Source of the DNA: Flavobacteriales bacterium
Lineage (GTDB): Bacteria > Bacteroidota > Bacteroidia > Flavobacteriales > UBA1820
Assembly (NCBI GenBank): GCA_017537565.1
Contig: JAFYKQ010000011.1
Location: 1 to 43,302 of the forward strand
DNA length: 43,302 nucleotides
Direction: 5' to 3'
The notes below the pieces were generated by a model. It was not told where the DNA came from, did no database searches, and was given only the letters and a program-made list of their open reading frames with translations. Below, in pieces: positions 1-43,302 of this stretch; within the stretch, counting starts at the first letter, position 1; each line of letters opens with the position of its first letter. A program made the position numbers and the translations under genes.

Positions 1-19
1 CATAAGCTTGTTTCTTTTG

Positions 20-51
20 CCTCTTTTCTTTGAAGCAGCAAAGAAAAGAGG
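20..51. repeat. perfect inverted repeat, 13-bp arms
   Basis: CCTCTTTTCTTTG (20-32) and its exact reverse complement (39-51) are separated by AAGCAG. A second small hairpin, GCGGGG-agg-CCCCGC, follows at 58-72. No gene is visible in the first 113 bases. The hairpins could be the 3' end of a transcript that enters from the left of the window, or an intergenic repeat that recurs in the genome. The structure is seen directly; the role is unknown. Confidence 0.6.
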
Positions 52-113
52 AGTAAAGCGGGGAGGCCCCGCTGCCAGTTTTAAATAGTTGTGATGGGAA
101 AATATACTAAATT

Positions 114-142
114 AAAAAGGCTCGCCTGTGGCGAGCCTTTTT
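114..142 (-). terminator. Rho-independent terminator after asnB
   Basis: GGCTCGC (119-125) pairs with GCGAGCC (131-137), and flanking A and T runs extend the stem. Read on the minus strand it lies 6 bases past the asnB stop codon and ends in a T run. Confidence 0.85.
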
Positions 143-147
143 TATGT

Positions 148-1812
148 TCAATAAGCATTCTCGTGAACTCCCTTCACCGCACGCCCCGATGGGTCATTCA
201 CATTCTTAAACGACGCGTCCCAAGCCAAAGCCTCGGCTGTGCTGCACGCCACCGATGGAACCGATGGAACACTCATAGCCGCACTATTGCTGGGGAATAA
301 CTCCTCAAATATACTGCGATAGTAGTATTCCTCTTTATTCTGTGGAGTATTGATAGGGAAACGCTGTGCAGCGTGAGCCATCTGTTCGTCGGTAACTGCA
401 CTGGAAGTTAGTTGTTTCAGGCTATCTATCCAACTATATCCCACACCATCTGAAAACTGTTCCTTCTGTCTCCAAGCCACCTCGTGAGGCAACATATCTT
501 GGAATGCCTCACGCAATATCTTTTTCTCTATCACAGCACCAGGCGCCATCTTGGCTGCTGGGTTAAGACTCATAGCCACGTCCAGGAACTCTTTGTCTAG
601 GAATGGAACACGTCCTTCAACACCCCACGCCGCCAAACTCTTATTGGCTCGCAGACAGTCATAGAGATACAGTTTGCTTATCTTACGCAATGTCTCTTCG
701 TGGAATGCTCGTGCCGATGGAGCCTTGTGGAAATAGAGATATCCGCCGAATACTTCATCTGCTCCCTCACCGCTTAGCACCATCTTGATACCCATACTCT
801 TGATTACACGGGAGAGCAGATACATAGGAGTAGAAGCACGTACGGTAGTCACATCATAGGTTTCGGTATAGTAAATGACATCACGCAATGCATCGAGTCC
901 CTCCTGCACCGTATAGTTTATCTCGTGATGGACTGTCCCTATGTATTCGGCTACTTTACGAGCAGCGGCCAGGTCGGGCGCTCCTTTGAGTCCTACGGCA
1001 AACGAGTGCAGTTGTGGCCACCAAGCATCGGCTGTACAATCTGTCTCGATACGTTTGGCGGCATATTTTTTGGCTATGGCCGAAATAATAGAAGAATCCA
1101 AGCCTCCAGAAAGAAGCACTCCGTATGGAACGTCACTCATAAGCTGTTTTTGTACCGCTTTTTCCAGAGCTTCGCGTAATTTCTCTACCGAAGCATCGGC
1201 ATCTTTTACTGCATCATAGTCTTCCCAGTCTCTCTTATACCAGCGTTTCATCTGCCCATCACCACTCCAATAGTAATGCCCCGGCAGGAATGGCTCATAA
1301 CTGGACGCAAAACCCTCCAATCCTTTCATTTCTGAACACACCATAACGTGTCCCTGTTCATCTCGTCCCATATAGAGCGGTATGACACCTATCTGGTCAC
1401 GGGCTATGAGATACTGGTCTTTTTCTACGTCATATAGTGCAAATGCATATATCCCGCTTATATCCTCCAGAAAATCTATACCTTTTTTACGGTAAAGAGC
1501 CAGTATCACTTCACAGTCGCTACCCGTCTGGAACTCATATTCGTCTTTAAGAGCCTCACGCAACACGCGATGGTTATAAATCTCTCCATTTACACACAGT
1601 ATCTGTTTACCATCGGGAGAGATAAGGGGTTGCCCTCCCGATGCTGGGTCAACTATAGATAGGCGTTCGTGAGCAAGTATCGCACTACCTCCTGCATATA
1701 TCCCGCTCCAGTCTGGTCCACGATGACGTATGCGTTTTGACATTTCTAGGACTTGGCGGCGTAGAGCCTCTGTTTGTTCTTTTACTCCGAAAAGAGCTGT
1801 TATTCCACACAT
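148..1812 (-). CDS. asnB: asparagine synthase B, glutamine-hydrolysing
   Basis: Cytoplasmic enzyme that makes asparagine from aspartate, ATP and glutamine. The protein is 554 residues, the same length as E. coli AsnB. It starts MCGITALFG, so Cys2 is the N-terminal nucleophile of the class II glutaminase domain (about residues 1-190). The ATP-pyrophosphatase loop SGGLDSS lies near residue 235 in the synthetase domain, and GVEGRVPFLD and the C-terminal SVACSTAEALAWD are family signatures. No internal breaks are seen. It diverges from asnS, so asparagine synthesis and its charging onto tRNA sit side by side. A terminator-like hairpin about 40 bases upstream of the start codon suggests control by premature termination (see the leader entry). 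Confidence 0.96.
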   Translation of the reverse strand: MCGITALFGVKEQTEALRRQVLEMSKRIRHRGPDWSGIYAGGSAILAHERLSIVDPASGGQPLISPDGKQILCVNGEIYNHRVLREALKDEYEFQTGSDCEVILALYRKKGIDFLEDISGIYAFALYDVEKDQYLIARDQIGVIPLYMGRDEQGHVMVCSEMKGLEGFASSYEPFLPGHYYWSGDGQMKRWYKRDWEDYDAVKDADASVEKLREALEKAVQKQLMSDVPYGVLLSGGLDSSIISAIAKKYAAKRIETDCTADAWWPQLHSFAVGLKGAPDLAAARKVAEYIGTVHHEINYTVQEGLDALRDVIYYTETYDVTTVRASTPMYLLSRVIKSMGIKMVLSGEGADEVFGGYLYFHKAPSARAFHEETLRKISKLYLYDCLRANKSLAAWGVEGRVPFLDKEFLDVAMSLNPAAKMAPGAVIEKKILREAFQDMLPHEVAWRQKEQFSDGVGYSWIDSLKQLTSSAVTDEQMAHAAQRFPINTPQNKEEYYYRSIFEELFPSNSAAMSVPSVPSVACSTAEALAWDASFKNVNDPSGRAVKGVHENAY

Positions 1813-1844
1813 AATAGTATTTTTTATAGTTATTTTTTTTCTTT

Positions 1845-1998
1845 AATCAAAAAAAGACCTGCCGCTGGCAGGTCTTTTCAATGATACAACACAATATCGT
1901 ACTCATCTATCCTCCTGCCTTTAATAAAGGGGAATTACCGGTGAGATTATTTATATTATGTCCTACTATAAGTATCATCACAATCACATTTATCTACT
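1845..1998 (-). promoter_or_regulatory. candidate transcription-attenuation leader of asnB
   Basis: On the minus strand a -7-like box TATATTTG (2011-2004) is followed by about 150 bases and then a 12-bp terminator hairpin: AAAAGACCTGCC (1878-1867), loop of three, GGCAGGTCTTTT (1863-1852), then more T. The hairpin ends about 40 bases before the asnB start codon, so it sits in the leader. An upstream GGCAGG (1919-1914) can pair with CCTGCC of the terminator's 5' arm and so act as an antiterminator. That GGCAGG overlaps the ribosome-binding site of a 19-codon reading frame. A TTTG lies only 12 bases from the -7 box, so the -33 element is poor. The hairpin is certain; attenuation is inferred. Confidence 0.5.
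1847..1906 (-). CDS. possible 19-residue leader peptide upstream of asnB
   Basis: A short frame encodes MSTILCCIIEKTCQRQVFF and stops with TGA inside the T run of the leader terminator. It is preceded by AGGAGG four bases before the ATG, which is striking because most genes here have no Shine-Dalgarno sequence. Translation would run through both arms of the terminator. It has no asparagine codons, so classical starvation-sensing attenuation for asparagine is not supported; two adjacent Cys codons and two Gln codons are present. It may be fortuitous. Confidence 0.3.
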   Translation of the reverse strand: MSTILCCIIEKTCQRQVFF

Positions 1999-2167
1999 GG
2001 CGACAAATATACATTTTCCTCAACAAAATCACCACACACATACAATATATTTTATGTTTTAACATTATTTTTGTGAATTTATAGCATTTTAGGGTATTTT
2101 ATTGTCATTTTGTTTTTAAAACACCCATCTTGACACCATTCGCTACGATTTTTTCACCTTACTGGTC

Positions 2168-2202
2168 TTTTTGGGCAGGGGACACATTTTCCTGCCAAAA
2201 AA
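2168..2202. other. hairpin in the asnB-asnS intergenic region
   Basis: GGCAGG (2174-2179) and CCTGCC (2191-2196) form a stem extended by TTTTT and AAAAAA with one bulged G, around an 11-base loop. On the minus strand it resembles a terminator ending in a short T run. The same GGCAGG/CCTGCC words occur in the asnB leader 250-340 bases away. Apart from this hairpin and the leader I see no RNA gene or credible protein gene between 1880 and 2284. Confidence 0.45.
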
Positions 2203-2284
2203 GTATTATATCTCACAAAAAATCATCAATTTTGCATCTTATATTACAAGTTATATATTTTCATTCATACAAACACACATATAT

Positions 2285-3703
2285 ATGAAACGCAGCAAGA
2301 TTAAAGACCTGCTCATAGGGGCAGGATTGGGAGAAAAGGTTACAGCTATGGGTTGGGTGAGAACATTCCGCAACGATATGTTCATAGCGCTTAATGACGG
2401 CTCGTCTGTTAAGAATCTTCAATGCGTGGTAAAAGAAAATTCGGGTCTTAAACTATACGCAGGCACTTGCATATCTGTAATAGGAACACTGGTAGAGAGC
2501 CAAGGTAAAGGTCAGGCGTATGAACTACTGGCAGACGAAGTAAACATACTGGGTGCTGCCGACCCACAATCATACCCTCTACAACCAAAAGAACACTCAT
2601 TGGAATTTTTACGAGATATAGCACACTTACGCATACGTACCAATCTGTTTGGAGCTATAATGCGTGTACGCAGTGCTTTGGCACAGGGGGTACATAGATT
2701 CTTTGCCGAACGCGGTTTTTATTACTTCAACGCTCCTATCATTACAGGCTCTGACTGTGAAGGTGCTGGGGAAATGTTCTGCATAAGCACACTACCTCAC
2801 AAGAACGCACCTCTTACAGAAGATGGCGAAGTAGATTACAGCAAAGACTTTTTTGCCCGCCAGACAAACCTTACGGTATCTGGACAGTTAGAAGCCGAAA
2901 CCTATGCTATGGCTCTGGGTGCAGTATATACATTTGGCCCTACGTTCCGTGCCGAGAACTCTCACACTACACGTCATTTGGCCGAATTCTGGATGATAGA
3001 ACCCGAAGTCGCATTTGCAGACCTTGAAGACAATATGGAACTGGCCGAAAGCTTCATCAAGAGCGTTATAAAACACGCATTGGACACTTGCGGCGATGAC
3101 ATAGACTTCCTAGATGCACGTTTTGCACGCGAGGAAAACAAGAAACCTGCCGCATCTCGCAGTTCTATGGGACTTAAAGAAAAACTGGACTTTATACTTA
3201 ACAACGACTTTAAACGCGTGTCATACACCGAAGCCATAGATATCCTTAAAAACTCCAAAGCCAACAAAAAAGGCAAATTCAAATACCCTGTCGAGCAGTG
3301 GGGTATCGACCTACAAAGCGAACACGAACGCTATCTGGTAGAAAAACACTTCGGTTGTCCTGTGATACTTTATGACTATCCTGCCGCTATCAAGGCTTTC
3401 TATATGCGTATGAACGAAGACGGACGTACGGTACGTGCTATGGACGTGCTATTCCCTGGTATAGGCGAGATAGTAGGTGGTAGCCAGCGTGAAGAACGTA
3501 TGGACGTTCTTATGCAGAAGATAAAAGATATGGGTATGGACGAAAAGACACTATGGTGGTATCTGGATACACGTCGTTTTGGTAGTGCTCCACACTCGGG
3601 ATTTGGTCTAGGATTTGAACGTCTGGTACAGTTTGTAACAGGCATGGAAAACATACGCGACGTGATACCATTCCCTCGTTACCCACAGAGTGCCGAATTT
3701 TAA
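2285..3703 (+). CDS. asnS: asparaginyl-tRNA synthetase
   Basis: Charges tRNA-Asn with asparagine in the cytoplasm. The 472-residue protein (E. coli AsnS is 466) has an N-terminal OB-fold anticodon-binding domain (about 1-110) and a class IIb catalytic domain. Motif 2 appears as [16 protein letters not shown] and motif 3 as [19 protein letters not shown] followed by RDVIPFPR. The FRAENS segment and the C-terminal IPFPRYP are typical of AsnS rather than AspS. The reading frame is open upstream to 2171, but those 38 residues are AT-rich spacer and the OB fold begins at [10 protein letters not shown], so 2285 is chosen. A barrel protein gene follows after 20 bases and is probably cotranscribed. 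Confidence 0.95.
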
Positions 3704-3723
3704 TCATTACAACCAGTAAGTTT

Positions 3724-4479
3724 ATGAGACTATATCATTCATACGTGAGATGTTTATTACTGCTCCTTATGGTAGGTGCCGTAGGTGAGGTGTGTGGACA
3801 AGAGGTAGATGACAGTACCAATACGAGAAAGGCTCATAAACTATACTTGCGTAGCCAAAAGACCAAATATCTAGACGACCAGTTGTACATAGGTTTCACG
3901 TACAATATCCTCACGGCTATGCCTGCCGATGTGAAAAACTATTCGTTTTCAAACACGTTATCACTAGGATATATAAGGGATATCCCTCTCAACGAGAGGA
4001 GAAACATAGGACTGGGAGCTGGTATAGGATTTGGTTTTCATACGTACTACACAAACGTTGCTATGGATTGTGATGGAACAGGAATGTGGGGAATGAGTGT
4101 ATTGAATAGCGGAGAATATCTATCAAACCGTTTTTCACTACAGACGCTGGATATCCCTATACAGGTGCGTTTCCGAGGTTCTACGGCCGAAAAATTCAAC
4201 TTTTGGAGAGTATATGCTGGTGTTACGTTTTCCTGGGTATATAAAAACTCGACAACATATAAAAACGACCTTGTAAAATTACGCTACTATAATATCCCAT
4301 ACCTCAATGAATGGCTATACACGGCCAATCTACAAGTGGGATATGGTAAATTTACCATCAAGGTGGATTACACGATAGGCTCTCTCTTTAAGAAGAAATA
4401 TGGCGGAGAGGCTTTACCTGTAAAAGGTATAAGCGATATGCGTAGCTGTAATGTAGGCCTACTGATGTATCTATTGTAA
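3724..4479 (+). CDS. PorT-like outer-membrane beta-barrel protein
   Basis: 251 residues with an N-terminal signal peptide (about 1-25, ending VCGQ) and then alternating hydrophobic/polar strands rich in Gly, Tyr and Phe, such as LGAGIGFGFHTYYTN, LQVGYGKFTIKVDY and CNVGLLMYLL. The pattern fits the Bacteroidetes outer-membrane barrel family that includes PorT (OMP_b-brl_2 type). PorT itself is a type IX secretion component, but the sequence alone does not prove orthology and no other type IX gene is in the window. It lies 20 bases after asnS and is followed by a strong terminator. Function remains open. Confidence 0.7.
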   Translation: MRLYHSYVRCLLLLLMVGAVGEVCGQEVDDSTNTRKAHKLYLRSQKTKYLDDQLYIGFTYNILTAMPADVKNYSFSNTLSLGYIRDIPLNERRNIGLGAGIGFGFHTYYTNVAMDCDGTGMWGMSVLNSGEYLSNRFSLQTLDIPIQVRFRGSTAEKFNFWRVYAGVTFSWVYKNSTTYKNDLVKLRYYNIPYLNEWLYTANLQVGYGKFTIKVDYTIGSLFKKKYGGEALPVKGISDMRSCNVGLLMYLL

Positions 4480-4506
4480 CATCATATAACAAGAGATAAT
4501 AAAACC

Positions 4507-4535
4507 AAAAACTCGCCCCGTGGGGCGAGTTTTTT
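4507..4535. terminator. bidirectional terminator between barrel gene and thrA
   Basis: AAAACTCGCCCC and GGGGCGAGTTTT flank a two-base loop. Both strands end in T runs, as suits the convergent genes on either side. Confidence 0.85.
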
Positions 4536-4558
4536 ATGATGTATGAGTCTGTCTCTTA

Positions 4559-6967
4559 CTATGAAAGTGTTTCGCTTATACGCAATATATCGGTATATAC
4601 TCCGCGGGCAGTAACAGCAGCACCCGCTCCCGCACCTTGGATAACCATAGGCACATCACCATATGACGCCGTGTGTATCTCAAACATAGAGTCAGATCCT
4701 TTAAGACCTCCCAACGGACTGTCTTTTTTAACCTTGACCAGTTTAACAGTAAGGCTGCCCTGCTCTACGTCCAGTTCTCCCACATAACGCAATACCTCAT
4801 CTTCTGCCAATGTAGATTTTACTCCACCATACATATCATTCATCATCACCTCACCAGCCAAGAAATCTTCTACGCTGCCACCACGCAATGCCTCGGGTAT
4901 AAGGTTTTCTATCTCTATATCCTCAAATTCTTTTTTCATTCCTATCTCACGTGCCAGTATAAGGAGTTTACGTGCCACGTCATTACCACATAGATCTTCG
5001 CGAGGGTCGGGTTCTGTGTAGCCCTTCTGCATAGCCTCACGCAATACTTGTGAGAACATCACATCGCTCGATGAGAATATATTAAAAATATAGCTCAACG
5101 TACCCGAGAACACCCCTCTCACACGACGTATCTCATCTCCCGTATCGCACAACTGACGTATCGTATCCACCAGTGGCAAGCCCGCTCCCACGTTGGCCTC
5201 ATAGAGGAATTTTTTGCCTTTCCTACGCAACACCTCACGCAACGCCGAATAACTATCATAGGATAGAGTATTAGCTATCTTATTGGAAACCACCAGATTA
5301 CAACCTGCTTCCACAAAGACAGGATAATTCTCTACAAAATCACGAGATGCCGTATTGTCGACAACTATCACATTTTCCAGATGATGACTCTCTATGTATG
5401 ACAACAGGCTTTCTACCGTATATGGAACAGTTTCTGTCTTGATTCTTTCTCGCCAGGAAGTCCCTACCCCGTGAGCATCTAGCAACACACCACGGGAATT
5501 TGCTACACCAAATACATTAAGACGCAATCCACGACGTTCTACTATCATCTGCTGTGTAGATAATATCTGGTCTATAAGCGTACCACCCACAGTACCACAA
5601 CCCGCCACCAGAACGTTTATCTTTTTATACACACCAAATATATGGTTGTGTATCACATTGACCGCTTTTTTAAGCTGTGAACTATTTACCACAAATGACA
5701 AGTGTTCGCCATTTATCGTGTTGTTTATAAGATATGGCTCTATGGAATTACTACGCAATGCTGCATATGCCTTATCCAGGAAGTCTATATGGCGACCTAT
5801 GATAGATATGACAGAAACCGTATTATTTACCGCTATCTCCTGTATATCCTGGGCGTGTATCTCACGTTCAAATTCTACTTCTAGTACTTCTTTGGAAAGC
5901 GAAGCATTTTCGGCATCGACTATAAATCCTATACCACGTTCAGATGAAGCTTGGGATACTATTCTCACGCTCACACCGTGTGATGACAACGCACTGAATA
6001 TACGACCATCTATACCTACCTTACCCAGCATACCACGACCTTCTATACTTACCAGTGCAACGTCTGAAATGACCGATATGGCTTTAAGACCTCCTCCGCT
6101 GCCACATTCGGCTATCGTTGTTCCACAACACGATGGATTAAAGGAGTTAAGTATGCGTATAGGTATCTTTTTCTCTATAAGAGGGAGTATGGTTTTGGCG
6201 TGTAGGACATTTGTACCAAAATTTGCCAATTCGTTGGCCTCGCGATATGAGAGAAGCGGTATAATCTGTGCGTCCTCCACCAATGTAGGATTGGCCGTAT
6301 ATACACCATCTACATTTGTCCAGTTCTGCACTTCATCGGCACCCAGGAATGCCGCCATAAGAGTAGCCGAATAGTTACTACCGTTACGACCCAATGTTGT
6401 AGTCTGGTTGTTAATAGTAGTGCCTATAAATCCTGTTACAACCTCTATCACGTCGTCCTGTGCATCGGCAAAGAATTCTTCTACATTCTTTCTAGACACG
6501 TCCATTATCACCGAAGCACTACCCCATTCGTCGGTAGTCTTGATAAGACGGCGACTATCTACAAAACGAGTCTTAAATCCACGTTTGGAGAGAAGGTGTG
6601 CCACCATCTTGCAGCTCAATATCTCACCAAATGACATAAAACGGTCCTTTATCTTCAGGCTGTACTCTCCTAGCAACGCCACACCTTCCAGCATTTGACG
6701 CATCTCGGCAAATTCTGCACTCATATCCATCGTTGCGTCTGGTGCCTGTTGTCTTTCACAGAAATATGTATATGATGACATATAGTCCTCACCACGTGCT
6801 GCTTTCTCTAGCATATCTTCCAGCATATCGGTAGATTTGCCACGAGCCGAACACACAACCAGTATCTTTCCCTTGCGAGCCTCGCTGCTCATTATATCCA
6901 ATGCACCTTGCAGCGGATTCCCCGCTCCAGCCGAGAGAGATTTCCCTCCAAACTTGAGTACCTTCAT
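4559..6967 (-). CDS. thrA: bifunctional aspartokinase/homoserine dehydrogenase
   Basis: Catalyses the first and third steps of the aspartate pathway to threonine and methionine. The protein is 802 residues (E. coli ThrA 820). It has an aspartokinase domain (about 1-290, with FVDSRRLIKT and TTTLGRNGSNYSATL), two ACT regulatory regions (about 300-450) and an NAD(P)-dependent homoserine dehydrogenase (from about 455, VLVAGCGTVGGTLID, with SNKIANT and GYTEPDPREDLCG). The N-terminal aspartokinase signature, usually KFGGTS, reads KFGGKS here; the codon is AAA. It lies 40 bases downstream of metX on the same strand and is probably cotranscribed. Feedback control through the ACT domains is expected. 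Confidence 0.95.
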   Translation of the reverse strand: MKVLKFGGKSLSAGAGNPLQGALDIMSSEARKGKILVVCSARGKSTDMLEDMLEKAARGEDYMSSYTYFCERQQAPDATMDMSAEFAEMRQMLEGVALLGEYSLKIKDRFMSFGEILSCKMVAHLLSKRGFKTRFVDSRRLIKTTDEWGSASVIMDVSRKNVEEFFADAQDDVIEVVTGFIGTTINNQTTTLGRNGSNYSATLMAAFLGADEVQNWTNVDGVYTANPTLVEDAQIIPLLSYREANELANFGTNVLHAKTILPLIEKKIPIRILNSFNPSCCGTTIAECGSGGGLKAISVISDVALVSIEGRGMLGKVGIDGRIFSALSSHGVSVRIVSQASSERGIGFIVDAENASLSKEVLEVEFEREIHAQDIQEIAVNNTVSVISIIGRHIDFLDKAYAALRSNSIEPYLINNTINGEHLSFVVNSSQLKKAVNVIHNHIFGVYKKINVLVAGCGTVGGTLIDQILSTQQMIVERRGLRLNVFGVANSRGVLLDAHGVGTSWRERIKTETVPYTVESLLSYIESHHLENVIVVDNTASRDFVENYPVFVEAGCNLVVSNKIANTLSYDSYSALREVLRRKGKKFLYEANVGAGLPLVDTIRQLCDTGDEIRRVRGVFSGTLSYIFNIFSSSDVMFSQVLREAMQKGYTEPDPREDLCGNDVARKLLILAREIGMKKEFEDIEIENLIPEALRGGSVEDFLAGEVMMNDMYGGVKSTLAEDEVLRYVGELDVEQGSLTVKLVKVKKDSPLGGLKGSDSMFEIHTASYGDVPMVIQGAGAGAAVTARGVYTDILRISETLS

Positions 6968-7007
6968 TCTATCTACTTTATTTACTATGATTATCTATTT
7001 CTATCTA

Positions 7008-7964
7008 TCAGAAAAAACCCTTGAGGAGTTCTTGCAGTTTGTCAAACTCTATAAGAAAGCCATCGTGACCGTGTATCGTATCCAGTTCTAGATAATGACT
7101 ATCTTTACCCATAGAGAGTAACATATCGTGGACGGCTATATTTTCATAAGGTTGAAAATAGAGGTCTGAGCTTATTCCTACCTGCACCACACGACTTTTG
7201 ACACGAGAGAGTGCTTCCTGCATAGTCCCCCTGCCCGATGACACATCTACCTTTCCCGTGAGGTGAGAAAGAAAACGATATGCGTCCACATCAAAACGTT
7301 TACCCAATTTATCCCCGTGATGTCGCAACCACGATACTACGTTTGGGATACCGGTAGTATGGTTACTACGGTCAAATTTCATAGAAAATGATTGCGGTGT
7401 ACGGAAGAACAACATAGTGAGCATACGAGCATCGTGCATACCAAAGTCCCCACGTGAAAGACTCTGGAGCTGAAGTTCAGAAAGAGCTATAACCCAGTCT
7501 GTACTCTTGCAGTCACCTCCCACAGATACCAATTGAGATGCAAAATCTGGATATTCAACCGCCATCTCCCACGCTATACACGCTCCCATAGAACAACCTA
7601 TGAGCGAATGTAGATACTCTACTCCTATCTCTTTGGCTCCCAAATACAGCATTCGCGCTATGTCTCTGGCGACAAAATGCACATAGTCATCACCCCATAG
7701 TTTCCCATCATATCCGTTGCCCGGGATATTAAAACACAACACACTATAACGCGATGTATCTACCACATTGCCCTCGCTTATGAGCCCCTGCCACCAGCCG
7801 TTATCACCTGCCACTGCCGAATTTCCTGTGAGTGCGTGGCATACCATAACCACAGGAGCCCCACTGTCCAGCTCCTGTCCAAATACTTCATAGGACATCG
7901 AGATAGACTCATAGTGTGTTCCATCACTCGTTGTAAAATTTTTTATCGCAGTGTACTTTAACAT
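7008..7964 (-). CDS. metX: homoserine O-acetyltransferase
   Basis: Transfers acetyl from acetyl-CoA to homoserine, the committed step to methionine. It is a 318-residue alpha/beta-hydrolase-fold protein, somewhat shorter than many MetX proteins (about 350-380). The nucleophile elbow is GCSMGA, the acid lies in the ISSDLYFQP segment and the histidine in HGHDGFL, which together form the expected Ser-Asp-His triad. The oxyanion-side motif CHALTGNSA is also typical. It is first in the metX-thrA operon, which links homoserine production with its use. The promoter leaves a leader of only about 15 bases, so no SAM-sensing riboswitch can fit upstream. Confidence 0.88.
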   Translation of the reverse strand: MLKYTAIKNFTTSDGTHYESISMSYEVFGQELDSGAPVVMVCHALTGNSAVAGDNGWWQGLISEGNVVDTSRYSVLCFNIPGNGYDGKLWGDDYVHFVARDIARMLYLGAKEIGVEYLHSLIGCSMGACIAWEMAVEYPDFASQLVSVGGDCKSTDWVIALSELQLQSLSRGDFGMHDARMLTMLFFRTPQSFSMKFDRSNHTTGIPNVVSWLRHHGDKLGKRFDVDAYRFLSHLTGKVDVSSGRGTMQEALSRVKSRVVQVGISSDLYFQPYENIAVHDMLLSMGKDSHYLELDTIHGHDGFLIEFDKLQELLKGFF

Positions 7965-7984
7965 AATTTTCTATACGCAAGTTG

Positions 7985-8017
7985 CAAATGTAATAAAAAC
8001 ACAGCCCTACACACAAA
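7985..8017 (-). promoter_or_regulatory. promoter of metX-thrA operon
   Basis: On the minus strand TTTG (8017-8014) is followed after 21 bases by TACATTTG (7992-7985). This fits the Bacteroidetes primary sigma consensus (TTTG / TAnnTTTG). Transcription should begin near 7979, about 15 bases before the metX start codon. Confidence 0.7.
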
Positions 8018-8044
8018 TGCAAACGTGTTTTTTAAAAATTATTA

Positions 8045-8383
8045 TCAATCTTTCAACAAATCCCCATAATAACTGATGATTGCATCACGCAATAGTTCCC
8101 CACGAGCTTCTTTTTCCATATTTATATCTTGCACCTGCTCATAGATGGGGTACCCGTCATCTCTACGTCCCGTCATACGAAAGTAACCTTTAGTCTCGAG
8201 GATAGCACACATACCACAGTGCATCACGTCCATTTTATCTACCTGCGTGAGAGATGATTGGCATTTACCTACCACCTGTAATCCCGCCACAAATATCATC
8301 TCTTGCACTCCTACACCGCTCCCCGCGTCAAAAAATTTTTCCAGCCGTGATGCTATAACAGCTAGTTTTTCATTGTCATTCAT
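8045..8383 (-). CDS. small hypothetical protein, 112 residues
   Basis: I do not recognise a named family. The protein begins MNDNEKLAVIASRLEKFF and contains the segments KMDVMHCGMCAILETKGYF and DDGYPIYEQV, followed by an acidic helix and AIISYYGDLL. It has no signal peptide or membrane segment, so it is probably cytoplasmic. The frame is open upstream to 8557, but that extension overlaps the divergent peptidase gene and passes through a promoter-like box, CAAAGGTA at 8407-8414 (TACCTTTG on the minus strand). The ATG at 8383 lies about 20 bases past that box and is preferred. It diverges from the dipeptidyl peptidase gene with 100 bases between start codons. Confidence 0.65.
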   Translation of the reverse strand: MNDNEKLAVIASRLEKFFDAGSGVGVQEMIFVAGLQVVGKCQSSLTQVDKMDVMHCGMCAILETKGYFRMTGRRDDGYPIYEQVQDINMEKEARGELLRDAIISYYGDLLKD

Positions 8384-8406
8384 AGCCTTTACTATTAAAT
8401 TTATGT

Positions 8407-8414
8407 CAAAGGTA
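8407..8414 (-). promoter_or_regulatory. -7 box for the small hypothetical gene
   Basis: TACCTTTG on the minus strand matches TAnnTTTG. No TTG is seen at the usual spacing. The predicted leader is about 18 bases. Confidence 0.4.
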
Positions 8415-8448
8415 CGCACGAAAAGGAGATTTTTTGATACTTTATCCA

Positions 8449-8456
8449 TAATTTTG
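8449..8456 (+). promoter_or_regulatory. -7 box for the dipeptidyl peptidase operon
   Basis: TAATTTTG matches TAnnTTTG, 27 bases before the start codon at 8484. The nearest TTTG is only 12 bases upstream of it, so the -33 element is unclear. Confidence 0.45.
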
Positions 8457-8483
8457 CATTTTAATACCAAATCTTTTTGCGTT

Positions 8484-10595
8484 ATGTACATACGATTATT
8501 GAGTTTTATATTCTGCTGCTTGGCGGCTATCAACGTGAGCCTCGCACAGAAGAGCACAGTAAAAACAGAAATAGAAAGCTATACCGCCGCCCGAGAGACC
8601 GATGGCATTTATAAGATAGACCGCTATGAATACTCTACGGGAGAACTCATAGGTAGTATCTTTTCCAGCAAAGGCACCTCACTGGAAGGCAAGAAAATAA
8701 ACGCATACAGCATTTCTGCCGATGGGCAGAAAATACTTCTAGAGACAGAACACACACCTATATATCGTCGTTCATACACTGCTGTATGTTATGTGTATGA
8801 CAGCAAAAAAGATAGTGTGACTCCACTGGCCTGCTCACAGGCTGTGATGTGCCCTACATTCTCACCAGATGGCACACGCGTGGCTTACAGTATGGCCAAC
8901 GACCTTTATATCCAGGACATCGCCACTTCCCAGATAACACGTCTTACTAGCGACGGCAGCCACGGCAGCATCATAAACGGCACTGCCGACTGGGTTTATG
9001 AAGAAGAGTTCTCGATAGTCAAGATGTATGATTGGAGTCCATCGGGGCGTTATATAGGTTATGTACGTTCAGACGAGAGCCGCGTTATGCTCTATGATAT
9101 GCCTATGTACTACCAAGGCACATATCCTTCGCTCTATACATTCAAATATCCCAAGGCTGGATATGAAAACTCTACTGTGAGCATACATATCTATGACACA
9201 CATACAGGTGGTACATCTACGGTAGATATGGGCAGCGAAAAAGATTACTACATACCCCGCATCTCTTGGTTGCCACATAGCGAAAAGATGATTTTTACAC
9301 ATATGAACCGCCTGCAAAACCATATGGACATATACACGGTAGATCCTTCTACTATGGAGAAAAAAATCCTATGGAGTGATTATGATAGTGCATATATAAA
9401 CCTCAACGACTACACACACTACCTGGACGATGGCAGTGTGGCATTTGTAAGTGAACGTGACGGACACGCACACCTGTATATCCAGGACGCAAAAGGAAAA
9501 ATAAGACAAGTAACACAAGGCGAATGGGACATAACTACCCTCTATGGACTAAGCAGTGACAAGAAAAAAGCCTATGTACAGACCACGCGTTCGGGCAGTG
9601 AAAACCGAGATATAGCCGCGGTAGACATTCGTACGGGTAAAGTATCTACACTATCTACACAGACAGGTACAAATGACGCTTCTTTTTCGGCTGCCTGTCG
9701 CTATTACACTCTTTCTTTCTCCTCTTCTACCAATATGGGAGTACGTTCGCTACATCGTGCAGCAGACGGCAGTCTTATACGTACTATAAGCGACCTTACA
9801 CAGATGAGTATAGAGTCAATTAAAAATGGACATCTGGTAAAAGAAATATCTATGATGGAGATTTCAGATTCTCTATCTCTCAAAACGTGGCGTATCCTTC
9901 CTCCAGATTTTGACAGTACGCGCCGTTATCCTGTACTTATGTATGTATATGGAGGCCCTGGTAGCCAACTAGTACTTAACCGTTGGGCGGTGAGTATGGA
10001 AAACTGGATGGAGAGCCTCGCCAAAAAAGGTTACATAATATACTGTGTGGACGGTCGTGGCACGGGTGGCCGTGGCGCCAGATTTGAAAAACAGATATAC
10101 CGCCGTATGGGAGAACTGGAACTCATAGACCAGGTGGCTGCTGCTCGTAAAATAGGAGAACTGCCATATGTAGATAAAAACCGTATAGGTATATTTGGTT
10201 GGAGTTTTGGTGGGTATATGGCTTCGCTGGCGGCGACTCGCCATTCAGATGTATTCTGTGCTGCCATAGCCGTAGCACCTGTTACATCGTGGAGAATGTA
10301 TGACACTGTTTACACAGAACGTTTCCTAGCCACTCCACAGGAAAACCCACTGGGATATGACCAGAACTCACCCCTCACATATGCCAGCGATATGAAATGT
10401 CGTTTCCTACTAGTACACGGCACTGCCGATGACAATGTACACTACCAGAACTCCGCACGTTTTTCATCACTGCTGGTAGAGGCAGGAATACCATTTGAAC
10501 AGATGATTTACACAGACAAAAATCACAGCATACTAGGTAAAGCCCGCCAACATCTATATGATAAAATGACTCTTTTCCTAGTTAACAACTTATAA
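8484..10595 (+). CDS. dpp4: dipeptidyl peptidase IV, S9 family, exported
   Basis: Removes X-Pro and X-Ala dipeptides from peptide N-termini in the periplasm. The protein is 703 residues (P. gingivalis DPP IV is about 720). A signal peptide (1-22, ending NVSLAQ) precedes an eight-bladed propeller domain and a C-terminal alpha/beta-hydrolase domain. The N-terminus-binding glutamates lie in DWVYEEEF at about 173-175. The catalytic triad is Ser574 in GWSFGGYMA, Asp649 in HGTADDNVH and His681 in DKNHS. The frame is open back to 8247, but that part is antisense to the divergent gene; the signal peptide fixes the start at 8484. It leads an operon with yfhO and a glycosyltransferase gene, though no functional link is obvious. 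Confidence 0.93.
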   Translation: MYIRLLSFIFCCLAAINVSLAQKSTVKTEIESYTAARETDGIYKIDRYEYSTGELIGSIFSSKGTSLEGKKINAYSISADGQKILLETEHTPIYRRSYTAVCYVYDSKKDSVTPLACSQAVMCPTFSPDGTRVAYSMANDLYIQDIATSQITRLTSDGSHGSIINGTADWVYEEEFSIVKMYDWSPSGRYIGYVRSDESRVMLYDMPMYYQGTYPSLYTFKYPKAGYENSTVSIHIYDTHTGGTSTVDMGSEKDYYIPRISWLPHSEKMIFTHMNRLQNHMDIYTVDPSTMEKKILWSDYDSAYINLNDYTHYLDDGSVAFVSERDGHAHLYIQDAKGKIRQVTQGEWDITTLYGLSSDKKKAYVQTTRSGSENRDIAAVDIRTGKVSTLSTQTGTNDASFSAACRYYTLSFSSSTNMGVRSLHRAADGSLIRTISDLTQMSIESIKNGHLVKEISMMEISDSLSLKTWRILPPDFDSTRRYPVLMYVYGGPGSQLVLNRWAVSMENWMESLAKKGYIIYCVDGRGTGGRGARFEKQIYRRMGELELIDQVAAARKIGELPYVDKNRIGIFGWSFGGYMASLAATRHSDVFCAAIAVAPVTSWRMYDTVYTERFLATPQENPLGYDQNSPLTYASDMKCRFLLVHGTADDNVHYQNSARFSSLLVEAGIPFEQMIYTDKNHSILGKARQHLYDKMTLFLVNNL

Positions 10596-10622
10596 AACCA
10601 CACCCATTACTATTTGATACAT

Positions 10623-13115
10623 ATGGAAACACCACATATCAACAACACTCCTATATGGAAAAAGTATCTACCACACCTACTATGTGTGGTAGCATTTGCA
10701 GTTATTTCGTTGGCGTATTTTCACCCTGTACTATCGGGCAAGGTGCTAGAGCAGGGAGACATACAACAGTATATGGGCTCGGCAGCCGAAATCCACGCAT
10801 ACCGCGATGCTCACGGGGGGCAGGACCCTTACTGGACTGGGCGTATGTTTGCCGGTATGCCAGACTACCAGATAGGTACAGATTTTAAATACAACTTCAT
10901 CAAGTATCCTTACCTATCACTACACGCACTACCTCGCCCTGCCAATTTTGCGTTCACGTTCTTTATCTCTTTCTTTATCCTGCTACTCACACTGAAAGTT
11001 GACTGGAAAAAGAGTGCCGTGGGAGCCCTTATGTTTGGGTTTACATCTTACCTGTATATCATTCTGGCGGCAGGACACAATTCCAAGGCTTATGCCATAG
11101 CATATCTACCACTGGTACTAGCAGGAGTGATGATGGTGTACTACCGTCGTAAATATCTATGGGGAGCCGTCCTTACGGCATTTGCTATGGGGCTGGAGAT
11201 ATATTCCAACCACGTGCAGATGACATACTATATGGCACTGGGCACGTTGATATTTGTAGTGCTATATGCAGTAGAATGTTTCCGCAAGAAAGACCTCAAA
11301 CACTTCTTTATATCCACAGCCATACTCATAGCCAGTGCATCGATAGGCATAGGTATGAATAGTGCACGTCTATGGACTACCTGGTCATACCAGAAACACA
11401 CGATACGTGCCGGTAGCGAACTTGTAATGGATTCTACTGCCACACCTCGCAAAGGCCTGGACAAGGACTACATTTTGGCTTGGAGTTATGGTATAGGTGA
11501 GACTTTTAACCTGATGATACCAGACCTCTATGGTGGAGCATCTGGCACAGATATAGGCGAAGAAAGCAATTACGCCAAAGCCATCACCCGTCTTACTGGT
11601 TCGGCAGTACAAGGACGTCAAATGGCAGCCCAGGCACCTACATACTGGGGTGACCAGCCGTTCACATCGGGCCCAGCATATGTGGGAGCGATAACGGTGT
11701 TCCTTTTTGTACTGGGACTGATGATAGTACGTGGCAAGTTCAAATGGTGGGTAGTAGGCGCTACACTGCTTAGTTTTCTTATGGCCTGGGGTAGCAATGC
11801 TATGTGGTTTGCCGATATGATGATAGAGCATTTCCCTCTCTATGATAAATTCCGCACACCATCGTCGGCACTTATAGTGTCGTCTATCACTATGCCTCTG
11901 CTGGCAATACTGGCACTTAAAGAATGGTTCTCTCCTTCATACCACATAAACGAAGCCACACGCAAACGATATCTGTACATAGCATTGGGAAGTACAGCTG
12001 GACTGTGCATACTATTCATCTTTATGGGCAATATGTTCTTTTCTTTCTCTTCGCCCAACGACGAAAGTATGCTGGGAGCCTATCCCGATGTCCTAGCGGC
12101 ATTGCGTACAGACCGTTATGATATGATGGTAAGCGACGCATTGCGTAGTGCTATACTCATAGCTGCTACAGCTGCAGTTATATGGTTCTTCTACAAAGGC
12201 AAAATAAAAGAAACTCTTTCCATACTGGTAATAGGTGTACTAGTCGTGGCAGATATGTGGAGCGTAGACCATCGTTATCTAGATGAGGATAATTTCACTA
12301 CTGCCGCACGTATGGAACAGCCTTTCACTGGCACGGTGGCAGACTGGGCTTATCGTGGACTTAAAAAAGATACGACACATTACCGCGTATGGAACCGCAC
12401 GGTAAACACTATGAACGATGCTTCGACTTCGTTCTATTTCAACAGCATAGGAGGATATCACGCCGCCAAACTACAACGTTATCAAGAGCTGTGGGAACAT
12501 CAGATATCTCGCGGAAATATGAATGTTATCTCTATGCTCAACACCAAATACATCATCTCACCATCAGACTCCCAAGACAGCAAAACTCCTGTCATAATGG
12601 AAAACACTATGGCTATGGGGCCAGCTTGGGTGGTAGATAGTCTGGCATTTACAACATCTGCCCGCGAAGAGCTGTTTGCACTGGATAGTCTAGATATAGC
12701 ACGAGTGGCAGTAGTAGATACCTCATTTGCCAGTGTGGCACGATACACTCCTACTGTGAGAGACAGCAGCGATATTTATAGCATCACACTGGAAAAATAT
12801 GAACCAAACCATCTCACATACCGCAGCGTTCTATCCTGTGAAAAACCTGTCGTATTTTCAGAGATTTACTATCCAGACGGGTGGAACGCATACATAGACG
12901 GAGAGAAAGTTCCTCACTTCCGCGTGAACTATGTGTTACGTGCTATGATATTACCAGCAGGAGAGCATAGTGTAGAATTCCGTTTTGAACCTACAGAAGC
13001 TCTATATGGAGACCGTCTTAATCTGGTATTTACACTTATATTCATCACTGGTCTATTGGCAGCTATTGTGATGAGCTTAAAAAAGAATAAAAAGAAAGAC
13101 ACACTACCCGCATAG
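10623..13115 (+). CDS. YfhO-family polytopic membrane protein
   Basis: 830 residues, with a dozen or more hydrophobic segments in the first two thirds (for example HLLCVVAFAVISLAYFHPVL, FAFTFFISFFILLLTLKV) and a soluble C-terminal part that ends in another membrane helix and a KKNKKKD tail. The early motifs EQGDIQQY, DPYWTGRMFAGMPDYQ and GHNSKAYA are typical of Bacteroidetes YfhO-like proteins. These resemble GT-C glycosyltransferases, and in Firmicutes YfhO acts in lipoteichoic acid glycosylation. Here the donor and acceptor are unknown. The glycosyltransferase gene follows after three bases, so a shared role in envelope glycan assembly is likely. The start at 10623 is the ATG; a TTG lies nine bases upstream. 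Confidence 0.82.
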   Translation: METPHINNTPIWKKYLPHLLCVVAFAVISLAYFHPVLSGKVLEQGDIQQYMGSAAEIHAYRDAHGGQDPYWTGRMFAGMPDYQIGTDFKYNFIKYPYLSLHALPRPANFAFTFFISFFILLLTLKVDWKKSAVGALMFGFTSYLYIILAAGHNSKAYAIAYLPLVLAGVMMVYYRRKYLWGAVLTAFAMGLEIYSNHVQMTYYMALGTLIFVVLYAVECFRKKDLKHFFISTAILIASASIGIGMNSARLWTTWSYQKHTIRAGSELVMDSTATPRKGLDKDYILAWSYGIGETFNLMIPDLYGGASGTDIGEESNYAKAITRLTGSAVQGRQMAAQAPTYWGDQPFTSGPAYVGAITVFLFVLGLMIVRGKFKWWVVGATLLSFLMAWGSNAMWFADMMIEHFPLYDKFRTPSSALIVSSITMPLLAILALKEWFSPSYHINEATRKRYLYIALGSTAGLCILFIFMGNMFFSFSSPNDESMLGAYPDVLAALRTDRYDMMVSDALRSAILIAATAAVIWFFYKGKIKETLSILVIGVLVVADMWSVDHRYLDEDNFTTAARMEQPFTGTVADWAYRGLKKDTTHYRVWNRTVNTMNDASTSFYFNSIGGYHAAKLQRYQELWEHQISRGNMNVISMLNTKYIISPSDSQDSKTPVIMENTMAMGPAWVVDSLAFTTSAREELFALDSLDIARVAVVDTSFASVARYTPTVRDSSDIYSITLEKYEPNHLTYRSVLSCEKPVVFSEIYYPDGWNAYIDGEKVPHFRVNYVLRAMILPAGEHSVEFRFEPTEALYGDRLNLVFTLIFITGLLAAIVMSLKKNKKKDTLPA

Positions 13116-13118
13116 GAT

Positions 13119-14399
13119 ATGAAAAAGGTTCTAGTGATAAGTTACTATTTTCCACCTGCCGGAGGCCCAGGTGTGCAGCGTTGGCTTAAATTCATCAAGT
13201 ATTTGAGAGAATATGGTGTAGAGCCAGTGATGTTCATACCACGCGATGCACACTACCCTATGGTGGACGAGAGTCTGTCGAGCGATGTACCCGATGGCAT
13301 AAAGATATATCGGGCACCTATCATAGAACCAAACTCCTATATGAAAACCGCCCAAAGCACCAGCGGAGGTTTTATAGATAAAAAGAAAAAAGATGGTATA
13401 AAAAGCCGTCTTCTCACCTGGATACGTGCCAATTTCTTTATCCCCGATGCACGATGTATGTGGATACGTCCTTCGGTGAAAAGGATAGTAAAAATACTGG
13501 AGGCGGAAGGCATAGATACTATTATCACTACTGCTCCTCCACATTCGGTGCATATGATAGGTTTGGGAGTTAAAAAACGTCGCCCACAGGTCAAATGGAT
13601 AGCAGACTTCCGTGACCCATGGACCAAGATAGACTATTTCCATAACCTGCCTCTATGTCGTTGGGCAAAAAAGAAACACTATGCCATGGAAAAAGAGGTG
13701 CTATCGATGGCCGATGATGTGATATGTGTTACGCCTTCGGTAGGGGAAGATTATCGTCCTATGACCACTGGGCGTATGCACGTTATAACCAATGGCTATG
13801 ACACTAGTGATATGCCACAGGAAAAAATAGACCTAGACACATCATTTACCATCACCCACGCCGGTAGTATCAACGCCCAACGCAACCCTGTAACACTATG
13901 GCGTGTACTGGGAGATATGTGCAAGGAGGATAGCACATTTGCTACGAGTCTTAAAATACAGCTGGCAGGCACACTCTCTCCAGAGGTCTTTTCATCTCTA
14001 CGCGATAACAATCTCATAGATAACACCCTGTACCACGATTACCTCCCACACGACGAAGTCATAAAACTACAACACTCCTCACGATTACTGCTTATGCTTA
14101 TGTACCGTGCCCCACACGGCAAGATGTTTATAGTAGGAAAACTATTTGAATATCTGGCAGCACGTCGTCCTATACTGGCCGTAGGCTATCCAGATGGCGA
14201 TGCTGCACATATCATAAACGATGCCCATAGCGGTAATGTGGTAGAATTTGATGATTATGACACTACGCGTCGTGTAGTAAAAGAAGCCTATGATATGTAT
14301 CTACAAGGCAAAAAATGCTACACACACAGCGGGGAGATAGAACAGTTCAGCCGTCGCGAACTCACCAGAAGACTTGCACAAGAAGTTATTTTGGGATAA
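13119..14399 (+). CDS. GT4-type glycosyltransferase, GT-B fold
   Basis: 426 residues. The N-terminal Rossmann half begins VLVISYYFPPAGGPGVQRW, a glycine-rich acceptor-side loop common in family 4 transferases. The second half contains THAGSINAQRNP and the donor-binding region GKLFEYLAARRPILAVG, in which the conserved glutamate binds the nucleotide-sugar ribose. No signal peptide or membrane helix is seen, so it acts at the cytoplasmic face. It starts three bases after yfhO and both probably act on the same envelope polymer. The last codons overlap the promoter of the following metal-uptake-like genes. Confidence 0.87.
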   Translation: MKKVLVISYYFPPAGGPGVQRWLKFIKYLREYGVEPVMFIPRDAHYPMVDESLSSDVPDGIKIYRAPIIEPNSYMKTAQSTSGGFIDKKKKDGIKSRLLTWIRANFFIPDARCMWIRPSVKRIVKILEAEGIDTIITTAPPHSVHMIGLGVKKRRPQVKWIADFRDPWTKIDYFHNLPLCRWAKKKHYAMEKEVLSMADDVICVTPSVGEDYRPMTTGRMHVITNGYDTSDMPQEKIDLDTSFTITHAGSINAQRNPVTLWRVLGDMCKEDSTFATSLKIQLAGTLSPEVFSSLRDNNLIDNTLYHDYLPHDEVIKLQHSSRLLLMLMYRAPHGKMFIVGKLFEYLAARRPILAVGYPDGDAAHIINDAHSGNVVEFDDYDTTRRVVKEAYDMYLQGKKCYTHSGEIEQFSRRELTRRLAQEVILG

Positions 14400-14404
14400 C
14401 TTTG
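14374..14404 (+). promoter_or_regulatory. promoter for the His-rich protein/TonB receptor genes
   Basis: TTG (14374-14376), 20 bases, then TAACTTTG (14397-14404) is an exact match to the Bacteroidetes consensus. It lies inside the end of the glycosyltransferase gene, and its TAA is that gene's stop codon. Transcription should start near 14410. Confidence 0.75.
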
Positions 14405-14412
14405 CAGCCCTC

Positions 14413-14432
14413 GATATGAGATTTTCATTATC
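14413..14432 (+). promoter_or_regulatory. possible operator, Fur-like half-site
   Basis: Between the predicted start of transcription and the ATG lies GATATGAGATTTTCATTATC. Its right half (TCATTATC) matches the Fur-box half-site, the left half matches poorly, and GATA...TATC forms a loose dyad. Placement over the start of transcription would suit a repressor. This is speculative. Confidence 0.25.
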
Positions 14433-14437
14433 ATAAA

Positions 14438-14803
14438 ATGACACTTTACAGACAGAACTTAATAAATCGTTTTACCGCTTGGATATTCCTAGGGGCATTC
14501 TGTCTTAACTTTATAGGTGCGTCGCTTTTTGTTCACACCCACATCATAAATGGAGCGACTATAGTCCACTCCCACTTCTATGATGGTGATGGCACGGCAG
14601 ATGCTCCTTCCCACACCCACAGCGAACGTGAGATAACACTCATACATCATCTATCTTCGTTAGACTTTATATACCACCAGGTAGCTATGCACGTTCCTCA
14701 TATGTGGGACAGTTACATAGAGACGCTATGCTGTGGTCTGGATATTTTCTATAACCAGATATATCTTTCTCATTCTGGACTTCGTGGGCCTCCCACACTT
14801 TGA
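14438..14803 (+). CDS. histidine-rich small membrane-anchored protein
   Basis: 121 residues with one N-terminal hydrophobic segment (about 11-32) and 12 histidines after it, arranged as HTH, HSH, HTH, HH, HVPH and single residues. A GDGTAD stretch adds acidic residues. The core HIINGATIVHSH and the position before a TonB-dependent receptor recur in Bacteroidetes, but I know of no established function. The chemistry fits binding of a transition metal such as Zn, Fe, Cu or Ni at the periplasmic face, feeding or sensing the neighbouring receptor. It has its own promoter, and 130 bases separate it from the receptor gene. Confidence 0.75.
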   Translation: MTLYRQNLINRFTAWIFLGAFCLNFIGASLFVHTHIINGATIVHSHFYDGDGTADAPSHTHSEREITLIHHLSSLDFIYHQVAMHVPHMWDSYIETLCCGLDIFYNQIYLSHSGLRGPPTL

Positions 14804-14832
14804 TTTTTCAGTATTTATCATTAGATGTTTTT

Positions 14833-14854
14833 CTCTATGAGATACCTCATAGAG
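14833..14854. other. perfect 9-bp hairpin between His-rich and receptor genes
   Basis: CTCTATGAG and CTCATAGAG enclose the loop ATAC. Neither strand has a terminator-like T run after it, so it may be an mRNA processing, stability or regulator site. Otherwise 14804-14933 shows no gene. Confidence 0.5.
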
Positions 14855-14933
14855 AGGATATGTGTGTTATATGTTACATTTTAACATAGGACACAGCATA
14901 TCTATATTAGAATTACATAAAAAAAACCTTAAA

Positions 14934-17234
14934 ATGAAATTTATCAAAACCATATTTATATTGGTTGTGATGCTTTGTGTGCATACAAACTCCACAGCCC
15001 AAAACACAAGTGACGCTCACATAGTAGGACATATAACAGACAAAATAAGTGGCGAACACCTCCCATTTGTAAACATAAGCCTCAAAGGCACCACTATGGG
15101 TACAGCTACCGATGCCACAGGACATTTCTTTATGAAAAATATTCCCGAAGGCAACTATACACTACGTATCACCTTTATGGGTTACAAAACCGAAGAAGTC
15201 CCAGTAGAAGTCATACACGGCCGTACTGCCGAGGTCAACATCGCCATAAGCGAAGACATATCTATGATGGACGACGTGGTTATCACAGCCTCACGCAACG
15301 AGGCCCCTAGGAAGATGTCATCTGTTGTGGTGAACGTAGCAGGGCCTAAATTGTTTGATATGACATCGGCTCCTGCTGTGGGTGGAGTACTCAGTTTCCA
15401 GCCAGGATTGCGTGTAGAAAACGACTGCCAGAACTGTGGTTTTATGCAGGTACGTATAAACGGCCTACAAGGACACTACACACAGATAATGATAGATTCA
15501 CGTCCTATGCTTTCGGCACTAAGCGGAGTTTATGGCCTGGAACAATACCCTGCCGATATGATAGAGCGTATAGAGGTTATACGTGGAGGAGGCTCGGCTC
15601 TATTTGGCTCTAGTGCCATAGCCGGCACGGTAAATATCATCACCAAAGAACCTACGACAAATCATTTTTCGGCCGCTCATAACATAACCGCTATGGCTGG
15701 CGGCGAGGCTATGGACAACGTTTCTTCGCTAGGTGGGACTATCGTTTCAGAAGACCGCCGTGTAGGTGCACACATATTTGGTAGTTCACGCAATCGTCAA
15801 TCTTGGGACGGGAATGATGATGGGTTTACAGACATTCCTCTTATAAATTCTACTTCGTTTGGGTTTACTGCATTTTACAAACCAACGCTTTACAGCAAGA
15901 TAAATGCCGAATTCCACTCCATATCCGAATTCCGCCGCGGTGGCGACAACCTCTCTCTGCCCCCTCACGAGACCTACATAACCGAACAGACAGACCACAA
16001 TATAAACGGTGGTAGTCTTTCATATACCGTATGGGACGCATCACAGAAAAACCGTCTGAATGTCTTTGGTGCATTACAGAACATAGCTCGTAAATCTTAC
16101 TACGGTGCAGACAAAGACCCAGATGCATATGGAGAGACACAAGACCTTACGGCAGTAGCCGGTACTCAATACACACATGATTTCTCTCATGCTTTCTTTA
16201 TGCCTTCACAGCTTACAGCAGGTGTAGAATTTAACTACAATGGCATGCACGACATAATGGCTGGATATGGCCGTGATATGCGTCAAGATGTGAATATATG
16301 GAGTGCATATTTGCAGAATGAATGGAAGACAGAACGCGCTGGCATACTGATAGGTGCTCGTGCAGACAAGCACAATATGATAGACGGGGTCATAATATCT
16401 CCTCGTGTTAATGTGCGTTATCGTCTATGGGACGCTATCAATATGCGTGCCAGCTGGGCGAGTGGATTCCGCGCACCACAGGCATTTGATGAAGACCTGC
16501 ACATAATGGCAGTAGGTGGCGAAGTTCACATCATACAGATAGCCGAAGACCTCCGCGAGGAAAGCAGCCAGAGTTTTACTCTTTCGGCAGACTATGCCCA
16601 CACGTGGGGAGATGTACAGGTAGGTCTTATGGCCGAAGGTTTTTACACCAGCCTAGATGATGTATTTATACTTTCTGAAGCAGGAACAGATGCACAGGGC
16701 AACACCATTATGGAACGCACCAATGGCGATGGAGCCGAGGTCTATGGAGTAAATATAGAAGGTAAAATAGCCAAAGGTCGTTACATAGAACTGCAAGCAG
16801 GATTTACTTGGCAGAACAGCCGTTACTCTACACCTTATGCTTGGAGTGAGGACGAGGACGCTCAACTGGTAAGTAAGATGTTGCGAAGCCCAGATACTTA
16901 TGGTTATTTCACTCTATCTAGCGAACCTTTCCATGATTTCAAGATATCACTCACAGGCAATTACACAGGTAGTATGCTGGTAGAACACTACGCTGGCTAT
17001 ATAAACGAAGACACCCTGGAAGAAACTCCTTCGTTTTTTGACCTTTCTGCCAAAGTGTCTTATGACATACACATCACACCATCGTTCTGCATAGACGTCC
17101 ATGCTGGCGTACAGAACATATTCAATTCATTCCAGAAAGACCTGGACAAGGGGGCATTGCGAGATTCGGGATACATATATGGGCCTACCGTTCCGCGTAG
17201 CATATATGCCGGTATCAAATTCAATATATTTTAA
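14934..17234 (+). CDS. TonB-dependent outer-membrane receptor
   Basis: 766 residues. In order: signal peptide (about 1-22, ending NSTAQ), a carboxypeptidase-regulatory-like beta domain (about 28-105, HIVGHITDKISGEHLPFVN), a TonB-box-like segment DDVVITAS, a plug domain (about 125-245, with RINGLQGHYTQIMIDSRP and IEVIRGGGSALFGSSAI) and a 22-strand barrel ending in phenylalanine (IKFNIF). The plug carries a CQNC pair. GFRAPQAFDEDLH in the barrel resembles the FRAP motif of siderophore and haem receptors. This architecture is CirA/FepA-like rather than SusC-like and no SusD partner follows. With the His-rich protein upstream, metal or metal-chelate uptake is the best guess. The ATG at 14934 is chosen because the signal peptide starts there. 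Confidence 0.88.
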   Translation: MKFIKTIFILVVMLCVHTNSTAQNTSDAHIVGHITDKISGEHLPFVNISLKGTTMGTATDATGHFFMKNIPEGNYTLRITFMGYKTEEVPVEVIHGRTAEVNIAISEDISMMDDVVITASRNEAPRKMSSVVVNVAGPKLFDMTSAPAVGGVLSFQPGLRVENDCQNCGFMQVRINGLQGHYTQIMIDSRPMLSALSGVYGLEQYPADMIERIEVIRGGGSALFGSSAIAGTVNIITKEPTTNHFSAAHNITAMAGGEAMDNVSSLGGTIVSEDRRVGAHIFGSSRNRQSWDGNDDGFTDIPLINSTSFGFTAFYKPTLYSKINAEFHSISEFRRGGDNLSLPPHETYITEQTDHNINGGSLSYTVWDASQKNRLNVFGALQNIARKSYYGADKDPDAYGETQDLTAVAGTQYTHDFSHAFFMPSQLTAGVEFNYNGMHDIMAGYGRDMRQDVNIWSAYLQNEWKTERAGILIGARADKHNMIDGVIISPRVNVRYRLWDAINMRASWASGFRAPQAFDEDLHIMAVGGEVHIIQIAEDLREESSQSFTLSADYAHTWGDVQVGLMAEGFYTSLDDVFILSEAGTDAQGNTIMERTNGDGAEVYGVNIEGKIAKGRYIELQAGFTWQNSRYSTPYAWSEDEDAQLVSKMLRSPDTYGYFTLSSEPFHDFKISLTGNYTGSMLVEHYAGYINEDTLEETPSFFDLSAKVSYDIHITPSFCIDVHAGVQNIFNSFQKDLDKGALRDSGYIYGPTVPRSIYAGIKFNIF

Positions 17235-17252
17235 GCTACACTTTTTTATGCT

Positions 17253-17260
17253 TATATTTG
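17253..17260 (+). promoter_or_regulatory. -7 box upstream of pth
   Basis: TATATTTG fits TAnnTTTG and lies between the receptor stop codon and the terminator hairpin. No TTG is seen at the usual -33 spacing. If used, the pth transcript would begin inside the hairpin. Confidence 0.35.
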
Positions 17261-17294
17261 CATCGGGCATTCACGTGAATGCCTGATGTTTTTA
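17261..17294 (+). terminator. terminator after the TonB receptor
   Basis: GGCATTCAC-GTGAATGCC is an 18-base palindrome, extended on both sides by CATC/GATG with one G-T wobble, then TTTTTATTT. It lies 26 bases after the receptor stop codon. Confidence 0.75.
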
Positions 17295-17305
17295 TTTATA
17301 AGATT

Positions 17306-17872
17306 ATGAACAAATATCTAATAGTAGGTCTAGGCAATATAGGTGCAGAATATGCCGAGACTCGCCACAATATAGGATTTAAGGTTGTAGATGCATTTGC
17401 TGCTTCACACGGCGGGACTTTTTCCAGCGACAAACTGGGAAGCACGTGTGAGGTACGCATCAAAGGCCGTACTTTTATCCTACTCAAACCATCTACATAT
17501 ATGAATCTAAGCGGTAAGGCAGTGCGTTACCACGCCAACGCTCATAAATTACCAGCAGAAAACATTCTGGTCATATGCGATGATTTGGCCCTGCCATTTG
17601 GTACGATACGTATAAAAAGTAAAGGTTCTGATGGCGGACACAACGGGCTTAAAAACATCAACGAAATGCTGGGAACACAGAACTATCCTCGTTTCCGTTT
17701 TGGGATAAGCAGTGATTTTGCAAGAGGACATCAGGTGGATTATGTTTTAGGTGAATGGAATGAAGAGGAAAATAGCAAAATGAACGAACGCCTGGAAAAA
17801 GCAGTAGCAGCGATAGAGGCTTTTGGTCTATCTGGGATAAACAATGCCATGAACACTTTTAATGGCAAATAA
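17306..17872 (+). CDS. pth: peptidyl-tRNA hydrolase
   Basis: Recycles tRNA by cleaving peptidyl-tRNA released from stalled ribosomes. 188 residues (E. coli Pth 194). The active-site signatures are in order: Asn in VGLGNIGAEY, the catalytic His in TRHNIGF, PSTYMNLSG, the Asp in CDDLALPFG, and GSDGGHNGLKNI. The frame is open nine codons further upstream, but that part lies in the preceding terminator, so MNKYLIVGLGN at 17306 is chosen. It is followed by a long terminator shared with the convergent methyltransferase gene. Confidence 0.95.
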   Translation: MNKYLIVGLGNIGAEYAETRHNIGFKVVDAFAASHGGTFSSDKLGSTCEVRIKGRTFILLKPSTYMNLSGKAVRYHANAHKLPAENILVICDDLALPFGTIRIKSKGSDGGHNGLKNINEMLGTQNYPRFRFGISSDFARGHQVDYVLGEWNEEENSKMNERLEKAVAAIEAFGLSGINNAMNTFNGK

Positions 17873-17885
17873 ATCAACCCATATT

Positions 17886-17932
17886 CCTTCCAAAAAAAGC
17901 GGTAGCCTACGGCTGCCGCTTTTTTTGGAAGG
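17886..17932. terminator. long bidirectional terminator, pth and trmN6
   Basis: Two 22-base arms, CCTTCCAAAAAAAGCGGTAGCC and its complement with one G-T wobble, flank a three-base loop. The internal A and T runs give a terminator in both directions between convergent genes. Confidence 0.88.
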
Positions 17933-17939
17933 TAATATT

Positions 17940-18677
17940 TCAATCCTCTATCTGTGGATGAAAACATCGGGTAAGGTCTTTATATGGCTCACTCCACGAC
18001 TTATCCTCTCCTCTTATAGATAGATATTCTTCCTGTGGTGCATCACACCTATCCTGTGAAAAAGACATCAGTACACGTTTAACCGGCGTATCACTACTAT
18101 CCCTCACATAACATATCCTATTCATATATAGCCCATTGCTATAAAAAGCATAGCACACTTTTTCTTTCTCACTATATGGATATATGATACTTACGCTTCC
18201 TGTGGCAGATAATATTTCTACACACTTACGTGCAAAATCATCTATTGGAAAACCCTGTGCACTACGTGCCATATCCCGCGATGGGAGAGGACTATGCACA
18301 TTGGCAGTAAAAAATGGAGGATTGGATAGTATCATATCATATCTTACAGTGGGATTAAAGTCAAAAAAATCTCCTTCTATTATATCCACCCTCTCACTCC
18401 AAGGACTATTATTTACATTATCACGAGCATCACATATCGCTCCGCCATCTATATCTATGCCTGTTATTATAGAATGTTCATATCGCTGGGCTATCATCAT
18501 ACTTATAAGCCCACAACCACAACCTACATCTAGTATATACCCTGGCCGCAAAGCTTTATCCCCCGCCCAAGCTCCCAGCAACACACCGTCTGTCCCTATC
18601 TTCATCGCACTGCGGTGATGCGATAGAGAGAAGCTCTTAAATTTAAACAGACGATGTTTTTCTATGACTCTTGACAT
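17940..18677 (-). CDS. trmN6: tRNA1(Val) A37 N6-methyltransferase-like protein
   Basis: 245 residues with a Rossmann-fold SAM-dependent methyltransferase domain. Motif I is DVGCGCGLISMMIA, the acidic ribose-binding residue is in ITGIDID, and the N6-adenine/glutamine-type catalytic motif is SNPPFF. The N-terminal FKFKSFSLSHHRSAMKIGTDGVLLG is typical of the YfiC/TrmN6 family, which methylates A37 of tRNA-Val in E. coli. The substrate here is inferred from family membership. It is convergent with pth and divergent from the lipoprotein gene with 58 bases between start codons. Confidence 0.85.
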   Translation of the reverse strand: MSRVIEKHRLFKFKSFSLSHHRSAMKIGTDGVLLGAWAGDKALRPGYILDVGCGCGLISMMIAQRYEHSIITGIDIDGGAICDARDNVNNSPWSERVDIIEGDFFDFNPTVRYDMILSNPPFFTANVHSPLPSRDMARSAQGFPIDDFARKCVEILSATGSVSIIYPYSEKEKVCYAFYSNGLYMNRICYVRDSSDTPVKRVLMSFSQDRCDAPQEEYLSIRGEDKSWSEPYKDLTRCFHPQIED

Positions 18678-18701
18678 GAAAGATTTTGTTTTGTACTTTT
18701 A
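18671..18701 (+). promoter_or_regulatory. promoter of the ExbD-like lipoprotein gene
   Basis: TTG (18671-18673), 20 bases, then TACTTTTA (18694-18701), seven of eight positions matching TAnnTTTG. The TTG overlaps the start of the divergent methyltransferase gene. Confidence 0.5.
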
Positions 18702-18735
18702 CACAGTAAAATTAAAACCAAAAATAATCATTTTT

Positions 18736-19389
18736 ATGAAAAAAGTAAAGAAATATCTATGGGCGATGGTTGTTATGACAGGCATGCTATTTTCCTGTGG
18801 AGAGCCAGTAGTTATGGACCGCCCTTCATCGGCATTTTTATCATTAGAAAAGAATTTTGACTATCAAGCCAAAACCAATCAAAAGATGGGCGCCGTTAAA
18901 AAATGGTATGAAAAACACACAGAAAACGGAAAGGAAGAAATAAACATCAAGGTTCAAGGATTGGCAGGGGGTGATTACTTCATTAAATACCCTACTCCCA
19001 TAGTTAAATCTCCCGACCTATTATCAATAAACGATGCTACGGTAGCTGGCCGAGGAGTTATGGTAAACCACCTGGAAATAATGGCAGACGGCTCCCTGAT
19101 GTGGAATGGCAATCCCGAAAACATCGATAACATATACAACACTATCGTTGAATCAAGAGAAAATTCACCTTCAGAATATTATATATTCATAAGTGTAGAT
19201 GAAGAAACTTCATTTGAAGATTACATAAATGTCAAAAACATACTATACCGCTATTATGACCATCTGTCAAATGAATACTACAGCAGTTCATACATAACAT
19301 TATCATATGACGAAAAAGAAAAACTGCACCGCGTATATATAATAAGTGATAAAGAATATATATATGACGCTAGCAAGATAAAAAGATAA
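18736..19389 (+). CDS. lipoprotein with an ExbD/TolR-like segment
   Basis: 217 residues. The signal peptide ends in the lipobox LFSC, so Cys21 would be lipidated. I do not recognise a named family. Residues about 111-180 run NHLEIMADGSLMWNG, a helix, YYIFISVDEETSFEDYINV and another helix. This copies the beta-G-helix-beta-D-helix order of the ExbD/TolR periplasmic domain, but the usual ExbD membrane helix with its Asp is absent and replaced by a lipid anchor. The start is the ATG before the signal peptide; the frame is open further upstream. It is monocistronic, flanked by its own promoter and a strong terminator. The ExbD link is inference. Confidence 0.65.
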   Translation: MKKVKKYLWAMVVMTGMLFSCGEPVVMDRPSSAFLSLEKNFDYQAKTNQKMGAVKKWYEKHTENGKEEINIKVQGLAGGDYFIKYPTPIVKSPDLLSINDATVAGRGVMVNHLEIMADGSLMWNGNPENIDNIYNTIVESRENSPSEYYIFISVDEETSFEDYINVKNILYRYYDHLSNEYYSSSYITLSYDEKEKLHRVYIISDKEYIYDASKIKR

Positions 19390-19406
19390 AGACATTTGTC
19401 ATACGT

Positions 19407-19440
19407 AAAAATGCCGTCCCACGCGTGGGACGGCATTTTT
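19407..19440. terminator. bidirectional terminator, lipoprotein gene and tamB
   Basis: A perfect 34-base palindrome centred on ACGCGT, with stem ATGCCGTCCC/GGGACGGCAT and A/T tails on both sides. Confidence 0.9.
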
Positions 19441-19461
19441 TCTTATCACTATACAAATACT

Positions 19462-22400
19462 CTATCTGAATAGTATCTCTACTCCACTTCCGGTTACAGA
19501 GGCTTGTGGTTTTTCTGCCAATGTATCAACTATCGTTGGACCGATAAGAGTATCTGTGACTGGGACTGACGGTATAGTATCACTATCTGTGCGAGGCTTA
19601 CGACGGAACGATTCTTTTATAAGACGTCCCAATTCACGGAATGAATTAAACTCCTGACGATATGATACACCTATGCTCTGTATATAACCCTGCTGGTTAT
19701 TGAGGTAGTCGTCCTGACGACGATTGACAAATACCCCTCGGAATCTGCCGTCGGCACTTATGTTATACTCTATCTCTACGTCTCCCACTAGATTTGATTG
19801 GGAAGAACCAGTAGGCACACCCACTACTCCGTTTACCGTAACCTTGTCATTAAACAGTTTTTTGGATATAGCCACTTCAAAATCGGTATTGGTAGGACTT
19901 CCCGTAAACCTATCTGATGACGTGTTAAGACTCACACCTATATCCACTCCACTTACAAATTTCTGTACTATGTTTGAGAACTGGTTGGACAGCACACCAG
20001 TAGCAAGTCCCGTTACACCCGTTGCCACCATATTTGGGTTTTGGTTTTCTCCTCCCGTATTGGTAAATGAGTTAAACACCATAAGAGAGATGAACTGCTG
20101 GTTGAGTTGTTCCTGGTCTGATAGTTTATATGCCAATTCTTCTCTTACGTTTTCGGGAGCTTTTGGCATCTCTATATTAAAGGTATATACCGGCGAATTG
20201 AGATAACCTGTGAGATATATAGTCATAAGCACCTCTTCTCGTGTACTTTCAGACACACTACTTAGGAACGTATATGGTTTGGTTGTGGTCTTATATGTCG
20301 CCGAGAAATCTATTATAGGATTGGCAGGGTCCTTGTCAAACGTAAGACGTCCACCTGGTGTAAGGGTAAATTTGCGTTTGAATAAATTTTCATACACAAA
20401 ATTATAGTTACCATTTACCACTTCAAATGTCCCATCTATCGTAAAGGTGCCTTTGGGCGATAGATGCATATACATCACGCCATTGCCACGTCCTTCCAAC
20501 ATATGCCCTACCGATTTGTCCATATAGATTCTGAGCTGTGCATTTGGATTGGCCTCTACCTGTATATTCATCTCACTAGTCGTCTCTCTTTTTTGACGTA
20601 CTATTTTTTTCTTTATGTTTTGAAGCAGTGAGTCTATATGTGTCGTACGAGGAGGCACAAATTCTATCATATCAGACAATTGGAAATCGGTCGTGTTACC
20701 CACATCTATACAGAACACTGTACCTTTTCCTGTCTTTCCTTTTATATCATAAAACAGCGTATGTGTAGGCCCCGTGAGGTCAAACGTACCACTGGCATAT
20801 ACCTGCCCATAGAAACGTTCGTTGTTCTTTTCAGACGTATTAAGCACAAATGAGTTTTCGGCCTTTAAATGTAAATCAAGATACCACACCGCAAAATTAT
20901 CGTGGCATATCTCACCATTTATCCACGCAGGAGTACCCTTTTCGGCATCACGGAAGAGTATGTTTTTAAAATGGAAGTAACTGTTTTTAACCGGAACTTT
21001 TGCCCCGCGAGTAACGGCATATTCCACATTTGTAAATGCTATACCAAGATTGACGTCATTGAGAGATATATATCCATTGATATTTGGAACGGTGATATTT
21101 CCTTCCACCATAGACAGGTCTGCCGAAAGCGTACCCGATGACTTATTAAACACACTGGGCAATAGGTAATGAACAGGTGCCACGTCCAGACTATCCATCT
21201 TGATATAAATTTCTGGCACCAACGCTCTATCCTTTATATTTATTCCACCGTGAATATCTAGCGTGCGTTTACCTTTCCTATCCAACGTAGCAGCCGTAGA
21301 TATGTACTTGTTTCCAAGGTCGGCCTTTACTGCTACACTTAGATTTCCTATATATGATTCATCTATACCCAGATTCTTAATAGACATATCCACACTTGGG
21401 ACTATGGTAGGGTCTTCTTCTCCACGAGATATACGCAACGTGCCGTTTACCACACCATCCAACGGATATTTTTTACGCACCAATACACTACGTGCCAAAT
21501 CTATATCGTGAGCACTTATGTCAAAATCCATATCGCGAGCTGTATTATAGAAACCTTGACATACTATGTGGGAGTCTCCACTACGTAATGTAAGCGAGTC
21601 TATATTTATGGTATTATGCTGGGCATTCCACGTTATACGGTCTATATCCCTATCCTGTCCACCTATATTCCACGTGTTTTTTTCCAGATGCACTTCTGAT
21701 GGCAGCAGACCAAACACTACATTGCGTAACGAGTCTTCATAAACATATGAATGCAGGTCAAAGAACACATCGGTAGAGGAATTCCATTTCTTGAAATCGG
21801 CATCTACATACAGGCTGTCGTTCTCTCTATATGATATGAGTTTAAAATCCTGCATACTATATAGAGGATTTATAAGTTTCTGGGCAGTAAAGGTAAGTGT
21901 GTTTTTACTATCTGTATCCAGATGCATAGACAGTGTATCTATAAGCACGTTTTGGTAGTTTATACGTTCTGCCACAACGTCCATCACAGACCTTGGCGGA
22001 GTCGTACTTATACTACCCTCTATCTGTGTCTTTCCATCAAAAAGCAGTGGGGTGTTTATAATCTTTACATTGGGTGCCGTAACTTTAAGCGAATATGTAT
22101 ATGATTGGTCTTCTACCGTAGGACGTTTTTCATAGAACTTAAAGCGACTAAATGTAGCATTGGCAAACGTAGTGGGGAGTTGGGACAGGCGGAATCGTCC
22201 ATTTACCTGTGCATCAAATATATCATCGGCTATAACAGAAAGCACTCGTGTAGAATCTGTCTCCATAGCTGTAAGAGCTTCTACACGGGATATGTAGTAG
22301 TATTTGGAGCCAGCATTATAACTCACCTCTGAAAGTGTAAAGAAGCCTTCAGCATCGTCTACCGTATGCCCCGTTATTTTACTCTCAATAGTTGCTCTCA

Positions 22401-24021
22401 GGTTGGCCAAAGAGTCTTTTATAATACCCAGATTGTAAAGATGGCCACGGTCCAGATACATATTGAGTGTATTCTCATACCTGCCACCACTATGACGTAC
22501 CAGTGTATCACTGGCCGTAGCCTTTATATTGGGGTCATTTATCTCTATGCTCGATGCAAAAGTATCCCCATTCAATGTCGTATTTACATCTATATCACTG
22601 TATGAGTAGCCTTTTATACCCACACTTGAAATATGGGAAGACATACGAGCATCTATCTTACCTTTCCTACGTCCCTTACCTTCCAGTTGTGAATACATAG
22701 ACAGTTTGCCTAGTAGAGTACTACCTGTGAGCAATCCCACATCTACGTCTTCAACGCTCAACATACCGTTATACCTCACCCTGTCTTTATCCCAAGGATT
22801 ATCTGCCGAAATCTGTGCAAAAGCCTTACCACGGAATGTTTCCAGTGTCACACTGGCATCTGCCTTAACTGGCGAAGTATTAACCACAGCATTACCCGTT
22901 ATGTGAGAAAGGGCATTCAGTTTCTTGATATCAGATTCTTTAAAGCCTTTAAGACCTGTAAGACCATAATAATACAACGCTCGTGTGGCATTTATGTCTA
23001 TGTTTGAAACTACTAGTTTGGAAGTAGATGTAGATACACTATCACTATTGACATTTACATCTCCATATGCAGTAAGCTTAAATATATTGGGGCTCCACAA
23101 TTCTGCCTGACGTACACGAGCCACCCCAGCCATATACGAAGTATTGGTCTTAACGTGTATAGATGGGAAATCTGTAAGTTGTGGAAAAAAGTATGCCACG
23201 TCATCGGGGTCTATGACAGCCTTGTCTATTTTAAGGTCTACACACATATCCTTCACATCACGAGATAATGTATCTTTTTTACCCTCTCCTGGCATATATA
23301 GAGCTATCTTACCTCTTATATCACTGCCTGTGGTCTTTATGTGCATATCTTTGGCTGTTATACCATAAGGACTCACATCTACGTCCATAGTGAGCTCTTC
23401 CAGAGCAACTCCCATAGACGAGACTGCCGTGATATCTTCTATGTCAAACAAGTAACCGTTTTCTCTTATACGTATGCGGCGTACGTCCAGGTAGAAGTCA
23501 TCTATCGCCATACTATCCAGGCGTCCTTTTTCTCCATCTCTCTCCTTTACATACCTCAAGTGTGCATCTTTTATAGCCGCACGGGCAATATTCATATTGA
23601 GAGTTTTCTTCTCTTCATCTTTCTTTTTAAAATATGCCAAAAAAGCAGACAGGTTATCTTTTTCCTCGCCATTGTAATGAGTGATATGCACATCGGGAGA
23701 GGTGAGCAACACATATCCCAATGATATACGACTAGAAAATATACTGGACAGACGTATTCTGGCATCTACCGCTGGTATATATGCCAGTGTATCATCGTGA
23801 TGGTCTTTCAATAGCACACCGGCCATATGTACACGCCCCGATGGTCTCACGGTAAACGTATCTATGGATATTTCCTGTGGGATATTTTGAGAAATTTTAT
23901 GTGATATGGCACGTCCCAGATAGTTCTGTACAGGTGGCACCATAAGCAGCCCCAACAGCAAGACAACCACCAGGATTATCCCCAGCAGTACACGTATTGC
24001 TATGCGAGCTTTTTTATTCAT
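19462..24021 (-). CDS. tamB: TamB-family envelope protein (DUF490)
   Basis: 1519 residues. An N-terminal membrane anchor (about 7-29, VLLGIILVVVLLLGLLMVPP) is followed by a very long periplasmic region of repeated short beta strands, as in bridge-like lipid transport proteins of the AsmA/TamB class. The conserved C-terminal TamB domain contains RKFTLTPGGRLTFDKDPANP, EVLMTIYLTGYLNSPVYTF and a VEIEYNISADGRFRGVFVN segment near the end. E. coli TamB is about 1260 residues. A role in phospholipid transfer to, or protein assembly in, the outer membrane is known for the family and inferred here. It diverges from tsaD with only 34 bases between the start codons. Confidence 0.92.
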   Translation of the reverse strand: MNKKARIAIRVLLGIILVVVLLLGLLMVPPVQNYLGRAISHKISQNIPQEISIDTFTVRPSGRVHMAGVLLKDHHDDTLAYIPAVDARIRLSSIFSSRISLGYVLLTSPDVHITHYNGEEKDNLSAFLAYFKKKDEEKKTLNMNIARAAIKDAHLRYVKERDGEKGRLDSMAIDDFYLDVRRIRIRENGYLFDIEDITAVSSMGVALEELTMDVDVSPYGITAKDMHIKTTGSDIRGKIALYMPGEGKKDTLSRDVKDMCVDLKIDKAVIDPDDVAYFFPQLTDFPSIHVKTNTSYMAGVARVRQAELWSPNIFKLTAYGDVNVNSDSVSTSTSKLVVSNIDINATRALYYYGLTGLKGFKESDIKKLNALSHITGNAVVNTSPVKADASVTLETFRGKAFAQISADNPWDKDRVRYNGMLSVEDVDVGLLTGSTLLGKLSMYSQLEGKGRRKGKIDARMSSHISSVGIKGYSYSDIDVNTTLNGDTFASSIEINDPNIKATASDTLVRHSGGRYENTLNMYLDRGHLYNLGIIKDSLANLRATIESKITGHTVDDAEGFFTLSEVSYNAGSKYYYISRVEALTAMETDSTRVLSVIADDIFDAQVNGRFRLSQLPTTFANATFSRFKFYEKRPTVEDQSYTYSLKVTAPNVKIINTPLLFDGKTQIEGSISTTPPRSVMDVVAERINYQNVLIDTLSMHLDTDSKNTLTFTAQKLINPLYSMQDFKLISYRENDSLYVDADFKKWNSSTDVFFDLHSYVYEDSLRNVVFGLLPSEVHLEKNTWNIGGQDRDIDRITWNAQHNTINIDSLTLRSGDSHIVCQGFYNTARDMDFDISAHDIDLARSVLVRKKYPLDGVVNGTLRISRGEEDPTIVPSVDMSIKNLGIDESYIGNLSVAVKADLGNKYISTAATLDRKGKRTLDIHGGINIKDRALVPEIYIKMDSLDVAPVHYLLPSVFNKSSGTLSADLSMVEGNITVPNINGYISLNDVNLGIAFTNVEYAVTRGAKVPVKNSYFHFKNILFRDAEKGTPAWINGEICHDNFAVWYLDLHLKAENSFVLNTSEKNNERFYGQVYASGTFDLTGPTHTLFYDIKGKTGKGTVFCIDVGNTTDFQLSDMIEFVPPRTTHIDSLLQNIKKKIVRQKRETTSEMNIQVEANPNAQLRIYMDKSVGHMLEGRGNGVMYMHLSPKGTFTIDGTFEVVNGNYNFVYENLFKRKFTLTPGGRLTFDKDPANPIIDFSATYKTTTKPYTFLSSVSESTREEVLMTIYLTGYLNSPVYTFNIEMPKAPENVREELAYKLSDQEQLNQQFISLMVFNSFTNTGGENQNPNMVATGVTGLATGVLSNQFSNIVQKFVSGVDIGVSLNTSSDRFTGSPTNTDFEVAISKKLFNDKVTVNGVVGVPTGSSQSNLVGDVEIEYNISADGRFRGVFVNRRQDDYLNNQQGYIQSIGVSYRQEFNSFRELGRLIKESFRRKPRTDSDTIPSVPVTDTLIGPTIVDTLAEKPQASVTGSGVEILFR

Positions 24022-24050
24022 TGCAGTATATTATTTATTCACTATTTTTG
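24021..24050 (+). promoter_or_regulatory. promoter of tsaD-rsmE, giving a leaderless mRNA
   Basis: TTG (24021-24023), 19 bases, then TATTTTTG (24043-24050) matches the consensus exactly. The -7 box ends six bases before the tsaD ATG, so transcription should start at or within a few bases of the start codon. The TTG overlaps the start codon of tamB on the other strand. Confidence 0.7.
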
Positions 24051-24055
24051 CCATT

Positions 24056-25087
24056 ATGAAAGAGCAGGTAGAACAGCCCATCATATTGGGTATAGAGTCA
24101 TCGTGTGATGACACATCGGCAGCCATTGTGCGAGGCACCAGGTTGCTATCCAGTGTCATTGCTTCGCAAAAAGTCCACGAACTATGGGGAGGTGTCGTTC
24201 CCGAACTAGCATCACGTGCTCACCAGCAAAATATAGTCCCCGTAGTAGATGCGGCTTTTAAACAAGCAAATATACGCAAAGAAGACGTGAATGCAATAGC
24301 TTTTACGCGTGGACCTGGACTTTTAGGTTCACTTTTGGTAGGAACGTCATTTGCCAAGAGTCTTTCACTGGCATTGGGGGTGCCTCTTATCGAGGTAAAT
24401 CATATGCAAGGACATATTCTGGCCAATTTTGTAGATACAGATGACGCTACTGCACACCCATCTTTCCCATTCCTATGTCTTACCGTAAGCGGAGGTCATA
24501 CACAGATAGTGCGTGTAGATGACTATTTTTCTATGACTGTACTAGGAGAAACGATAGATGATGCTGCTGGCGAAGCATTTGACAAGATAGGAAAGATACT
24601 ATCACTGCCATATCCTGCTGGCCCTCATATAGACCGTCTATCCCGCCAGGGCAATCCTAATGCCTTTACTTTCTCTCGTCCACAGGTACAAGGCCTGGAT
24701 TTCAGTTTTTCGGGTCTTAAAACATCTGTACTGTATTTTGTACAGAAGATGCAGAAAGAAAACGAAGCTTTTGTAGAGGAAAACCTGGCCGACTTGTGTG
24801 CATCGGTACAACATACCATCATATACATATTGTTACACAAGATTAAAAAGGCTGTTAAAGAGACAGGCATACGCACACTGGCAATAGCGGGAGGTGTATC
24901 TGCCAATTCGGGATTAAGAGAGGCTCTCACCACGTGGGCTTCTCGCAGCAAGGTGGATTTACACCTACCTTCGCTACATTTCACGACAGATAACGCTGCT
25001 ATGATAGCCGTTACAGGCTATTTCAAATACACACAAGGAGAATTTACAGACCAAAGTGCCACAGCTACGGCACGATATAGTTTATAG
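24056..25087 (+). CDS. tsaD: tRNA N6-threonylcarbamoyladenosine transferase
   Basis: Transfers threonylcarbamoyl from its AMP ester to A37 of ANN-decoding tRNAs, working with TsaB, TsaC and TsaE. 343 residues, normal length. GIESSCDDTSAA opens the ASKHA fold, His116 and His120 in HMQGH bind the metal, and SGGHTQIV, AFDKIGK and AGGVSANSGLR are family signatures. An upstream extension of 18 residues is open but would overlap the tamB start and the promoter, so MKEQVEQ is chosen. rsmE follows after six bases, forming a small RNA-modification operon. Confidence 0.95.
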   Translation: MKEQVEQPIILGIESSCDDTSAAIVRGTRLLSSVIASQKVHELWGGVVPELASRAHQQNIVPVVDAAFKQANIRKEDVNAIAFTRGPGLLGSLLVGTSFAKSLSLALGVPLIEVNHMQGHILANFVDTDDATAHPSFPFLCLTVSGGHTQIVRVDDYFSMTVLGETIDDAAGEAFDKIGKILSLPYPAGPHIDRLSRQGNPNAFTFSRPQVQGLDFSFSGLKTSVLYFVQKMQKENEAFVEENLADLCASVQHTIIYILLHKIKKAVKETGIRTLAIAGGVSANSGLREALTTWASRSKVDLHLPSLHFTTDNAAMIAVTGYFKYTQGEFTDQSATATARYSL

Positions 25088-25093
25088 AACACT

Positions 25094-25807
25094 ATGCAAT
25101 TATTTTACGCTCCACATATAACAGAAACAGATACCATTTTTACTCTCTCCAAAGAAGAGAGCCACCACGCTGTAAAGGTTCTGCGAATGACGGCAGGTAG
25201 TGACATATACGTCACAAATGGCAGCGGACTGATGATACGCGGTGTGATAGAATTGGCCTCACCATCATCTGTGAGTGTGCGTGTAGAAGAAATATTGCCC
25301 GATGTCCAGCGACGTCCTTACCACATACACATAGCCATCGCCCCTACCAAGATGAACGAACGCATGGAGTGGTTTCTGGAAAAAGCTACCGAAGTAGGAG
25401 TAGATGAAATAACTCCCATTATATGCCATCACAGCGAACGCCGTGTGTATAACTGTGAACGTGGGCGTCGTGTGATACTTTCGGCAGGGAAGCAATCCCT
25501 CAAAGCAGCCTTCCCCACCCTTAACGAAGCTATACCTTTTAAGGATTTTATAAAGAACAATACTTCATCTGCCAGATTTATGGCACACTGTATGGAGGAG
25601 GGTGAAAAAGTATTATTGACATCTGCTATGCGTGATGCAGATGACATATGTGTGCTTATAGGACCCGAAGGTGATTTTTCTGCAGAAGAATTACAGATGG
25701 CACTCACGGCAGGATACATTCCTGTAAGCCTCGGGGAGAGTCGTTTGAGAGCCGAAACAGCCGCTCTGTATGCTGTAATGGCTGCCTATGCAGTAAAAAG
25801 TATTTAA
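25094..25807 (+). CDS. rsmE: 16S rRNA uridine-1498 N3-methyltransferase
   Basis: 237 residues with an N-terminal PUA-like domain (about 1-70, EESHHAVKVLRM) and a C-terminal SPOUT knot. Signatures are KMNERMEWFLEKATEVGVD, ERS-like HHSERRVYN, KQSLKAAFPTL, LIGPEGDFSAEEL and LGESRLRAETAA. It methylates U1498 in the decoding centre of the small subunit. It is six bases downstream of tsaD and ends at a strong terminator. Confidence 0.93.
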   Translation: MQLFYAPHITETDTIFTLSKEESHHAVKVLRMTAGSDIYVTNGSGLMIRGVIELASPSSVSVRVEEILPDVQRRPYHIHIAIAPTKMNERMEWFLEKATEVGVDEITPIICHHSERRVYNCERGRRVILSAGKQSLKAAFPTLNEAIPFKDFIKNNTSSARFMAHCMEEGEKVLLTSAMRDADDICVLIGPEGDFSAEELQMALTAGYIPVSLGESRLRAETAALYAVMAAYAVKSI

Positions 25808-25832
25808 CGGGTAAATATATAACGACCAAAAA

Positions 25833-25860
25833 GCGGCAGCCACACGTGGCTGCCGCGTTT
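25833..25860. terminator. bidirectional terminator, rsmE and MFS gene
   Basis: GCGGCAGCCAC and GTGGCTGCCGC form an 11-bp stem; AAAAA precedes it and GTTT follows, so it works best for the minus-strand MFS gene. Confidence 0.8.
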
Positions 25861-25883
25861 CTATTATTAGCTATTGCTATATA

Positions 25884-27137
25884 TTATTCTGCCTTTTTGG
25901 CTGGACGAGAACCTACCAAAGCGTAGAACAAGATGTATGCAGCAGATGCCATTGGCACAAAGTAGCTGTATAGACCTATCTTGTCATAGAAGAACGCCTG
26001 GATGGCCAACATCACCGCACAACCAAATACCATAGTCATAAATATACCAGATGCAGCAGCAGTGTATTTGCCAAGACCTTCTACAGCCATATTAAAGATA
26101 CCACCCCACATCACAGATGTGCATAGACCCACCAGTAGGAATGCTCCCATACCTGCAGGAACCTCTACCCATATCATAGAAAGGTTTGCCCAGTCGATAC
26201 CAGGAACACTTATAGTAACACTAGTAGGAGTAAAGATACCTATACCTATAAGCACCACAGCTACTGCAGCCACAGTACTTACCATCGCACGGCTACTTAC
26301 TTTACCACCTATCGCACCACCTATAGTACGTCCTATGAACATCATAAACCAATATACAGACGCTATAAGAGCAGCCACGCTGGCACTTATTCCCACAGCC
26401 TCACTCTGAAGATATGACACCATATATGTAGGAGTTCCTACCTCTACGCTCATATATAGGAAGATAGCCAATGCACCTAGAGTGAAATGACGGTGTTTAA
26501 GAGCACCTGTCACTAGACCCAATTCTACTTTGGCCTGTTCTGGTTCGTCGATTTTTGTAAAGATAAGCACCACAAATGCTACCACAAATATAGCACCAGC
26601 TATAAGAAGAGCAGGAGTAGCATCGGCTATACCCGTATCTTTGGTAACTTCACCTATAAGTGCACCCATCAGGATATACACAGCCACAGCAGCAGCCGAG
26701 TTGAAAGCACCACCTATCTGGATAAGCTGGTTACCTTCGTTACCACCACCACCTAGAAGGTTAAGAAGTGGGTTAACTACTGTGTTAAGCATACACATAC
26801 ATAGACCGCTTATGAAAGCACCTGCCAGATATACCCAGTAGCTACCTACCACACCGCTCAAGTATTCTAGGCCAAGACCAGCCATACCTACTAGCAATGC
26901 TGCCAATGCAGTTTTCTTGTAGCCAAATTTTGAGATAAGCATACCCGAAGGAATACCCATAAGAAGATAAGCGATAAAGTTTGCATAGTTACCTATCTGT
27001 CCTGCTAGCTCACTAGCACCAAACTGGCTGTTAACGATTGTAGCCATAGGTATGCATAGATTGGTAACAAATGCAATCATTGCAAATAGGGCAATCATCA
27101 TAATAATAGCTGCCCACTGTTTTGTTTGTTTTGCCAT
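25884..27137 (-). CDS. FucP/GluP-like MFS sugar permease
   Basis: 417 residues with 12 predicted membrane helices and little else. The layout fits the FHS (fucose-galactose-H+ symporter) branch of the major facilitator superfamily: IGNYANFIAYLLMGIPSGMLISKFGYKKT in helices 2-3, then LNTVVNPLLNLLGG and GAFNSAAAVAVY. A hexose is the most likely substrate but cannot be decided from sequence. No sugar-processing gene is adjacent. dusB lies 130 bases upstream on the same strand. The upstream region holds repeats of AGTGT and a GTGTA...TACAC dyad (about 27211-27241) but no clear promoter box. Confidence 0.78.
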   Translation of the reverse strand: MAKQTKQWAAIIMMIALFAMIAFVTNLCIPMATIVNSQFGASELAGQIGNYANFIAYLLMGIPSGMLISKFGYKKTALAALLVGMAGLGLEYLSGVVGSYWVYLAGAFISGLCMCMLNTVVNPLLNLLGGGGNEGNQLIQIGGAFNSAAAVAVYILMGALIGEVTKDTGIADATPALLIAGAIFVVAFVVLIFTKIDEPEQAKVELGLVTGALKHRHFTLGALAIFLYMSVEVGTPTYMVSYLQSEAVGISASVAALIASVYWFMMFIGRTIGGAIGGKVSSRAMVSTVAAVAVVLIGIGIFTPTSVTISVPGIDWANLSMIWVEVPAGMGAFLLVGLCTSVMWGGIFNMAVEGLGKYTAAASGIFMTMVFGCAVMLAIQAFFYDKIGLYSYFVPMASAAYILFYALVGSRPAKKAE

Positions 27138-27266
27138 TGTTGAGATTTTTATTTATGTTGTGATTTAATTATTGATATTTTCCCTATCAGTAAAATGATG
27201 GTGTTTCATATTGAGTGTAAAAATAGTGTTTTTTGTACACCCTACCATATTTTTTGACAAAAACAT
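27138..27266 (-). promoter_or_regulatory. MFS upstream region with AGTGT/TACAC repeats
   Basis: The plus strand at about 27211-27241 reads as two AGTGT words 12 bases apart, followed by TACAC, so GTGTA and TACAC form a dyad about 26 bases long. It lies some 75-105 bases before the MFS start codon. No TAnnTTTG box was found in this stretch and no terminator after dusB, so the MFS gene may be partly read through from dusB. Confidence 0.25.
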
Positions 27267-28247
27267 TTAAAAATTATTTTCCACATAGTCCAGCAGTTCC
27301 ATCACTTCCATGGAAGTGTCTGCTGTACATAGTTTTATACGTGTATCCTTAAAGTCTGGTATTCCCTTGAAGTACGCCGCATAGTGTTTACGGGTCTCTA
27401 GTACACCCAGGCGTTCGCCTTTCCAGGCTACAGCACGGGACAGATGTGTACGTGCTGCCTTGACGCGTTCTTTTACAGATGGTGGTGGGAGGTGTTCTCC
27501 TGTCTTAAGGAAATGCTTCACATCTGCAAACAGCCAAGGACTTCCCACCGCTGCACGCCCTATCATACAACCGTCCAATCCATATTCATCACGCATACGT
27601 GCTGCATCTTCTCCTGTACGTACATCTCCGTTACCTATGATGGGGATATGGATACGAGGATTGCGTTTTATGTCGCGTATAACGTCCCAACGAGCCTCTC
27701 CTTTATACATCTGGCAACGTGTACGTCCGTGAATGGTAAGAGCTGCTATACCACAGTCTTGCAATGCTTCGGCGATATCGGCTATCACTATACTCTTCTC
27801 GTCCCAACCCAGACGAGTTTTAATCGTCACTGGCATATCTCCTGCTGCATCTACCACAGCTCGTGTTATACGCAACATATTATCTACGTCTTGGAATATA
27901 CCGCTACCAGCACCCTTGCCTGCCACTTTACTCACAGGACAACCAAAGTTTATATCCAGCACATCTGGCAGTCGTGAAAGTGATGCTATCATCTGTGTAG
28001 CCTCACGCATACTATCGGCATTGGCACCGAATATCTGTATGCCTACGGGGCGTTCACCCTCCTCTATATCCAGTTTTACCAGACTTTTGGCTGCATTGCG
28101 TATAAGACCATCGGCCGATATAAATTCTGAATATGACATATCTGCTCCCCACTCACGACATAAAGTACGGAAAGGTGGGTCTGTTACGTCCTCCATAGGT
28201 GCCAGAATAATAGGATACTCACCTAGGTCTACATCTTTTATTTTCAT
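27267..28247 (-). CDS. dusB: tRNA-dihydrouridine synthase, DusB type
   Basis: FMN- and NADPH-dependent enzyme that reduces uridine in the D-loop of tRNA. 326 residues. LAPMEDVTDPPFR opens the TIM barrel, Cys103 in NFGCPVSKVAGKGAG is the catalytic acid, and KTRLGWDEKS, LTIHGRTRCQMYKG, GNGDVRTGEDA and GCMIGRAAVGSPWLF complete the fold; a helical tRNA-binding domain follows. The start MKIKDVDLGEYP at 28247 is preferred to the open 17-codon extension, which would run through the promoter. It diverges from the CPBP protease gene. Confidence 0.92.
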   Translation of the reverse strand: MKIKDVDLGEYPIILAPMEDVTDPPFRTLCREWGADMSYSEFISADGLIRNAAKSLVKLDIEEGERPVGIQIFGANADSMREATQMIASLSRLPDVLDINFGCPVSKVAGKGAGSGIFQDVDNMLRITRAVVDAAGDMPVTIKTRLGWDEKSIVIADIAEALQDCGIAALTIHGRTRCQMYKGEARWDVIRDIKRNPRIHIPIIGNGDVRTGEDAARMRDEYGLDGCMIGRAAVGSPWLFADVKHFLKTGEHLPPPSVKERVKAARTHLSRAVAWKGERLGVLETRKHYAAYFKGIPDFKDTRIKLCTADTSMEVMELLDYVENNF

Positions 28248-28263
28248 ACTATTGTGGACATAC

Positions 28264-28294
28264 TTGATTTTTCCAGTGCAAATATATATATTTG
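28264..28294 (+). promoter_or_regulatory. promoter of the CPBP protease gene
   Basis: TTG (28264-28266), 20 bases, then TATATTTG (28287-28294) matches the consensus exactly. The start of transcription should be near 28300, 16 bases before the start codon. Confidence 0.7.
28279..28286 (-). promoter_or_regulatory. -7 box of dusB, abutting the CPBP -7 box
   Basis: The minus strand reads TATATTTG directly against the plus-strand TATATTTG, making the 16-base palindrome CAAATATATATATTTG (28279-28294). A TTTG lies 14 bases upstream on the minus strand, shorter than usual. Confidence 0.5.
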
Positions 28295-28315
28295 ACACGA
28301 CAAATGCTCATTTCT

Positions 28316-29194
28316 ATGAAACGTCCTTTTTACCTATCTCGTGCAGAGAATATGCTTTTTTTACTGCTTGTTACATTTGCAGTGGGGGTAGGTATGAGTA
28401 TGTTGTGGAACTTTTTAACCGAAGAAGCAGAGGGGGGCATACTATCACACATAAAGACTATGACATCTACTGTTCTCACATTTGGTGTGCCGGCCATTGT
28501 ATTTTGGCATATTAAATGTAAAGAAGGTATATGTAGAGGTCTTCACATAAAAAATGCTCCACGATGGAGAGCTGCGGTTTATTCTACGGTTGCGGTATTT
28601 GTAGCTATGCCTGCCAAAGGATATGTACATAAATTTGTGTGGGATTTTACACTACGCTATCAACCAGACGACCTTTCGACGAGCCTTACAACTGCAGCCA
28701 ACGCACACATAGAGATGATACGTGCTATGATAGGAGATGGGGATTGGGCGATGTTACCCGTGAGTATCATCACTCTGGGGATAATCCCTGCACTGTGTGA
28801 AGAGATGTTCTTCCGCGGGACATTACAACGTGTTCTCACCAGGCTGTGGCACCGTCCTATACTATCCATCGTGATAACAAGCGTGATATTTGCACTCTTA
28901 CACGCCGATTACCTTAATTGGGCAGGGATATTTATGTGCAGTATCATTATGGGGCTGCTCTATTTCTATACCTCATCGCTATGGATATCCATCATATTCC
29001 ACGCAGTGTGGAACACGTGGAACATAACGATGATGTACCTGGAGATACACTACCCTACGGAAGATATGATAAGCGAAGGCCAAACGATATCTCCCATTAT
29101 GGCTGCACTGAGTATTTTTATCACGTGGAGTGTCATCAAGACTTGCCGTAGTGTGCAGTATATGGAACGTAACCTGCATATTCATTTGAAATAA
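28316..29194 (+). CDS. CPBP-family intramembrane metalloprotease
   Basis: 292 residues with about eight hydrophobic helices. The ABI/CPBP motifs are in order: EEMFFRG (EExxxR), FALLHADY (FxxxH) and FHAVWN (the third histidine-bearing motif). Family members include Rce1, which trims prenylated proteins, and bacterial bacteriocin-immunity and sporulation proteases. The substrate here is unknown. The start MKRPFYLSR is chosen over an open eight-codon extension because a clear promoter lies just upstream. The secreted glycosidase-like gene follows after 30 bases. Confidence 0.85.
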   Translation: MKRPFYLSRAENMLFLLLVTFAVGVGMSMLWNFLTEEAEGGILSHIKTMTSTVLTFGVPAIVFWHIKCKEGICRGLHIKNAPRWRAAVYSTVAVFVAMPAKGYVHKFVWDFTLRYQPDDLSTSLTTAANAHIEMIRAMIGDGDWAMLPVSIITLGIIPALCEEMFFRGTLQRVLTRLWHRPILSIVITSVIFALLHADYLNWAGIFMCSIIMGLLYFYTSSLWISIIFHAVWNTWNITMMYLEIHYPTEDMISEGQTISPIMAALSIFITWSVIKTCRSVQYMERNLHIHLK

Positions 29195-29224
29195 TTATAC
29201 AATCACATAACACAGATATTTTAC

Positions 29225-31213
29225 ATGAAAAAACTATTATTTATTCTCACACTATGTTTCTCGATAGTGGCCAGCTATGCCCAAGAGGTTAAGGCTACTT
29301 GGCGTCTGGACTACTATATGAATGAGACACAAGGCGAATTCCTGGTTCATCTACCAAATGACGCTTCTTATTCTGGTTCAAAACTCAGCCTGACATCTCC
29401 CACAGGGAAGACCTACACTATGAATCTTACTGCGGGTCGTACCAATTCACTTATCGTACCGATAGATGACCTATCTGATGGTTCTCATGTATTCAATTAC
29501 AGCATCACAACTACCGGTGATGTTATAAAGGGCAACGAGACTCTCATACGTCGTCCTTATAAGTTCAATGCCACACAGCTGGACCGCAAGACTGCTGGTG
29601 TCATATCTCGTGGTATGCCTATCATACCATTTGGTTTCTACTGTTATTCTCCTGTACAGAGCACCATTGCCGAAGAAGAAGTGGTACAAGGTTTCAACCT
29701 TCTATCTCCATATCAGAATATCCCTCGTACCAAAATCGAGATGCGTAAAGTCTATATGGACCGTGCTGCCGAACTAGGCATGAAAGTAAACTACAACCTA
29801 TTGAGTGTAGCTACTGGTGGCACTGGATACAACAGTAAACAAGACGCCAACGAACGCATAGAAATGCTCAAACGCGAAGTACGCACATTCAAAGACCACC
29901 CTGCGCTACTATCGTGGTATCTAGCCGACGAACCCGACGGTCGTAAGACAGACCCTGCCGTACTTAACAACCTATATAAGATAGTCAAGGAAATAGACCC
30001 TTATCACCCTGTTACCATCGTATTTATGCATAAGGGTACTGCCCGTAAATATGCCGAAAGCCTAGACATAGCTATGGGTGACCTATATCCCGTACCTCGT
30101 GCTCCACTGAGCGGGGTATCTGAATTCCAACGCCTACTGAAAGACGAATTTATATGTGAGAAAGGTATATGGCTCGTACCACAGGCATTCGGTGGAAACG
30201 AATGGTGGAAACGTGAGCCTACCGCAGCCGAGATGCGTGCAGCTACATATATGGGACTCATAAACGGTAGCACTGGTTTTCAGTACTTCATACGCCACGG
30301 CCAGAACGGCTTCCCAAAATCTACTACCGCTTGGGCAGAGGCAGGAGCTATGGCACTGGAAATAGCCGAAATGACACCATACATACTATCGGGTGAGGAC
30401 GCTCCACAGGCATTCACACAGGATACTCTTACCGAGGCTCGTGCTTGGGCACGTGGTAAAAACCTTATAATAGCAGCCGTAAACCAAGAAAACCGTCCAA
30501 AAGACATAGTCATTTCTCTTAAAGACTATGGATACACTGGTGTCGTTTCTGTGCCATTTGAAGACCGAGAGGTGCGTATGGTAAACGGTATCATAATGGA
30601 CAAGATGGGTGGCTATGACAGCAAGGTGTACAAGATAACACTGGACAGCACTCTTATAGCTACACCAGACACTGCCAATGTAGTTGTAGATGGAGATTTT
30701 GAGATAAACACATCGGTAGGTGTACCAAATGGCGTATATGCACAGGTAGGCGACGGTCGTGGTTCTACATATTTTGTAGATAGCCGTACTGCTCATAGTG
30801 GCGAACACTCATTGCGTCTTATCACATATGCCAACGGCAAAGGCGTAACACTACAACACTTCCCTATGATAGTACCTGCCGGCAAGACATACCGCGTGTC
30901 ATTCTGGGCAAAGGCTGGTGATGCACGTGAGTTCCCACTATCCAAAAACTATGTAGATAAAAACGACAAGGTCAAAGTCCAGAAGATAAAACCCGAAGTC
31001 CCTACATTGAGTCTTAATCTACGTCATCTAGGACGTTATCTAGTCAATACAGACATAGTCATAGACTCTCCAGAATGGAAACAGTACACCATAGATGTAG
31101 TGGTAGAAAAACAACCAGGACAGGGACGTGATGGTATCACGCTTAACATCTGTCTTAAAAATCGTGGTATGATATGGATAGATGACATACGTTTCACACC
31201 AGTAGAAAAATAA
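29225..31213 (+). CDS. secreted TIM-barrel glycosidase-like protein with C-terminal binding domain
   Basis: 662 residues. Signal peptide 1-20 (ending ASYAQ), an N-terminal beta-rich domain (about 21-110), a TIM-barrel-like domain (about 120-400) and a C-terminal jelly-roll resembling carbohydrate-binding modules (about 500-660, VVDGDFEINTSVGVPNG, SFWAKAGDA and MIWIDDIRFTP). DHPALLSWYLADEPDG places Glu236 where clan GH-A enzymes have the proton donor at the end of strand 4. I cannot assign a glycoside hydrolase family or substrate, and the nucleophile is not certain. It stands alone, without SusC/SusD or other carbohydrate genes. A strong terminator follows. Confidence 0.65.
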   Translation: MKKLLFILTLCFSIVASYAQEVKATWRLDYYMNETQGEFLVHLPNDASYSGSKLSLTSPTGKTYTMNLTAGRTNSLIVPIDDLSDGSHVFNYSITTTGDVIKGNETLIRRPYKFNATQLDRKTAGVISRGMPIIPFGFYCYSPVQSTIAEEEVVQGFNLLSPYQNIPRTKIEMRKVYMDRAAELGMKVNYNLLSVATGGTGYNSKQDANERIEMLKREVRTFKDHPALLSWYLADEPDGRKTDPAVLNNLYKIVKEIDPYHPVTIVFMHKGTARKYAESLDIAMGDLYPVPRAPLSGVSEFQRLLKDEFICEKGIWLVPQAFGGNEWWKREPTAAEMRAATYMGLINGSTGFQYFIRHGQNGFPKSTTAWAEAGAMALEIAEMTPYILSGEDAPQAFTQDTLTEARAWARGKNLIIAAVNQENRPKDIVISLKDYGYTGVVSVPFEDREVRMVNGIIMDKMGGYDSKVYKITLDSTLIATPDTANVVVDGDFEINTSVGVPNGVYAQVGDGRGSTYFVDSRTAHSGEHSLRLITYANGKGVTLQHFPMIVPAGKTYRVSFWAKAGDAREFPLSKNYVDKNDKVKVQKIKPEVPTLSLNLRHLGRYLVNTDIVIDSPEWKQYTIDVVVEKQPGQGRDGITLNICLKNRGMIWIDDIRFTPVEK

Positions 31214-31236
31214 TCAACCATACATTGTAACGCTTA

Positions 31237-31266
31237 AAAAATCCCCGCCGTGAGGCGGGGATTTTT
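31237..31266. terminator. bidirectional terminator
   Basis: AAAAATCCCCGCC and GGCGGGGATTTTT flank the loop GTGA between the convergent glycosidase-like and lipoprotein genes. Confidence 0.9.
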
Positions 31267-31292
31267 ATTGGTGATAACGAGTAAATGTTATG

Positions 31293-31682
31293 TTATTTCT
31301 TTTCCTCAAATTCTATCTCGTAATATTTTTTCTCGGGTTTGGTAATGGCTCCCGTAGCCGCGTCTATACCCCAACCCAATATATCACACAGATTGATAAT
31401 AGAAACCGGGTTAAATGTTTTATACACCTGGATATACACAGGCTCATATCCTTCGGCTTCGGCTTTCACGTCTGAATAATCAAATCCACGACGCACTTTT
31501 ACAGTATATGGGAATGTTATGTTGCGATATTTATTACCATCTATAGTAAGAGTTGCTTTTTCTACTTGAGTAGAAGAATCAAATGTTACTTTGGCTCTTG
31601 AGCCACAGAATATAGTAGCACAAGAGGTAAACATAGCCATACACAATACTGCCACTATAAATAAAGATGTCGTTTTTTTCAT
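31293..31682 (-). CDS. small PEGA-like lipoprotein
   Basis: 129 residues. The signal peptide ends in the lipobox FTSC (Cys21). The mature part begins ATIFCGSRAKVTFDSS and has a PEGA-like strand pattern (ATLTIDGNKYRNITFPYTVKV), then ends in a hydrophobic, glycine-rich segment with GWGIDAATGAITKPEKKYYEI. Many short lipoproteins with the CATIF...DAATGA pattern occur in Bacteroidetes and Proteobacteria; none has a firm function. Expected location is the periplasmic side of a membrane. A structured-RNA candidate with its own terminator ends about 70 bases upstream of the start codon. Confidence 0.75.
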   Translation of the reverse strand: MKKTTSLFIVAVLCMAMFTSCATIFCGSRAKVTFDSSTQVEKATLTIDGNKYRNITFPYTVKVRRGFDYSDVKAEAEGYEPVYIQVYKTFNPVSIINLCDILGWGIDAATGAITKPEKKYYEIEFEEKK

Positions 31683-31750
31683 TTTAAGATATAAGTATTA
31701 GATTTTGTACAATATGTGATTGGCCCTTACAGATAATGACGCACATACAT

Positions 31751-31981
31751 AAAAAAGACGCGGGCCACCTTTTCAATCTGCTGTTGAGGTCTTAGACTAC
31801 CTGAGGCACAAATATCAAAGTGAGCCCACGCCATATAACGTAGACATCAACTTCATTTCCTTGCCTCATATGAAAGTGTCTAAGTTTCAACAGACAGAAA
31901 TAAAGCTAACGCTTTTCCTTATATCTTAAAATGTATGCACCGTAAAGTGCTAATGCTCCATAAGCTTATTATATTATTTTA
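31751..31981 (-). ncRNA. candidate structured RNA, 6S-like or novel
   Basis: The 345 bases between uvrC and the lipoprotein gene hold no protein gene but dense pairing on the minus strand. Helix A is three nested stems: TCTG/CAGA plus CTGTTGA/TCAACAG (31898-31887 with 31787-31777), CTTAGAC/GTCTAAG (31884-31878 with 31797-31791) and TGAGGCA/TGCCTCA (31868-31862 with 31808-31802). Helix B is GGCGTGGGC/GCCCGCGTC (31832-31824 with 31765-31757), extended by CACTTT/AAAGGTG, and leads straight into six U. B's 5' strand lies in A's loop and its 3' strand outside A, so the two form a pseudoknot or alternate. A small AAAGC-GTTA-GCTTT hairpin (31915-31902) lies 5'. Promoter box TATATTTG is at 31995-31988. 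About 230 nt would suit 6S RNA; the family is not proven. Confidence 0.55.
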
Positions 31982-31987
31982 TACTCA

Positions 31988-31995
31988 CAAATATA
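31988..31995 (-). promoter_or_regulatory. -7 box for the candidate RNA
   Basis: TATATTTG on the minus strand, in the context ATTCAC-TATATTTG. A near-identical context (ATTCGC-TATATTTG) precedes the lipoprotein gene at 41398-41405. The nearest TTTG is 25 bases upstream, slightly beyond the usual spacing. Confidence 0.5.
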
Positions 31996-32027
31996 GTGAA
32001 TTTACACTACTATTTACCATCAAAATC

Positions 32028-33842
32028 TCATATAAAATCATTTAATGATTTATAATGTTGTATGATAAGACTAGCCTTGGCCTCTCCTATAACAGATGCT
32101 AGTTCCTCCCGCGAAGCCTCTCGCACGGCATCTACCGTACGAAATACTCTAAGCAGGTTCTCTTTGGTCTTTTCTCCCACGCCTTTTATATCGTCCAGTT
32201 CAGATGTAAGAGCGGCCTTGCTACGGCGGTTGCGGTGATGTGTTATACCAAATCTATGCGCTTCGTCACGTAACTGCTGTATCACACGAAGCGTCATAGA
32301 ACGACGGTCCAGATACAGCGGTATAGGGTCATCGGGATAAAATAGTTCTTCCAGACGTTTGGCTATACCTATGATTTTTACCTTATGTTCTATACCCAGA
32401 CGACACAGTATCTCATATGCCGATGATAACTGTCCCTTACCTCCATCTACTATTATAAGGTCTGGCAGGCTTTCACCCTCGTTTATCATACGGGAATAAC
32501 GACGTGTAATGACCTCGGCCATAGTAGCAAAGTCATCTGCACCTACCACCGTACGCACATTAAAATGACGATAATCTTTCTTACTGGGACGACCGTCACG
32601 GAATACGACACAGGAAGAAACGGCATTGGTACCTTGTATATTTGAGTTGTCAAAACACTCTATATGACGTGGTGGACGGTCCAGATGCAGGTCTTCCTGC
32701 ATAGTCTGCATCAGGCGGGTAGTATGTGCTTCGGGGTCGGTGATACGTTCCTTGTTAAGGCGTTCGGCTCGTGCCATACGTGCATTTTTTTCTGATAGTT
32801 CCACTATCAATCGACGTTCACCCTTCTGTGGGACGATGGTTTTCACTCCGTCGCCCAGTTCTATATCTAGCGGGATAGAAAGCAACACTTCCCGCGATGT
32901 AGAAGAAAATCTCTCTCGCAATTCCACCACAGCTAGTTGCAGTAGTTCTTCGTCACTCTCGTCCATACATTTTTTCATCTCCATAGTATAGGACTGAATA
33001 ACCGAACCCTGTACTACGTGCATATAATTGACATACCCCGACAGCGAGTCTGACACGATAGAAAACACATCGGCATCTACCACACGGCCTCCTGCCACAG
33101 TAGAACGAGACCTGTAATTATACAGACGTTCTATCTTTTCCTTTATCTCTTGCGCCCCTTCGAAGTCCAGCTGTGAGGCTCGCTGCATCATATCTTCTTT
33201 CATCTCCTTTAACACTTGGGAAAAATGCCCGCGTAATATCTGGTGTGCCATTTCTATATTACGCTCATACCTATTCTGTGATATAAGCATAGCACAGGGA
33301 GCAGCACAGCGTTTTATATGATATTCCAAGCATATCTTCACACGTCCTTCCTCTATCGCCTTTTCATTAAGCGTGTATTTACAGGTGCGTATAGGGAACA
33401 GGTCCTTTATAACGTCCAGCACCAGACGAGCCGTACCTACATCGGGATAAGGCCCATAATACGTACTACCGTCATCTATCTTTTTACGTGTGAGGAATAT
33501 ACGTGGGAAGTCTTCGTTTTTGACACATATCCACGGGTAAGTCTTATCGTCCCGTAGCATAATATTGTATCGTGGTCGCAGTGATTTTATAAGATTATTT
33601 TCCAGCAATAGTGCTTCGGCCTCGTTTTCCACCACGACATACTGCACAGATGCTATCTTGGATACCATAACGCGTGTTTTGGGCGAATGTCCACTGCCCT
33701 TAAAATATGAGCTGACGCGTTTTTTTAGGTTTTTGGCCTTACCTACATATAGTATGGCACCATCACTGTCATAGTACCTATACACACCGGGGTCTGACGG
33801 TATGGTTTTAAGTATAAGGTCTATATCCAGCGTGTTTGCCAT
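32028..33842 (-). CDS. uvrC: excinuclease ABC subunit C
   Basis: Makes both incisions in nucleotide excision repair with UvrA and UvrB. 604 residues (E. coli 610). The N-terminal GIY-YIG nuclease has GVYRYYDSDG and ILYVGKAKNLKKRVSSYF; a Cys-bearing segment (KICLEYHIKRCAAPC), a UVR motif (DFEGAQEIKEKIERLYN) and the RNase H-like nuclease (ECFDNSNIQG, IIVDGGKGQL, HRFGITHHRNRRSK) follow. A C-terminal HhH pair contains IKGVGEKTKENLL. It starts seven bases after the S41 peptidase gene and is the last gene of the rsh operon. No terminator is obvious after it. Confidence 0.95.
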   Translation of the reverse strand: MANTLDIDLILKTIPSDPGVYRYYDSDGAILYVGKAKNLKKRVSSYFKGSGHSPKTRVMVSKIASVQYVVVENEAEALLLENNLIKSLRPRYNIMLRDDKTYPWICVKNEDFPRIFLTRKKIDDGSTYYGPYPDVGTARLVLDVIKDLFPIRTCKYTLNEKAIEEGRVKICLEYHIKRCAAPCAMLISQNRYERNIEMAHQILRGHFSQVLKEMKEDMMQRASQLDFEGAQEIKEKIERLYNYRSRSTVAGGRVVDADVFSIVSDSLSGYVNYMHVVQGSVIQSYTMEMKKCMDESDEELLQLAVVELRERFSSTSREVLLSIPLDIELGDGVKTIVPQKGERRLIVELSEKNARMARAERLNKERITDPEAHTTRLMQTMQEDLHLDRPPRHIECFDNSNIQGTNAVSSCVVFRDGRPSKKDYRHFNVRTVVGADDFATMAEVITRRYSRMINEGESLPDLIIVDGGKGQLSSAYEILCRLGIEHKVKIIGIAKRLEELFYPDDPIPLYLDRRSMTLRVIQQLRDEAHRFGITHHRNRRSKAALTSELDDIKGVGEKTKENLLRVFRTVDAVREASREELASVIGEAKASLIIQHYKSLNDFI

Positions 33843-33849
33843 AGCAGCA

Positions 33850-34878
33850 TTAGTTATAATGTAATTCTATAAGGTTTTTGGCTTCTTCTATCATAGAGTC
33901 CACACCAGCAGTGAGAAGTGGGACATTTAATGTATGATATACGTCTGGTTCTACACCCAATTCAAAGTCCACCCCACGAGCGTCCACACTGCGAGTAGAG
34001 CTCAACCTTAACTGCCACCCTCCATAAAGCGTATAGTCCATAGGAAGTCCTGCTCCACCTCCTGTCTTATCTCCCAGTACTATGACATTGGGAAATTCTT
34101 TGGCCATAGTAACAAAATGTGAAGTGGCACTATAACAAGAACGATTGGTAAGTATAATGATAGGGCGGTCATAACCATTGCCGCGAGGCGTACTGTAATG
34201 ATGATAAGGTTCTGAAAAATCATCGTGCCCTGCCCCATCTTTATAATAAATAGAATACGTATGACGACGTGTATCGGCTATATAGTCTGCCAGCATACAA
34301 GCATTATCTAGCGAACCCCCACCGTTATCCCTCACATCTATGATTATCCCACGAGTATCCTTAAAACGGTCCAGTATGATAGGCATATAGGTTATACTAC
34401 TTGAAAAAGAACCATAGTATATATAACCATATTTACCATCGTCCAGTATGGTATTTTTAAGCCCTCCCGACGCCCAATAGTCTACCCCTAGATAATTGCG
34501 TTCTATGACAGAATATACAAAATTCTGTGGGGCGTCCAGATACCACTGCCAGTTGCGTGCATAGTCAAAACCAGCATAGAGATTAACGTGTCCGTCCTCA
34601 AGGACATACAACATATCACACAGGAGTTTGTAGAATTCCAGTGTCGTCATAGATGGATTTACAAGAGGTTTTTTCTCATCATAGACACCCTTCCAGTCTA
34701 TGTTTTTATAAGATAGGTATGAATACTTTTCGTCCACCGTCTTCCATAGTGATTCAAACATATCCTCATATGAAAAATCATTTGGGTCACTGTCCATAAA
34801 CAGTTTTTCACAACTGGACACCCCACACACCATAGCGACACATAGCAGGAAATATATCAGTCTTTTTTTCATAATCAT
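33850..34878 (-). CDS. S41-family lipoprotein peptidase
   Basis: 342 residues. The signal peptide ends in the lipobox GVSSC (Cys23). An N-terminal helical region (KTVDEKYSYLSYKNIDWKG) resembles that of S41/tricorn-type proteases; no clear PDZ domain is seen. The catalytic serine is probably Ser250 in NRSCYSATSHF and the lysine Lys271 in GDKTGGGAGLP, the S41 Ser-Lys dyad. VRDNGGGS is the conserved strand-turn before the active site. The start codon overlaps the stop of the upstream barrel gene (ATGA), a sign of translational coupling. It is likely periplasmic and lipid-anchored; substrate unknown. Confidence 0.83.
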   Translation of the reverse strand: MIMKKRLIYFLLCVAMVCGVSSCEKLFMDSDPNDFSYEDMFESLWKTVDEKYSYLSYKNIDWKGVYDEKKPLVNPSMTTLEFYKLLCDMLYVLEDGHVNLYAGFDYARNWQWYLDAPQNFVYSVIERNYLGVDYWASGGLKNTILDDGKYGYIYYGSFSSSITYMPIILDRFKDTRGIIIDVRDNGGGSLDNACMLADYIADTRRHTYSIYYKDGAGHDDFSEPYHHYSTPRGNGYDRPIIILTNRSCYSATSHFVTMAKEFPNVIVLGDKTGGGAGLPMDYTLYGGWQLRLSSTRSVDARGVDFELGVEPDVYHTLNVPLLTAGVDSMIEEAKNLIELHYN

Positions 34879-35642
34879 TTGCTGGCCTTAAAGTAGAGAA
34901 TAAATGAAACACTGTGCATAGCGTGTCTTACGGTATTTTCTCGCGAATAAAAATCATATCGCCAACGATAGATAAACTTCATAGCATTACCGTTTTTCAT
35001 AATGCGGAACAATGACACACGGGTAGAATAATTACCATAGTCGTTAAGTGTGGCTATCTGTACATTTCTCAACCCTTCTTCTACAAATGGCAACACATAT
35101 GAAGGTCGTACCACCACCGCCAGCAGGTCTGCCTCTATACCAGCACACACAGTCCACTTCCTCTTAAAGATATTCATATCTTTTTCTAGGCCAGCGGCAG
35201 GCCCCAGACCAGCGTGGAAGAAATAATTGGCTTCGCTATTGGTGAAGGGAACTATCTGGTTTATATAAAGCATCGCTTCACCTTTTCCTCCCACATACCA
35301 TCGCCATTTGCCAGCACTATCACTCACCCTATGTAAGTATCCTCCACCCAATGAGAAATAATAAGAATCTGCCACACGAGAAGATATAGACGGAAAATTA
35401 TAGGTATTGGAAAAACCAAAACCTCCTTTCAGACTCACGTCCCATCTGTTATTCTCTCCTATATGCATAAACCCCATCGACGCACTACCCATAAGACTTT
35501 TCATAGGCACATCACCCACCGCACGGTCGTTAAGCAGAGCATAGTCTATCCCCAACCCTACGGTTACATAGTCTTTTTTCTGTGCCGATAGGCTACCTGC
35601 CATACATAGCACGACGATAAAAAACAGCAGATGTTTTCTCAT
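34875..35642 (-). CDS. outer-membrane beta-barrel protein
   Basis: 255 residues with a signal peptide (1-20, ending GSLSAQ) and amphipathic beta strands throughout, such as VTVGLGIDYAL, DVSLKGGFGFSNTY, YYFSLGGGYLH and the C-terminal SVSFILYFKASK. No named family is recognised. Its stop overlaps the start of the S41 peptidase gene, so the two products may act together at the outer membrane. It begins 15 bases after rsh. Confidence 0.65.
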   Translation of the reverse strand: MRKHLLFFIVVLCMAGSLSAQKKDYVTVGLGIDYALLNDRAVGDVPMKSLMGSASMGFMHIGENNRWDVSLKGGFGFSNTYNFPSISSRVADSYYFSLGGGYLHRVSDSAGKWRWYVGGKGEAMLYINQIVPFTNSEANYFFHAGLGPAAGLEKDMNIFKRKWTVCAGIEADLLAVVVRPSYVLPFVEEGLRNVQIATLNDYGNYSTRVSLFRIMKNGNAMKFIYRWRYDFYSRENTVRHAMHSVSFILYFKASK

Positions 35643-35657
35643 TCAAAAAACAGAAAT

Positions 35658-37868
35658 TTATTTTACACTCACGTTCTTGACAGATTCCATCTCGCGTATT
35701 TTATCCATCAGTTCCTTGAGTTGGTCTTTGTTTTTAACTATGACAGCCACTTCACCGTTGAACATACCAGCCTTACTGCTCACGTTTATAGAGTCCATAT
35801 TTATACCCATCTCTTCAGATATGACGTGAGTAAGGTTATTTATAAGACCTATGTTGTCTACACCCGTTATATCTAGCACCACTCGGCTTTCTTCACGTGA
35901 TGAATCTATCCATTTGGCCGTAAGGACACGATAGCCATAGTTTGCCTTCATATCGGTAGCATTAAGACAGTCGTGGCGGTGAACAGTTATGCCCTTTCCT
36001 ATACTCACAAATCCAAATACATCATCACCCGGCTGTGGATTACAGCAAGGAGCCAGCGTATAGTTGAACTTATCCTCGTTATCGCCAAACACCAGACGGT
36101 CATAGTGCATAACCTCATCGGTAGAGATGGATTTGGGAGCTACTGCCGACGGTGTACGACGGAATAGCGTAGAGAAAAATCCACGTTGTGACGAGAACTG
36201 TTTAAGTGCTTCGTTGTCTATAAGTCCTTTACCAAAACGCAAGAACAATTCCTGTGATGAATCCACCTTAAAATATGTAACCAAATCATTGAGGACTTTT
36301 TCTGTAAGTTCCATTTTAAGGTGTTTGAGCTTACGCACCAGTATCTCTTTACCGTATGACGATATCTCACGTATGTCTTCGTTAAGGGCAGCCTTGATTT
36401 TGTTACGGGCACGCGAGGTTTTTACAAATTCCAACCACTGTGCCTTTGGACGTTGGTTTTTACCGGTTATTATCTCTACCTGGTCACCGCTTTGCAGGAT
36501 ATAGTTAAGTGGGACAAGTGTTCCATTTACCTTGGCTCCCAAGCATCGAGTACCCACAGCCGTATGTATGGCAAATGCAAAGTCAAGTGCCGACGAACCT
36601 TTTGGCAAGCTACGAAGGTCTCCTTTTGGGGTAAAGACAAATATCTCTCCTACCAGCAGGTTTAGTTTGAATTCGTTAACCAGGTCGGCTGCATTCATTT
36701 CGGCTTGTTCCAGAGTATCTCGCACCTTGGATATCCATTCCTCCATATAGTTATCTGTCGCCTCGCCCGCGTGTTTATATTTATAGTGGGCAGCATAGCC
36801 CGTTTCGGCTAGTTCGTTCATACGCGATGAGCGTATCTGTACCTCTACCCAACGGTTCTCTGGCCCCATCACTGTCGTATGCAGAGCCTCATATCCCGTG
36901 CTTTTAGGTGTCGAAATCCAGTCTCGCAGACGTGAAGGATTTGGGTGGAATTTATCTGTAACGATAGAATATATCTTCCAAGCACAGAATTTTTCTTCTG
37001 ATGGCACCGAATTATAAACTATACGTATCGCAAAACGGTCAAAAACCTCATCAAACGGCACACCCTTGTTTACCATCTTTTTGTGAATAGAATAGATAGA
37101 TTTATTGCGTCCCGTGATGGTATAATCAAATTTTTCCTTGTCCAGTACATCTTTTACCGCACGTATAAACTCATCTATATATGCCTTCTGTGCTTCATCG
37201 CTCTCTTCCAGCAGATGAACGATATTTTCATAGGCTTCGGGTTCGGTGTATTTAAGAGACAGGTCTTCTAGTTCTGTCTTGATATTATAAAGTCCCAGAC
37301 GGTGAGCCAACGGAGCATAGATATACAGCGTTTCCGATGCTATCTTTTGTTGTTTCTGGCGTATCATAGCGTCCATCGTCTTCATATTGTGTAGACGGTC
37401 GGCTATCTTGATAAGGATAACACGTATGTCGTTGGATATGGTAACGAGCATCTTGCGGAAGTTTTCGGCCTGCACGCTTATATTGGAGTCTGAAATACCC
37501 GAAATCTTGGTAAGACCATCTATAATGGCCGCTATAGTAGGCCCATAATCACGTTCTATGTCTTCAAGGGTAGTATCTGTATCTTCCACCACATCGTGAA
37601 GGAGTGCCGATGCTATGGCTACCGCGTCCAGACTCATCTTGCTGGCAACGATAGTCGCCACAGATATAGGGTGGAATATATAAGGTTCCCCACTGCGACG
37701 ACGCTGATGACTATGAGCCTTTGCTGCCTGTGCAAAAGCCTTGTGTATGAGTGCCATCTCGTCTTTACTCAAGGGATAACGCACCGCTTGCAGTAAGCGG
37801 CGATATGCTTTTAATATCTCTATTGTTTCAGCGTGAGTTATCTCTCTCACCGGTGCTTTGGACGCCAT
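35658..37868 (-). CDS. rsh: RelA/SpoT homologue, (p)ppGpp synthetase/hydrolase
   Basis: Controls the stringent response by making and degrading (p)ppGpp. 736 residues: HD hydrolase domain (GEPYIFHPISVA, with the HD pair at residues 91-92 in LLHDVVEDT), synthetase domain (GRNKSIYSIHKKM, FDRFAIRIVY, STPKSTGYEALHTTVMGP), TGS domain (EIFVFTPKGDLRSLPKG) and C-terminal ACT domain. The segment that is RxKD in bifunctional and ExDD in synthetase-only enzymes reads RLRD, keeping the basic charge. Both activities are therefore expected. It leads an operon with a barrel gene, an S41 peptidase gene and uvrC. A perfect Shine-Dalgarno sequence precedes the start. Confidence 0.94.
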   Translation of the reverse strand: MASKAPVREITHAETIEILKAYRRLLQAVRYPLSKDEMALIHKAFAQAAKAHSHQRRRSGEPYIFHPISVATIVASKMSLDAVAIASALLHDVVEDTDTTLEDIERDYGPTIAAIIDGLTKISGISDSNISVQAENFRKMLVTISNDIRVILIKIADRLHNMKTMDAMIRQKQQKIASETLYIYAPLAHRLGLYNIKTELEDLSLKYTEPEAYENIVHLLEESDEAQKAYIDEFIRAVKDVLDKEKFDYTITGRNKSIYSIHKKMVNKGVPFDEVFDRFAIRIVYNSVPSEEKFCAWKIYSIVTDKFHPNPSRLRDWISTPKSTGYEALHTTVMGPENRWVEVQIRSSRMNELAETGYAAHYKYKHAGEATDNYMEEWISKVRDTLEQAEMNAADLVNEFKLNLLVGEIFVFTPKGDLRSLPKGSSALDFAFAIHTAVGTRCLGAKVNGTLVPLNYILQSGDQVEIITGKNQRPKAQWLEFVKTSRARNKIKAALNEDIREISSYGKEILVRKLKHLKMELTEKVLNDLVTYFKVDSSQELFLRFGKGLIDNEALKQFSSQRGFFSTLFRRTPSAVAPKSISTDEVMHYDRLVFGDNEDKFNYTLAPCCNPQPGDDVFGFVSIGKGITVHRHDCLNATDMKANYGYRVLTAKWIDSSREESRVVLDITGVDNIGLINNLTHVISEEMGINMDSINVSSKAGMFNGEVAVIVKNKDQLKELMDKIREMESVKNVSVK

Positions 37869-37873
37869 TATCT

Positions 37874-37882
37874 ACCTCCTTT
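37874..37882 (-). promoter_or_regulatory. strong Shine-Dalgarno site of rsh
   Basis: The minus strand reads AAAGGAGGT five bases before the rsh ATG, a nine-base match to the usual anti-Shine-Dalgarno sequence. Nearly all other genes in the window have AT-rich leaders without such a site. Confidence 0.8.
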
Positions 37883-37949
37883 ATTCTATCTGGTTTATAA
37901 CTGCTAAAATTATAAAAAAATATAAATACACACATCTATTATCTATGAA

Positions 37950-38537
37950 TTAATTAAGAAAAAAGGGCAGGTCTATGCTTCCCTCTTGGCGGTGGAAGGC
38001 CATACGTATCCTCATAGTGTTTATAGTATAGGCATACATATCCTGCAGCGTGGGAAGACTCATAGCATAAAATTTCTCTACATCTGTAAGACGTATGATA
38101 CGCATCACGTCCAGAAGAGTAAAAGGACGTGACAACGGCTCATCTAGCGGGGCATACCTCACCGCCTGTTTTTCATATACTGCTATATCATTCAAGTCCT
38201 CTGGCGGGACATTACACAGTTCTACATCATAAACACGACAAGCATCACAATACAGGCCGTCATCTATAGTTTTATCATATATTTTTTTCACCTGTAACAT
38301 ACACTCACACCTTAACCATACATCGCTGGAAGTCTCGCCACGCGTGACACTCACCACCTTCATCTGTGAGGCTATATGGTGATAGTTCATAAAATGATTA
38401 TAAAACATCGCAAAACTCTCACGGTTATCTATTACTTCCCCAGGTAAAAACCCCGTAAGATAATCATACGGCACACATACCACTTCACGAGGAAAAGGAA
38501 TAACACTTGCCAGGTATAGAGCCATCTTACTGCACAT
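37950..38537 (-). CDS. unrecognised protein, 195 residues
   Basis: I recognise no family. There is no signal peptide. The N-terminal part (MALYLASVIPFPREVVCVPYDYLTGFLPGE) is followed by a region with paired cysteines (YCDACRVYDVELC) and a C-terminal helical part (LLDVMRIIRLTDVEKFYAMSLPTLQDMYAYT). The start is uncertain: ATG at 38537 or 38525, or GTG at 38540. It lies between the rsh operon and the atpD-atpC terminator, in the same direction as both. About 40-100 bases upstream is a 9-bp inverted repeat, AAAGGTGGA/TCCACCTTT, around a TATATTTA box. It could be lineage-specific. Confidence 0.6.
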   Translation of the reverse strand: MCSKMALYLASVIPFPREVVCVPYDYLTGFLPGEVIDNRESFAMFYNHFMNYHHIASQMKVVSVTRGETSSDVWLRCECMLQVKKIYDKTIDDGLYCDACRVYDVELCNVPPEDLNDIAVYEKQAVRYAPLDEPLSRPFTLLDVMRIIRLTDVEKFYAMSLPTLQDMYAYTINTMRIRMAFHRQEGSIDLPFFLN

Positions 38538-38579
38538 CACATTGGGTTTATTTTCTGCCCCATTAGGGGAGGATAGATA

Positions 38580-38635
38580 AAAGGTGGATATCTATCTCTC
38601 TGTGCTAAATATAAGCATTTCTATCTTCCACCTTT
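38580..38635. repeat. inverted repeat flanking a -7-like box
   Basis: AAAGGTGGA (38580-38588) and TCCACCTTT (38627-38635) are exact complements 38 bases apart. Between them the minus strand reads TATATTTA, close to TAnnTTTG. A short CCCC-ATTA-GGGG hairpin (38558-38569) lies nearer the gene. It could be an operator or a leader structure for the unrecognised gene. Confidence 0.4.
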
Positions 38636-38647
38636 ACTATATTAGCA

Positions 38648-38682
38648 TAAAAAAACGGCCTGCCTCTACGAGGCAGGCCGTT
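38648..38682 (-). terminator. terminator after atpC
   Basis: AACGGCCTGCCT and AGGCAGGCCGTT flank a five-base loop, followed on the minus strand by seven T. It lies about 20 bases after the atpC stop codon. Confidence 0.9.
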
Positions 38683-38700
38683 ATATATAGCAATGTGTCG

Positions 38701-38982
38701 TTAGTCTGCTAGAACAACTATATCGTCCTGTGCCGATTTTACGACACCTCCATTTACCTTTATGAAAAGGTTTTCACCCTCCACACGTACATTCTGTGCA
38801 GTAATAGCATCTGCATCTACCGCACCATTACAATGTATCTTTACCTCTCCTGCAGAAAGAGTAGACACAATAGGAGCGTGCATCTTAAGTATCTGGAAAG
38901 AGCCTTTTTCTCCTGGTAGAGTAACAGCATCTGTCTCTCCCGAGAATATCTGACCTTCTGGACTTATTACCTTTACGTTCAT
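38701..38982 (-). CDS. atpC: F1 ATP synthase epsilon subunit, short form
   Basis: 93 residues, covering only the N-terminal beta-sandwich (MNVKVISPEGQIFSGETDAV, LPGEKGSFQILKMHAPIVSTL). The C-terminal two-helix domain of E. coli epsilon (139 residues), which inhibits ATP hydrolysis, is absent. The stop codon is clean and a strong terminator follows, so this is not a truncation. Short epsilon subunits are common in Bacteroidetes. It lies 15 bases after atpD. Confidence 0.92.
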   Translation of the reverse strand: MNVKVISPEGQIFSGETDAVTLPGEKGSFQILKMHAPIVSTLSAGEVKIHCNGAVDADAITAQNVRVEGENLFIKVNGGVVKSAQDDIVVLAD

Positions 38983-38997
38983 TACTCTTGTAATATA

Positions 38998-40542
<1,545 letters not shown>

Positions 40543-40553
40543 TTATTATCAGG

Positions 40554-40561
40554 CAAAAGTA
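40554..40561 (-). promoter_or_regulatory. -7 box of atpD-atpC
   Basis: TACTTTTG on the minus strand matches TAnnTTTG, giving a leader of about 20 bases. No TTG is visible at the usual -33 distance. Confidence 0.45.
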
Positions 40562-40648
40562 TGATTTTTTTCTGGATAAATCTATTAATATGACCACTAA
40601 TGTATAAATATATTTAAAATATAGTCGTTACCACTCTCTATATGGGTT

Positions 40649-41359
40649 TTATTTACACTTTATCACACCGGTAGATGTGGTAAGTGTCGTCCCATCGGCA
40701 AATGTTACATCTATGATAAACGCACATTCACTCACAGGAAGAGAGTTTATATCCCTTATAGAAAATATAAGTGGAAGAGCTACCATAGGGCGAGTGCGGG
40801 AGTTAAAAAGAGGAAGGCTCATTTTTTCCTTATATCTCTCATTTGGAAAATATTCCTCCTGTGGCGAGCGAGACAGTTCCTCTTTCATATTTATAAGCCC
40901 CTGAATAGTCACTATATCATTTATAGCACTGTCTGCTTCATATCCCCCACCTATGGCTCTATCTACCTTTACGTCTATACGCTCTATTTCCTTCCACATC
41001 ACCTGGTAGTGAAACCCTCCCAACATATCCAGCGGAGGTATATAACGCACATAGCGTATAGCTATATTATTACGGTCGTTATGCACCGTACGCAATGAGT
41101 CATACACACGGTTATTGGCCGCATTGGTAATATAGGCTTTTGGATTGGAACGCAATATACCATACTGCCCTACGTTACAAGGCAGCAGCACGACTAGTCC
41201 ACCCTGAACCCATTCGGCACCCAAACCATATACCTCGGGATTTACATAGGCCTGCACCAGTTGTGGAGGTTTTACCCATACCTCATCTACTTCCAGACTA
41301 CTACACGATGAGAACAGTGCCACCACACACGACATTATAAATATGGAATATCTTTTCAT
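40649..41359 (-). CDS. hypothetical lipoprotein, 236 residues
   Basis: The signal peptide (MKRYSIFIMSCVVALFSSC) ends in the lipobox FSSC, so the protein is probably lipidated at Cys19. The mature part has no recognised domain. It is beta-rich (VWVKPPQLVQAYVNPEVYGLG, YQVMWKEIERIDVKVD, AFIIDVTFADGTTLTTS). A second ATG three bases upstream (41362) is equally possible; the longer open frame to 41440 runs through the promoter box and is rejected. It diverges from the ABC-F gene. Confidence 0.7.
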   Translation of the reverse strand: MKRYSIFIMSCVVALFSSCSSLEVDEVWVKPPQLVQAYVNPEVYGLGAEWVQGGLVVLLPCNVGQYGILRSNPKAYITNAANNRVYDSLRTVHNDRNNIAIRYVRYIPPLDMLGGFHYQVMWKEIERIDVKVDRAIGGGYEADSAINDIVTIQGLINMKEELSRSPQEEYFPNERYKEKMSLPLFNSRTRPMVALPLIFSIRDINSLPVSECAFIIDVTFADGTTLTTSTGVIKCK

Positions 41360-41397
41360 CATATATGTATTAAAGATTTGCACATTATTTAACCTTG

Positions 41398-41405
41398 CAA
41401 ATATA
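41398..41405 (-). promoter_or_regulatory. -7 box of the hypothetical lipoprotein gene
   Basis: TATATTTG on the minus strand, about 40 bases before the start codon, with the same ATTCGC/ATTCAC upstream context as the box before the candidate RNA at 31988-31995. Confidence 0.45.
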
Positions 41406-41473
41406 GCGAATATCATCATCTTTTTTATTTCTCTATGCATATTATCTCTACATCATAATAAAAGCATTTTTCA

Positions 41474-41481
41474 TACCTTTG
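41474..41481 (+). promoter_or_regulatory. -7 box of the ABC-F gene
   Basis: TACCTTTG matches TAnnTTTG, 43 bases before the start codon. No TTG at the usual distance. Confidence 0.45.
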
Positions 41482-41508
41482 CTCTTATATTACAATACAT
41501 ATTATAAT

Positions 41509-41515
41509 AAGGAGG
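41509..41515 (+). promoter_or_regulatory. strong Shine-Dalgarno site of the ABC-F gene
   Basis: AAGGAGG lies eight bases before the ATG at 41524, ideal spacing. It is one of only three such sites seen in the window, with rsh and the asnB leader frame. Confidence 0.75.
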
Positions 41516-41523
41516 AAAAGAAG

Positions 41524-43302
41524 ATGCTTTCGGCCAATAATATAACCGTAACATTCCAAGGCGAAGACCTATTCAGTGGGGTATCCTTTAAGATTAACAA
41601 AGGCGACCGCATAGGTCTGGCAGGGAAAAACGGCGCTGGTAAAACAACACTAATGAGAGTTCTAGCGGGCGATTTGGAGCCATCACAGGGAGGTCTTTCC
41701 TATGACGGAGATATACGCGTTGGGATATTGCGTCAGGATATAGACTTTGTGGACCGCCACACTCTTATGGGGGAGATAGAGAGTTCCTTTACCGAAATCA
41801 AAGCGATAGAAAAACGCCTTGCCGAAATAAACACACAGATAGAAACCCGCACAGACTATGAGAGCGATTCTTATATGAAACTGCTGGAAGAACTGCATAC
41901 GCTCACACATAAATATGATTTGGCTGGCGGATACACTTATGCAGGAGATATAGAACGCGTGCTTACGGGACTAGGATTTGACCGCGAAGATTTTGACAAG
42001 GACACCAGTCTTTTTTCTGGTGGTTGGCGTATGAGAATAGAACTAGCCAAACTACTCCTAGGACACAACGACATACTGCTACTGGACGAGCCCACCAACC
42101 ACCTGGACATAGAATCCATACTATGGCTGGAAGATTTCCTCACCAAATTTCCCGGCGGAGTAGTACTGGTGAGCCACGACCGCACTTTTCTAGACAATGT
42201 AACCAACCGTACCATAGAGATTTCCTGTGGTCGCATATACGACTATAAACAACCTTACTCCAAATACCTGGAATTACGCAGCGAGATACGCGAAAAACAA
42301 CTGGCTACACGCCGCAATCAGGAAAAAGAGATAAAACAGACCGAAGCCCTCATAGAACGCTTCCGTTATAAAGCCACCAAGGCCGCGTTTGCACAGAGCC
42401 TTATGAAACGTCTTGAAAAAACAGAACTCATAGAGGTAGATGACGAAGATGTAGCGGCCATGAACCTCAAATTCCAGGTAGATTCCCCTACGGGAAAAGT
42501 AGTCTTCCGTGCCGATGATGTGTGCAAGACCTTTACAGACCCTGTGCGTACCATAGAAAAAAACGGCCGCAATGTAACTGTGCCTTACGTTCAGAAACAG
42601 GTCCTCAAGGGCATTTCACTGGAGATAGCCCGTGGGGATAAGATAGCACTGGTGGGCAAGAACGGGCAGGGCAAGACCACGTTTGTACGATGCTTACTAG
42701 GACAGATACCATACGAGGGAGATATAGAAAAAGGTCATAACGTACACCTAGGCTACTATGCCCAGAACCAGAAAGAAGTCCTGGACGGCGAGAAAACCGT
42801 ACTACAGACCATCGAGGACGAAGCCACAGAAACTATGCGACCAAAATCACGAGACCTTTTGGGTAGTTTTCTTTTTGCAGGAGATGCTGTGGACAAAAAA
42901 GTAAAAGTACTATCGGGCGGTGAGCGTGGACGTGTGGCATTGTGTAAACTACTGGTACGTCCTTTTAACGTGCTTATAATGGACGAACCTACCAACCACC
43001 TCGACATTCGCTCCAAGGCTATACTTAAAGAAGCCCTTATGTCATACGACGGCACACTTATCATCGTAAGCCACGACCGCGATTTCCTATCTGGCCTTAC
43101 AAACAAGGTATATGAGTTCCGCGATGGCCACTCAAAAGAGTATCTGGGAGATATAAATTTCTATCTGGACCAGAAACAGGTAGATTCGTTCCGCGAGATG
43201 GAGATAGACCGCTCTCGCGAGATGAAACAAGAGAAAAAAAATACAGAAAAACAGGCAGAAAAACCCGTCGAAGAGGAAAAACGCCCTCAACTATCATACG
43301 CC
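41524..43302 (+). CDS. ABC-F family ATPase, C-terminus cut by window end
   Basis: 593 residues are visible and the frame is still open at the edge; perhaps 50 residues are missing. Two ABC domains lie in one chain without membrane helices. Domain 1: Walker A GKNGAGKTT (34-42), signature SGGWRMR (about 165), Walker B LLLDEPTNHLD. Domain 2: GKNGQGKTT (378-386), LSGGERGR (463-470), LIMDEPTNHLD. Between them is the helical linker (EKEIKQTEALIERF, AFAQSLMKRLEK) that in ABC-F proteins reaches the P-site tRNA. The visible end is a charged coiled-coil-like tail. ABC-F proteins act on ribosomes in rescue, assembly or antibiotic protection; the subfamily is not decided. Confidence 0.93.
   Translation, partial: MLSANNITVTFQGEDLFSGVSFKINKGDRIGLAGKNGAGKTTLMRVLAGDLEPSQGGLSYDGDIRVGILRQDIDFVDRHTLMGEIESSFTEIKAIEKRLAEINTQIETRTDYESDSYMKLLEELHTLTHKYDLAGGYTYAGDIERVLTGLGFDREDFDKDTSLFSGGWRMRIELAKLLLGHNDILLLDEPTNHLDIESILWLEDFLTKFPGGVVLVSHDRTFLDNVTNRTIEISCGRIYDYKQPYSKYLELRSEIREKQLATRRNQEKEIKQTEALIERFRYKATKAAFAQSLMKRLEKTELIEVDDEDVAAMNLKFQVDSPTGKVVFRADDVCKTFTDPVRTIEKNGRNVTVPYVQKQVLKGISLEIARGDKIALVGKNGQGKTTFVRCLLGQIPYEGDIEKGHNVHLGYYAQNQKEVLDGEKTVLQTIEDEATETMRPKSRDLLGSFLFAGDAVDKKVKVLSGGERGRVALCKLLVRPFNVLIMDEPTNHLDIRSKAILKEALMSYDGTLIIVSHDRDFLSGLTNKVYEFRDGHSKEYLGDINFYLDQKQVDSFREMEIDRSREMKQEKKNTEKQAEKPVEEEKRPQLSYA

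Follow-up and report, generated by a model that had tools for sequence, protein, structure and literature searches.

A family of structured leader RNAs in Bacteroidota with two mutually exclusive folds and hypervariable, self-complementary tips

Introduction

Structured leaders of a single class may stand before many genes of a genome, as in multi-copy riboswitch regulons such as those of the c-di-GMP riboswitches. In attenuators of the trp type, four segments upstream of the regulated gene pair as 1:2 and 3:4, the latter forming the terminator, or as 2:3 (and 1:4). For the antisense attenuators of the pT181 type and their synthetic derivatives (STARs), changes in the loop and upper stem have been described to give orthogonal pairs (PMC3753616). 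Among the Bacteroidota, structured 5' regions without an Rfam match are listed for Flavobacterium psychrophilum (PMC9723704), and a member of the family described here may be among them. We found no description of a known leader of this kind in the literature, of which the Bacteroidota transcriptome papers were covered in part.

Here, we analyse an RNA encoded between uvrC and a lipoprotein gene of a Flavobacteriales bacterium (contig JAFYKQ010000011.1, assembly GCA_017537565.1; "the window" is the whole stretch of 43,302 nucleotides that was analysed). The original prediction for this locus, made from its sequence, had proposed two helices, A and B, that interlock as a pseudoknot or exclude each other as in a switch, and had considered a promoter-mimicking 6S RNA, a new regulatory RNA or a leader of the downstream gene.

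Results

A check of the open reading frames in the window agreed with the prediction that the gap between uvrC and the lipoprotein gene is devoid of protein genes, and a tRNA and tmRNA scan of the gap found neither. The anticipated -7 box ahead of the RNA is present, as TATATTTG at 31995-31988, and the lipoprotein ATG lies 70 nt past the core of the RNA, as had been stated. The locus is organised as follows:

31293..31682, minus strand: cargo gene, coding for a 129-aa lipoprotein, with its ATG 70 nt 3' of the RNA core
31751..31982, minus strand: predicted short (terminated) transcript of ~232 nt, with the promoter box and the U-tract as ends
31753..31916, minus strand: core matched by covariance model R1 (121.9 bits, E 2e-21)
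31950..31961, minus strand: mini-ORF AUG GAG CAU UAG, 5' of the core; a similar arrangement of AUG, few codons and stop occurs in many copies
31988..31995, minus strand: -7 promoter box TATATTTG, seen in the sequence (Bacteroidota consensus TANNTTTG)
32028..33842, minus strand: uvrC, the upstream neighbour, from locus comparison

The lipoprotein of the window had no Pfam match. Its ortholog in a second genome (G002) is 81% identical and also lies behind the RNA, and an Alistipes homolog (61%) has the RNA as well. An obligatory tie of the RNA to this lipoprotein family was rejected because homologs at 33-42% identity occur without the RNA. In the window, a perfect 13-bp complement (up to 16 bp with its neighbours) is found between 31930-31918 and 31695-31683, the latter directly 5' of the lipoprotein ATG; pairing here could mask the start of the gene, but the complement is unique to the window copy. 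As this helix between the pre-core and pre-ATG segments, perfect in the window, is not conserved, it was omitted from the model.

The window RNA folds much better than its dinucleotide shuffles (z = -4.5 over 231 nt and, over the 136-nt core, -5.5; 0/200 shuffles were as good), and positions 31751-31982 of the minus strand encode a real structured RNA. Its helices fall into two alternative states:

31844..31912, minus strand: hairpin I of state 1, with the stem 31912-31896/31860-31844 (MFE fold)
31889-31885/31875-31871, minus strand: tip hairpin of hairpin I, UGAAA/UUUCA, the loop of which carries the 5' strand of H2
31757..31832, minus strand: hairpin II of state 1, terminator-like, corresponding to helix B of the original prediction
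31832-31824/31765-31757 and 31822-31817/31771-31766, minus strand: stems of hairpin II, 9+6 = 15 bp
31813-31808/31781-31776, minus strand: upper helix of hairpin II, AUUUGU/GCAGAU, at a helix position conserved in relatives
31802-31799/31790-31787, minus strand: tip of hairpin II in the window fold
31751..31756, minus strand: U-tract of six U directly after hairpin II; the matching positions in other copies are T-rich
31781..31893, minus strand: whole span of helix A of state 2, in which pairing is conserved and sequence hypervariable
31893-31887/31787-31781, minus strand: H1 of helix A, from covariation
31884-31878/31797-31791, minus strand: H2 of helix A, from covariation
31868-31862/31808-31802, minus strand: H3 of helix A, from covariation
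31824..31845, minus strand: apical hairpin H4 of state 2 (31845-31837/31832-31824), 98.7% paired in relatives
31722..31766, minus strand: H10, GGCCC 31766-31762 with GGGCC 31726-31722, from covariation of the arm with the downstream segment

Both helices of the original prediction were thus recovered, helix A as three nested stems that could be placed as H1, H2 and H3, and helix B as 15 bp ending in six U (31756-31751). The segment UUGAUAUUUG, however, had been described as single-stranded between the helices and is not; its AUUUG is paired in state 1, and relatives have a conserved helix there. The 3' arm of H4 is the very strand used by hairpin II in state 1. For the terminated RNA of the window the two states are nearly equal, with state 1 favoured (-69.6 vs -68.5 for state 2); when the RNA is extended to the ATG, state 2 is favoured (-87.1 vs -83.2). 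The helix that closes state 2, P0, is weak in the window copy.

No Rfam family matched the RNA. With Rfam 15, which includes Bacteroidales-1, Flavo-1, Bacteroides-1 and Bacteroid-trp among others, nothing in the window or its relatives reached the gathering threshold; in the window, permissive thresholds gave only chance-level matches, and twenty loci bearing the RNA gave no match to the element. The 6S models RF00013 and RF01685 matched nothing in the window, the related loci or the whole genome. The hallmark of 6S RNA, a single long hairpin whose central bubble is large and resembles an open promoter, is absent, two alternative folds being found instead; moreover, the supposed promoter mimic is paired, and eight copies in one genome lead different genes. 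Model match, anatomy and copy number all speak against the 6S reading, which was therefore rejected. It was also observed that RF00013 and RF01685 match nothing genome-wide in the 97% complete genome of the window (G000); its 6S RNA is therefore either very divergent or absent.

A DNA search detected a second copy in the same genome, 74% identical, and relatives in the genus too. Searching public genomes with the conserved 5' motif returned at least 119 stretches, nearly all from Bacteroidota; among the matches listed were Alistipes, Chryseobacterium, Dysgonomonas, termite-gut Dysgonamonadaceae and Symbiothrix, together with a Candidatus Merdimorpha stercoravium contig that corresponds to genome G003, from the same genus as the window. 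An alignment of 59 copies, the first set, was the basis of covariance model R1. Invariance of the 5' AAAGCGUUAG in this set is biased, because the motif had served as the search pattern, and a second set was therefore collected with the model. R1 found eight copies in the window's genome, which is a Merdimorpha relative, five, one and one in three genus relatives, matches in 73/295 sampled Bacteroidia genomes, and one match each in five genomes of the phylum that lie outside the Bacteroidia. No match was found in a plasmid collection (72,556 sequences, two queries) or a phage collection (50,697 sequences, one query). Viral contigs searched with a first pattern gave three contigs, two of which carry the element; a second pattern gave none. 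On the comparative data, these copies form a phylum-wide, apparently undescribed family of leader RNAs, in keeping with the earlier alternative of a new regulatory RNA.

Some matches call for separate mention. Typical Bacteroidota copies of the RNA occur on contigs labelled Heliobacteriaceae (L051) and Sulfurospirillaceae (L117), both probably mis-binned. Near position 1500 of L040 and L041 lies a different repeat with the same AAAAGCGTTAGCTTTTATTTT start, followed by GGCAC..GAG..GCTCGCGCCAGCAGGG, which is not this RNA. Finally, upstream of a DNA methyltransferase-like gene in L047 (1123-1525), the 5' part of the RNA occurs as two tandem copies at a distance of 183 nt.

Compensatory changes among relatives, on which the original prediction had staked helices A and B, are present in both. 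In the first set, the nested structure of helix A and H4 is paired in 92.7% of cells. Changes on both sides of a pair occupy 458 cells of the nested helix A structure, compared with 141 in shuffles and a maximum of 108 for slid structures, and they touch every pair of H2 and nearly all pairs of H1 and H3, in an all-against-all scan too. Helix B (H6) is 97% paired in relatives, also with changes on both sides. In the 91 copies found with the model, each stem of helix A had 241 to 308 such cells, H6 had 31 and H4 had 19; as this alignment was fitted to the state-2 structure, these counts are tilted towards helix A and H4, not towards H6. Nested helix A is also a palindrome in the DNA, and part of the covariation could therefore stem from template-switch repair.

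H6 and H4 compete for one strand, and 57/59 relatives keep both pairings, the mean stem energies of which are equal (-12.0 and -11.7 kcal/mol). When H6 was forced, most relatives formed hairpin I (Pmid, H5 and the tip GAAA/UUUC) and hairpin II (H6, H7 and the tip GGU/ACC) with the U-tract behind it; under forced H1 and H4, the outcome was helix A and H4, closed by P0. Across 58 relatives, forced state 1 gave Pmid in 56, H5 in 45, H8 in 40 and H9 in 57, and forced state 2 gave H1 in 56, H2 in 55, H3 in 44, H4 in 58 and P0 in 47. The state-1 helices are 93.9% paired, better than shuffles and slides, and the counterparts of hairpin I (Pmid, H5 and H8) are 90-95% paired in the 59 relatives. Comparison thus indicates two mutually exclusive, conserved folds, and the claim that helices A and B exclude each other as in a switch is borne out by covariation for both. 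By the same evidence, two nested folds account for more conserved pairs than does a pure pseudoknot of A and B.

The energetic evidence is not the same for the two hairpins. For 84 copies found with the model, the mean z was -6.5 for the whole RNA, -4.7 for the right (3') half alone and -1.8 for the left half alone, that is, the left hairpin by itself is only weakly better than shuffles. From these values for the half RNAs, hairpin II appears to be selected as a hairpin of its own, and the case for hairpin I to be more comparative than energetic. In relatives, state 2 exceeds state 1 in stability by a mean of 12 to 13 kcal/mol, suggesting that state 1 would need to win kinetically, by co-transcriptional folding.

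The conserved pairing of helix A goes together with marked divergence of its sequence. One termite MAG has 14 copies whose core outside the stems is 91% identical, with only 32% identity in H3, 41% in H1 and 65% in H2; each copy nonetheless pairs with itself. The predicted pairing of the 5' tip with the 3' tip is -24.9 kcal/mol within a copy and -9.5 across the 14 copies, and a copy's own partner is its best in 14/14 cases there and in 8/8 in the window's genome. As judged from these sequences, the tips are hypervariable from copy to copy within a genome but remain self-complementary in every one. The divergence among copies would be explained by selection against cross-talk, and template switching at inverted repeats could speed the changes.

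The position of the copies points to a leader, one of the alternatives given in the original prediction. Among the 91 copies found with the model, 67 are followed within 100 nt by the start of a same-strand ORF (median of those, 50 nt), against 10 on the divergent side, and copies mostly lie 25-90 nt ahead of a start codon. A TANNTTTG box is found upstream of 106/161 copies (15.1 expected in shuffles), and a mini-ORF of AUG, few codons and stop upstream of 57/161 (28.1, sd 5.1, in shuffles). This mini-ORF lies between promoter and RNA, has up to two codons between AUG and stop, and often takes the form AUG-RNA-UAR. At the U-tract positions the fraction of T is 0.79-0.86 in 76 copies, over a background of 0.26. 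H10 covaries, with a score of 12.68 for a copy's own pairing and 10.68 (sd 0.24) for permuted partners; the arm's partner in many relatives is a hairpin loop immediately 5' of the start codon. This start-codon hairpin is missing from a subset of the copies that precede DNA methylase genes.

The cargo genes are unrelated accessory genes, which often code for exported proteins or lipoproteins and sometimes for restriction-modification functions. By a crude measure of hydrophobicity, not a signal-peptide predictor, 43/67 close downstream proteins (64%) have a hydrophobic N-terminus, compared with 34% of 449 control ORFs. Their Pfam families are diverse: the commonest, DNA methylase, occurs in 6/104 cargo proteins, and GmrSD, Eco57I-type, RteC and peptidase C39/ABC proteins were found singly.

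Related genomes differ in the presence of the RNA and in its cargo. In G001, uvrC is directly followed by a convergent gene, with neither RNA nor lipoprotein; in the window the convergent gene comes after both, and in G002 the RNA and the lipoprotein are present after uvrC. Hence, RNA and gene are present or absent as one unit. At the pyrH locus of the window's genome (L288:6919-8887, C71) and of G002 (L289:4485-5240, C14), the RNAs are nearly the same and lie within orthologous flanks (RNA and flanks about 84% identical), and the cargo gene is different, coding for a GmrSD-type restriction protein in one genome and for a 180-aa protein unrelated to it in the second. Homology ends 20 nt past the RNA core and returns at the stop codon. 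Tandem units followed by a deletion would also explain this exchange. Between the uvrC loci of the window and G002 the lipoprotein is the same (81%) and the tips are different; a third locus has kept its tips as well as its gene.

Discussion

We propose that the RNA is probably a cis-acting leader that works as a transcription attenuator, with antitermination by pairing of the hairpin tips; its structure and position rest on comparison, and we infer its termination and expression. The anatomy of an attenuator is there, with a hairpin and U-tract between promoter and gene and a mutually exclusive antiterminator fold. From its own promoter, RNA polymerase would make the two hairpins of state 1, in which segments 1:2 and 3:4 are paired. 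Hairpin II with the U-tract is a predicted intrinsic terminator, at which transcripts could end at ~232 nt. Alternatively, the tip of hairpin I would invade that of hairpin II, some 20 nucleotides pairing as helix A. In the resulting state 2, segments 2:3 and, in most relatives, 1:4 would be paired; formation of helix A would dismantle the terminator stem, H4 would form instead and the polymerase would continue into the cargo gene. Once free, the 3' arm could pair before the start codon, with a segment or a hairpin loop (H10). We infer from this arrangement that state 2 is the on state. The tips, which differ in each copy of a genome, may act as a private code, possibly so that one leader does not switch another. 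A protein, the ribosome on the mini-ORF, a ligand or the terminated RNA itself are possible triggers. A ribosome on the mini-ORF could sway the choice of fold, although the mini-ORF is not universal, and as the cargo genes have no common function the signal is obscure. It also seems possible that helix A alone serves a translational or trans function.

A bolder form of this proposal, to which we give a low probability, is that of a portable, self-addressed module. Promoter, attenuator and cargo gene would move or be exchanged as a cassette, and the terminated leader would, by way of the private code, exert feedback in trans on its own leader as this is being made, giving an RNA-only dosage control for each accessory gene. 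A genome would then hold a natural set of orthogonal attenuators diversified by selection against cross-talk.

Some of the same observations could be accommodated by a leader whose main effect is on translation, either an orphan riboswitch or a protein-binding RNA. The conserved core (GAAA, UUUC, GGU and ACC around H2) would bind the ligand or protein, and the change would reach the start codon through H10. The core nucleotides conserved between variable helices do look aptamer-like, H6, H4 and H10 resemble a platform, H10 covaries just 5' of the start codon and the read-through energies favour state 2. We nevertheless consider this reading unlikely, since the strongly conserved U-tract after hairpin II points to transcription, the subset before DNA methylase genes lacks the start-codon hairpin, and the cargo genes are functionally unrelated and not linked by a metabolite or ion, as those of a riboswitch regulon are.

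The element might instead be in the first place one of DNA, a palindromic site for the attachment or recombination of a gene cassette with promoter and one cargo gene, its RNA fold being a by-product or serving to protect the site. The joint presence or absence of RNA and lipoprotein after uvrC would fit, as would the change of cargo at pyrH between conserved RNA and flanks, and copies in the termite MAG are often near contig ends. A DNA site, however, has no need of a U-tract, a promoter, alternative folds or a strict orientation to the gene, the surroundings of the copies that were read showed no recognisable recombinase gene, and the plasmid and phage collections gave no match to the three queries; we regard such an origin as quite improbable. 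An independent, trans-acting small RNA, including one like 6S, with only incidental proximity to a gene, carries very little weight in our judgement. Its own promoter and terminator-like end would give a discrete transcript of ~232 nt, and a 6S RNA recognisable by Rfam has not been matched in the window's genome; against this stand the placement of 67/91 copies within 100 nt of a same-strand ORF, pairing that reaches the start-codon region, and the eight copies in a genome where none resembles 6S RNA.

If attenuation by tip pairing is right, a large, unrecognised class of bacterial leader RNAs exists in a gut-dominant phylum, controlling accessory genes, among them those of surface lipoproteins and restriction-modification, for which no other regulation is known. 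The orthogonal RNA attenuators built by hand in synthetic biology would have a natural counterpart in the hypervariable yet self-complementary tips. The swap of cargo behind an almost unchanged RNA also offers a handle on the exchange of accessory genes.

The family resembles several described systems in part. With 6S RNA (RF00013, RF01685) it shares a length of roughly 200 nt and long helices, but it consists of leaders in many copies, not of a free-standing gene, and matches neither in sequence nor in structure. Integron cassettes with attC likewise join a palindromic element, variable in sequence but conserved in fold, to individual accessory genes that can be exchanged; in contrast, the element described here precedes its gene, carries a promoter and a U-tract and occurs in dispersed single units, and no integron integrase was recognised beside it in the regions read. 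Multi-copy riboswitch regulons differ in that the genes of the present family have no common function or known ligand, and its codes are diversified between copies. The alternation of 1:2 and 3:4 with 2:3 (and 1:4) before a regulated gene is that of trp-type attenuators; unlike these, the family has no leader peptide rich in one amino acid, its pairing tips are hypervariable, both of its states are long conserved folds, and one family serves many unrelated genes. In pT181-type attenuators and STARs termination is also decided by the pairing of hairpin tips, but their partner is a separate antisense RNA, whereas here the partners lie within one RNA and a single genome has a large natural set of orthogonal codes. 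The known attenuators share their logic with this family but do not include it.
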